Below are positions 1 to 41,289 of a DNA stretch of 41,289 bases, piece by piece. How positions within the stretch are numbered: position 1 is the stretch's first letter; each line of letters opens with the position of its first letter. The DNA lies in NCBI GenBank assembly GCA_900315675.1, contig OMZY01000021.1, positions 1 to 41,289 on the forward strand, read 5' to 3'. The stretch comes from an uncultured Eubacteriales bacterium. GTDB taxonomy: Bacteria; Bacillota; Clostridia; Christensenellales; Aristaeellaceae. Below the pieces are notes generated by a model. It was not told the DNA's origin. It saw only the letters and a program-made list of their open reading frames with translations, and did no database searches. The position numbers and the translations under genes are program-made.

Positions 1-20
1 TCGCGCAGGGTTTCAGCCAT
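1..20 (-). CDS. probable tape measure protein, first six codons only
   Basis: Only the start is in the window. An ATG at 20 to 18 begins MAETLR and is preceded by GAAGGTG at a normal ribosome-binding distance. In HK97-like phages the gene after the G/GT tail assembly chaperone is the tape measure, so the identity rests on position alone. A plus-strand moron separates it from the chaperone. Confidence 0.4.
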
Positions 21-41
21 GAGATTTCACCTTCTTTTCTA

Positions 42-70
42 TTGTGGCTCAGAAAAAAACGGCATATAAT
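42..70 (+). promoter_or_regulatory. sigma-A-type promoter of the 81-aa moron
   Basis: TTGTGG at 42-47 and a perfect TATAAT at 65-70 are separated by exactly 17 nt. It drives the plus-strand ORF at 126, against the direction of all surrounding phage genes. Confidence 0.75.
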
Positions 71-125
71 GGGTGCACCCGAAAAGACAGTAATTCGGGG
101 ATAAAGTAATGAAGGGGATAATGGA

Positions 126-371
126 ATGAAGATACTTGATGTTTTTTCTTGGCTGCCTGAGAAAGAACTGAGTATAGCACAGATTGAAGCACTAGCTGTT
201 TCCTTGGAAAACGCAGAATCGTATCATGATGGCTATTCTCTCGCAAAAGCTATGCCTGAAAGCGCAAACGAAAACGATATAAACGCCTCCAAAGAGCTTA
301 TTAGTGGAGGACGAAAAGTGTGCTACTTATTACGGGCTAACAAAATTGTTGCAGTTATAGGTTATAAATAA
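126..371 (+). CDS. hypothetical 81-aa protein (prophage moron)
   Basis: No family is recognised. The protein is soluble-looking, with a hydrophobic N-terminus (MKILDVFSWL), a charged helical middle and a basic C-terminus ending in GYK. The start has AAGGGG 9 nt upstream. A consensus promoter precedes it, and a GC-rich hairpin with a T-tract follows at 392-438 inside the end of the oppositely oriented tail chaperone gene. Promoter, single ORF and terminator inserted between tail chaperone and tape measure is the classical moron arrangement, which suggests expression from the lysogen. Possible roles (superinfection exclusion, host fitness) are inference. Its AT-richness contrasts with the flanking tail genes. 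Confidence 0.75.
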   Translation: MKILDVFSWLPEKELSIAQIEALAVSLENAESYHDGYSLAKAMPESANENDINASKELISGGRKVCYLLRANKIVAVIGYK

Positions 372-378
372 AGCTTTT

Positions 379-627
379 TTACGGTTTCACACCCGGCCAG
401 ACTTCATCAATGAAGCGCTGGCGGGGCTTTTTCTTTTCATGTTCCCGCTGGGCGTCCCATGCCCGCAGACGCAGGAAACCCAGCATGTCCATTTCGTCGA
501 TTTCCTTCATGCGCCAGCCGTTTTTCATCAGCTCGTTGTAGGTCGCGTAGACGTATTCCGGCAGCGTCAGGGTTCCGGAGCGATCTCCTTCAGGATCTGA
601 TCTGCTTCCTGCGTCACCGGAATCGTA
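379..627 (-). CDS. tail assembly chaperone, T part reached by -1 frameshift (gpGT)
   Basis: This frame stays open for 82 codons, from the slippery heptamer to a TAA at 381-379, but has no usable start: its first ATG is about 34 codons in and lacks a ribosome binding site. It encodes an acidic-then-basic domain (LPEYVYATYNEL early, EHEKKKPRQRF near the end) typical of the T half of G/T tail chaperones. Expression is expected only as an extension of the 956..567 product by a -1 slip. The domain normally recruits the major tail protein to the tape measure during tail assembly. Confidence 0.7.
   Translation of the reverse strand, partial: YDSGDAGSRSDPEGDRSGTLTLPEYVYATYNELMKNGWRMKEIDEMDMLGFLRLRAWDAQREHEKKKPRQRFIDEVWPGVKP
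392..438 (+). terminator. probable intrinsic terminator of the moron
   Basis: CCCGGCCAG (392-400) pairs with CTGGCGGGG (418-426) with one mismatch. The loop contains TCAT/ATGA, and CTTTTTCTTTTC follows. It lies within the 3' end of the minus-strand tail chaperone reading frame, so coding and terminator functions would overlap. Confidence 0.5.
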
Positions 628-956
628 GGGAAAGTGTCCAATACCTCTGTAGTCTGGGTTTGCACTGCCATCAGGGCCAGCGCAATGTCGTGCATCAGCC
701 GGTCGGCGGGATACTTGTCATAGACTTCATCCGGGGTGAATTGGTTGTTGAACAGGATGCAGAACCATTTCACCATGGTATCCAGAGCGTCCGTCACCGT
801 CATCTGCTCTTCAGCGATGTCTTTGCCCTCTACGGCATCCTGGGACAGACGGACCAGTTTGCCGTAGGTCTTCGCGGCAGGTTCCATTTCCCGCAGTGCC
901 CTGCCGGAAACAAAGTCCATGGTGTATTTCTTTTCACCGAGAGTGCATGTGATCAT
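567..956 (-). CDS. tail assembly chaperone gpG-like protein
   Basis: About 129 aa, starting at MITCTLGEKK; the ATG at 956 has GGAGG 8 nt upstream, so a slightly longer reading from 974 is rejected. Size, a beta-rich N-terminus (LGEKKYTMDF), a helical core and position between the major tail protein and tape measure match gpG chaperones of HK97-like siphophages. Near the C-terminus, in DTFPT, the codons read T TTC CCT, an X XXY YYZ slippery heptamer at 633-627, 58 to 64 nt before the stop. A -1 slip there leads into the long open T frame. G and GT coat the tape measure before tail tube polymerisation. Confidence 0.75.
   Translation of the reverse strand: MITCTLGEKKYTMDFVSGRALREMEPAAKTYGKLVRLSQDAVEGKDIAEEQMTVTDALDTMVKWFCILFNNQFTPDEVYDKYPADRLMHDIALALMAVQTQTTEVLDTFPTIPVTQEADQILKEIAPEP
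627..633 (-). promoter_or_regulatory. programmed -1 frameshift site (T TTC CCT)
   Basis: In the minus-strand message the heptamer TTTCCCT sits in the correct phase for simultaneous slippage. The -1 frame is open from here to 379 with no intervening stop. The shape is canonical for G/GT tail chaperones. No obvious strong downstream pseudoknot was worked out. Confidence 0.6.
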
Positions 957-1029
957 GATCAATTCCTCCATCACAGAATGAAAAGCCGCCGCACAACGTT
1001 ATGGCTATGCGGCGGCAGGGTTATGGGGA

Positions 1030-1638
1030 TCACGGGGTGAAACTGGGCGTGTACACGCTGGAGAGGAAGGTCGCTCCACTCTCAGCGGTGAAGCCGTTCT
1101 CACCCTCGTCAGCAACCGCCTGGTACCGGGCATCGTGGGTACGCTTGATCGCGGTCCACTCCACCTCACCGGTCTGGCGGTTGATGGTCGTTCCTTCCTT
1201 GGTGGCATAGTTCTCAGTGAGGGGTTTCGCCCGCACCTTATACAGCCACACATAGCGGTACTTGCCGTTGGACTTCTCGCTCTTGAAACCAACCGCGAAG
1301 TACGGAGGCTTGTCCGTGGAAGTCCGAATCAAGACGCCATTGTCGTCGATCTCGTTGCCGAAGATCTTTTCCTGAATAGCCAGCGGAATATCCGCCATCC
1401 GGGTGGTAAAGGTCAGTTCAGGATCGGGGTACAGGACATCAAATTCGATGTCATCCGCATACTGGATGTCCGGATCGGCATTGTCCGGGGTGATGGTTGC
1501 CTCAATGGCACCGGCTACCAGCTGCAGATCGCCATAGGTCAGGGTTTCCTCGGTGTCGACCGTCAGAGGGGCGATCACCATGTTCTTCAGGCCGACCGTG
1601 GAAGATACGGTCGGAGAAGCCGCAGGATTGTTAGGCAT
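1030..1638 (-). CDS. major tail protein (phi13-type)
   Basis: 202 aa. The sequence begins MPNNPAASPTVSSTVGLKN and continues as a beta-rich tube protein with the pattern of the phi13/TP901-1-like major tail proteins (KNMVIAPLT early, GKYRYVWLYKVRAKP in the second half). GGAGG precedes the ATG. It lies directly after the gp10-like head-tail joining protein and before the tail chaperone, the standard order. It should polymerise as hexameric rings around the tape measure to form the tail tube. Confidence 0.85.
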   Translation of the reverse strand: MPNNPAASPTVSSTVGLKNMVIAPLTVDTEETLTYGDLQLVAGAIEATITPDNADPDIQYADDIEFDVLYPDPELTFTTRMADIPLAIQEKIFGNEIDDNGVLIRTSTDKPPYFAVGFKSEKSNGKYRYVWLYKVRAKPLTENYATKEGTTINRQTGEVEWTAIKRTHDARYQAVADEGENGFTAESGATFLSSVYTPSFTP

Positions 1639-1656
1639 AAACGTTTACCTCCAATT

Positions 1657-2067
1657 TCATCGGTTTTTGAGCTCATCCCGGAGGACGCGCTTCATTTCTT
1701 CATAGGCCTCATCGGCCCGGGTATCAAAGGCAGGACGGACAAAGGGATGCGCGGGAGCCGGAGCGGGACCGCCGTGGCCGAACTCCACAGGGTTGGCATA
1801 GTAAGCGCCTTTCTCACTGTGGTGCACGCCAATGGTGATCTGCTTTCCGCTGCCGCGCCGTTTCTTCACCGAGCCTGTGTGAATGGAAGAGTGCAGGGCA
1901 TCCGTGATGATCTTCGGGTCTGTGCTGGCGTTATGCAGCATCTGCTGCTCAATAGGGACTGCACCGGCCTTCAGAGCACGGTTCACACCGGGCCCCTGAT
2001 CCAGTGCATAAGCCATGTTCACCAGATCGTCCTTCAGATCATCAAAGCCGCGCAGTTCAATTGCCAT
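1657..2067 (-). CDS. HK97 gp10-like tail completion/neck protein
   Basis: 136 aa from MAIELRGFDD; the ATG at 2067 has GGAGG upstream and the longer reading from 2130 overlaps the previous gene. Features of the HK97-gp10 family are a short N-terminal helix region, a VEFGHGG segment and an HPFVRPAFD C-terminal motif. It acts at the head-tail interface, connecting the closed capsid neck to the tail terminator. Confidence 0.85.
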   Translation of the reverse strand: MAIELRGFDDLKDDLVNMAYALDQGPGVNRALKAGAVPIEQQMLHNASTDPKIITDALHSSIHTGSVKKRRGSGKQITIGVHHSEKGAYYANPVEFGHGGPAPAPAHPFVRPAFDTRADEAYEEMKRVLRDELKNR

Positions 2068-2422
2068 AGTCCACATCCTCCCTCCAGCACCATGTCCACT
2101 GAACCGTGTACTGCCGGGTAGCTGTGTCATACGCAGGCTGGTTATAGCCCTTGTCGGATTCTTCTACCATGAAGAAGCCGTAGGCATACATGGCTGCCCG
2201 GATCGTATCCGCCATGTCGGTCGGATCAATATCACTCCACAGGTTCAGATACACATAGGTTCTGATGGATGAAACATGATCATCCTGATGGGATGCTTCC
2301 GTAGTAGTGGTGGAATAAACGCAGTACTGCACCGGCGGGTTCTGATTCGGGGATGTGGCCCGCCAGACGCCAGCATAAACAGGAATACCGATATCCTTGA
2401 GCGCCTGCTGTACCTGTCTCAT
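2057..2422 (-). CDS. tail terminator / minor tail completion protein
   Basis: 121 aa from MRQVQQALKD. The ATG at 2422 overlaps the stop of the head closure gene, giving translational coupling, and the 3' end overlaps the gp10-like start by 11 nt. The N-terminal helix followed by PVYAGVWRA and a central TYVYLNLWSD strand resembles tail-terminator proteins of the gpU/DUF3168-like fold. Position between head closure and the major tail protein agrees. The family call is by pattern and context. Confidence 0.65.
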   Translation of the reverse strand: MRQVQQALKDIGIPVYAGVWRATSPNQNPPVQYCVYSTTTTEASHQDDHVSSIRTYVYLNLWSDIDPTDMADTIRAAMYAYGFFMVEESDKGYNQPAYDTATRQYTVQWTWCWREDVDYGN

Positions 2423-2778
2423 CCGCTCACCCCCTTGGCAATGGAAGCCTTCAGACCCAGATAGGTGCGTTTGAAGCTGTACTCGCCCAGAGTGGAGATG
2501 TTCCATTTCTCTCCCTGAAAGCGCACCCACATTCCGGGCTTGATGTCTTCCCGGTACCGGATGGTGAAGTTGATGACGGCCTCAGTGTTCATGACGTCGG
2601 CGCTGCGATAGTGCTGGTTTCCTGCATCCGTCACAGCGGCCCAGACCCTGCAGACCACAACATCCGTCGGTTCAGGATAGCCGTTTTCATTGATCTGGTT
2701 CTCGGTGTACCCGATTTCAATCTTGTGTCGGAGATCCCCTGGATGCGGGTCACTTTCGAAGTTCTTATAACCGCGCAA
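2419..2778 (-). CDS. phage head closure protein (SPP1 gp16-like)
   Basis: 119 aa. It has the hallmark HPGDLRHKIEI opening and a GMWVRFQGEKWNI strand near the C-terminus, as in phage head-tail adaptor/head closure proteins. The only in-frame start with a good ribosome binding site (GGAGG, spacing 9) is a TTG at 2778; the nearby ATG is out of frame and closes after six codons. It seals the portal-connector channel after DNA packaging. Confidence 0.85.
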   Translation of the reverse strand: MRGYKNFESDPHPGDLRHKIEIGYTENQINENGYPEPTDVVVCRVWAAVTDAGNQHYRSADVMNTEAVINFTIRYREDIKPGMWVRFQGEKWNISTLGEYSFKRTYLGLKASIAKGVSG

Positions 2779-2793
2779 ACAGCATCACCTCCG

Positions 2794-3102
2794 TCAGAAC
2801 ATTTTCTCAGGATCACGGTACCGGTACAGCAGATTGTCAAACGCCATCCGGGTCGCTTTGTAAGTGGTCATGTCCGGGATGTCCCGGTTTTCATAGTAGA
2901 AGCTGGTCATGAGAATCACAGCCAGCCGTACAGGCTCAGGGGCATCGGGGATGTTGCCTTCCTCATCCTGTTCCTCAAAGGAGACCCGGCAGTAATCCTC
3001 CGCTTCAGCCTGAGCCTGTTTGATCAGACTTTCGATGTAGTCATTCTCTTCATCATGCTCGATTCGCAGATGGGTTTTGACTTCATCAACGGTGACGATC
3101 AT
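2794..3102 (-). CDS. head-tail connector (gp6/gp15-like DNA packaging protein)
   Basis: 102 aa with the opening MIVTVDEVKTHLRIEHDEEN typical of gp6-like head-tail connectors, an all-helical fold that docks under the portal as a 12- or 13-mer ring. The start codon overlaps the preceding stop (TGATG), so it is translationally coupled to the 3422..3102 gene. Order portal, protease, capsid, connector, closure is conserved. Confidence 0.85.
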   Translation of the reverse strand: MIVTVDEVKTHLRIEHDEENDYIESLIKQAQAEAEDYCRVSFEEQDEEGNIPDAPEPVRLAVILMTSFYYENRDIPDMTTYKATRMAFDNLLYRYRDPEKMF

Positions 3103-3422
3103 CAGGTACCACCGCCCTCGGTTCCTTCAGTGGGCGTTTCAGGGTCGGTAGTCTCAGGCTCTGCTGCAGCAGGAGCAGTCGCGGACAACACTCCGGCGGT
3201 ACGCAGCGCAGCCAGCAGGCCGTTGAAGTCAGTCTTCAGGGCTGCTACGGTGGTTGCCTCACTGTCAGCCACATAAGGAGCGGTGCCGGATGCGGCAGTT
3301 CCGCTTGTGTTGCCGGGAAAATTCTCGACTTCCGCACCATCCAGAAAGGTCAGCTTGCCGCCGATCACCAGCTGTTCACCGCCATGGGCAAAGTAGTTTT
3401 TGGTGTTATAGGTGTTCGCCAT
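3102..3422 (-). CDS. putative head fibre/decoration protein, low complexity tail
   Basis: 106 aa, starting after GAGGAGG. The N-terminal half (NTKNYFAHGGEQLVIGGKLT) resembles the base of head fibre proteins found just after capsid genes in Firmicutes phages. The middle has SEATTVAALKTDFNGLLAALRTAGV, a short helical or coiled segment, and the last 25 residues are Ala/Pro/Glu/Thr/Gly-rich and probably disordered. A surface decoration role is inferred from position and composition. Confidence 0.6.
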   Translation of the reverse strand: MANTYNTKNYFAHGGEQLVIGGKLTFLDGAEVENFPGNTSGTAASGTAPYVADSEATTVAALKTDFNGLLAALRTAGVLSATAPAAAEPETTDPETPTEGTEGGGT

Positions 3423-3484
3423 AACTCATTCCTCCTCAGGAAAGGGTGCCGCCCACTCGAACGGCTCCCATGGTCGTTGGATTA

Positions 3485-4678
3485 TCAGGTCTTCACAGCC
3501 AGGCACTTCATGGCCTCGGCCAGCACCAGACGGCCATCCACACGCTGAGTAGCGCGGAAACCGACCTGACCGGTGACGGCGAAGAGCTCATTCAGACGCT
3601 GGAAAGAACGGCCCTGACGGTCGGCAATCCAGTAGGACTTGAAGTCGCCGAACAGGATCACCTTATTCCCGGCGGAGATCTCCGGCATGAAGGGAGAAGT
3701 CACCAGCCGGTAGTTCAGCAGGGTGTCAGGCTGGCCTTCCTTCAGGCCGGGCTGCCACAGGTACTGACCCTGACCGTCCTTCAGCTTCCGGATGGCCTTC
3801 AGGGTGCTGTCGTTCAGCAGGAACACCGCTCTCTTCCGGTAAACACTCTTGATAGAATGCACCAGATCAAAGATCTCATCCGCGACAATGGAGGTTCCAG
3901 CAGTAGTCACGCCGGTGCCCGCGCCGTTGGTGGCGTGAAGCAGGCCGGTGGGCTTACCGGTGCCATTGCCGGTAATGAAGGCTTCCTCTTCGGCAGCGCC
4001 GATCCGGCGGGCGAACTCAGCGGCAATGTAGGACTCGATGTTGAAGACAGAGTCCTGCAGCAGCTCGTCGGACACCTTGATCATGGTGGCCACCTTGTGA
4101 GCGCCGATGGAGATCTGACCGAAGGCGTCATCGCTTTCGGGGATAGTGCCTTCCTCGTCCACCCAGGAGGCGGTACCGTGAGAAGCCACAATCGGGATCT
4201 TCCGGTCGCCGGAGCTGGTCTGGATGACAGTGCACAGGGAACGGAGAACATTCTCCTCCTCAAGGCCCTGCACAAGGGTGCGTTCGTACTCGTCCGGTAC
4301 GAGATAGCCGCCCTCAGAATCGGTACCGACCTGCAGGGCATTCATGACAGCAGGGCTGGCAGAGCGGTTACGGATCATGCCCCAGAAGGCTTTGCCATAC
4401 TCATCGGAGGCGCGGCCCATCTTCTGGTTATCCGCGCCATTGGGACGGGAAACCAGCGGAGCGGCAGTGGGCTGATCCATCTCACGATCGATCGCGGCCT
4501 GACGCTCCAGCCGTTCGATTTCTTTGCCGAGGGCGACCACATCAGCCTCCATCTTTTCGTAGGTCGCATTGTCCTCAGCGGAGACCATGCCATCCTCACC
4601 ACGATGGCTGTCCAGGAAAGCCTTAGTCTCATTCCACAGGTTGGCACGCTTTTCGCGCAGAGCAAGAATCTTGTTCAT
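3485..4678 (-). CDS. major capsid protein (HK97 fold)
   Basis: 397 aa from MNKILALREKRANLW; the ATG at 4678 follows GGAGG by 9 nt, so the extra seven residues from 4699 are not used. The first about 100 residues are charged and helical (delta/scaffold domain), as in HK97-type capsids cleaved by the prohead protease. The body contains hallmark segments such as EGGYLVPDEYE, FARRIGAAEEEAFITGNG and FGDFKSYWIADR. It forms the icosahedral shell. The gene is flanked by the ClpP-type protease and the connectors. Confidence 0.95.
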   Translation of the reverse strand: MNKILALREKRANLWNETKAFLDSHRGEDGMVSAEDNATYEKMEADVVALGKEIERLERQAAIDREMDQPTAAPLVSRPNGADNQKMGRASDEYGKAFWGMIRNRSASPAVMNALQVGTDSEGGYLVPDEYERTLVQGLEEENVLRSLCTVIQTSSGDRKIPIVASHGTASWVDEEGTIPESDDAFGQISIGAHKVATMIKVSDELLQDSVFNIESYIAAEFARRIGAAEEEAFITGNGTGKPTGLLHATNGAGTGVTTAGTSIVADEIFDLVHSIKSVYRKRAVFLLNDSTLKAIRKLKDGQGQYLWQPGLKEGQPDTLLNYRLVTSPFMPEISAGNKVILFGDFKSYWIADRQGRSFQRLNELFAVTGQVGFRATQRVDGRLVLAEAMKCLAVKT

Positions 4679-4695
4679 AGTGATATCCTCCTTCA

Positions 4696-5466
4696 TCATT
4701 TCAAAAGCGACAGCCGCTTTTCCAGGTCTGCCGCTTTCACTCGGTTATCAGGGGTAATGGTTTCGGGTTCCTCAGGGGTGGGTTCCGGATCGGGTGGGTG
4801 CTCTGGCTCCGCCTGCATCACGGGCATCGGCTTTGGTATCGAAGCGATCACCCGGTTCATGAGGCAGGCAGCAGCGGATTTCCGCTCAAAAGAAAAACCC
4901 GCCATATCTTCAGGCAGGTCTTCAGCGCCAGTGTACAGGACTTCATCGCAGAAGCCCATCTCCTTTGCCTTGAGAGCATTCATCCAAGTTTCGCTGTCCA
5001 TGAGATGGGAAATCTTCGCCCGGCTCAGCCCGGTCTTGATCTGGTAAGCATTGATAATGCTTTCCTTTACCTCGTCCAGCAGCTGGATGGCTTTCCGCAT
5101 CTCTTCCGTATCGCCCATGGCCATCGTGAAGGGATTGTGGATCATCATCAAACTGGTAGGACTCATTGTCACCCGGGTTCCGGCCATAGCAATGACGGAA
5201 GCGGCAGAAGCTGCCATACCGTCGATCTGAATGGTGACGTCGCCGGGGTAATCCATGAGCATGGTGTAGATCTGGCTAGCCGCGATGCAGTCGCCGCCGG
5301 GAGAATTCAGATGAATGGTGATAGGGCCATTCCCGGAGAAAAGCTCCTCTTTGAACATGGCAGGGGTGATGTCGTCAGCGAACCAGGATTCTTCTGCGAT
5401 CACACCCTCCAGATACAGGGTACGGGATTCATCCTCGTTGCGTACCCAGTTCCAAAAGTGTCGCAT
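4696..5466 (-). CDS. prohead protease, ClpP/S14-type
   Basis: 256 aa with a Clp-protease fold: LNSPGGD near residues 53-59, nucleophile Ser in the GMAASAAS segment (about 83-90) and catalytic His in MMIHNP. The C-terminal 60 residues are Pro/Glu-rich and probably removed or disordered. The gene starts with AAGGAGG at ideal spacing and ends just before the capsid gene, as is usual for head maturation proteases that cut the capsid delta domain. Confidence 0.9.
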   Translation of the reverse strand: MRHFWNWVRNEDESRTLYLEGVIAEESWFADDITPAMFKEELFSGNGPITIHLNSPGGDCIAASQIYTMLMDYPGDVTIQIDGMAASAASVIAMAGTRVTMSPTSLMMIHNPFTMAMGDTEEMRKAIQLLDEVKESIINAYQIKTGLSRAKISHLMDSETWMNALKAKEMGFCDEVLYTGAEDLPEDMAGFSFERKSAAACLMNRVIASIPKPMPVMQAEPEHPPDPEPTPEEPETITPDNRVKAADLEKRLSLLK

Positions 5467-6728
5467 CAGGGGTACCTCCTTCTTTCAGGATTGGATTGGG
5501 TTTGGGTTGTTGGCTCCGCATCATCCGCTGCCTGCTTCATGGCAGTTGTGATGGGGATCATGTTGCCGTTGACAAGATAGGCGTCGCCGCCTTCTTCCTT
5601 CGGGATCGGGTTCTGGTTCTCCAGCGCACGGATATCGTTGGCGGACATCCAACCGTTCTGCCTCGCAATGGCGTAGCCTTCCATCCGGGACTTGTAGTCG
5701 CCACGCATCAGGCCGTCGATATTGAACTGCACATAAAAGCGCCCCTTCTCCTGATCGGTGAAAAGGGCGCGATTCATGGACTGTTCAATTCTGACGAGCC
5801 AGGGCCGGATGGTATGCACAGCAAAGTCGATAGACTGATGTTCGATATTGGAGAAGGTAGCATGCTCCAAATTGCCCACCAGATGAGGCGGCACTCTGAA
5901 GATCCGGCAAATCTCATCCACCTGAAACTTGCGGGTTTCCAGAAACTGCGCTTCATTATTGGGGATGGCAATCGGCTCAAACTTCATGCCTTCTTCCAGG
6001 ATCGCCACACGGTTGCTGTTGGAGGAACCGCCGTAGGCGCTGTTCCAGCTTTCCCGGAGCGCCTTCGGGTTCTTTACGGTGTTCGGGTGCGTCAGGATGC
6101 CGGAAGGACGTGCGCCGTTGGAGAAAAACTTACTGCCGTATTCTTCGGAGGCAATACCGAGGCCGATGGCGTTTTTCTCCAGTGCGATAGGGCTGTAGCC
6201 CATGACACCGTCGAAGCCTAGGCCGGGGATGTGCAGAACATCATCCGGGGAAAGGATCACCGTTTCACCTGTGCTGGTCATGTAGGTGTAGGTCAGGATG
6301 CCTTTCTTATCCCGGTCAACGGTCATCTTATCCGGCAGTAGCGGATACAGGCCAGTGACCTGATTCCGTCCGGAACGGATGATCTGGCAGTAGCTGTTGC
6401 CCCACAGAAGCAGGTGCGCCAGCATAACTTCCCGTAGCACAAAGGATGTCATTTCGCTGTTTGGCTCATCATGGAGCAATGGGAACAGTGGATGCTCTGT
6501 TGCTTTGCGGTTGCCGTCATCCTTTGCTTCATACACTCCCAGTGGCAGGCTGGCAACTGTTTCCGATATCACCCGGACGCAGGCATAAACCGTGGAAAGC
6601 TGGATAGCTGTGCTGGCATTGACCGGTTTGCCGGAACCGCTGGTGCCAAAGTAGAAGGTTGGGGCAGCGCTAACACTGTCCTGAGGCTTGTCTCGCGCAC
6701 GGAACAGCGCGGTGAATGGATTTTTCAT
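5466..6728 (-). CDS. portal protein (HK97 family)
   Basis: 420 aa from MKNPFTALFRARDK. The AGGAGG of this gene lies within the first codons of the longer reading from 6743, so the start at 6728 is chosen. Conserved portal blocks are VYACVRVISETVASLPLGVY, HLLLWGNSYCQI and IFRVPPHLVG. A dodecameric ring at one capsid vertex, it is the DNA entry channel and the docking site for terminase. Confidence 0.95.
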   Translation of the reverse strand: MKNPFTALFRARDKPQDSVSAAPTFYFGTSGSGKPVNASTAIQLSTVYACVRVISETVASLPLGVYEAKDDGNRKATEHPLFPLLHDEPNSEMTSFVLREVMLAHLLLWGNSYCQIIRSGRNQVTGLYPLLPDKMTVDRDKKGILTYTYMTSTGETVILSPDDVLHIPGLGFDGVMGYSPIALEKNAIGLGIASEEYGSKFFSNGARPSGILTHPNTVKNPKALRESWNSAYGGSSNSNRVAILEEGMKFEPIAIPNNEAQFLETRKFQVDEICRIFRVPPHLVGNLEHATFSNIEHQSIDFAVHTIRPWLVRIEQSMNRALFTDQEKGRFYVQFNIDGLMRGDYKSRMEGYAIARQNGWMSANDIRALENQNPIPKEEGGDAYLVNGNMIPITTAMKQAADDAEPTTQTQSNPERRRYP

Positions 6729-6739
6729 GCTGTACCTCC

Positions 6740-7081
6740 TCATAATCCTGATCCGGTTTTCTTATCATGGCACTCTTTACAGAGGGCTTCCCAGTTCGTC
6801 TGATCCCAGAACAGCCGCTGATCGCCCCGGTGCGGGATAATGTGATCCACCACCGTCGCGGGAGCAATCTTTCCCTCCGCCTGACAAAAGGCACACAGCG
6901 GATGCTGTTTCAGAAAAAGCGCCCGGGCCTTCTGCCATCGGGCATCATATCCCCGAGCCGCAGCGCCGCCACGGAGCCGGTCACCACTCCACTCCATATG
7001 ATCCTGACAAAAAACCTGACCCTGCACAGCGAGTTCCGGACATCCGGGATAACGGCAGGGTCTTCTTGGTTTATAGGGCAT
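6740..7081 (-). CDS. HNH endonuclease
   Basis: 113 aa. Four zinc-binding cysteines lie in CxxC-type pairs (CAFC, CKEC), with the HNH core VDHIIPHRGD and a downstream N/H pair in TNWEALCKECH. HNH proteins beside terminase and portal stimulate cos-site cutting in cos-type phages, so this phage probably packages by cos. The position between large terminase and portal, rather than before the small terminase, is a little unusual. Its 3' end overlaps the portal leader. Confidence 0.9.
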   Translation of the reverse strand: MPYKPRRPCRYPGCPELAVQGQVFCQDHMEWSGDRLRGGAAARGYDARWQKARALFLKQHPLCAFCQAEGKIAPATVVDHIIPHRGDQRLFWDQTNWEALCKECHDKKTGSGL

Positions 7082-7093
7082 TTCTGATTCCTC

Positions 7094-8647
7094 CTACAGA
7101 ATGAGAAAACCCCTGTCATCATAGACAGAGGCTCCTATGTTCGCGTTTTTCAAAGCCCGATCCAGTGCCATGACCAGTGCCACAGCACCGTCGACCTTTT
7201 CCGTGGATCTCTCTTTATCGATCTTCAGGTTTCCGGCAGGGTCAGTCCGAACGAAAGCGTTATCCATATTCCATCGGAGAACAGGATGGCCGCCGTGGCA
7301 CAGTTTCCGTTCCAGCACTAGACGCATCAGTTCTTTCGTCGGTGGACTCATATCCCGGAACCCTTGACCGAAGGGAACCATGGTAAAGCCGTCATCCTCA
7401 AGAGTCTGAACCATCATTGTGGCGTTCCACCGGTCATAGGCAATTTCCCTGATGTTGTACCGTTCGCCCAGGTGCAGGATGAATTGCTCGATGAAGCCGT
7501 AATGAACCACGTTTCCTTCCGTTGTATGGAGAAAACCCTGCTTCTGCCATTTGTCATACATCACATGGTCCCGCCGAACACGCAACTGTAGTGTTTCCTC
7601 TGGAAGCCAGAAATGTGGCAGGACTATGTACTGTTCTTCTTCGTCACGCGGAGGGAAGACCAGCACCATGGCTGTCAAGTCGCTGGTGGAAGAAAGGTCA
7701 AGCCCGGCATAACAGGCACGGCCTTCCAATTCATACTCATTGACCACACCGCCACAGTCATCCCATTTGTCCATAGGCATCCAGCGGATGGACTGTTTCA
7801 CCCACTGATTCAGGCGAAGCTGCCGGAACATGTTCTCATCGGCAGGCGTTTCCTGCGCTTTTCTGAAAGCGTCCCGGACCTTGTCGATGGTGATTGTCTG
7901 ATCCAGAGAAGGATTTGCTTTGTACCAGTTCTTCTCATCCGTCCAGTCTGCATCATCCGGCAATCCGTAAATGACGGGATAGAACCGCGGATCATGCTTT
8001 CTTTCTTCGATGAGATCCAGAGCTTTCTGGTGTACTTCCCAGCAGATGCTGTTTCGATCCGTTCCGGCAGTTGTCAGAAAAAACCACAGAGGCTGCTTCC
8101 GGGCATCACCGGAGCCCTGGGTCATCACATCATATAAGGCACGGTTTGGCTGCGTATGCAATTCATCAAAGATACATGCGCTGACGTTCAAACCATGCTT
8201 TGTTGCGACCTCACTGGACAGTACCTGATAAATGCTTCCGGTCGGCTGATATACCATCCGCTTCGTGGAAGGGATGATTTTGATCCGCTTGCTGAGGGCC
8301 GGAGACTGTTTCACCATATCCACGGCTACATCGAATACGATGGCGGCCTGCTGCCGGTCGCTGGCGCAGGAGTAAACCTCTGCCCGCCATTCATCATCAT
8401 TACAAAGCATGTTCAGGGCGACGGCAGCACCGAGCTCTGATTTACCTTGTTTTTTGGGGATCTCAATATAGGCGGTATTGTACTGCCGCATGGTTGGATC
8501 TTCATCACGCACCGTACCGAAGACATCCCGGATGATCTTTTCCTGCCATGGAAGCAGCTTGAAGGGCTGTCCGTGGAATTCTCCTTTGGTGTGGCGGAGG
8601 CACTCTATGAACTGCGTGACGCGGCGGGCCTTTGCCTCAGAGAACAT
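7094..8647 (-). CDS. terL: terminase large subunit
   Basis: 517 aa. The N-terminal ATPase has a Walker A-like PKKQGKSELG and a Walker B ACIFDELH. The C-terminal RNase H-like nuclease has acidic residues in CYAGLDLSSTSD, EIAYDRWNAT and EKVDGAVALVMALD. Full-length for the P27-associated family. It overlaps the small terminase by 11 nt and has its own GGGAGG. It translocates and cuts genomic DNA at the portal vertex. Confidence 0.95.
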   Translation of the reverse strand: MFSEAKARRVTQFIECLRHTKGEFHGQPFKLLPWQEKIIRDVFGTVRDEDPTMRQYNTAYIEIPKKQGKSELGAAVALNMLCNDDEWRAEVYSCASDRQQAAIVFDVAVDMVKQSPALSKRIKIIPSTKRMVYQPTGSIYQVLSSEVATKHGLNVSACIFDELHTQPNRALYDVMTQGSGDARKQPLWFFLTTAGTDRNSICWEVHQKALDLIEERKHDPRFYPVIYGLPDDADWTDEKNWYKANPSLDQTITIDKVRDAFRKAQETPADENMFRQLRLNQWVKQSIRWMPMDKWDDCGGVVNEYELEGRACYAGLDLSSTSDLTAMVLVFPPRDEEEQYIVLPHFWLPEETLQLRVRRDHVMYDKWQKQGFLHTTEGNVVHYGFIEQFILHLGERYNIREIAYDRWNATMMVQTLEDDGFTMVPFGQGFRDMSPPTKELMRLVLERKLCHGGHPVLRWNMDNAFVRTDPAGNLKIDKERSTEKVDGAVALVMALDRALKNANIGASVYDDRGFLIL

Positions 8648-9131
8648 CCTTCCAGCCTCCCTTCAGGATATTTTCCATAGGATCATCTGTATCGGCCTTC
8701 TCACCTGAACCAGCATACAATCGTGCACGGCTGGCAGGAGTCAGGCCAAACTCAGAACAGAAAGACTGCATGATCTTCAGGTTCTGCTGAGCAATGCTGA
8801 CCTGGGGAACCTGTTGTACATAGCCACTGGGCGTTTTGAAAATGGTTCCGTGCTGGGACAGGAACTCTTCAGCTTCTCTCCACCGGGCATAGGCCTGACA
8901 GTATCCTGCGAAAGCCTCCATATCATGCTCTGTCAGAATACCCATTGCTATCAGGGAGGGAGCCAGACGCTTCCATTCCTTCTTCGCTTCTGGCATCAGC
9001 CAGTTGGGACATTTGACATTATTCTGCGGAGGCGTAGGTTCTTCCGCATTAATCGGCCTTCGGCCTTTGCCCCGGTCGCCCTCCAGCAGTTTCAATGCCG
9101 TGGGCAGGGGCTTTCTTCCTCTGGTAGCCAT
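8637..9131 (-). CDS. terS: terminase small subunit, P27 family
   Basis: 164 aa. RGRKPLPTALKLLEGDRGK is the typical opening of P27-like small terminases, followed by PNWLMPEAKKEWKRL and a C-terminal helical region (QVSIAQQNLKIMQSFCSEFG). GGGAGG lies upstream. It recognises the packaging site and loads TerL. Confidence 0.92.
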   Translation of the reverse strand: MATRGRKPLPTALKLLEGDRGKGRRPINAEEPTPPQNNVKCPNWLMPEAKKEWKRLAPSLIAMGILTEHDMEAFAGYCQAYARWREAEEFLSQHGTIFKTPSGYVQQVPQVSIAQQNLKIMQSFCSEFGLTPASRARLYAGSGEKADTDDPMENILKGGWKDVL

Positions 9132-9172
9132 CTGGTGTCACCTCCCTTCGTGATAGCGTTTTTCACTGAAAA

Positions 9173-10417
9173 TCAATTCTGTGGAGCAATTTCAGTGTAA
9201 GAAAGTGTGTTTCCATCGCGCAGTACTGTAATTTCCTGGTCCGGAAAGTCGGCGTGGAACCGCTCCACTATGACGGTTGCATATTTCGGATCCAGTTCCA
9301 TCGTCCGACAGATACGGTCAGTCTGCTCACAGGCGATCAGAGTTGAACCGCTGCCACCAAACAGATCCATCACGACTGCGTTCGGTGCACTGCTGTTTTT
9401 GATCGGATAACAGAGCAACGGGATCGGCTTCATTGTCGGATGATCCGCACTTTTCTTCGGCTTGTCGAAGTTCCAGATGGTGGACTGTTTCCGATCGGAG
9501 AACCACTTGTGTTTTCCATTGGGCAGCCAACCATACAGCACCGGTTCGTGCTGCCATTGATATGGACTGCGGCCCAGTACCAGACTGTTCTTTACCCAAA
9601 TGCATACACCAGAAATATGAAAGCCGGACTCTTTAAAAGCCCGGCGAAAGTTGAGACCTTCTGTGTCCGCATGGAAGATGTATGCGCTGCCACCTTCTGC
9701 CATATGAGCCGCCATGTTTCGGAAAGCTGAAAGCAGGAAGGTGAAAAACTGTTCATCTGCCATACTGTCGTTCTGGATGGATTTTCCATCAGCGGATTCA
9801 TAGGCGACATTGTAAGGCGGATCCGTAACAACCAGGTTAGCCTTGGTTCCGTTCATCAGGAGATCTACTGCTTCAGGGTCAGTACTGTCACCGCACATCA
9901 TCCGGTGCTTTCCAAGCGTCCAGATGTCACCGGACTGTACATAAGGCTGTACCTCATCCGGATCAATCTCGCAATCATCGTCATGAACGTCTTTGTCATG
10001 AACCTTGGAGAACAGATCATCGACTTCCGCTGCATCAAAGCCTGTCGCACCGAGATCATAACCAGACAACTGCAGATCCTGCAGCAGTTCGGCCAGGGCT
10101 ACGGGTTCCCAGTCACCGGTTGCCTTGTTCAAAGCAATGTTGAGCGCCTTTTCGTCCTGCGGGTTTTCGATATGCACCACAACACAGTCAACCTCCGTGG
10201 CCCCTTCGGCTTTCAGTACCTTATACCGCTGATGGCCACCGACAATGTTTCCGGTCACTTCATTCCAGACAATTGGATCTACGTAGCCGAAGTCATGCAG
10301 GCTGCGTTTGATCTTTTCATACGCAGGATCGCCTGGCTTCAGGTCTTTTCTGGGGTTGTATTTCGCGGGCTTCAGCTGGTCAATGGGCATCCGCTGCATG
10401 TTGAGATTCGTATTCAT
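9173..10417 (-). CDS. ParB-like domain fused to beta-class DNA methyltransferase
   Basis: 414 aa from MNTNLNMQRMP; the ATG at 10417 has AAGGAG upstream and the longer reading runs into GC-rich non-coding sequence. Residues about 8-110 form a ParB/sulfiredoxin-like domain (KPAKYNPRKDL, GGHQRY). The rest is an N4-cytosine or N6-adenine methyltransferase with DPPYN first and the SAM-binding FGGSGSTL near the C-terminus (beta order). Such fusions are common just upstream of phage terminases and may protect phage DNA or mark packaging sites. Phage MetK could supply its cofactor. Confidence 0.9.
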   Translation of the reverse strand: MNTNLNMQRMPIDQLKPAKYNPRKDLKPGDPAYEKIKRSLHDFGYVDPIVWNEVTGNIVGGHQRYKVLKAEGATEVDCVVVHIENPQDEKALNIALNKATGDWEPVALAELLQDLQLSGYDLGATGFDAAEVDDLFSKVHDKDVHDDDCEIDPDEVQPYVQSGDIWTLGKHRMMCGDSTDPEAVDLLMNGTKANLVVTDPPYNVAYESADGKSIQNDSMADEQFFTFLLSAFRNMAAHMAEGGSAYIFHADTEGLNFRRAFKESGFHISGVCIWVKNSLVLGRSPYQWQHEPVLYGWLPNGKHKWFSDRKQSTIWNFDKPKKSADHPTMKPIPLLCYPIKNSSAPNAVVMDLFGGSGSTLIACEQTDRICRTMELDPKYATVIVERFHADFPDQEITVLRDGNTLSYTEIAPQN

Positions 10418-10430
10418 GGTTGCTCCTTCT

Positions 10431-10454
10431 GCCGTCCTTCGGGGCGGCTTTTTT
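10431..10454. terminator. GC hairpin with T-run; plus-strand terminator or minus-strand leader hairpin
   Basis: GCCGTCC (10431-10437) and GGGGCGGC (10441-10448) form a tight stem followed on the plus strand by TTTTTT. Read on the minus strand the same hairpin ends two bases before the AAGGAG of the ParB-methyltransferase gene. Either a barrier to plus-strand transcription or a translation-control hairpin is possible. Confidence 0.5.
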
Positions 10455-10611
10455 GCTGTCTGGGCGGGCTGATACCCCCACCCCCGAATTTGTCGGAAAT
10501 TCACGCGTGAGGGGGGCGCGGTCTCCGCCTGGCACACAACAGGGATCCGACCACCCCCTCCCTAGGCACAGCCCGACGGGCCCAGCTGGCTCCTCCGGGC
10601 GGGCGGCGGTG

Positions 10612-10840
10612 TGCCCGGGCGGCGGGCAGGTGGTCTGGATGGGGTCTGCCCGGACGGGCGGCGGGCACACTTTCGCAGAGCGAAGTTGAAAAGTCCTGTG
10701 CCCGGGTGGACTTTAGCAGGACGCAGTGCGAAACACCCACCGGGTCGGTGGACTTTTCCACGGCGAAGCGGAGAAGTGTGCCCGGGCGGGGTTCCGGCGG
10801 GTCGGTTTCCGGGCGGCGGGTTTGCCCGGGCGGGCGAAAA
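10612..10840. repeat. five dispersed TGCCCGGGCGG palindromic repeats
   Basis: Copies begin at 10612, 10647 (TGCCCGGACGG), 10699 (TGCCCGGGTGG), 10779 and 10823. Each is centred on CCCGGG or a one-base variant. The spacers also repeat pieces such as GGTGGACTTT (near 10705 and 10747), and GTCCTG/CAGGAC form an additional hairpin. Function unknown; possible protein-binding array or insertion remnant. Confidence 0.7.
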
Positions 10841-11043
10841 AAAACCGGGTTTTTTTCTTTTTTTCCGGCGGGCCTACGCGCATGTATAAGGAAGGCCGGG
10901 CCTCTTTTTCCGAAAAAAAAAGGTTGACTTTCCGGGCAAAAAGAGCGATTCATGTGTCCGCCGGGCGGGAAACCGCCCAGAAGCGACAGCCCGGCGACCC
11001 GGGCGGGCGGGAAAAGCCGCCGCCGGAAGAAAGGAGCCCTACC

Positions 11044-11946
11044 GTGAAAAACCAGACCTTCGGCCTCGAACTCGAGGTCAACCGCATCTCCCGCCAGACC
11101 GCCGCCCGGGCGATTGCCGGGGTTCTCTCCACCGACGGGTACACCGCCCCGGTGCACCACGAAGGCGGTTCCTACGACACTTGGGTTGCGGTCGATCGCG
11201 AGGGCCGCAAGTGGCGGTGCGTTTCCGACGCGAGCATCGCCGGAGGCCGCGACCAAGGCACAGAGTTCGTCACCCCGGTGTGCCGCTGGGAAGACCTCGA
11301 AACGGTGCAGGCCTGCGTCCGGGCCCTCCGGGCCGCCGGGGCACACGCCGACCCCTCCTGCGGCATCCACGTTCACGTCGGGCTGGGGAACCACACCCCG
11401 AAAACCCTGCGGAACTTAGTCAACTTGGTGAACGCCAAGGAAGACCTCCTGACCCAAGCCCTCCAAATCTCCCCGGAACGCCGCGACCGCTGGTGCCAGC
11501 CCGTCGACCAGAACTTCCTGCGCACACTGAACCGCCGCCGCCCGACCACCTCCGAGGATTTCGCCCGGATCTGGTACGACGACATGTGCTGGGAGTACCA
11601 CGCGCACCAGCACTACGACCCCAGCCGCTACCACCTGCTGAACCTCCACGCGGTGTGGCAGAAAGGCACCATCGAATTCCGGGCCTTCAACTCCACCCTC
11701 CACGCGGGCGAGGTCAAGGCCTACATCCAGCTGTGCCTCGCGATCAGCCACCAAGCGCTGACGGTCGCCAGCGCCAGCCCGACCCGCCCGGTCACCGACA
11801 ACCCCGCGTACACCTTCCGGTGCTGGCTCCTGCGGCTGGGCATGAACGGCGAGGAGTTCAAGACCGCCCGGACACACCTGCTCAAGCACCTGCCCGGGAA
11901 CGCCGCTTGGAGGAACGGCGAAGCCACCACCCGGCGGGCTTCCTAA
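11044..11946 (+). CDS. amidoligase family protein (GS-like COOH-NH2 ligase)
   Basis: 300 aa from a GTG at 11044 preceded by AAAGGAG; the frame is open far upstream but only through GC-rich filler. Amidoligase_2 signatures are present in order: FGLELEV (6-12), GTEFVTP (72-78), CGIHVHVG (106-113) and TIEFRAFN (209-216), matching the metal/ATP-binding acidic and histidine positions of the glutamine-synthetase-like fold. The family is predicted to form amide or isopeptide bonds between a carboxylate (often glutamyl) and an amine. It heads a plus-strand operon that ends with a gamma-glutamylcyclotransferase-like protein, a pairing known from phages and conjugative elements. Substrate unknown; the small neighbours are candidates. 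Confidence 0.9.
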   Translation: MKNQTFGLELEVNRISRQTAARAIAGVLSTDGYTAPVHHEGGSYDTWVAVDREGRKWRCVSDASIAGGRDQGTEFVTPVCRWEDLETVQACVRALRAAGAHADPSCGIHVHVGLGNHTPKTLRNLVNLVNAKEDLLTQALQISPERRDRWCQPVDQNFLRTLNRRRPTTSEDFARIWYDDMCWEYHAHQHYDPSRYHLLNLHAVWQKGTIEFRAFNSTLHAGEVKAYIQLCLAISHQALTVASASPTRPVTDNPAYTFRCWLLRLGMNGEEFKTARTHLLKHLPGNAAWRNGEATTRRAS

Positions 11947-11967
11947 CCGACACACCGACCGCCACCG

Positions 11968-12034
11968 GGCGGTTCCGGTTGAGGGCTCTCAGATCGGGAA
12001 CCCTCGCCCGGGGCCACACGGCTCCTGAATCAAG
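11968..12034 (+). repeat. intergenic hairpin module, copy 1
   Basis: 67 nt between the amidoligase and the next small gene, matching 13005-13070 at roughly 58 of 67 positions. The core folds as TTGAG-GGCT-CTCAG; in copy 2 it is TTGAG-GGCT-TTCAA, so pairing is kept although bases change. It ends CTGAATCAAG a short way before the ribosome binding site. Confidence 0.7.
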
Positions 12035-12062
12035 CAGGGCACAGCCCAAGGAGGAACACACC

Positions 12063-12332
12063 ATGACCACCTTCACCGTTGACCGCCAGCGCTTTGGAAT
12101 CGAGACCGATCCGCGCACAGGCACACCCTACGTCCACAGCATCCACCCCTACGACGAAACCGAGTACCACTGGGCTCGCAAATCGCCCGCCGGAATGTGG
12201 AAGGTGTACCGCCGGGGGAAGCTGATCACCATCTTCGGCAAGAGCCTGAACCTCGAGCCGGAACAGGTCGCCGCCCGGCTCCTGAATCTGGACAGGCAGG
12301 CACACCTGACCCGGACGGGCGGCATCTGGTAA
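12063..12332 (+). CDS. hypothetical 89-aa protein of the amidoligase island
   Basis: No family recognised. It begins MTTFTVDRQRFGIET and is rich in Tyr/His/Trp and basic residues in the middle (TEYHWARKSPAGMWKVYRRG), with a helical C-terminal half (LEPEQVAARLLNLDRQ). AAGGAGG is 8 nt upstream. It lies 116 nt after the amidoligase, behind a repeated hairpin module, and is followed by a 59-nt gap with a shortened copy of the module. As a small protein between ligase and cyclotransferase it could be a substrate or accessory of the ligase; this is inference. Confidence 0.75.
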   Translation: MTTFTVDRQRFGIETDPRTGTPYVHSIHPYDETEYHWARKSPAGMWKVYRRGKLITIFGKSLNLEPEQVAARLLNLDRQAHLTRTGGIW

Positions 12333-12391
12333 GCCGCCGCCAGCCACAGCTTTCAAATCGACAGGGCCATGAGCCCGGAAAGGAACACACC

Positions 12392-12982
12392 ATGAAAAAG
12401 CAAGACATCCGCAACGTGTACACCCAGAAGGTCACCGAGCTCCTGAATCAGGGGTACACCATTTTTCCGGACACCATGAGCGGGCACCAAGGCGAGATCG
12501 CACACATCGACCTGACCGACGGTAAAGACATCTACCGGGTGCTCCTGAATCGAGACCACCGCTGGGAACGCGGCGAAGGCGGGTACATGGGCGACACCAT
12601 CACGCTGACCATCGGCAAGGCGGGTGCGAACACATGGGTCGGTGAGAACTGGGACGGCACAGTTTGGAACAACCGCCTCGAGCCCTGCTTCCAAATCGAA
12701 TGGGCTGACGTGAACAACCGCAGGAACCACTGGTACACAACCATCGAAGAAGGCCGCCGTTGCCAGCGGCTTCAGTACAACCGCTACCGGGCGCGGAACG
12801 CGGGCATGCGGGAGGAGGTCAGCGACGCTCTCAAATCGGCGGCGCTGAAGTGGATCCGGAAACAGCCGAGGATGAAAACCTGCAGGCTCGAAGACATCGA
12901 GACTATGATCCGGATCTGGGATGATGAAGGAAAGCGGCACTACGAGATCGTCGCCAAGGGAAAGCGGTACACCATCCGCTGA
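12392..12982 (+). CDS. hypothetical 196-aa protein of the amidoligase island
   Basis: No family recognised. Soluble, Trp- and Arg-rich, with an N-terminal helix (IRNVYTQKVTELLNQGYTIF), a central beta-rich section (GDTITLTIGKAGANTWVGEN) and a C-terminus ending in KGKRYTIR. A weak GGAAAGG precedes the ATG at 12392. Third gene of the island operon and its largest unknown. GC-rich codon use is like the amidoligase and unlike the phage genes outside. Confidence 0.75.
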   Translation: MKKQDIRNVYTQKVTELLNQGYTIFPDTMSGHQGEIAHIDLTDGKDIYRVLLNRDHRWERGEGGYMGDTITLTIGKAGANTWVGENWDGTVWNNRLEPCFQIEWADVNNRRNHWYTTIEEGRRCQRLQYNRYRARNAGMREEVSDALKSAALKWIRKQPRMKTCRLEDIETMIRIWDDEGKRHYEIVAKGKRYTIR

Positions 12983-13004
12983 CCCACACGGACACCGCCG
13001 GGCA

Positions 13005-13070
13005 GGCGGTTCCGGTTGAGGGCTTTCAAATCGGAAGCCTTCACCCGGAGCCACAGGCTTCTGAATCAAG
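13005..13070 (+). repeat. intergenic hairpin module, copy 2
   Basis: 66-nt near-duplicate of 11968-12034. It contains TTGAG-GGCT-TTCAA, and additionally GAAGCC and GGCTTC flanking a CCCGG-rich loop. AAGGAGG of the next gene starts right after its CTGAATCAAG end. Presence of the same module before two genes of one operon suggests an RNA-level signal or duplication of gene plus leader. Confidence 0.7.
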
Positions 13071-13086
13071 AAGGAGGTACACGCAC

Positions 13087-13314
13087 ATGAAGTTCATCGA
13101 TCTGAACGACGACCGGATTTACACCCCGGCAGACCTGAAGCGCGATTGGGCACAGTTCCGGGAAGAAGACCCGGAGAACCACGCCGAGCGCTTCAAAATC
13201 GAGTTCTTCGAAATCCTGATGGCGACCATCAACGGAAGGAACGACCTCGAGATCATCGGCCTGACTCCACGGGAGATCAGCAACTACATCATCGGCCTGC
13301 GGGCACAGCTTTGA
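13087..13314 (+). CDS. hypothetical 75-aa protein of the amidoligase island
   Basis: No family recognised. Acidic and helical: MKFIDLNDDRIYTPADLKRD, then an Ile-rich end (PREISNYIIGLRAQL). GGAGG is 10 nt upstream, after hairpin module copy 2. Only 18 nt separate it from the next ORF, so they are probably co-translated. Confidence 0.75.
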   Translation: MKFIDLNDDRIYTPADLKRDWAQFREEDPENHAERFKIEFFEILMATINGRNDLEIIGLTPREISNYIIGLRAQL

Positions 13315-13332
13315 AATCAAGGAGGGCTCATC

Positions 13333-13584
13333 ATGAAAACCATCATCGCTTTTACCATCACCGACGCGGACATTCGGTACAACGTAGACACAGCGGCAAC
13401 GGAACTGGAGGAAGAGAATCAAATTCGGTTTCCTGACGGCGATGCCCGGGCCGAGTTCATCGACGATTGTGTTTCCTGCATTATCGACAGGTACGAACTC
13501 TATGAACACGACCCATTCATCTATACCCCGGATTACGAAGAGGAAGTCCTCGACCTTGCCAAGCTCTACGGCTACCTGCTTTGA
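13333..13584 (+). CDS. hypothetical 83-aa acidic protein of the amidoligase island
   Basis: No family recognised. Strongly acidic, with many Asp/Glu/Tyr (YEEEVLDLAKLYGYLL at the C-terminus) and two cysteines in the DDCVSCIID segment. Its leader contains CTTTGAAATCAAGGAGGG, the same phrase that precedes the 13690 gene. An acidic small protein rich in Glu could be a ligation target of the amidoligase, which is speculation. Confidence 0.75.
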   Translation: MKTIIAFTITDADIRYNVDTAATELEEENQIRFPDGDARAEFIDDCVSCIIDRYELYEHDPFIYTPDYEEEVLDLAKLYGYLL

Positions 13585-13689
13585 AATAAAGAAGCAGGCA
13601 GGCACACATGCTCGTTGACTTTCCCACCGGGTGGAGTGATGAATGAACCTGCCCGGCAGGGCTTTGAAATCAAAAAGGAGGATTGCACC

Positions 13690-13875
13690 ATGACCACATT
13701 TCAGGTATTCTGCAAAGGAACTGCCCGCAGGTGGCTTCCTTACAGTGGAGAGTTTAAGACGCTGGAGGAGGCACAGGCATGCCTCAGGTACGCTGAGTCC
13801 CTTGGGAACTACAGCATCACCGGCGCACCGATCAGCTACAAAATTGTCCGGCACACCCGCCAGGATGTCGCCTGA
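13690..13875 (+). CDS. hypothetical 61-aa protein of the amidoligase island
   Basis: No firm family. It begins MTTFQVFCKGTARRWLPYSG and continues FKTLEEAQACLRYAESLGNY, a short beta-beta-helix layout. The start at 13690 follows AAAGGAGG; an in-frame extension to 13615 is unlikely because it lacks one. It sits 15 nt before the cyclotransferase-like gene. Confidence 0.7.
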   Translation: MTTFQVFCKGTARRWLPYSGEFKTLEEAQACLRYAESLGNYSITGAPISYKIVRHTRQDVA

Positions 13876-13890
13876 GAAGGAGGGCAAAGC

Positions 13891-14334
13891 ATGAAATACA
13901 TCGCTTACGGATCAAACATGGTACAGGAACAGATGGCTGTTCGTTGCCCGGATGCCAAGCTGATAGGCACCGGGTATATCAGCGGAGCCCGGCTGGAGTT
14001 TTACCTCCACGCCACGGTTGAGAAGACCGGGGACATGCGGAACCGCGTCCCCGTCGCGGTCTGGGAAATCAATGACCGCGATGAACGAAGCCTTGACCGC
14101 TATGAAGGTTTCCCGAGCTACTACATCAAGGAAACCTGGCCTGTGCACATGAGCGACGGCTCTCAAATCAACGGCATGATTTACCTGATGAAGATGATCC
14201 GGCAGTCACCGCCGCACACTCAGTATTACGAGGGTATCGCGAACGCTTACCGCAGGCTTGGCCTAAGCTCACAAATTAGGACGGTTCTGAAGCCAGCACT
14301 CGACCGGAGCCTTGAGCGGGGCTATGCATGGTGA
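13891..14334 (+). CDS. gamma-glutamylcyclotransferase-like (AIG2/GGCT) protein
   Basis: 147 aa. The GGCT signature YGSN is at residues 6-9, and the expected catalytic Glu is E72 in LDRYEGFP. Family members release gamma-glutamyl groups as 5-oxoproline, cleaving gamma-glutamyl amide bonds. As the last gene of the amidoligase operon it is the likely reverse or trimming activity. AAGGAGGG precedes the ATG and a strong terminator follows within 50 nt. Comparative genomics of amidoligases has repeatedly linked these two families; the physiological substrate is not known. Confidence 0.88.
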   Translation: MKYIAYGSNMVQEQMAVRCPDAKLIGTGYISGARLEFYLHATVEKTGDMRNRVPVAVWEINDRDERSLDRYEGFPSYYIKETWPVHMSDGSQINGMIYLMKMIRQSPPHTQYYEGIANAYRRLGLSSQIRTVLKPALDRSLERGYAW

Positions 14335-14381
14335 GGACCTCGTTTCCCAGGGAAACAGGCCTGCACGGGCACACTTTCAAC

Positions 14382-14408
14382 GCCGCTTCCAAATCGGAGG
14401 CGGCTTTT
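14382..14408 (+). terminator. intrinsic terminator of the amidoligase island
   Basis: GCCGCTTCC (14382-14390), loop AAATC and GGAGGCGGC (14396-14404) form a 9-bp stem followed by TTTT. It marks the right end of the plus-strand island. Confidence 0.85.
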
Positions 14409-14509
14409 CCTGTCGCGCCACGTTTGCCGACGTCGCCCGCGTTTCCAGATGGACGGGTTCTTACCCAACCGCCAGCGCAGAGCCCGCGACAAGCCGCAGA
14501 CAGGCGCAG

Positions 14510-14538
14510 AAAAAGCGGGAGGCGCTTTGCCGTCCCGC
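14510..14538 (-). terminator. intrinsic terminator after the zinc-ribbon gene
   Basis: On the minus strand GCGGGA pairs with TCCCGC and is followed by TTTTT (14514-14510). It ends the metK-containing transcript that meets the island head-on. Confidence 0.8.
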
Positions 14539-14556
14539 TCTCAAATCTGCTGGGGC

Positions 14557-15087
14557 TTACTTTCCATTGTCCATCAGGTCTGCTGTCAGCTCCACACCTT
14601 CTTCAGTGTGCCTGAAGCGTAGGATCAGCTGACCATCGGTGACCTCGTACATCGCCTGAAATGGCTGTTCCCAAATCTGCGTCAGCCCGGGGCACCGCCT
14701 CATGGCTTCCCGGCGGTACGCTTTGAAATCCGCACCGGGCTCTTCCTGTGTCCAGCGCTTGAAGATGTCGATCAACGCTGGGCCATGATCCAGCCGGATC
14801 TGTTCCCACACAGCTTTTCCCGGAAGATCTCTGAAATCGGCGGAGGGAACATCTTCCTTCAGGAACGCCCAGTCCTCCACAGGCATGGGGTTCTGCATGA
14901 AGGCCAGCAACGCTTCCTGTGTGCCGCATTCGTCGCACACCATGATGCCATCTGCTTCGCGGCTCAGCGCGTTGGTGTACAGATCAGGCTTCATAGTGTC
15001 CCGCCCGCAGCGGGGGCAGACCATGTGCTGGCCTGCTTCCTGCCGGGCTTTCAAATCAGCGAGGGCTTTCTGGATGGCGTCACTCAT
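14557..15087 (-). CDS. zinc-ribbon protein, 176 aa
   Basis: A treble-clef/zinc-ribbon is formed by CPRCGRD at residues 24-30 and CDECGTQ at about 51-57. The rest is helical (LIDIFKRWTQEE) with a beta-rich C-terminus (DGQLILRFRH). The start overlaps the stop of the previous gene by 8 nt, so the pair is coupled. No precise function; Zn-ribbon proteins beside 'virulence'-type proteins occur in phages and ICEs of Clostridia. It is the last gene before the terminator at 14510. Confidence 0.75.
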   Translation of the reverse strand: MSDAIQKALADLKARQEAGQHMVCPRCGRDTMKPDLYTNALSREADGIMVCDECGTQEALLAFMQNPMPVEDWAFLKEDVPSADFRDLPGKAVWEQIRLDHGPALIDIFKRWTQEEPGADFKAYRREAMRRCPGLTQIWEQPFQAMYEVTDGQLILRFRHTEEGVELTADLMDNGK

Positions 15088-15958
15088 TGGAGGTCACCTC
15101 CCCGGTGCTCTCATCTGGGGTGGCTTCCTGTGCCGCCTGCTTCTTTTCCCGCCGGATTGCCGCGTACTTGTCCTTGTGCTTCTGTGCCGCGCCGTCGTTA
15201 GCGAAAGCGCAGTAACCGTTCAGGTGCTTCAGGAGCAGGTTCCGTTCGACTTTCATCGCCGGGCCGCTGTAGCCGAGGCGGAGAAGCCATGTGTGTGCAA
15301 GGTACTTCTCGTTCTGGGAATCAGGCTCCACCTTTTCCGGGAACACCCGGGTGGCTTTCTTCGCCGCATCGAAAATCTGGTTCATCAGGCCTGCGTAGGT
15401 TGTCCACCTTTCCGGTTCCGCATTGCTGAAGGGAAAAGTGATGCTGACCCGTCCGTCTCTGAAATCGAATCCCTCCAGCCCATCCGGAATGCAATCGTCC
15501 AGCAGGCGGGTGAATTCCTCAGGGGAATCCGGGCAGTTTGCTTTTAGCTCTTCGATCAGGCAATCTGGAATGTTCAGAACATCCCGCTGTACCATCCGGT
15601 TCAGCACTGTCTGCCTGCTGTAAAGCATGTAGGTCAGGTTCTTCAACTGCGTGACGGTGCAGTCCTGTGCGGGAACTGAAATGTTCATGGCGTCCGGTGC
15701 AGGCTCTGCTTCAGGCTCAGCTTGAGAATCCGGATCGGTTTCCGGCTCTTCATCCTCGGGAAGCATCCCGTTTCTCTGCAGGAAGGGCCGCAGGGCTTCG
15801 AAATCGTCACCTTGCAGGTTTCCATCCCTGTCCAGAATGAAGTCGCCAATCTGGTACCCGAATGTGGGCGGCCCCATGTACTTGGCGGTCGTCCCGAGCT
15901 CCTTCGCGATGGCCTTCGCCAGCGCTTTCCGGTCGGCTGTGTTGGTAGTAACGGTCAT
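15080..15958 (-). CDS. ICE/phage 'virulence protein'-type hypothetical, 292 aa
   Basis: Start at MTVTTNTADRKALAKAI, with AAGGAGG 9 nt upstream; an extension reaching into metK is rejected. The N-terminal block AKYMGPPTFGYQIGDFILD matches proteins labelled 'virulence protein' in Firmicutes mobile elements. An acidic linker follows (residues about 70-95), then a conserved helical and beta region (RVSITFPFSNAEPERWTTYA) and a Lys-rich end. The label has no proven functional meaning. Lies between metK and the zinc-ribbon gene. Confidence 0.7.
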   Translation of the reverse strand: MTVTTNTADRKALAKAIAKELGTTAKYMGPPTFGYQIGDFILDRDGNLQGDDFEALRPFLQRNGMLPEDEEPETDPDSQAEPEAEPAPDAMNISVPAQDCTVTQLKNLTYMLYSRQTVLNRMVQRDVLNIPDCLIEELKANCPDSPEEFTRLLDDCIPDGLEGFDFRDGRVSITFPFSNAEPERWTTYAGLMNQIFDAAKKATRVFPEKVEPDSQNEKYLAHTWLLRLGYSGPAMKVERNLLLKHLNGYCAFANDGAAQKHKDKYAAIRREKKQAAQEATPDESTGEVTSNE

Positions 15959-16014
15959 GGTCCATACCTCCTTTGAATTTGGTAGGACATTACTCACTCT
16001 GAAATCGATGAAAG

Positions 16015-17109
16015 TCAAGCATTTTCAACGCTTTCAGGCACTTTATTTTCATAAGGCAGGCTGTCATCCTCCCAAGGGAGCCACTGCCGCCAGAAATGTC
16101 CCAGCGTGGAGGTGTAATTGTAATCCACATGCCGCAATCCAAGGAAGGAAATCATGCCTTCCGGGGTCAGGTCATAGTGCTTTCGAATCCATTTCACAAT
16201 GTACCCGGCGGGGACGCGGCCTGTATGAAATGTGTTTACCAGGATGCTGACAGGCTCTTCAATCCCGATTGCATAGGACAGCTGAATTTCACAGCGCTTG
16301 GCGTATCCGGCGCGAAGCACATCCTTCGCAATTCGCCGGGCCATGTACGCGGCACTCCGGTCAACTTTCGTCGGATCCTTCCCGGAGAAAGCACCGCCGC
16401 CGTGATGAGCCGCGCCGCCGTATGTGTCCGCGATAATCTTCCGGCCTGTCACGCCGCTGTCAGCGAAGCTCCCTCCGGTTACGAACCGCCCGGTCGGATT
16501 TACCAGAGCTCTGTAATCTGTGTTCAAACCGTAGGCATCTGCAATCTTCAGCATGATCTTCCGGCAGATATTCTGTACCACAGGCATGTCGACTTCTTCC
16601 TTATGCTGAGTACTGATCAGGAAGGTGTCGATCCGGTGCCGCTTATAATCGAAGGTGCACTGTGCTTTGGCATCAGGCAACAGCTCCGGGTGACGTTCCT
16701 GCTGGAGATACTGTATCGCCTCCGTTGCCAGTACAAACGGCAGGGGCAGCATCCGGTGTGTCTCACTACAGGCATACCCGAACATCATGCCCTGATCGCC
16801 TGCACCCTTCCGGTCAACGCCCTGCGCGATATCAGGGGACTGCTTTGAAATGTGCACTGTCAGATCGAAATCATCCCGGATGGAAGGCTGACGCGCAGCC
16901 AGCACCCGCCGCACCAGTTCGTGCACATCCAGCTCATGCTGGGAGGTGATTTCACCCGCTACAACCACATGACGGTCCTTGATCAGGGTTTCCACTGCCA
17001 CACGGCTTTGGGGATCGTTACGCAGGCAGTCCGAAAGAATCACATCAGAAATCTGATCGCATACCTTATCCGGATGCCCGGGGCTGACCTGTTCGCTTGT
17101 AAAGAGCAT
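16015..17109 (-). CDS. metK: S-adenosylmethionine synthetase, phage-encoded
   Basis: 364 aa, slightly shorter than typical chromosomal enzymes (about 380-400). Catalytic motifs are intact: GHPDK (11-15), GAGDQG with the ATP-binding loop, and GGGAFSGKDPTKVDRSAAY. It makes SAM from ATP and methionine. GGAGG precedes the ATG. The gene opens a separate transcription unit after two terminators. Phage metK copies are known and are usually read as cofactor supply for phage methyltransferases; here the ParB-methyltransferase is the obvious consumer. Confidence 0.93.
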   Translation of the reverse strand: MLFTSEQVSPGHPDKVCDQISDVILSDCLRNDPQSRVAVETLIKDRHVVVAGEITSQHELDVHELVRRVLAARQPSIRDDFDLTVHISKQSPDIAQGVDRKGAGDQGMMFGYACSETHRMLPLPFVLATEAIQYLQQERHPELLPDAKAQCTFDYKRHRIDTFLISTQHKEEVDMPVVQNICRKIMLKIADAYGLNTDYRALVNPTGRFVTGGSFADSGVTGRKIIADTYGGAAHHGGGAFSGKDPTKVDRSAAYMARRIAKDVLRAGYAKRCEIQLSYAIGIEEPVSILVNTFHTGRVPAGYIVKWIRKHYDLTPEGMISFLGLRHVDYNYTSTLGHFWRQWLPWEDDSLPYENKVPESVENA

Positions 17110-17131
17110 GTGTTTTCCTCCGATGGGTACG

Positions 17132-17155
17132 AAAAAAGCCCCGCGTCTGCGAGGC
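17132..17155 (-). terminator. terminator-like hairpin in the metK leader
   Basis: On the minus strand GCCTCGC, loop AGAC and GCGGGGC are followed by TTTTTT, about 20 nt before the metK start. It lies downstream of the putative metK promoter, so it would act as an attenuator unless the promoter call is wrong. Confidence 0.75.
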
Positions 17156-17177
17156 TTCGTTCTGATTTTGCAAGTGT

Positions 17178-17225
17178 ATCATATCATAAATGCCCGGGGT
17201 CTGTCTCGGCCCATTTCGGCCCATT
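17178..17225 (-). promoter_or_regulatory. putative metK promoter with tandem 10-bp upstream repeat
   Basis: GAGACA (17207-17202) and TATGAT (17183-17178) are spaced by 18 nt. The -35 is weak, and two perfect tandem copies of AATGGGCCGA (minus strand, 17225-17206) abut it, as expected for an activator site. The DUF1492/ArpU-like protein encoded just upstream is a candidate activator. Confidence 0.45.
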
Positions 17226-17226
17226 T

Positions 17227-17250
17227 GAAAAAAGTTTGAAACTTTTTTTC
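17227..17250 (-). terminator. A/T-arm hairpin after the DUF1492-like gene
   Basis: AAAAAAAGTTT, one-base centre, AAACTTTTTT begins at the stop codon of the upstream gene. The long U arm makes it a plausible bidirectional terminator. Confidence 0.55.
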
Positions 17251-17689
17251 ACCAGACCTGCCGAATCAGGATAGGATTCTCAGGCATCCGCACCCGTATC
17301 AGCGCCTCCTGATGCCAGCGCTTCACAGTAGTCTTTCCGACACCGAGGGAAGCGCCGATGCTTTCCCATGTTCTTCCTTCCAGATACCTGTACAGAAGCA
17401 CCAGCTGATATTCGTTGGAGGGCACACTCCGGATCGTCTCGTCAATCTGCCTGCGAAGATCCACCAGCAGGTCGATTTCCTGGTTAATGTGCTCCTGCAT
17501 ATCTTCCACTTGCATCAGCGCCTTTACGAAGGGAGCATCGCCATCTGGGGAGGTCTGTACCTTGTCCGCTTTGAACTGCGGAGAGCTGATACTGCAGATC
17601 CCGTCCTTCATTTCCTGAAGCCTGCGGAGATTAAAATTGATCTTCTGATCCAGCAGGCGTCCCTGTTTCAAATAATCCTTTACGTTCAT
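17249..17689 (-). CDS. DUF1492/ArpU-like sigma-region-4 transcription regulator
   Basis: 146 aa. The N-terminal half is coiled-coil-like (LLVDLRRQIDETIRSV). The C-terminus has a sigma-70 region-4-like helix-turn-helix (EGRTWESIGASLGVGKTTVKRW). Such proteins stand at the end of the early region in Firmicutes phages and control late gene transcription. Its start overlaps the previous stop (ATGA). Terminators and a promoter-like region with tandem repeats follow immediately. Confidence 0.82.
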   Translation of the reverse strand: MNVKDYLKQGRLLDQKINFNLRRLQEMKDGICSISSPQFKADKVQTSPDGDAPFVKALMQVEDMQEHINQEIDLLVDLRRQIDETIRSVPSNEYQLVLLYRYLEGRTWESIGASLGVGKTTVKRWHQEALIRVRMPENPILIRQVW

Positions 17690-17907
17690 AATACAGCTTC
17701 CTCCTTCAGCTTTCTGAGCAGGTATTCTCCATCCACATCGGTCAGCCGGGCAAAATACTGAGAGCGAAAGAACCTCTCTACATCCCGGATCGTTGCCTGA
17801 GCGGCCTTCTGATCAGGCATGGTGCGCACCCTCTTCCGGGCTTTTCTGTAATCGGTTACTGCCTGCAGAATGATCGCCTGTGCGAGATCTTCCCAGCATC
17901 GCTGCAT
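17686..17907 (-). CDS. small phage protein, 73 aa
   Basis: From MQRCWEDLAQAIILQAVTDY; the ATG at 17907 has GGAGG 6 nt upstream, inside the coding sequence of the preceding small gene in another frame. Helical and basic, ending LRKLKEEAVL. Homologues occur beside DUF1492 proteins in Clostridia phages. It is coupled to the regulator by an ATGA overlap. Confidence 0.65.
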   Translation of the reverse strand: MQRCWEDLAQAIILQAVTDYRKARKRVRTMPDQKAAQATIRDVERFFRSQYFARLTDVDGEYLLRKLKEEAVL

Positions 17908-18016
17908 TCTGTTTCCTCCGTTTCTTTCGTCTGGCCCGGCGCTCATCCCGGGTAATGTTTCCCAAAGCTCTGCCTGCGGTCGGGTCTGAATAGTGTTCGC
18001 CATTCCGATAGCTCAT
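17813..18016 (-). CDS. small basic phage protein, 67 aa
   Basis: Begins MSYRNGEHYSDPTAGRALGN, a recurrent phrase in Clostridia phage small proteins, then a very basic stretch RDERRARRKKRRKQ. It overlaps the upstream stop by ATGA and the downstream 17907 gene by about 95 nt in a different frame. The last 25 residues may be non-essential, being dictated by the overlapping gene. Confidence 0.65.
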   Translation of the reverse strand: MSYRNGEHYSDPTAGRALGNITRDERRARRKKRRKQNAAMLGRSRTGDHSAGSNRLQKSPEEGAHHA

Positions 18017-18246
18017 GCTGTGCCACCGGCTTTCTGCTTACATTTCCATTCAAGGTAGTCGTAGACAGCGATCAGGATGCCTGTGGCCAGCGGATGATTC
18101 TTCCACGTTGCCGCGACGGCTCCCAGATCCTTTGCCGCCTGTTCCCAGAAGGTGACACATTCGTCTGTGCCCACGGGCGGAGGATCTATGTGATCCCGCA
18201 GGAAGTAGAAAGCATCCCGCATGATGCCGTTTTCCTCAGGTGTCAT
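18013..18246 (-). CDS. small phage protein, 77 aa
   Basis: Acidic-helical, with MTPEENGIMRDAFYFLRDHI at the start and YDYLEWKCKQK near the end. It overlaps rusA by 11 nt at its start and the next gene by 4 nt at its end. No family name is known to me; the size and place (between RusA and DUF1492) recur in Firmicutes phages. Confidence 0.7.
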   Translation of the reverse strand: MTPEENGIMRDAFYFLRDHIDPPPVGTDECVTFWEQAAKDLGAVAATWKNHPLATGILIAVYDYLEWKCKQKAGGTA

Positions 18247-18634
18247 TCAGACTCACCACCTTGATGTGGATACCAGGCTTTTTCCGGCTCCAGCGCTTGG
18301 TCACTTCTTCCCGGCATACCTGTGCGTCATCTCTCCAGAATCCGACGCGGGTCATACAGTCCTTCAGGAGTTTCTGCAGGTTATCTGTGTCCGGGCGGGT
18401 AACGCGGTAGGTTCCTTCCTTGTGCGTCTTCGTTGCGAAATGCCAGTCCACGTTCAGGGCAACAGGCCCTTCCAGCGGAACAGCGGGTCTGTGCTGGCTG
18501 AGCAGGCTTTCAAATGCCGCCCGGGCAGCTTTCAGCTTCTGTGTGTCGTAAAACATCGGCCTGCCGTGAACGATCCGGATTTTGTGCTCCTGTGCGGTCA
18601 CGGTCGGCGGGGTGATATCCAGTGTGAATTCCAT
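18236..18634 (-). CDS. rusA: RusA-like Holliday junction resolvase
   Basis: 132 aa with RusA features: a basic segment followed by PDTDNLQKLLKDCM, then FWRDDAQVCREEVTKRW, which supply the metal-binding aspartates. It resolves recombination and replication intermediates before packaging. AAAGGAG precedes the ATG. Directly upstream is a 150-nt nested-hairpin leader. It is the last recognisable replication/recombination gene. Confidence 0.88.
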   Translation of the reverse strand: MEFTLDITPPTVTAQEHKIRIVHGRPMFYDTQKLKAARAAFESLLSQHRPAVPLEGPVALNVDWHFATKTHKEGTYRVTRPDTDNLQKLLKDCMTRVGFWRDDAQVCREEVTKRWSRKKPGIHIKVVSLNDT

Positions 18635-18648
18635 TTCGTACTCCTTTC

Positions 18649-18797
18649 ATGGCGGCGGAGTGCTTTTTGAGAACCTTATGGCGGGCAGGTGGTTGCATTG
18701 GCATCCGTAAGGGGGAGGGGGATGTAATCCCTCCCCCTACTGGAGGATGCTAATCCGACATGGATATATGAACATATATCCTGCCCGCCGCCGCCAT
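18649..18797 (-). promoter_or_regulatory. nested-hairpin leader upstream of rusA
   Basis: Between the primase stop and rusA lie nested inverted repeats: ATGGCGGCGG (18649) with CCGCCGCCAT (18788); GGCGGGCAGG (18680) with CCTGCCCGCC (18780); GCATCC (18701) with GGATGC (18745); AGGGGGAGGG (18710) with CCCTCCCCCT; and a separate GGATATATG-AA-CATATATCC hairpin. Together they could fold as a branched RNA ending two bases before AAAGGAG. An origin or cruciform is an alternative. Confidence 0.65.
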
Positions 18798-20818
18798 CAG
18801 ATATCGGGGTCCAAATCGGCCCGTTCTGTTGTTGCGCGAACCATGCCTTTCTCCAGTGTGAATTCGTCGTTCATCTTTTTGATCCGATCCCGGATCGTGC
18901 GTTCCGCGAGTCCCATGTAAGCTGCCATGTCGGCAACGGACGCGCCGGAACCATCGAAGTTCACAGCCTGAAAAGCGGTTCTGAATTCTTCCTCCGCGAA
19001 TTCTGTCGTCTTATGATGCTTGCTCTTCATGCGGCCTGCATCAGCGGAGCCCTGTGTCGGCATTGCCCTGAGGTTCTCTCCGGAATCCAGACGGTGAATC
19101 GGATACTCAAACCAGAAATCCACAGGCTTGAAGTTTTCGAATTCACGCAGGCTGCCTTCCAGCCGCCATGCGGAAGCCCCACGCTCCGCCACCCAGTTCT
19201 GTACTTCTTCCGTCAGCTCCAGCTCGATCATGTCCAACTGCGCATCCGGATCCCGGGCAAACACACCGCTGCCAGAGGCACGGTCCATTGCCCGTTTCGC
19301 TCCCTGTGCCCCTTTTGAATGATGATGGCAGTAGATCACACTGCAGGAGGTTTCGGTACAGATCCGGTCAAACTGATTGCAGAAAGCCGCCATATCGGAC
19401 GCGGAATTCTCGTCGCCCGTGATCACCTTGTAAATCGGATCGATGATGATCGCGTCCAGCCGCATGTCCCGCACACGCCGGATCAGCTTCGGTACCAGCT
19501 GATCCAGCGGCACAGCATGCCCGCGCAGGTTCCAGATAATGATTTCGCTCATGTGCTTCGGAGTAACGCCTAGCGCCTTGTAAATCTTGAGGAAACGGTT
19601 CACGCAGGACGCGGGATCGATCTCCAGATTTACGTACAGTACCTTGCCTTGCTTGCACTGGAAGCCCAGCCATTTCTGGCCCTCCGCAAGTGCAATGCAC
19701 AGCTCCATGAGCAGGAAGGATTTCCCGGCCTTACTGCTGCCGGAGATCAGCATCTTATGTCCCCGGCGAAGCACACCAGTGATCAGCTCTTCTGGCTGTT
19801 CAGGCGGGTTCGCCGCAAAGTCTGCCAGCGGCGTCATCCCGGGCAGCTCGTCTGTCACGCCCTCCACATAGTCCAGCCAATCCACCCAGCTTTTCCGTCC
19901 AATGTTCACGCCCAGCAGCTTCTGAATCTGTCCGTTCCGGGTCACACCGGGCATGCGGGACAGGCGGGAGGGATTCCGGTTCTGTGTGTCCACCTTCACG
20001 CCACGGGACGCGAGAAAGTCATAGAGGAAGGTCACGCGTTTGCGGTATTCGTCGAAGCTGTCGGCATCCACGCGGACGATCGCGTGCACACTCTTATGTC
20101 CGCTGTGTACCAGGGCTGCAATTGGCAGCTCCAGCTTCCGGTACATCGCAATCTGCTCATCGATGGGCATCGAGTCCGATTCCACAAGGGCAAACTTGAA
20201 GCTCGTCACGTTTTCATTGCGGACACCTTCGCCGTCCAGCGCATTGAAGCGGATCCAGCCGCCAGCCTCAGGCTTCCAGTCTCCGACGGTCGCGCCAAGG
20301 TCATCCGGATAGCGGTGCAGAGAGGTAATCAGCTCCTCGGCAGTGCGGTAATACACGCCCTTGGAGGGCACCCACTTTCCATCGTCCGTCTGCCACGCAT
20401 CATTAGTCACGTAGCCCACGTAATCGCCCGGCTCAAAGAGCGTCTGGATATACAGGATCAGGTCTTCCGTGTTCTTCCGGGCAGGCTCTACAGGATCCGG
20501 ATCGCTTTCGTCGCCGTCGTACTCCAGCACGTCATCCCAGTCCATGACCCCATCGGCTCCTGCAAAGGGAATCCAGCCGCGATCCTGTGCCATCTTGACG
20601 ATGGTCGCTCCGGTCAAAGGTGCGCTGCTGCCACGAAAGGAATTCCAGCGCCGGGCACATTCGCCAGGATGATATCGGGCTGAGTCCTTCGCGCTCCACT
20701 CGTCCCATACCGCTACGTCATAGCCTTCGGTCTTCAGCGCCATGCCGACAGCGATCCATGAGGCATGATCCAGATCGGCACAGTTCAGGTAATTCAAAGC
20801 AGAAATGATATTGTTCAC
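18797..20818 (-). CDS. phage primase/RepA-like ATPase (PriCT-2 plus AAA_25)
   Basis: 673 aa from a GTG at 20818 behind AAAGGAG. Residues 1-75 form a PriCT_2-like domain (DHASWIAVGMALKTEGYD). The centre (about 100-330) looks like an archaeo-eukaryotic primase-type region. Residues about 345-560 are a RecA-fold ATPase with Walker A SGSSKAGKSFLL and Walker B-like DAIIIDPIYK, and a HHHSKGAQG segment as in RepA/AAA_25. A C-terminal HTH-like part follows. It should combine helicase and primase functions for phage DNA replication. Confidence 0.85.
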   Translation of the reverse strand: MNNIISALNYLNCADLDHASWIAVGMALKTEGYDVAVWDEWSAKDSARYHPGECARRWNSFRGSSAPLTGATIVKMAQDRGWIPFAGADGVMDWDDVLEYDGDESDPDPVEPARKNTEDLILYIQTLFEPGDYVGYVTNDAWQTDDGKWVPSKGVYYRTAEELITSLHRYPDDLGATVGDWKPEAGGWIRFNALDGEGVRNENVTSFKFALVESDSMPIDEQIAMYRKLELPIAALVHSGHKSVHAIVRVDADSFDEYRKRVTFLYDFLASRGVKVDTQNRNPSRLSRMPGVTRNGQIQKLLGVNIGRKSWVDWLDYVEGVTDELPGMTPLADFAANPPEQPEELITGVLRRGHKMLISGSSKAGKSFLLMELCIALAEGQKWLGFQCKQGKVLYVNLEIDPASCVNRFLKIYKALGVTPKHMSEIIIWNLRGHAVPLDQLVPKLIRRVRDMRLDAIIIDPIYKVITGDENSASDMAAFCNQFDRICTETSCSVIYCHHHSKGAQGAKRAMDRASGSGVFARDPDAQLDMIELELTEEVQNWVAERGASAWRLEGSLREFENFKPVDFWFEYPIHRLDSGENLRAMPTQGSADAGRMKSKHHKTTEFAEEEFRTAFQAVNFDGSGASVADMAAYMGLAERTIRDRIKKMNDEFTLEKGMVRATTERADLDPDI

Positions 20819-20830
20819 GGTGTCTCTCCT

Positions 20831-22414
20831 TTACGGTGTGTAGGCACTGACATTCATCCCGAAAGGGATGCGCCAGCTATTCGCGGCAAGCCTTGAAATC
20901 AGGGAGCTTGCCTGATCAAAAGTCCAGGTACCCACCTGACGGAAACCGTACCGTTCCAGACAGCGGATCTGCTTGGGCGTTGAGAGCCCTTCGTCCTGCC
21001 GCTTGATCAGACGGTCAATCAGCAGGCTGGCTTTGCCCATGTTCTCCACGCTGTCGGCAAAGATGCCGCGCTTCTCGAGGAACTGCAGCTGTTTCTGTGT
21101 CGGCGGCCCCATTTCCCAGACGAAGGTAGGCTCATAGTTCGCCAGATCCTCCGCCGCAATGGACATTGCGTACTGCAGCGGATCCACCAGCTTCCGGGTA
21201 CGGTTCCGCATGATTGCCAGCTGTTCTGCCAGCGCCCGTTCGCGTTCGGCGAGAGTGTCCCGCTCAGCGGTTTCCTCCGCTTCCATGATGTCCACGGCTT
21301 CAGCGGTATCCATGACCTGCTGATCGATCCGTGCCGCGATGTTCGTATCCTTCGAAATCAGGGAGGACGGACGGCACAGGTCATGCCGTTCAGTCAGCCA
21401 CAGAAAGTCCAGTATCAGCAGCTCCGTTTTTCCGGGGAACAGCCGTGTACCGCGCCCGATGGCCTGCTGATACAGGCTGCGCACCTTCGTTGGCCTAAGC
21501 ATGACCACACAGTCCACGCTCGGGCAGTCCCAGCCTTCGGTCAGAAGCATGCTGTTGCAAAGGACGGTGTACCGACCGTTTTCAAAGTCCCGGAGGATCT
21601 CAGCCCGGTCTGTACTGTTGCCGTTTACCTCCGCCGCAGCCACACCCATTTCCTGAAGCAGGGAGCAGAATGTCTGGGAGGTGTGAATCAGCGGAAGAAA
21701 AACCACGGTCTTCCTGTCGGAATAGTGATCAGCGATTTCCTGTGCAATCTGCCGCAGGTAAGGTTCCAAAGCATGGCCGATTTCGCCGACGTTATAATCT
21801 CCGTTACTGACACCGACTTCGCTGATGTCCAGCTTCAGCGGAATCATCTGAGCTTTGATTGGGCACAGGTAGCCTTCCCGGATCGCCTGCGTCATCGTGT
21901 ACTCATAGGCTTGCGAATCGAAGAAAGTGCCCAGGTTCCGCTTGTCAGCCCTGTCGGCTGTCGCGGTCACACCGAGCACATCCGCTTCAGCGAAATGTTC
22001 CAGCACACGCTGGTAGGAATCGGACAGGCAGTGATGTGCCTCGTCCACGATGATCGACGAGTAATAATTCTGAGGAAACTGGCTGAGGCGTCTTTCCTGA
22101 CAGAGGGACTGCACGGAACCGACGGTAATCGGGAGCATGCTGCCAAGGGCGGAGGCGCTGGCCTTCTCATAGGCACAGTCGATGCCGGTCACTTGCTTAA
22201 TCTTGTCCGCAGCCTGATCCAGCAATTCACCGCGATGTGCCATGACCAGCACTCTTCCACCACGGTTCACACGGTCCTCCGCCACCTTGGAAAAGACAAC
22301 CGTCTTCCCGCAACCCGTGGGCAAGACCAGAAGCGTACGCTTCCGGCCTTGATCCCACTCCTGCAGGATGGCATCCTTCGCCTCAGCCTGATAGGGCCTG
22401 AGCGTCATTGCCAT
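20831..22414 (-). CDS. DEAD/DEAH-box superfamily 2 helicase
   Basis: 527 aa. Motifs: LPTGCGKTVVF (Walker A, about residues 31-41), VDEAHH (II), TATADRADKR (III), and QAIGRGTRLF (VI). The C-terminal quarter is helical (QLQFLEKRGI, SLISRLAANSW). Phage helicases of this type lie beside the primase in Clostridia siphophages and act in replication or origin melting. GGAGGG is upstream of the ATG at 22414; a second in-frame ATG lies two codons later. Confidence 0.9.
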   Translation of the reverse strand: MAMTLRPYQAEAKDAILQEWDQGRKRTLLVLPTGCGKTVVFSKVAEDRVNRGGRVLVMAHRGELLDQAADKIKQVTGIDCAYEKASASALGSMLPITVGSVQSLCQERRLSQFPQNYYSSIIVDEAHHCLSDSYQRVLEHFAEADVLGVTATADRADKRNLGTFFDSQAYEYTMTQAIREGYLCPIKAQMIPLKLDISEVGVSNGDYNVGEIGHALEPYLRQIAQEIADHYSDRKTVVFLPLIHTSQTFCSLLQEMGVAAAEVNGNSTDRAEILRDFENGRYTVLCNSMLLTEGWDCPSVDCVVMLRPTKVRSLYQQAIGRGTRLFPGKTELLILDFLWLTERHDLCRPSSLISKDTNIAARIDQQVMDTAEAVDIMEAEETAERDTLAERERALAEQLAIMRNRTRKLVDPLQYAMSIAAEDLANYEPTFVWEMGPPTQKQLQFLEKRGIFADSVENMGKASLLIDRLIKRQDEGLSTPKQIRCLERYGFRQVGTWTFDQASSLISRLAANSWRIPFGMNVSAYTP

Positions 22415-22416
22415 CT

Positions 22417-22788
22417 TCAGCCCTCCTCATGCAGCGGGCCGTCTTTCAGCATGTTCAGGCAGATCACCGTTGCAATCAGTGAAACAGCCTGCGGCACAGT
22501 GCTCATGCGTTCGAAATTGGAAACATGACGCATGACAGCATCTTCCATGGCAGAGAGCATGTCGCGGCGTCGCACAGGACGGTTGGCCTGCCGCAGTATG
22601 GCCCGTGCACTCTTCAGGGCAGCATCCTTCTGTGCTTTCCGGCGCTCCGCATTCCGGGCAATCATGTCCTCATACTCATCCTGATCCATGCCGCCCAGCA
22701 CAGCGTTCAGGAACCGTTCCATTCCGGCATTCTCCTGTTCAGCCATTCTGCCGGACGGATAACCCACACAATAACGAGCTCCATTCAT
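22417..22788 (-). CDS. hypothetical 123-aa phage protein
   Basis: No family recognised. Basic helical middle (ERRKAQKDAALKSARAIL, RPVRRRDML), which might bind nucleic acid. It is closely packed between the DUF669-like protein and the helicase (3 nt and 2 nt gaps), so it belongs to the replication operon. Confidence 0.75.
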   Translation of the reverse strand: MNGARYCVGYPSGRMAEQENAGMERFLNAVLGGMDQDEYEDMIARNAERRKAQKDAALKSARAILRQANRPVRRRDMLSAMEDAVMRHVSNFERMSTVPQAVSLIATVICLNMLKDGPLHEEG

Positions 22789-22790
22789 CT

Positions 22791-23267
22791 TCAGAATCCT
22801 CCGTTGCCCCAGGGCAGGTCGTCCGTATGCACGGGAGTCATGGCGTAGGAAGGATCGTAATCATAGAAGCGATCCACGTCGTTGACCTGACGGGTCTGGC
22901 CGTCCTTCGTGTACTCGCGGGGCTTGAAGTGAGCCTTGCCACGGGAACCTACCACCTTGTTCCAGTCCATCTTGGCCTTTTCGCCATGCTTCTTCTGACC
23001 GATTGCCCGGAAGAAAGCGGCCATACGCCATTCCACCGTGCGATACAGGAAGAAGTCGGTCTTGCAGGTAGCCACGCCCTTGTCGTTGTCGATATTCAGG
23101 GTGACCGTCGCCTTCGGGCAGGGCGGGATTTTCGGTCCGCCGGGAAACTGGCCGCGCTCAAACGCGGTTACGGTAAAGGTATAATCACCTTCGGGCAGGG
23201 TAATAAACTCTTGTCCGTCGTTCTCAAGAACATCGTCCCAGCCCATTACATTCGGATCCATTGCCAT
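22791..23267 (-). CDS. DUF669-like phage protein (ssDNA-binding candidate)
   Basis: 158 aa. MGWDDVLENDGQEFITLPEG and GDYTFTVTAFERG are typical of DUF669, found beside Sak4-like ATPases and suspected to bind single-stranded DNA with an OB-type fold. Interestingly WDDVLE.DG also appears near residue 95 of the primase (MDWDDVLEYDGDE), perhaps a shared interaction motif. Start has GAGGAGG. Confidence 0.85.
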   Translation of the reverse strand: MAMDPNVMGWDDVLENDGQEFITLPEGDYTFTVTAFERGQFPGGPKIPPCPKATVTLNIDNDKGVATCKTDFFLYRTVEWRMAAFFRAIGQKKHGEKAKMDWNKVVGSRGKAHFKPREYTKDGQTRQVNDVDRFYDYDPSYAMTPVHTDDLPWGNGGF

Positions 23268-23281
23268 AGTCGTTTACCTCC

Positions 23282-24295
23282 TCAAAATGGTGTATATTCA
23301 GGATTGCTCTGGATGGTGGTGACAACCTGAGACCAGTTGTGCATCAGCCATCCGCGTACAAACTTTTCGGGATACTGGTCGATCGGCTTATCCGCCGGGA
23401 AATGCCCCTTCTGGGCAACAAGGGTCTGAATCATCTCAGGCTTGATGTTCGCCTGATCCATCCAGCTCTGCAGGGTTTTCAGGGTTTCCGGGGTTACAGT
23501 GTCGGCGGTTTTCGGCGCGGGCACAGCCTGCGCGGTTTCGACGACAGCGTTCGTCTTCGGCAGGGTGATCGGCTCCGTCTTGACCGCTTCGAAAATCGGA
23601 GCGATGCTGGCGTAGGCCAGATCCATTTCTTCGGGCAGGTTATGGCGGTTTTTCGCATCCCAGCAGGGATGATGGCTGGTGTAGATCACCCGCTTGCCGC
23701 CCTGCGCCTTGTGCGTGTTCGCGTCTGTCGTGACCACAAAGGTCTTGAAGTTCAGGAACAGCAAGGCATCCGGCCATTCTTTCAGGAGCGGAGCGGCCTG
23801 CTTCGACAGCTTCAGCTCCCAGCGGTCAAAGGCACCCTGCTCGTCCGGCAGTTCCTGCTTCCGCATCTTGGCATGAGCCGTGATCACCACATTCTTCCCG
23901 GAGAGGATTACCTCGTTGCAGGCCAGCAGCAGGCGGGAAAACTCCTCCGCTAGATAGCTGTAGCCCTTGCCGTAGCCGAAGGATTCAATCCCGGGCTGGT
24001 TGTATTTCTTACAAACAGCCTCCGTGCACATCGCTTCAGCCCAGTCGGCGGTGTCGATAACCAGCGTCTGGCAAATGTCCGGTGTGGCGGCAATCTCCTT
24101 AATCAGGGCGATCAGCTCCTCCCAGTCCTGGGGCTTCTGTGTCCGGCGCACATCCAGATGTGCTGTGCCGCCTTCGGTGTCGATGAACACCGGGTCTTTG
24201 CACTGGGCCGCAAGGCTGGTCTTGCCGATGCCCTCCGGCCCGTAAATAACGACTTTCTGTGGGCGGGCCACCCGCCCGGAGGTAATGTTCAGCAT
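23282..24295 (-). CDS. Sak4-like RecA-fold ATPase (phage recombinase)
   Basis: 337 aa. Walker A YGPEGIGKTSLA (residues about 18-29), VFIDTEGG, Walker B TLVIDTADW, and VVITAHAKMRKQE are the AAA_24/Sak4 pattern. The C-terminal about 90 residues are a Pro/Thr linker and a small helical domain. Such proteins pair with an SSB-like partner (the DUF669 gene directly downstream) for single-strand annealing or exchange. Confidence 0.88.
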   Translation of the reverse strand: MLNITSGRVARPQKVVIYGPEGIGKTSLAAQCKDPVFIDTEGGTAHLDVRRTQKPQDWEELIALIKEIAATPDICQTLVIDTADWAEAMCTEAVCKKYNQPGIESFGYGKGYSYLAEEFSRLLLACNEVILSGKNVVITAHAKMRKQELPDEQGAFDRWELKLSKQAAPLLKEWPDALLFLNFKTFVVTTDANTHKAQGGKRVIYTSHHPCWDAKNRHNLPEEMDLAYASIAPIFEAVKTEPITLPKTNAVVETAQAVPAPKTADTVTPETLKTLQSWMDQANIKPEMIQTLVAQKGHFPADKPIDQYPEKFVRGWLMHNWSQVVTTIQSNPEYTPF

Positions 24296-24309
24296 TCTGT
24301 GTTTCCTCC

Positions 24310-24822
24310 TTATCTCAGATAGCAGCTGGTCGTGGATACCCGCTCCGCGCCGGGAACCATGTCTCCGGCATCCAGCAGCTTTCCGACGTACAGCTTTGAG
24401 AGCTCAGGTTTCGGAATCCGGTAGCAGTCATCGTGCCCGTTTTCCTTCAGCCACTGGAAGGCGGCATCCTCATCGGAGAACTCTACGTGACTGGCGCTGC
24501 GGTAACACAGGGTTGCCACGCCCAGATCTGTCTTTTCGCCGCACTCTCGGTCGAGAATGCTGATCAGACGGTCATGCCGTGCATCCATCCGCTGGCGGCG
24601 ATCCTTCAGGCGTTTCTCCTCAGCCTTCAGGCTCTGAACGCTTGCCTTCGCATCCAGCGCCAGCTTGGCAAGATACTGCAGGATGTCTTTTTTCTTCATG
24701 CCCAGCTCATTGATCCGGGCGATGATCTCATCCTCATTGGCGGGAATCTCTCCGGTTTCCGGATCGGGCTCCAGTTGAAGAATCAGGTCTTCGATCTGCT
24801 GGTTTACTTCATACAGTTTCAA
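24310..24822 (-). CDS. Siphovirus Gp157-like protein
   Basis: 170 aa with a long central coiled coil (SVQSLKAEEKRLKDRRQRM) and the C-terminal DAAFQWLKENGHDD pattern seen in the Gp157 family, which lies upstream of recombination genes in Firmicutes phages. The first codon is TTG with GGGAG upstream; it overlaps the previous gene by 14 nt. Function unknown; once linked to phage resistance in Streptococcus. Confidence 0.85.
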   Translation of the reverse strand: MKLYEVNQQIEDLILQLEPDPETGEIPANEDEIIARINELGMKKKDILQYLAKLALDAKASVQSLKAEEKRLKDRRQRMDARHDRLISILDRECGEKTDLGVATLCYRSASHVEFSDEDAAFQWLKENGHDDCYRIPKPELSKLYVGKLLDAGDMVPGAERVSTTSCYLR

Positions 24823-25018
24823 AATTGGCGTCTCCCTTCGTTTCTTTGATCTCGACGGTCTTTACGGTCTCTCCCGGCTTCAGCACCAGAATTTCGGAAC
24901 AGTCCCCGAACAGGAACCGGATCAGCCTGCGGGGCAGATACCTGATTCCGCTCTGGATGATCTGATGGTTTCCGTCCGGCTTAGCAACATGGATACGGAC
25001 GGTGTGAGTCATACTCAT
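24809..25018 (-). CDS. hypothetical 69-aa phage protein
   Basis: No family recognised. Begins MSMTHTVRIHVAKPDGNHQI, small beta-rich and basic (RYLPRRLIRFLFGD). AAGGAGG at 25032-25026 is partly inside a long hairpin (25031-25111), so translation may be controlled. Overlaps the Gp157-like start. Confidence 0.7.
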   Translation of the reverse strand: MSMTHTVRIHVAKPDGNHQIIQSGIRYLPRRLIRFLFGDCSEILVLKPGETVKTVEIKETKGDANFETV

Positions 25019-25030
25019 GACGGCTTCCTC

Positions 25031-25111
25031 CTTTCAGCAGGATGGGGCCCGGCTTTCCCGGGGAACTTCCCCTCGATGAAAGGGAAATTTTCGAAGCCCC
25101 CCTGCTGAAAG
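25031..25111 (-). promoter_or_regulatory. long leader hairpin touching the ribosome binding site
   Basis: CTTTCAGCAGG (25031-25041) plus GGGGC (25044-25048) pair perfectly with GCCCC (25096-25100) plus CCTGCTGAAAG (25101-25111): 16 bp with a 2-nt bulge. Inside, TTTCCC/GGGAAA and GGGG/CCCC pair too. On the minus strand the 3' arm runs into AAGGAGG of the 25018 gene, sharing three bases with it. Confidence 0.75.
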
Positions 25112-25129
25112 TGAGGAATACCAACGTTC

Positions 25130-25624
25130 TCAGGATTCGATCAGCTTTTTAAGCCGCTTGTGAATCTTGTCCCTCCGGCAGCGGATCGCTGCCTCCGTCA
25201 CGTTCTTTTCCTTTCCGATCTGGGTATTGGTCTTGCACATGCCGTAGAGGTCGAAAATCAGATCCCGCTGATCGTCCGTCAGCTGTCCGATGGTTTGCCG
25301 GAGCTTTTCCAGAAGCGGGCTGTCTGCGGTTTCTTCAGGGTACAGAATCCGGAAAATGTCCGCTGCAGGGTCAGGAATCTCATCCATGGGATGCCCAGAT
25401 TCGTCATCCGGGCACCGTTCATACCGGGCTACAGCGTTCTGATAACCGTAATCCGCGTGCTTCCGCTGGACGTCATCCTGCTCATGCACAGCAGCGTCGT
25501 CTTCCATAAGGAGGGCCAGCCACTTCTTGGTGACGCCGTCTTTCCCGACCTGAATGGTGGTCTTGGTTCCGTCCACGGACTCGTAGGTGTAAGTAGTAGC
25601 TTTTTTCTTCTGAATGTTCGCCAT
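25130..25624 (-). CDS. sigma-70 region-4-like phage regulator
   Basis: 164 aa. The N-terminus is a short beta-rich domain (TTYTYESVDGTKTTIQVGKD); the C-terminal 55 residues form a region-4 type helix-turn-helix (LTDDQRDLIFDLYGMCKTNT, then TEAAIRCRRDKIHKRLKKL). Lacks sigma region 2, so it is an auxiliary regulator rather than a full sigma factor. Its GGAGG is buried in a 16-bp hairpin immediately before the ATG, at the end of the 590-nt structured region. Confidence 0.8.
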   Translation of the reverse strand: MANIQKKKATTYTYESVDGTKTTIQVGKDGVTKKWLALLMEDDAAVHEQDDVQRKHADYGYQNAVARYERCPDDESGHPMDEIPDPAADIFRILYPEETADSPLLEKLRQTIGQLTDDQRDLIFDLYGMCKTNTQIGKEKNVTEAAIRCRRDKIHKRLKKLIES

Positions 25625-25669
25625 TTTCGCGTTCCTCCGTTCGATTTGGGTCTGAACGGAGCGCGAAAA
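25624..25669 (-). promoter_or_regulatory. hairpin sequestering the ribosome binding site of the sigma-like gene
   Basis: TTTTCGCG (25624-25631) with CGCGAAAA (25662-25669), and CTCCGTTC (25635-25642) with GAACGGAG (25654-25661), leave an 11-nt loop and a 3-nt bulge. On the minus strand the 3' arm contains GGAGG and reaches the A of the start codon, so initiation should need melting of the stem. Confidence 0.8.
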
Positions 25670-26212
25670 GGGTGCACTTAATAGCGCTGCACATCATTCC
25701 GAACAATCTCCGTTCGTGTGATTTGCAGCAGCCCTTTCGATAGCCGATGCGGTTGGTGCTGACGGGGTGATCTCGAAAGTGTGCCGGAGCGACCGGCGAA
25801 CACCTGGTCAGCGGTGATCCTGACGACCCGTCGGTCAGTCAGGGGAAGAAAAGTTCCTCCCAGCAGGCAGAAAAACGCACAACTGCCTGCCGGGATCCGT
25901 TGGCTTCCAACGGATTTCTGGTCGTGCACTGACCGGCGCGAAGCCATCAGCGCGGGAAAAATGGGGAAAGAAAAAGGCCGGGATACAACGGACTAGGCTG
26001 ATAACATTATCAGCTTCGTTCGTCGTACCCCGGCCTGGCGGTGGTCTGCTCTGGACCCCAAAGCGGCTCGGGTAGTACGATAAAGAGGATATTTAGGGGA
26101 AAAGAATGCCGGAGCATAACGTTTCAGGCCGCTCACGGTCATCTGCGTCATACTCCGGCACGGGCGGTGGTCTACTTTGGACCCCTAAATGGCTCGGATG
26201 GTACGATGTACA
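25625..26212 (-). ncRNA. candidate large structured phage RNA or leader (~590 nt)
   Basis: No credible gene fills this stretch; frames here lack ribosome binding sites. It contains at least eight clear stems: two tandem repeat units (26206-25977); ATCCGTTGG with CCAACGGAT (25895-25915); GCAGGCAG with CTGCCTGC (25863-25890); CCTGACGACC with GGTC-A-GTCAGG (25819-25843); GCTGAC/GTCAGC (25758-25812) enclosing GTGTGCCGG with CCGGC-GA-ACAC; GCTGCA/ATCA/CGAAC pairing with GTTCG/TGAT/TGCAGC (25686-25729) closed by AAAGGG/CCCTTT; then the sequestering hairpin. Size, phage setting and ornate folding recall the ROOL and GOLLD classes, but family membership cannot be tested here. Confidence 0.65.
25977..26206 (-). 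repeat. two tandem ~125-nt units, each a 44-nt box plus covarying stem
   Basis: The box at 26163-26206 and its copy at 26038-26081 agree at about 36 of 44 positions and contain GGTC-N7-GACC. Each is followed (minus strand) by a long stem: GCCGGAGTATGACG with CGTTATGCTCCGGC in one, and GGCCGGGGTACGACG with CGTTGTATCCCGGCC in the other. All pairs are kept: A-U changes to G-C, U-A to C-G, and the remainder change via G-U. Mismatches appear if the plus strand is folded, which favours a minus-strand RNA. The second stem is followed by TTTTTCTTT. Confidence 0.8.
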
Positions 26213-26521
26213 TTATTTCTTAACTGCGCGGGAGCGCTTCGAGGCTCCTCTGCAGGCACTTCCGGGTTTCGATGTCAGACTGTCGTAGTCAAACACAGCA
26301 TACTTTCCACAATTGGGGCATTTGTAAGAAGCGCATCCATGCGCACCCGGGAAAACGACAGCCTTCTCTTTCGGGCAACAAGGGTAAGGAATAGTCACGC
26401 CAGACGATTCTGATGGCCCAGTACGTTGGTGTTCTTCCTCTTCTTCCTTCTCGTCAGCAGCGGGAAGGGTGACAACATTAGAGTAGACAGCGGATCTCTC
26501 GTAAGTAGCGGTTAAGGTCAT
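26213..26521 (-). CDS. small zinc-finger-like protein, 102 aa
   Basis: From MTLTATYERSAVYSNVVTLP. The ATG at 26521 has AAAGGAG 11 nt upstream; an open extension to 26665 lacks a convincing one. A Glu-rich linker (KEEEEEHQRT) precedes a Cys-rich part with CCPKEKAVVFPG and CASYKCPNCGKYAVFDYD, a zinc-ribbon-like CPNC motif. Basic tail ending in KRSRAVKK. First gene after the repressor; a regulatory role is inferred only. Confidence 0.7.
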   Translation of the reverse strand: MTLTATYERSAVYSNVVTLPAADEKEEEEEHQRTGPSESSGVTIPYPCCPKEKAVVFPGAHGCASYKCPNCGKYAVFDYDSLTSKPGSACRGASKRSRAVKK

Positions 26522-26831
26522 GTTCAAATCAACTCCTTTGCTTGTCAGGAAGTGTCGCCGGATAACTTTTCGGGCCTGCAGCTCCGTTCCGGTCACCGTC
26601 ACTGCAGGGAAGCAGCTGTTTGAGTGCCGCTTCGGGGAGAGGGTCAAAAACGAGCGGGTTGCCATAATATCACCCCGGGCGGCTGTTATGGAATGGCTTA
26701 TATGGGAAATTTAGTCGTCTGGGTTGAAGCCTGCATCCATTGAAATACAAGGCTCCAACGAGAAATCAAGCCTTCCATGTTGACTGGGAATCCCTTGACT
26801 AAAGCGCCTCCTTCAAAATGTTACGAAAAGA
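26522..26831. other. 310-nt spacer between repressor and next phage gene
   Basis: Nothing certain. On the minus strand a 26-codon frame starts at about 26780 (MEGLISRWSL) without a clear ribosome binding site, and another open frame (from 26665) extends the next gene. No copy of the repressor operator palindrome was found. A promoter for the early operon may lie here but no good -35/-10 pair was picked out. Confidence 0.4.
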
Positions 26832-27446
26832 TTAATTCTTATGGTTGCTCAAATTTTTGAACACCCAGACAGCAACACCCTGGACCTTCAGAAAATCGAC
26901 TGGGATATCCTTCAGATCCGGATTCTCCGGATGGAGGATAATCTGGTTTCCTTTATGCCTGAGGCGCTTGAGGGTATTTCCTTCGCCTTCCACATAGGCG
27001 ACGACAATGTCGCCGTCGTTGGCGGTCTCCTGTTTTCGGACAAGCACCATATCCCCTGAGTTGATCCCAGCGCCGATCATGGACTTGCCTCGAGCGTACA
27101 GAACGTACATCTCGTCGTTTCCCACAATGCTGGCAGGGACAGTAACGTATCCCTCAAGGTGTTCCTGTGCATCTGTCGGGATACCGCAGGAGATATCGCC
27201 AATGATGCCAACCTGACAGGTCTCGGCACTCCGGCTTGCCCTGATGAAGGGGGTCAGGATCCGCTTGCCATCGTACTCGATATCTCCATCCTTGTGCATC
27301 GCAACGAGATAGTTAAAAACGGCAGTGCGCTGGAGGGAGGTGTTAGCGGCGATCTGACTGCACGTCGGAAACTCGTGGGTCTGCGAGTAAAACTGATCTA
27401 CGTAGGCGATGATCTCTTTCTTGTACTCCGGATTCTTGCTTCTCAT
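26832..27446 (-). CDS. LexA/S24-type phage repressor
   Basis: 204 aa. N-terminal LexA-like winged helix (CSQIAANTSLQRTAVFNYLV). The linker holds a Cys87-Gly88 pair in IGDISCGIP, matching a self-cleavage site. The C-terminal S24 peptidase has Ser122 in GKSM and Lys160 in NTLKRL. DNA damage should therefore trigger RecA-stimulated self-cleavage and induction. The gene sits at the head of the co-directional early operon, with a promoter and a perfect palindrome just upstream, implying autorepression. Confidence 0.9.
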   Translation of the reverse strand: MRSKNPEYKKEIIAYVDQFYSQTHEFPTCSQIAANTSLQRTAVFNYLVAMHKDGDIEYDGKRILTPFIRASRSAETCQVGIIGDISCGIPTDAQEHLEGYVTVPASIVGNDEMYVLYARGKSMIGAGINSGDMVLVRKQETANDGDIVVAYVEGEGNTLKRLRHKGNQIILHPENPDLKDIPVDFLKVQGVAVWVFKNLSNHKN

Positions 27447-27462
27447 GATCCCACCTTCTTCC

Positions 27463-27521
27463 TATCGTGAATTTCCATTCACGATACGCAGATTATACAG
27501 AAAACTGAGGGGGATACGCAA
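27463..27521 (-). promoter_or_regulatory. repressor promoter and palindromic operator
   Basis: TTGCGT (27521-27516) and TATAAT (27497-27492), spacing 18, read toward the repressor. Directly downstream lies the perfect inverted repeat TATCGTGAAT-TTCC-ATTCACGATA (27463-27486), well placed to block initiation and thus the likely repressor operator. A second, looser repeat CGATATC (27533) / GATATCG (27555) lies upstream of the promoter. Confidence 0.75.
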
Positions 27522-27691
27522 GAGCTTTTTCTCGATATCTCAAAGGTTGATGAAGATATCGTACAGTCATCTTGTCATAAGTGAGAACTGGATCCTCCAG
27601 GTAGAATAAAGATATTGAAGGGTTTACGTTCTTTAGAAGATGATCAGATCCAAGCGAACGAAGAGATGGCGAAACTATTCTTTCAATAGAC

Positions 27692-27720
27692 TTGAATTAT
27701 TCTACGATTTGCGCTACAAT
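27692..27720 (+). promoter_or_regulatory. promoter of the methyltransferase operon
   Basis: TTGAAT (27692-27697) and TACAAT (27715-27720), spacing 17, 69 nt before the first methyltransferase start. The spacer 27447-27691 between this and the repressor operator has no gene. Confidence 0.7.
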
Positions 27721-27789
27721 TATGGCGATGAGGGGAAAAACCTCTGCATCATTCGCGAAAGAGAATTAAACCGCAGAGGAGAAAGTGCT

Positions 27790-30471
27790 ATGGAAACCGT
27801 GCAGTACTTGTCAGCACAGGATGTTTCGGAAATGTGGGGAATAACCAAGCGAAGAGTTCAGAATCTGTGTGTAAACAATAGAATTCCAGGAGCGTTTAGA
27901 ATTGGTAATATGTGGGCTATCCCTGCCAATGCCGTAAAACCTAAAGACGCAAGGGTCAAGGAACATATTGAAGAGCAGCTTCCTCTTACTGTTTCGATAC
28001 GAAAGGCTCGGAGGGCTTTGAAATCCCTGGTCGAGACTGCGATCTGTGAACTCTCAGATTTGGGAATGTCAGATGTTGAGGCGCTGCATACAATTATTGT
28101 TCTTTTTGCGTCAAAACTATTAAAACTATTTCTACGAGAAGATCAGGATTATATTGAAGTATGCACTAGTTTTTTTAGGTGTAGTATCAACAGCGAAGTG
28201 CCAACAGAGATCGATCAGAATATTGATAGATTTATTGCTCAATACGAAAACTGCCTTGACGACTCTCTATCCTGGGTCTATCAGTTTGCTACAAAGAGAT
28301 CCGATTTATTCAAGTACAAGGATACACAGTTTTTCACTGAGAAATATATGATAAGTACTCTTGTTGATTCAGTAGGGCTCGATGAAAATTCTATTGTAAT
28401 CGATCCTGCGTGCGGTGGGTGTAATTTTCTTCTTTACTCATTTGAACGAATTGTAGAAAAAAGCCCAAAAAAGAGTGCCACCGAAAAAGTGGATTTTGCC
28501 CTAAACAGGTTATATGGTTATGAAATTGATCCCTTTCTTGCATATGTTGGCTCATTTAACTTAAAGCTGAAAGCTCTCGCATACATCGGAAGTGAGCGAG
28601 AAATCTCCTTGTCGGATTTTAAAACGATTCATCCACTTGTTTTTTATCCAGAGAATGAGACTGTTTCTGGTTTTCTGGACATCGAATGGGAAAAACAGTT
28701 CGTTATCAACTGTGATACTCAAGAGACCCTTCAGCTTGTTGATGCATTTGACGGAGCAAACGTAGTGGTCACAAATCCTCCGTTCCGCACAATAAAAGGA
28801 ATGCCGTTGGAACAGAAGGATTTCCTTCAGCAGTTTTATCCGATGTCAAAATGCGATATGTGCAATGCTTTCATTGAAAGAATCATGGGGGTTCTTCCCG
28901 AAAACGGAAAAGCTGCCATGGTAACACAAAACAGCTGGATGTATCTTGACAGTTTCACAGCATTAAGAGAGAAGCTGCTAAAGGAATACACTCTGAATTG
29001 TATATGGGAACTGGGTTCGAATGCTTTCTATGACTTGTCGGGAGAGAAGGCAAATGTCGCACTTTTGACTATAACAAAAAAAAATCCCGAAGAAAACAAT
29101 GAGATTGAACTCGGTTTTCTACGCACCATGAGCATTGAGGATATTGAAACGGCTATTGAAAGCAAAACTATTCAACTAGTACGGATAAAGCAGACGGATG
29201 TGTTGAGGAATACAGGCTCAAGATTTGACATGGTCAGTACGGATCATCTTAAAAGCTTACAGATCGAATGTGATCAGTATAAGGACTACGCTGTTCCGAT
29301 GCAGGGAACATCAACAGGAGATGCAAAAAACCTGATCGACTTCTTCTGGAACCATATTGGAGATGAAGATTGGGTTCTGGTAAGTAAAGGCGGCGGCTAC
29401 TCACGCTTCGAGGGACTCAACTCCTACTGTGTCAAATGGGGGAAGGATGGCGAATACATCAAGGCTACCAAGGGTTCTGCTATACGAAACGCGAATTACT
29501 TTAGTAATACACAACTTGTGTTCAGTGATACTGGAACGGCAGGATTGAATGTTAGAGTTCTTCTGCCTGGACAGGTATTTGTAGCATCAGGTCCCGGTAT
29601 TAGAATAACGAAAGGAAAAAAGTTAGCACATCTAGCTTTTCTGAATTCACGTTTTGCTGCTTTCTTTGTGCGGTTACTCTCACCGAAACTGACAATAGCT
29701 GCGGGATATATTGGCAAGATCCCCGCAACTGAAAAGCTTCTCGATTCAGCGATTCTTGAAATGCAGTCAAGAAAATGCCTGGCCGCAAAGAAAAATAGAT
29801 TGATGAAACGTCCGAACAACTTCGAATTCGTCTACCTAGTTCATACCGTCGGAAAGAGCATAAGAGAAGCTGCTAAAGAGTGGTTTTTAGAAGACATCAG
29901 CGATGAATGGAAGCAGCTGATCGCAGAACAGGTCATAGAAGATGAAATTGCTAAAGAGATGCATCTGACCGCTGAGGACAAGAAAGCGATTGATGGTTTT
30001 CTCGGTAGCAGAACTGTCATATCCTTAGGAGAAGAGGAAGTCACAAGTATTACCAAATCTGATGTGTCAGGGCTTTTAGGGTTTGACTGTTTTCCTCGGA
30101 GAACAAAAGCAAACAAGAAAGCGCTGGGTTCTGACGGACTGATCGAATATGTTTCTCAAATTAAGGGGCTATCATGCGAAACTGTAAAGTCCTTTCTCGA
30201 AGAGAGATTCGAATGGTTCGAAAGCAATTATGTCGACCTTTACATGCTCGCACTGACCCTCTCAGCCTTAAAGTATCGTGATAGGACCTGCTCAAGCATG
30301 ACAACAGATGCATTGATCACTGCAATGAATATCTCCGACAAGCAGGACACAGCTTTTGCAACATTGTGGATAGAGTCCCGTTTCAATATCGTCCACAGCG
30401 GCCTTTTTGAGGAAGAATCCATATATCATTACGACTTAGAAAGCAAAACGATGAAATCGGGTAAGGAGTAA
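27790..30471 (+). CDS. N6-adenine DNA methyltransferase with N-terminal HTH (R-M cassette)
   Basis: 893 aa from METVQYLSAQDVSE; the ATG at 27790 follows GAGGAG, so an upstream extension of 50 codons is dropped. Residues 6-50 are a MerR/excisionase-like HTH (SEMWGITKRRVQNLC). The catalytic domain has motif I DPACGGCNFLL (about 205) and motif IV TNPPF (about 329), the gamma-class N6-adenine pattern. The remaining 500 residues probably hold target recognition. No nuclease motif was seen. Four nt separate it from the second methyltransferase. Low GC compared with the phage genes suggests separate acquisition. Confidence 0.88.
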   Translation: METVQYLSAQDVSEMWGITKRRVQNLCVNNRIPGAFRIGNMWAIPANAVKPKDARVKEHIEEQLPLTVSIRKARRALKSLVETAICELSDLGMSDVEALHTIIVLFASKLLKLFLREDQDYIEVCTSFFRCSINSEVPTEIDQNIDRFIAQYENCLDDSLSWVYQFATKRSDLFKYKDTQFFTEKYMISTLVDSVGLDENSIVIDPACGGCNFLLYSFERIVEKSPKKSATEKVDFALNRLYGYEIDPFLAYVGSFNLKLKALAYIGSEREISLSDFKTIHPLVFYPENETVSGFLDIEWEKQFVINCDTQETLQLVDAFDGANVVVTNPPFRTIKGMPLEQKDFLQQFYPMSKCDMCNAFIERIMGVLPENGKAAMVTQNSWMYLDSFTALREKLLKEYTLNCIWELGSNAFYDLSGEKANVALLTITKKNPEENNEIELGFLRTMSIEDIETAIESKTIQLVRIKQTDVLRNTGSRFDMVSTDHLKSLQIECDQYKDYAVPMQGTSTGDAKNLIDFFWNHIGDEDWVLVSKGGGYSRFEGLNSYCVKWGKDGEYIKATKGSAIRNANYFSNTQLVFSDTGTAGLNVRVLLPGQVFVASGPGIRITKGKKLAHLAFLNSRFAAFFVRLLSPKLTIAAGYIGKIPATEKLLDSAILEMQSRKCLAAKKNRLMKRPNNFEFVYLVHTVGKSIREAAKEWFLEDISDEWKQLIAEQVIEDEIAKEMHLTAEDKKAIDGFLGSRTVISLGEEEVTSITKSDVSGLLGFDCFPRRTKANKKALGSDGLIEYVSQIKGLSCETVKSFLEERFEWFESNYVDLYMLALTLSALKYRDRTCSSMTTDALITAMNISDKQDTAFATLWIESRFNIVHSGLFEEESIYHYDLESKTMKSGKE

Positions 30472-30474
30472 ACA

Positions 30475-32760
30475 GTGGAAAGCAAGGTTAATGAGATCGC
30501 AGTGCATTTATTGTCTGCGGTAAAAGAGAAATACAAGGATGACATCAGCAATATCCCGGAGATATTATCATATTGGCACAATGTGGTTTACTTATTCTTT
30601 TCATCGGTCAACTATAAAAGGCTTTTTAGTGCTGAGTACACCGACATCTCTGATATGGTATCAGCAGGGCTAATGCCACAGTATCTTTATGATTTGTATA
30701 TGATGGATAATGCACTGATAGGAAGGTACATTGATTCCGCAGTAGATGCCTATTATTCACTGGGGCTAAGCGTAAATGATACACGACAGCAACTTTTGAA
30801 TATCGAACTTGACTTTATGGGGAATACAATAAGCATTTTTTCTGATAAAGTCAGCAGGGACAATACAGGTGCTTACTATACACCAGAAGAACTGGCGTTT
30901 GAGATCGTAAAGAAGGCTTTTGATGAAAGAAGATTTGAACGGAATAAGGAATATCGTATCGCAGATTTTTCCTGCGGGTGTGGAGATTTCTTGCTTGCTG
31001 CAATGAGGTATCTGTCTGAAGAATACGGAATCGAAAAAAGAACCTCTGCTTTGTGGTTTTACGGTGTTGACATTGATCCTGTGGCGCTCCAGATATGCAT
31101 CGTAAATCTTCTACAGTACGCAGACCGCGACGATTGGGCAAGTATAATTTCGCATTTTGAGTTTGGAAATCCATTAGTTATCAACGATCATGAATGCAGT
31201 CAAGAAGAGAAGAACAGACTGTTTGCGACCAGAAGGCTTTATTCTACCGGACTTGGCATAGGTAGCCGTTACTTCGATAATTCTTATGACTTTGTTGTTG
31301 GTAATCCTCCTTGGGAAAAGATCAGGTTTGAAGAGAGAAAATTTTTCAGAGGAATATCAGAAAGCATATCTTCTGTATCGCAAAAAAATGTACGGGATAA
31401 AGAAGTAGAAAAACTGAGTACTGCATCTCCGATGGTTTTTGAGTGGCGCAACAGCGTGATTAGTGAGTATTCGAGAATGACAGCCACATACTTTAAGCAT
31501 AGTAAGATCCAAGATGCTGTTGCCGGAGAATTAAACACATATGCCTTGTTCACAGAACTGGCATATAATATGTTGTCTGAAAATGGTCTCCTTGCCCTGG
31601 TGGTCAAAAGTACACTTGTAACAGCACCCGTTAACCAGAAATTATGGTCGAAATTCCTTGATGATGCTGCCGTAAAAGGAGTTTATCTTTTTGAAAACAG
31701 GAAGAAGATCTTCAGCATCGATTCAAGGGAAAGATTTATTGTTTTGATTCTTACAAAAAAACCAACAGCAGCCTTTGAGTTTTCAGCAGGGCTTACAGAA
31801 CCCAGCGAACTGTGTCAATGCAACACGATCACACTGAAATCTGGCGACTTGCAGCGGATCAACCCATTCACCAGAACGATCCCAAACGTGAGCAACAACA
31901 AAGAAATCGAGTTTCTGAAATACTCACATACACAGTTTGAGCTTTTTTCAGATGTCTACCCAAACTGCCATTTCGGACGATTGATACATTTGACAGCACA
32001 TGCAGCGCTTATCTCTAAGAAGCAAGAGCGTGATAATATTCCTATATATGAAGGAAAATTTTTGGAACAGTATGATGCAAGATATGCCACCTTCCGTGGA
32101 ATTCCAGATTCAAAAAAGTACGCAAACAAGGCAACGGCATTGAGAATCGAACCTTCCGAATACGGAGGCAAGGACTGGCCAGAAAGCAGATATTTCGTTG
32201 ATCAGAGTCTATGGGACAGGTATCTTAACCAGTACAGCGAGAAATATTCATTATGCTGGAGAAGTCTTACCTCGCCAACAAACAGGAGGACAATGTTGGC
32301 TATGATCCTGCCGACAGTACCAACATGTCAGTCCATCCAAATGTTGCAGACTTCGGACGAAGAAGAACTTGTGATACTTCTTGCGTTGTTCAACTCTATT
32401 CCCTTTGATTACTTTGTGAGAATAAAAATGCCTGGATTGGACCTGACCCAGAGTGTTATAAAGCAGATCCCGGTTCCTTCAGCAAAGGACTATGAAGAAA
32501 AATACGAGTTTAACGGAGTATCTTGTACACTGAAACGGCATATTCTTTCTCATACTATAAAATTGCTTAAAGATGAGAACAGGCTCACGGAATTAGTCAA
32601 GGATTTTGACGGCAAGATATATGATGTGCAGGAGCATGATGTTGAGAAAAACAAAAAGATGATAGACATTCTTTTCAAAAAAGCCTATCATCTTGATGAC
32701 GATTCTTATAGGGAAATACTGCTTTCCTTTCCTAAATATCAAGCAGACCGTACTGCTTAG
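30475..32760 (+). CDS. second N6-adenine DNA methyltransferase (Eco57I/type IIG-like)
   Basis: 761 aa from a GTG at 30475 behind AAGGAG. TGAYYTPEELAFEI (about 130), motif I ADFSCGCGDFLLA (about 163) and motif IV VGNPPWEKIRF (about 275) are the Eco57I-like arrangement. It differs from the first enzyme, so the two may methylate different strands of an asymmetric site or have divided tasks. The last 29 nt overlap the 3' end of the convergent PLD nuclease gene. Confidence 0.88.
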   Translation: MESKVNEIAVHLLSAVKEKYKDDISNIPEILSYWHNVVYLFFSSVNYKRLFSAEYTDISDMVSAGLMPQYLYDLYMMDNALIGRYIDSAVDAYYSLGLSVNDTRQQLLNIELDFMGNTISIFSDKVSRDNTGAYYTPEELAFEIVKKAFDERRFERNKEYRIADFSCGCGDFLLAAMRYLSEEYGIEKRTSALWFYGVDIDPVALQICIVNLLQYADRDDWASIISHFEFGNPLVINDHECSQEEKNRLFATRRLYSTGLGIGSRYFDNSYDFVVGNPPWEKIRFEERKFFRGISESISSVSQKNVRDKEVEKLSTASPMVFEWRNSVISEYSRMTATYFKHSKIQDAVAGELNTYALFTELAYNMLSENGLLALVVKSTLVTAPVNQKLWSKFLDDAAVKGVYLFENRKKIFSIDSRERFIVLILTKKPTAAFEFSAGLTEPSELCQCNTITLKSGDLQRINPFTRTIPNVSNNKEIEFLKYSHTQFELFSDVYPNCHFGRLIHLTAHAALISKKQERDNIPIYEGKFLEQYDARYATFRGIPDSKKYANKATALRIEPSEYGGKDWPESRYFVDQSLWDRYLNQYSEKYSLCWRSLTSPTNRRTMLAMILPTVPTCQSIQMLQTSDEEELVILLALFNSIPFDYFVRIKMPGLDLTQSVIKQIPVPSAKDYEEKYEFNGVSCTLKRHILSHTIKLLKDENRLTELVKDFDGKIYDVQEHDVEKNKKMIDILFKKAYHLDDDSYREILLSFPKYQADRTA

Positions 32761-33994
32761 AAGTAGGAGTTCTACCGTTTCTGGCAACAAAGATGCTTTC
32801 AGTTTTTAATGAGCTCAGTTCCGATTCCGGAAGCACAGACATAACATAATAATCTGTTCTGATCTTCTCCAGAACTAGGATTCTATGTACAAGCCATTCA
32901 CCATCTTCTGCAGTTGTAAGTTTGTCACCAGAGACGGTTTCTCCTTTCAGCTGTATTCTCCACGAACCGTTGGGGTTGGCTCCAGACTGATGCATTTTTA
33001 TCGTGCAGCCTACGTAATCCTTAGCATTATAATTTATAGTCACATCTTTTTCTACCGTGGTGTTATTTGGATCCACATCGAAAAAAACAACTGAGCCGAG
33101 TGCGGTATTATCTTTGTCAGTCTGATATCTTGTTCCATCGCTGGTTCCTTGCGTAATACTACCAAGCATAGACAGATCAAGAATATTCCTGGAGCCGCCT
33201 GTCATTTCTCTTGTTTCAAACCACATCTTTTCAGAGTTGTCAGATGGCGCAATGTCCTGGACAGAGGTGACCTCGATATTTCGGTTGGTCACCTTTATCC
33301 GTTTGCCTTTGCTTTCGCCTTTAACTCTCGGAATAAGGACACGTCCCATTGATCCAAACGGATCGGCCTGTTTTTTATCTGATGCACCGACTGGATGTTT
33401 TCTCGACTTTGCAGCATCAATTTGCAGCTGTATCTCATGTCTCAGAAGGTCGGCTTCAAGTAGTTTATCCAAATCCTCGATGCTCTCGATTCTAATAGCG
33501 TAATCACAGGTGATGGCCTTATATCTTCCAATGAGCTTAAAAAACCCAGCAAAGTAATCTACGGCACTCTGATCTGGATTCCCATCGGTAGTCAGAACAC
33601 TTGCAGTCTCATGGTTGGTCCATAGGCCACCGCCTGTAAGATTGTTTGAGCCGATAGCGATCCAATCGGAATTCTGCAAATCGGTGAGATAGTATATTTT
33701 TGAATGGAAAGTAATACTCGGATTACTATCGTGGACGATATAAAGTGAATCAACGAGAGAAAAGAGATTCACCAAAGCCTCATATGAAGAGCCGTGGGCA
33801 TCCAACCCGATGAAAGCATCTATTTTTCCTCCACGATAGCGGAAATTTTCTAAGCTTTCCTTTAGTCTAAGAACTCCACTGTTTTTAGCAAAAGCTGAAA
33901 CAATAATAAAATGCTTATATTTTTCCTCTGACAATTTTGCTTTGAGGATTGTTCCTAACTGACCATCAAAAGGTTGGTTGATTATGTCTAACAT
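32732..33994 (-). CDS. PLD-family restriction endonuclease (NgoFVII-like)
   Basis: 420 aa from MLDIINQPFDGQ; the ATG at 33994 has TTGGAGG upstream. A single phospholipase-D catalytic motif HSKIYYLTD (97-105) is followed by GSNN (115-118). The C-terminal part (about 290-400, with SWRIQLKGE) resembles the B3-like DNA-binding domain of NgoFVII relatives. PLD nucleases of this kind dimerise to make one active site and cut without metal. Convergent to the two methyltransferases with a 29-nt 3' overlap, it is the presumed restriction component. Confidence 0.85.
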   Translation of the reverse strand: MLDIINQPFDGQLGTILKAKLSEEKYKHFIIVSAFAKNSGVLRLKESLENFRYRGGKIDAFIGLDAHGSSYEALVNLFSLVDSLYIVHDSNPSITFHSKIYYLTDLQNSDWIAIGSNNLTGGGLWTNHETASVLTTDGNPDQSAVDYFAGFFKLIGRYKAITCDYAIRIESIEDLDKLLEADLLRHEIQLQIDAAKSRKHPVGASDKKQADPFGSMGRVLIPRVKGESKGKRIKVTNRNIEVTSVQDIAPSDNSEKMWFETREMTGGSRNILDLSMLGSITQGTSDGTRYQTDKDNTALGSVVFFDVDPNNTTVEKDVTINYNAKDYVGCTIKMHQSGANPNGSWRIQLKGETVSGDKLTTAEDGEWLVHRILVLEKIRTDYYVMSVLPESELSSLKTESIFVARNGRTPTSKQYGLLDI

Positions 33995-34240
33995 AGGTAT
34001 TCCTCCAAGTAAGAAATTAAAGGGTTTAAAAGCAGATTTCCAGTCTATCACGTTAAATATTCTATCATATTCAAAGCAAAAAACATAGACTTTGAAAAAA
34101 TGAATTTTGTTACAAGAAGGCAAGATTACATGCAAAAACACGCTTGTTGCATTTGGCTTAAGGAACGTGATAGTATAATCTCTGATGTTTCACTCTGAGA
34201 AGTGTTGCATTATGCTTTTAAAGTGAGGGAGGGCGCATCT
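33995..34240. other. divergent spacer between PLD nuclease and metallopeptidase
   Basis: 246 nt, AT-rich, without a gene. A TATAAT at 34174-34179 faces the peptidase but its -35 is poor (TTGGCT at 15 nt). On the minus strand a TAGAAT lies near 34065 for the nuclease. Both calls are weak. Confidence 0.4.
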
Positions 34241-35044
34241 GTGAAGAGAATAGTAATGCTATTAGCAACGACCTTCCTAATGCTTTCTTCCAGCATGGCG
34301 GCAGAGATCACGCAGGAACCCGTTTCGTATAGCAACGATTTCGATACAGCCAGAAGCCTTGCCAACTTTATGGAGGATCACTACAGCGTTTCGATCCTAA
34401 TTGGCGATGAATGTGAAGGAATCATCACGGAGGGATTTGAACTTGGAGACAAGCCATCTGGAAGGACACCATTGCTGAACATGCTGGGCACAGCAAACTA
34501 CGAAGAAGAAGTCAAACGGATAGATGACTGCTTCTCTGTTTACCCACCCGGCTTTTTTGATCATTTTCACTATCAGGAAGCAGAAAAAGGCCTGAGGATT
34601 CTTCTTCCCAACAGCATTCTGGTTGATGGCCACACAATGGCAGGCGTAACGACGGTTCAGGATGGATACTACAATGTTTTTCTTGGTGTTGGCGCTTACA
34701 ACAGTCTGAATGTCCATCATGAGATCTGGCATGCCATGGAGTATCGGATCACATGGGATAATCCGGAGATGTTCGATGATTGGAATTCTCTCAATCCGGA
34801 CGGTTTCCAGTACAACGAGAATTATTTTCTGGATGACATTTGGACGCAGGCCGAAGCGAAAGATGACTGGTTTGTCAGAGGATACTCTGCCGTGAATGAA
34901 ATGGAGGACAGAGCTACCGTTATCGAAGCAATCTTCCTTTATGAATCTGATTGGTGGAATGAGCATCCGCATATTCAGGCGAAGCTAGATGCACTTCTCG
35001 CTGTGGCAGAGCCGGTGTTCGGGAACGTTTACTTTCATGAATAG
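34241..35044 (+). CDS. secreted gluzincin-like zinc metallopeptidase
   Basis: 267 aa from a GTG at 34241, with GGGAGG 8 nt upstream. Signal peptide: VKRIVMLLATTFLMLSSSMA, cleavage near AxAA-E. HEIWH (160-164) is an HExxH zinc site, and NEMEDRAT supplies a likely third ligand Glu222, the gluzincin arrangement. Exported putative zinc peptidases of this kind are usually secreted or surface enzymes; the substrate is unknown. No relation to the neighbouring R-M cassette is evident, and the next gene starts at its stop. Confidence 0.8.
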   Translation: MKRIVMLLATTFLMLSSSMAAEITQEPVSYSNDFDTARSLANFMEDHYSVSILIGDECEGIITEGFELGDKPSGRTPLLNMLGTANYEEEVKRIDDCFSVYPPGFFDHFHYQEAEKGLRILLPNSILVDGHTMAGVTTVQDGYYNVFLGVGAYNSLNVHHEIWHAMEYRITWDNPEMFDDWNSLNPDGFQYNENYFLDDIWTQAEAKDDWFVRGYSAVNEMEDRATVIEAIFLYESDWWNEHPHIQAKLDALLAVAEPVFGNVYFHE

Positions 35045-35060
35045 GAATGGGGGTGAGAAT

Positions 35061-35597
35061 GTGATCGAGGTAATTAAAGAAGCGTATTCCCCTTTTTCAA
35101 TTTCAGTGATTACAATTTATCGTTACCTAAGAGAAGAACGTAACGAAATGAAGATTTCCAGCAAAATGACATCACTGATTATGAACACGGATGAATTGCT
35201 TGAAACTCCGCAGAAAGAGAACCTTGAAAAAGCTTTATCGAACACGAAATTAATACTACAGAACATAGAACGATTGTACCTAAGTGGATATTTGGATAAA
35301 CCGCAATATGAATCAGCCAATAAAAGCGGCATTACGTTCGAAGAAGTTCTCTGCAGCCACCTCGCTAGTGAAATGAGAAAGGCAGAATGCCATCAGATTG
35401 AAAATGAACGTTCACTGGTTGATAGGGCTCGACAGATGGCAATTGATGACGGAACGATCTCTACATCAACGTTGCAAAGGCGCTTAAAAATAGGTTATGC
35501 ACGTGCAGCAAAAATACTCGACCAATTAGAGCAGGAAGGTATAATCAGCGCAATGGATGGTAGCAAACCAAGGATCTGTTTGATTCGCAAAGGGTGA
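35061..35597 (+). CDS. FtsK-gamma-like winged-helix protein without motor domain
   Basis: About 178 aa if the GTG at 35061 (GGGGGTGAG just upstream) is used; an ATG at 35037 overlapping the peptidase stop is the alternative. The middle is helical. The last 60 residues match the FtsK gamma domain (ISTSTLQRRLKIGYARAAKI, then LEQEGIISAMDGSKPR), which reads polar KOPS-like sites in full FtsK. The ATPase part is absent, so it may be a free-standing DNA-binding protein. It lies 6 nt before the SLOG-fusion gene. Confidence 0.75.
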   Translation: MIEVIKEAYSPFSISVITIYRYLREERNEMKISSKMTSLIMNTDELLETPQKENLEKALSNTKLILQNIERLYLSGYLDKPQYESANKSGITFEEVLCSHLASEMRKAECHQIENERSLVDRARQMAIDDGTISTSTLQRRLKIGYARAAKILDQLEQEGIISAMDGSKPRICLIRKG

Positions 35598-35603
35598 AAG
35601 AAT

Positions 35604-36959
35604 ATGTCTACGGAACAAGAGAAACGTCTGCATCGGTGCTGTTTTTCCGGGCACAGGCCCGAAAAGCTGAACGAACCGGAAGCTGAAATAAAGCAATGGC
35701 TGTCTGAACAGATCGATAGTGCCATTGCTGCCGGATATACGACCTTCATTTCTGGCTGCGCCATGGGTGTTGATATCTGGGCGGCTCAGATTGTTTTTCA
35801 GAAAAAGCAACAGAATCCATCTCTGCGTCTGATTGCGGCCACACCATGGCCGGGCTTTTCCAACAAATGGAGCAATGACTGGCAGGTACAGTACAGTGAC
35901 CTTTTGAAGAATGCTGATCTCATTATTCCAGTCAGCAATCATTATCACAAAAGCGTATTTCAGCAGCGGAACGAGTGGATGGTGGATCACAGCAACAGGG
36001 TAATTGCTTACTTCAACGGTGCTCCCGGCGGCACAAAGAATACCATTGACTATGCTACCAGCAAAGGCATTGAGGTTGTTACCAACAATCCGGATTACAA
36101 GCCGAAAGAGAAAAGAAGAAAGCTTATGGAATCTGAAAAGACTCCGTATCCGGAGAATCTTCTTACGGATATGGGGCTGGAGCTCGTTTTCGGAAAGCCG
36201 GAATATACTCCACTGAACGATGATCAGATGGCGGGCTTAGCGCATGCTCTCACCACTATACGGGAACGCGAACAGGAAATGATTCGGCTCCGTTATGAAG
36301 AGAAAAAGACCCTTCAGGAAATCGGCGATCGGTATGAACTCTCGCGGGAACGTGTCCGGCAGATCATAGCAAAGGGAGTACGAAAGCTGCGGCATCCGTC
36401 CCGGACTGTGTATATTCGGGATGGCTTTGATAAGGTAGAACTGGTTCAAAAAATCACATGCGCTGAAGAAATGAAAAAGCAGCTTCAGGTACAGAAAAAA
36501 CGATACCCTCTGATGACGGAAGAGGATATCGTTAAATTTGTTTTTCAGGGAATGCTGGGTGTCGGGCATTTGATCAATTCCGAACAGGATGCGAAGGACA
36601 GACTGTCTGCTGAGATGGGGTCACTTAATCCTGATGAGGACGAACCTCTTATAGAAAAGATCAGCTCGGATTGGGTACGGCTCAATCTGCGTTCCGCAAA
36701 GGCAAAAGGAATGACGGTAGACGATATTGCCTGGTACCTTGTCCGTTCTGCAGAATGGGGAGCGTTGTCCTTCACGCGGCAGAATGTTTACAACTTCTGC
36801 GTAAAGATAGATGGTTCTGAGCGAATGAAAGCTGCTGCAGCGAAGGTACTGGATGAGCACTGGCTTCCGCGCCACTCTGAACAGTACCAGAAAGCTTACC
36901 ATCCGGCGTACCGCGTTTTGTATAAAGATTTTAAGAAGTTCAAGCGAGACGATGATTAA
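35604..36959 (+). CDS. SLOG-domain / sigma-region-4 / unknown C-terminal fusion
   Basis: 451 aa. Residues 1-165: SLOG (DUF1273-like, YpsA/DprA Rossmannoid) with [11 protein letters not shown] and [10 protein letters not shown]. Residues about 216-268: a sigma-70 region-4 HTH ([35 protein letters not shown]). Residues about 275-450: an unnamed helical domain with [12 protein letters not shown] and a C-terminal [16 protein letters not shown] domains are thought to bind nucleotide-like ligands. A ligand sensor joined to a promoter-contacting helix suggests signal-dependent transcription control; that is inference. Confidence 0.82.
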
Positions 36960-36976
36960 AAAAGGAGGCCACAACT

Positions 36977-37321
36977 TTGTCGGGAAACGATTCTGAGGTT
37001 ACCCAGCGGTTGAAAGCTATGGTTGGCGAATTGGATCTCACTTATCAGGTTGAGGCCAGCCGTGCATTGAGCAATCTGCTGAAGGTGCAGCGGGCACAAA
37101 GACGCATTGAGCGTAAAGCAAATGCCGCAATCGCTGATGTCAGAAAGATCGATGTTGTTACGGCTGATCACCTGAAAGAGGGCGATGCACAATGCTCATT
37201 CTGCAAAAAATGGCAAAGTGATGTTGAATTGCTGATTGCTGGGCCGGACGGAGCCTTTATCTGCAATGAGTGTGTTGACGTCTGCGTTGATTGCATAAAG
37301 AACTGCAGGGAGCAGCAATAA
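36977..37321 (+). CDS. ClpX-type C4 zinc-finger protein
   Basis: 114 aa from a TTG at 36977 with AAAGGAGG upstream. The C-terminal 50 residues match the ClpX zinc-binding domain ([20 protein letters not shown], then [12 protein letters not shown]), with Cys pairs spaced as in ClpX; the ATPase is missing. The N-terminal half is helical and basic ([13 protein letters not shown]). Such stand-alone domains could dimerise or contact ClpX adaptors. Overlaps none; the acylphosphatase starts 1 nt later. Confidence 0.82.
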
Positions 37322-37322
37322 A

Positions 37323-37589
37323 ATGGTTCGAAAACGGATTGCTTTTGCCGGACGGGTGCAGGGAGTTGGATTCCGCTGGAGGGCAGAAAAAGCGGCAGAT
37401 ATGTTCCGTTGCACAGGTTGGTGCAGAAATGAATGGGACGGAACTGTCTCGATGGAGATACAAGGCCGAGAGGAAGACATTGATCAGGTTATCCTTCATA
37501 TCGAGGGAGGGCGGTATGTCTGCATCGAAAGCATGCGGGTAAAAGAGATTCCGATCGTTGATGGTGAAAGATATTTTACAACGGAGTGA
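37323..37589 (+). CDS. acylphosphatase
   Basis: 88 aa, full length. Signature GRVQGVGFRWRAEKAA with the phosphate-binding loop and catalytic Arg, and GWCRNEWDGTVSMEIQG with the catalytic Asn. It hydrolyses acyl phosphates in the cytosol. Small housekeeping-type gene carried in the accessory cluster. Confidence 0.92.
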   Translation: MVRKRIAFAGRVQGVGFRWRAEKAADMFRCTGWCRNEWDGTVSMEIQGREEDIDQVILHIEGGRYVCIESMRVKEIPIVDGERYFTTE

Positions 37590-37595
37590 TGACGA

Positions 37596-37901
37596 ATGAC
37601 GAAGAAACATCAGGCTGAACTGACCAAGGTCGCTGAGAGAATCTATGACCTGGCCGCTAATGAAATTCAGGCTTACATCAACAAAGTCTATGGAGATAAG
37701 CAGGAGAACACACTGGCTCAGCAATTGGAGGATTTCCATGTGATTGCCGATGAGGTTGCTGCCTACCTGATGGGCAATGCCATGGCCATGGTAGATGAAA
37801 CCTGCTGGGCTGATGACCTGAAGACGCTGAATGGGCATATTCGGCAGATAGCAGAGTATGTTGCCAGTAATCAGCGGGCAGAGCTGGGACCGAAGAACTA
37901 A
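37596..37901 (+). CDS. hypothetical 101-aa helical protein
   Basis: No family recognised. Helical, acidic (LAANEIQAYINKVYGDKQEN, HVIADEVAAYLMGNAMAMVD). GGAG lies upstream. Co-directional and tightly spaced with the acylphosphatase (6 nt) and the Nudix gene (16 nt). Confidence 0.7.
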   Translation: MTKKHQAELTKVAERIYDLAANEIQAYINKVYGDKQENTLAQQLEDFHVIADEVAAYLMGNAMAMVDETCWADDLKTLNGHIRQIAEYVASNQRAELGPKN

Positions 37902-37917
37902 AAAGGAGTTCATGCAA

Positions 37918-38397
37918 ATGGATTATATTCATGACTTGCGAAAAGTCATCGGGCCAAGAAAGATCATTCTCAATGCTGCAACTGTTCTGATTATCAAAGA
38001 CGATAAGATTCTGTTTCAGCGCAGGGCTGACAACGGGAAATGGGGATTGATCGGCGGTCTCGTTGAAATGAATGAGACCTATGAGCAGGCTGCTCTGCGG
38101 GAAGCTCGGGAAGAAACTGGATTGAAAGTCAAACTGGACAGTTTCCTCGGCATCTTTCACAACCACAATATGGTCTGGAGTAATGGTGACGCTGCACACG
38201 TAATTTCCGCAATGTTTACTGCCAGCATTATTAGTGGAGAGCCGAGAATCGACGAAGAATCCTATGAACTGCGCTTTTTTGGTATAGATGAAATACCGGA
38301 ACTTTTTGCTGAAGATCATATAGCTTCTCTAAAAGCTTACTCTCAGGGGGTACGGTACCCGTTGTTATGCGAAAACACATACCAGGAGAGAAACTGA
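37918..38397 (+). CDS. Nudix hydrolase
   Basis: 159 aa from MDYIHDLRKVIGPRK; the ATG at 37918 is better spaced from AAGGAG than the one at 37912. The Nudix box is GGLVEMNETYEQAALREARE-ETG, beginning near residue 49 (quoted in two parts), with the Mg-binding REARE followed by E-T-G. It hydrolyses nucleoside diphosphates linked to another group; the substrate is unknown. Confidence 0.9.
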   Translation: MDYIHDLRKVIGPRKIILNAATVLIIKDDKILFQRRADNGKWGLIGGLVEMNETYEQAALREAREETGLKVKLDSFLGIFHNHNMVWSNGDAAHVISAMFTASIISGEPRIDEESYELRFFGIDEIPELFAEDHIASLKAYSQGVRYPLLCENTYQERN

Positions 38398-38399
38398 CA

Positions 38400-38537
38400 A
38401 TGAGCGATCCTAAAACAGAGCAGAAAGCAACAGAGTGGACTGACGATATTCCGGATCTGGAAGATGAACCTCCAGAACCATACGAAGAAACATATCGGGA
38501 TGGAAGTGCAAAGAACGAGTGCTGGGCCGAGGAATGA
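38400..38537 (+). CDS. acidic 45-aa small protein
   Basis: MSDPKTEQKATEWTDDIPDL start, strongly acidic (EDEPPEPYEETY). AGGAG is upstream, and its stop overlaps the acetyltransferase start by ATGA-type coupling, which supports it as real. No family known. Confidence 0.55.
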   Translation: MSDPKTEQKATEWTDDIPDLEDEPPEPYEETYRDGSAKNECWAEE

Positions 38538-39049
38538 AAAACATGATTATTGCAAGGACAGCAGAAGCACCGGCATTTGCAGATGAGAACATCGATTATA
38601 CGGCGAAGTTTTTGACCCTGATCAAATCCTCGCCTGACTACCTGAAGTGGTTTGAAGAACCCGATAAGATCATAGATTTTGTTAAGGAGTTTTCTTCATG
38701 TAGGAACAGCGAGGGGATGCTTCACTTTGTGGGAAGGGTCGATGAAAAAGAGATAGCATACGTTGGCGTTTCAGGCATGAATATGCCCACACCAGAAATT
38801 CAGATTACGGTGGCAGATGGATACAGGAGGCTTGGATACGGCAAAGAAATGCTACAACGTGTTCTTGCATGGCTCTTTGAGAATACAGAGAAAGACATTT
38901 TCCTGTATCGCATAATTGCAGACAATATTGTCAGCGAAAAGCTGGTTAGAAGCATTGGCGGTGTATTCAGAGAACCCAAATATGACCTGGAGAGAGCAAC
39001 AGTGAAAACTTATGAAATACATAAAGCCGATTTGGCTGGGAGAAAATAA
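38534..39049 (+). CDS. GNAT-family N-acetyltransferase
   Basis: 171 aa from MKNMIIARTAEAP. The acetyl-CoA loop is present as YRRLGYGKEMLQRVL, and NIVSEKLVRSIGGVFRE is the GNAT C-terminal motif. It transfers an acetyl group to an unknown substrate. The start overlaps the 45-aa gene. Confidence 0.85.
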   Translation: MKNMIIARTAEAPAFADENIDYTAKFLTLIKSSPDYLKWFEEPDKIIDFVKEFSSCRNSEGMLHFVGRVDEKEIAYVGVSGMNMPTPEIQITVADGYRRLGYGKEMLQRVLAWLFENTEKDIFLYRIIADNIVSEKLVRSIGGVFREPKYDLERATVKTYEIHKADLAGRK

Positions 39050-39052
39050 CTT

Positions 39053-39514
39053 ATGGAAGTTTCATCGATTTTTGCCCGCTACAAGATAAAGCTAAACGAC
39101 AATAAAGTATATGATCCTATCCGCCGGATTTATGTCAAGGCAACACCCGAGGAGATTGTGCGACAAAAGACCATCAAATTCTTACAGCTTAGGTTGAAGG
39201 TGCCACAGGATAAGATAATCGTTGAACGAGCATTGGGGTCTCTAGGTGTAGCTGGTAGTCGGAAAAGGATCGACATTGGCATTCTTGATGCTGATGATCT
39301 TATTATGGCCGTTGTTGAGTGCAAAGCATCTTTGGTTGGAATTGATGAAGCAGCCCATGCTCAAGCAGAGAATTATCTTCGGGAAATCAATACAAGATAC
39401 TTTTTTGTGACTGACGGGGTTAGATTCTCTGGTTATTACTTCAATACTCAGCAATTTATAAAACTGGAAGAAATACCACAATATGAAGAATGGTACTGGT
39501 ATCCGAAGGCATAG
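39053..39514 (+). CDS. stand-alone HsdR-N-like PD-(D/E)XK domain protein
   Basis: 153 aa. The type I restriction R-subunit N-terminal fold: EEIVRQKTIKFLQLRLKVP, then RKRIDIGILD and AVVECKA, giving the D..ExK nuclease core, and YFFVTDGVRFSGYYF. Helicase and HsdM/HsdS partners are absent nearby, so this is a single-domain relative of unknown role (nuclease or nucleotide-pool or DNA-end factor). Confidence 0.82.
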   Translation: MEVSSIFARYKIKLNDNKVYDPIRRIYVKATPEEIVRQKTIKFLQLRLKVPQDKIIVERALGSLGVAGSRKRIDIGILDADDLIMAVVECKASLVGIDEAAHAQAENYLREINTRYFFVTDGVRFSGYYFNTQQFIKLEEIPQYEEWYWYPKA

Positions 39515-39599
39515 GCTGACCAGATCAGATATTGTATTTTCTCCTAGACAGGGCTACAATCTGTCGCGGTTCTGATTAATTCAGAGAGGTGATCGTTCC

Positions 39600-39737
39600 A
39601 TGAATGAAGAGGTGAAAGAGACACAAGAATCATGGGAAGAGTCCCATCCTTGGCTTTCGAAGCTGACGCAGCAGGATGAAGATGATTCCCTTGATGAAGT
39701 TATCCGATATACGCTAGACGAGTTAAGGTTTGCATAA
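39600..39737 (+). CDS. acidic 45-aa small protein
   Basis: Begins MNEEVKETQESWEESHPWLS and ends LDELRFA; AGAGGTGA is upstream. No family known. It sits just before the HU promoter. Confidence 0.5.
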   Translation: MNEEVKETQESWEESHPWLSKLTQQDEDDSLDEVIRYTLDELRFA

Positions 39738-39759
39738 GTACTAGACAGCGTGCTATAAT
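39730..39759 (+). promoter_or_regulatory. promoter of the HU gene
   Basis: TTGCAT (39730-39735) and a perfect TATAAT (39754-39759), spacing 18; 42 nt leader to the HU start. Confidence 0.6.
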
Positions 39760-39801
39760 TCCTTGTAATTCAAAGCCCGCAGGGCAGAAAGGAAGTATCT
39801 C

Positions 39802-40071
39802 ATGAACAAAGGTGAACTGATCGCGAAAATTGCAGAAGCTGGACTGTCCAAGAAGGACGCAGGCATCGCTCTGGATGCTGCTATCGCTGCCATCGGCGAT
39901 GCTCTGGCCAAGGGTGAACCCGTACAGCTGATTGGCTTTGGTACTTTCAGCGTGAAGGAACGCGCCGCCCGTGAAGGACGCAATCCCCGGACGGGTGAAG
40001 TGGTAAAGATTAAGGCCGCCAAGGCTCCTGCTTTCAAAGCGGGCAAGGCGCTGAAGGATAAGGTGAACTGA
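39802..40071 (+). CDS. hup: DNA-binding protein HU
   Basis: 89 aa, full length, with the HU signature [21 protein letters not shown] (residues about 46-66; longer than quoted pieces elsewhere, key residues are the RNPRTG arm). Histone-like dimer bending DNA. Probably chromosomal. Confidence 0.95.
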
Positions 40072-40073
40072 GA

Positions 40074-40385
40074 ATGTTGATTGTCACGACTGAACACGTC
40101 TCCGGCAAAGAGATAGAGATGCTTGGTCTTGTGAAAGGCAGCACCATTCAGACCGTGAATGCTTTTAAGGATATCGGCGCAGGACTGAAAACGCTGATCG
40201 GCGGCGAACTGACCAAGTACAATGAGATGATGGATAAGGCACGGAAGATCGCCACAGATCGGATGATTGCAGAAGCAGAACAGCTTGGTGCAGACGCCAT
40301 TGTTTGTTTCCGCTATTCTACTTCATCCATCATGCAGAGTGCAGCTGAAATTATGGCCTATGGCACAGCTGTCAAATTCAAGTAA
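40074..40385 (+). CDS. YbjQ/UPF0145 (DUF74) family protein
   Basis: 103 aa: MLIVTTEHVSGKEIEMLGLV and GADAIVCFRYSTSSIM are the family signatures. Pentameric heavy-metal-binding-domain family; role unclear. It follows HU by 2 nt, so they are probably in one transcript. Confidence 0.9.
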   Translation: MLIVTTEHVSGKEIEMLGLVKGSTIQTVNAFKDIGAGLKTLIGGELTKYNEMMDKARKIATDRMIAEAEQLGADAIVCFRYSTSSIMQSAAEIMAYGTAVKFK

Positions 40386-40401
40386 TCCGGAGGCATAGGT
40401 A

Positions 40402-40857
40402 ATGAACATCAAGGAATTGCGTACCAAAGAAGGACTGTCCCAATCCGCACTGGCAAAGAAGCTCGGAATCGCCACGTCTGCCATCGGTCATATGGAAAAC
40501 GGAAGGATGAAGGTCAGCGCTAAGATTGCTGCCAAGGTGAAGGAAGAGTTCGGTGTTGATGTCGCTGATGCCGTTACTGCGGAGAAGATCGAAGTAAAAA
40601 AGACTGCAGCCAAAGCAACCCGGAAGGCCAAGGAAACAGTCAAGGCAGTAGAGACCAAAGTGGAGAAGAAAGTCAGCAAGGCGAAGGCGGCAAAGCTGGA
40701 AATCATCGTTCAGTCTCCCATGGGCGGGAACATCACCGCTGAGGAGATCGCCGCGAAGGTTCCCGCTGGGGCTGAATCCGTATTCGTTCGGGTTGATCAG
40801 AATAAGCTATGGTGGATTAAAGGCGAAGAGACCGGATCTGTTGATATTTGGGAATAA
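40402..40857 (+). CDS. HTH (Xre) protein with Lys/Ala linker and DUF6465-like C-terminus
   Basis: 151 aa. Residues 1-55 are an Xre helix-turn-helix (EGLSQSALAKKLGIATSAIG). A Lys/Ala/Thr-rich histone-like linker follows, then a C-terminal DUF6465-like domain (EIIVQSPMGGNITAEEIAA). Composition suggests nucleoid association, fitting the HU neighbour; this is inference. Confidence 0.82.
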   Translation: MNIKELRTKEGLSQSALAKKLGIATSAIGHMENGRMKVSAKIAAKVKEEFGVDVADAVTAEKIEVKKTAAKATRKAKETVKAVETKVEKKVSKAKAAKLEIIVQSPMGGNITAEEIAAKVPAGAESVFVRVDQNKLWWIKGEETGSVDIWE

Positions 40858-40871
40858 TACAATTCCTCATT

Positions 40872-40905
40872 TCTGGAGCAGGTTGTGATCTGCTCCAGAT
40901 TTACT
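40872..40905 (+). terminator. hairpin terminator after the HTH/DUF6465 gene
   Basis: TCTGGAGCAG (40872-40881) pairs perfectly with CTGCTCCAGA (40890-40899); a T-rich but interrupted tract follows. Confidence 0.6.
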
Positions 40906-40984
40906 ATTTTCGGGGAACTTTCCATAGACTCCTGACGTCATATATTGTGACCGGAGAAACGGCTGACAGGAGATGATGACAACG

Positions 40985-41289
40985 ATGCTGAAAAAGGTAG
41001 TCGGTCTGTTGATGGGGATTCTGCTGCTGATGGTTTCCGTTTCTTTTGCAGAGGAGACCCCGGCATCGATACAGTCCATGACGGAATTGGGTGAAATACA
41101 GAAAAAGCTGGATCAGGGCATTACCATTGGGAAGGTCTACTACACCGATGGTTATGGCTTCTCCACCAGTGAATTCACCACGGATGATCCAGATGAGATT
41201 GCTCAGTTGTGGAACGCAGTCAACGCAATCCGGGTTGGTGAAAAGGTGAACGAGTCCATCACGGACTGGTACCCCCAAATTGTTTTCTG
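40985..41289 (+). CDS. secreted hypothetical protein, 5' part
   Basis: Runs off the window. MLKKVVGLLMGILLLMVSVS followed by FAEE is a signal peptide with an AxA-like cleavage site. The mature part begins acidic (ETPASIQSMTELGEIQ). AGGAG lies 12 nt upstream of the chosen ATG; two in-frame ATGs at 40973 and 40976 are too close to it. Resembles extracellular proteins of Clostridia by pattern only. Confidence 0.65.
   Translation, partial: MLKKVVGLLMGILLLMVSVSFAEETPASIQSMTELGEIQKKLDQGITIGKVYYTDGYGFSTSEFTTDDPDEIAQLWNAVNAIRVGEKVNESITDWYPQIVF

Follow-up and report, generated by a model that had tools for sequence, protein, structure and literature searches.

What is the paired repeat at the edge of the early region of a Clostridia prophage, and what would it do there? 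The question is raised by the window, that is, the whole 41,289-nucleotide stretch of DNA analysed here, in which a preliminary description had reported two units about 125 nt apart that share a 44-nt box. A repeat search recovers both as a 45-nt box in two copies (26037-26081 and 26163-26207, 84% identity) at a spacing of 126 nt. Read from the minus strand, each unit consists of an unpaired CCGAGCC, a box hairpin in which one A bulges out, a short linker, a long stem and a U-rich tail. The long stem is a stable stem-loop with a U-rich tail behind it, the usual criterion for an intrinsic terminator, so that the long stem noticed earlier is a predicted intrinsic terminator, to which the box hairpin is added here. 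In the direction of the phage genes, the features of the region are the following:

27457..27492, minus strand: inverted repeat ahead of the S24 gene, putatively operator-like
26832..27446, minus strand: gene of an S24-peptidase (LexA/CI/UmuD-like) regulator, upstream of the zinc-ribbon gene
26213..26521, minus strand: gene of a 102-aa protein whose C-terminal domain is zinc-ribbon-like with four Cys
26101..26203, minus strand: RNA unit U2, covariance-model match of 87.3 bits, itself among the model's alignment rows
26197-26191, minus strand: CCGAGCC ahead of the U2 box hairpin
26166..26185, minus strand: U2 box hairpin GG-GGUC-CAAAGUA-GACC-A-CC with bulged A
26107..26160, minus strand: U2 terminator stem-loop, then UUCUUUU
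25970..26077, minus strand: RNA unit U1, covariance-model match of 84.7 bits, itself among the model's alignment rows
26040..26059, minus strand: U1 box hairpin GG-GGUC-CAGAGCA-GACC-A-CC
25976..26035, minus strand: U1 terminator stem-loop, then UUUUUCUUU
25130..25624, minus strand: next clear gene behind the units, weakly similar to families of sigma factors and regulators (phrog_13787, E 1.3e-5)
22417..25018, minus strand: first early genes, including Gp157/Gam-like and Sak4-like ones

A simple scan tool that permits loops of 3-8 only listed no minus-strand terminators here.

The first point to settle was whether the repeat is under selection as RNA. In the alignment of the two long stems (26160..26107 against 26035..25976, minus strand), 15 positions pair in both copies, and they include all 14 pairs previously described as surviving through double changes and G-U intermediates. 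Both bases differ in three of the 15 (U-A/G-C at the foot of the stem, A-U/G-C and U-A/C-G), and two are half-changes via G-U. Among 13 aligned homologous units, for which we named the structure, 96.7% of 273 cells hold standard pairs. Shuffling the columns lowers this share to 84.4% (none of 500 shuffles reached the observed value), and displacing the 3' partners by 1-3 columns lowers it to 34-47%. Covariation scores 0.467 versus 0.214 shuffled and 0.06-0.15 slid, all of these figures being inflated by the relatedness of the sequences. Changes on both sides affect 10 of the 21 pairs, a count reached in 1 of 500 shuffles. Homologous prophages had been singled out beforehand as the place where the pairs might be lost, and there they are kept. 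In the minus-strand reading the 273 cells contain 23 G-U/U-G pairs as opposed to 3 A-C/C-A, with 6 other mismatches; this excess indicates an RNA read from the minus strand, which is the strand of the phage genes, as had been argued from the two copies.

Regarding the identity of this RNA, no Rfam 15 family reached its gathering score in the window or in ten loci, nine of which carry a counted unit, and the covariance scan recommended at the outset, including ROOL, GOLLD and raiA, matched none of them. Scans at E-value level with the window stretch and two homologues gave 4, 20 and 25 matches, all far under gathering and mostly to microRNA families, and ROOL, GOLLD and raiA were absent from these as well. 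Covariation, strand asymmetry and the Rfam result together bear out the proposal of a selected, phage-sense RNA structure of uncatalogued identity; by its sequence, the unit is a genuine RNA family without match in Rfam or in the literature searched. That we are looking at a chance similarity, a DNA-level repeat or a coding sequence is hardly credible. Such an origin would account for the duplicated DNA and for the plus-strand ORFs that cross it, but the covariation and the G-U over A-C asymmetry rule out coding or DNA-repeat origin, the unit recurs at 25 loci, and the plus-strand frame through the U2 box hits a stop in U1 by eye.

The 25 loci with box and terminator were collected from exact-pattern scans, blastn, protein searches and covariance-model scans. 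They amount to about 20 distinct sequences, because L067 nearly duplicates L068, L069-L072 are near copies of one another, and L093 is similar to L069:

IMG/VR loci: L003, L041, L042 (sequence equal to L048), L053 (equal to L088), L055, L092 and L093
Phage-record loci, all labelled Ca. Heliusvirales: L040 and L067-L072, i.e. NatCom_19828, 24097, 27009, 43249, 13861, 29765 and 40364
Genome loci: L011 (L045), L012 (L043), L046, L049, L057, L096, L100, L101, L102 and L107, plus the window

Clostridia-type genomes are among the carriers. A covariance model built from 13 units matches behind the zinc-ribbon gene in six further phage records with 41.5-55.5 bits. Prevalence is low in the many-genome scans, which run with stricter filters and lose weak matches: 10 of 308 genomes of the family match at E 0.01, six with counted units (window, L012, L011, L100, L102, L101) and four with uncounted ones (L103-L106); in the class sample 1 of 391 genomes matches, which is the window's own, and in the phylum sample 3 of 398 do, which are again the genome of the window, that of L107 and that of the weak match L108.

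One strong full-length match per record was found in 13 of 15 records or genomes, so a regulon of dispersed copies is not seen. The window prophage and its IMG/VR twin (G665) hold two units each, and G662 has a weak second match of 17.7 bits. A second model scan gave two matches on separate contigs in G1046, none in G485 and two further weak ones of about 21 bits in G1045. The window stretch has a single place in its own genome (blastn), and its tandem arrangement is unusual, its relatives being mostly single-unit. In L003 a weak, divergent second unit (5255-5157, minus strand, 17.7 bits) with GAGCC and a terminator-like stem lies ahead of the zinc-ribbon gene; it was kept out of the 25.

Several other candidates were set aside. 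The pattern matches L002 and L004-L009 were judged to be chance from the printed stretches (L007 gave none); two of them were put to the model, where L002 scored 19.3 and 12.4 bits and L004 12.2 bits. L044 and L047 (14.2 and 14.9 bits) were dropped, L083-L087 and L089-L091 showed no model match or 10 and 8.9 bits, L013-L039 had no box core within 4 mismatches, and the weak zinc-ribbon matches L058-L060 and L062-L066 had no model match. L061 contains a unit-like stretch by eye in which the model finds none, and it was excluded, as were the model matches L103, L104 (terminator only), L106 and L108 (weak). L105 has a weak box, yet a zinc-ribbon gene and a 12/12 promoter upstream; it was likewise excluded. 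blastn of phages with the window unit returned 10 records, of which NatCom_19828 was followed; the rest, at E about 4, were regarded as chance matches. A single protein query gave no match in plasmids.

Across the loci the element has a common layout, with an unpaired YYGAGC, a small bulged hairpin and, about 1-5 nt on, the long intrinsic terminator, whose U tail is weak at L053 (CUUCUU). Two types of box can be distinguished: type 1 carries one bulged A, whereas type 2 has a second bulged A and a further stem on top. In 20 box sequences, counted by hand, checked against their loci and leaving out L101 and near copies, the five box pairs are standard in 100 of 100 cells. Pairs 1 and 2 are invariant, pair 3 occurs as GC/AU/GU and pair 5 as UA/CG/UG (three standard types each), and pair 4 as GC/UA/AU/CG (four standard types). 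A sixth pair, C-G, is found in 11 of 16 sequences, and the other five do not keep pairing. The upper-stem arms of type 2 are unrelated yet pairing (AAC/GUU, ACA/UGU, GUUU/AAAC, AUGU/ACAU, CGG/CCG), with two pairs only in L102. As 5 of the 13 model rows (L003, L041, L042, L046, L049) stem from exact patterns fixing several box bases, invariance at these bases is partly by construction; pair 3 was unconstrained in one of the pattern designs used (two scans). The P2 shuffle test (0 of 100,000) refers to stretches picked by eye, L061 included. An antiterminator formed by the box AGCC and the terminator 3' arm was considered and discarded, because in alignment A4 the pair formed by columns 47 and 107 varies (AU, GC, UA, UG) and the box A in column 10 is constant, so that a pairing between box and 3' arm is not followed.

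The box could also belong to a small trans-acting RNA released from the 3' UTR, with YYGAGC as its seed. The conserved unpaired 5' stretch, the terminator at the end and the mostly single copy would suit such an RNA; the strongest constraint, however, lies on the bulged hairpin, which covaries across types 1 and 2 and is more typical of a site for a protein or the polymerase, and we regard this explanation as improbable.

A function closer to hand is suggested by the genomic position. Where examined, the unit sits between regulatory genes and the lytic operon, all on one strand, and in three phage records read at length a regulatory stretch and the unit are followed by a near-unbroken series of same-strand replication, packaging, structural and lysis genes. 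Exceptions are NatCom_19828, with two annotated other-strand ORFs right behind the unit (4914-5739) where longer forward ORFs are seen instead, and NatCom_43249, with two CDS on the other strand. Upstream genes encode a Y-family polymerase in L040, an HTH_3 (XRE-like) protein in L069 and, under the Pfam cutoff, in L067, DndB-like proteins in L046 and L057 and a weakly MarR-like protein in L048; none was recognised in L055, and L100, L101 and L105 show LexA/S24-, polymerase- and XRE-like genes by eye only. Behind the unit, DeoR-like or sigma-like regulators, exonuclease, SSB, helicase and polymerase genes are found, and in L092 the next gene matches phrog_13787 as it does in the window.

Promoters were scored out of 12 with a sigma-70-like consensus, a scan to which promoters of a phage sigma factor or of other types are invisible. 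No good promoter of this kind lies in the gaps scored directly behind the unit, the best score being 8/12 or less in all 11 (L040, L067, L069, L048, L041, L088, L092, L045, L003, L046 and the window). In ten of them shuffles reach the best score in 80-199 of 200 cases; the gap of L045 cannot hold a promoter, since the next ORF starts only 24 nt behind the unit. With a looser pattern, a single promoter-like site appeared in the L069 gap and again in that of L072. Among seven stretches before regulator genes, L069 and L040 reach 12/12, L048 10.5 and L067 10, and the scores are weak for the S24 gene (9/12) and the zinc-ribbon gene (8.5) of the window and for L092 (9); a scan tool found no promoters in the window.

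The sole lytic-strand 12/12 site of NatCom_19828 lies 1587 nt before the unit, with an 11/12 site on the other strand beside it, and the next site of at least 10/12 behind the unit is at +26,007. NatCom_43249 has a 12/12 site at -1048 and the next one (10/12) at +8690. For NatCom_24097 (50,000 of 59,567 bases) sites are found at -2948 (12/12) and -1139 (10/12) and, behind the unit, at +1971 and +3840 (both 10/12), its 15 sites of 10 or more in 50 kb comparing with 11.3 in shuffles. L113 shows 12/12 at -1191 and L110 11/12 at -1277, in both cases ahead of the regulator gene, but L110 also has 10/12 at +2975 and +3200; L111 has only 10/12 at -1378, and L112 two 10/12 sites about 3 kb before. With consensus promoters before the regulators of several phages and no good one in the gaps scored behind the unit, transcription probably arrives at the lytic genes by read-through, and an order of promoter, regulator, terminator and lytic genes fits several of these phages.

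We therefore read the unit as a candidate regulated terminator, an antitermination switch of Clostridia phages between regulatory genes and lytic operon, and give this reading a probability of roughly 45%. RNA polymerase coming from the early promoter would stop at the terminator of the unit, until a factor acting on the box allows it to continue into the lytic genes. The best candidate for this factor is the zinc-ribbon protein, freshly produced from the gene upstream. Its action on the box would create a delay and a switch with positive feedback, similar to lambda N/nut or Q/qut; in the window, this switch would be doubled. Both read-through and RNA binding by the zinc-ribbon protein are inferred from sequence.

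The candidate partner is encoded directly ahead of the unit. In the window its ORF is listed from 26665, with AAAGGAG ahead of the ATG at 26521 (by eye), and about 17-20 nt separate its stop from the GAGCC of U2 that follows. A structure model has a strand-rich core with pLDDT values of 80-89 per ten residues over positions 41-90. A small four-Cys ORF of this kind has its end no more than about 25 nt from the box GAGC at 21 of the 25 loci, and in three of them it overlaps that sequence. Protein-led searches, in which the RNA served as the test, found the unit at 6 of 6 loci in one case and in 7 of 7 records in another; a third with 11 matches gave the unit at two (window, L057), L061 by eye only and eight without. 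Conversely, RNA-led searches with the protein as the test found the zinc ribbon at L003, L011, L012, L040, L041, L042, L046, L049, L093 (with L094), L096 and L101. It is missing at L092, which has a small protein without the full Cys set, at L100 and L102, which have a different small protein, and at L107, which has no evident phage gene; three of these four still have a small ORF ahead of the unit. Consequently, the zinc-ribbon protein cannot be the obligatory partner everywhere, which implies replaceable partners or a box working with host factors. In two Blautia records the zinc ORF is unannotated, and short opposite-strand ORFs are listed over it.

Phage Mu Com is the nearest known RNA-binding relative of this protein by sequence, the similarity being weak: hhalign gives 88.6% for profile A6, over a comparison that spans both Cys pairs, and 59.1% for profile A1. 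A1 and A6 match each other with 99.9%, which is partly a self-comparison since the protein of L040 is in both. Four of nine members match phrog_6417 ('translational regulator', best E 2.6e-4), and the window protein itself has no PHROG match and no Pfam match above cutoff. A fold search with its model returned 95 matches at E 10 or less and none at 0.001, and a PDB sequence search gave 14 weak, uninformative matches, many of them zinc fingers. Excerpts of PMC6483171 describe Com as a zinc-finger RNA-binding translational regulator that acts on the com-mom mRNA and activates mom; SELEX gave GAG(N)2CC pairs, and CC(N)2-3GAG in a hairpin loop was proposed as the recognised motif. Com thus shares with the present case a small four-Cys protein with a (putative) RNA target in its own operon.

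This parallel allows for another explanation, in which an ordinary terminator ends the regulator operon and the box lets a Com-like protein control the translation or stability of its own mRNA. The GAGC(C/A)...GRGYC repeats of the box recall the SELEX pairs, a likeness seen by eye that is imperfect and differs in spacing, and in Mu the mom gene (35877-36602), which Com activates, begins within com (35768-35956). The box, however, sits past the stop codon and away from any start, it is followed by a terminator and other genes, unlike the mom translation that Com activates, and the gaps scored behind it lack good promoters. Without a specific search, nothing resembling mom was seen behind the unit, and model R1 matched nothing in the 2.2 kb of Mu scanned. 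Taken together, this autocontrol seems distinctly unlikely. More plausible, if still tentative, is the specific form of the antitermination switch in which a Com-like zinc-ribbon protein would recognise the bulged hairpin fused to the terminator behind its own gene and thereby open the whole lytic operon.

For lambda N and Q, the regulator genes lie near their sites of action, which stand between early promoter and lytic genes beside a terminator; lambda N has two nut sites, and HK022 put is not known to be fused to a terminator. Our unit would resemble N/nut and Q/qut in the regulator gene close to it and in its position, which gene order and promoter scan place, for several of the phages, past the early promoter, at a terminator and ahead of the lytic genes. 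It differs in occurring in Clostridia phages with a zinc-ribbon-like protein and a bulged hairpin fused to the terminator, in that the antitermination is an interpretation, and, compared with the two nut sites of N, in being mostly single per genome. N/nut and Q/qut are mentioned in excerpts of PMC9378689 and of PMC11658703, the latter on Tn916 canT.

As for put, excerpts of PMC9378689 describe it as a nascent structured phage RNA of the early transcript that bears on termination and works on the polymerase with no dedicated phage protein. The unit differs from it in its usual zinc-ribbon neighbour. The box might then act on RNA polymerase alone or with host factors, and the zinc-ribbon gene would merely be a frequent neighbour. 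Such a put-like element would agree with the box retained at the four loci lacking the gene and with the short linker joining it to the terminator; on the other hand, put acts on terminators up to 10 kb away (excerpts of PMC9378689), an always-active antiterminator right before its own terminator makes little sense, and the zinc ribbon is present at 21 of 25 loci. Up to E 10, model R1 has no match anywhere in the HK022 record. We consider this alternative unlikely. The proposed regulated terminator would have a further counterpart in conAn (ConAn1 protein and conAn2 RNA), again a protein and an RNA at the start of a long mobile-element operon in Bacillota, as an excerpt of PMC8955417 describes it; against pLS20, model R1 gave one chance-level match (11.8 bits, E 0.51; 50,000 of 65,774 bases, which may or may not include conAn2).

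The RNA of box and terminator is without match in Rfam and in the literature searched, and the kind of device is known; the tables of PMC8040213, which in excerpt reports thousands of candidate structured RNAs of human microbiomes, could hold the unit. A two-part phage switch as proposed here was not found in the literature searched, and it would, if true, provide a lambda-N-like function from a different protein and a different RNA in Clostridia gut phages. The unit stands at a meaningful genomic place, and the proposed mechanism is a likely one. Lytic commitment of gut Clostridia phages, Ca. Heliusvirales among them, seems little studied; a defined RNA family near the start of the lytic operon with a candidate protein partner brings the question within reach of a terminator-reporter assay, and small zinc-ribbon ORFs before replication genes, sometimes unannotated, could be recognised as likely regulators.

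Some observations stand apart. In a fold, the U2 box AUUUAGGGG (26190-26182, minus strand) is perfectly complementary to CCCCUAAAU (26099-26091, minus strand) just past the U2 terminator, so that read-through RNA could trap the U2 box; U1 has CCCCA past its U-run, and by eye no such complementarity was seen in the tails of L003, L011 and L012. Ahead of the next (HTH) gene, the gaps of L040, L041, L048 and L067 contain, by eye, a second inverted repeat whose arms vary yet still complement each other; it may be an operator or a leader hairpin. L003 and L046 share a stretch like GGTCGGGYGAWGACCTTAAACGCCT behind the unit that could form a small hairpin (by eye). At L109 8446 (unit L107, genome G1424) a good unit of 42.6 bits has no evident phage genes around it and follows a gene with a HAD/YbaK-like product (by eye). 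Beside the prophage early region of the window, divergent genes at 27640-32760 (plus strand) encode a 943-aa Eco57I/N6 methylase-like protein and include a 761-aa ORF; they may form a restriction or defence module.
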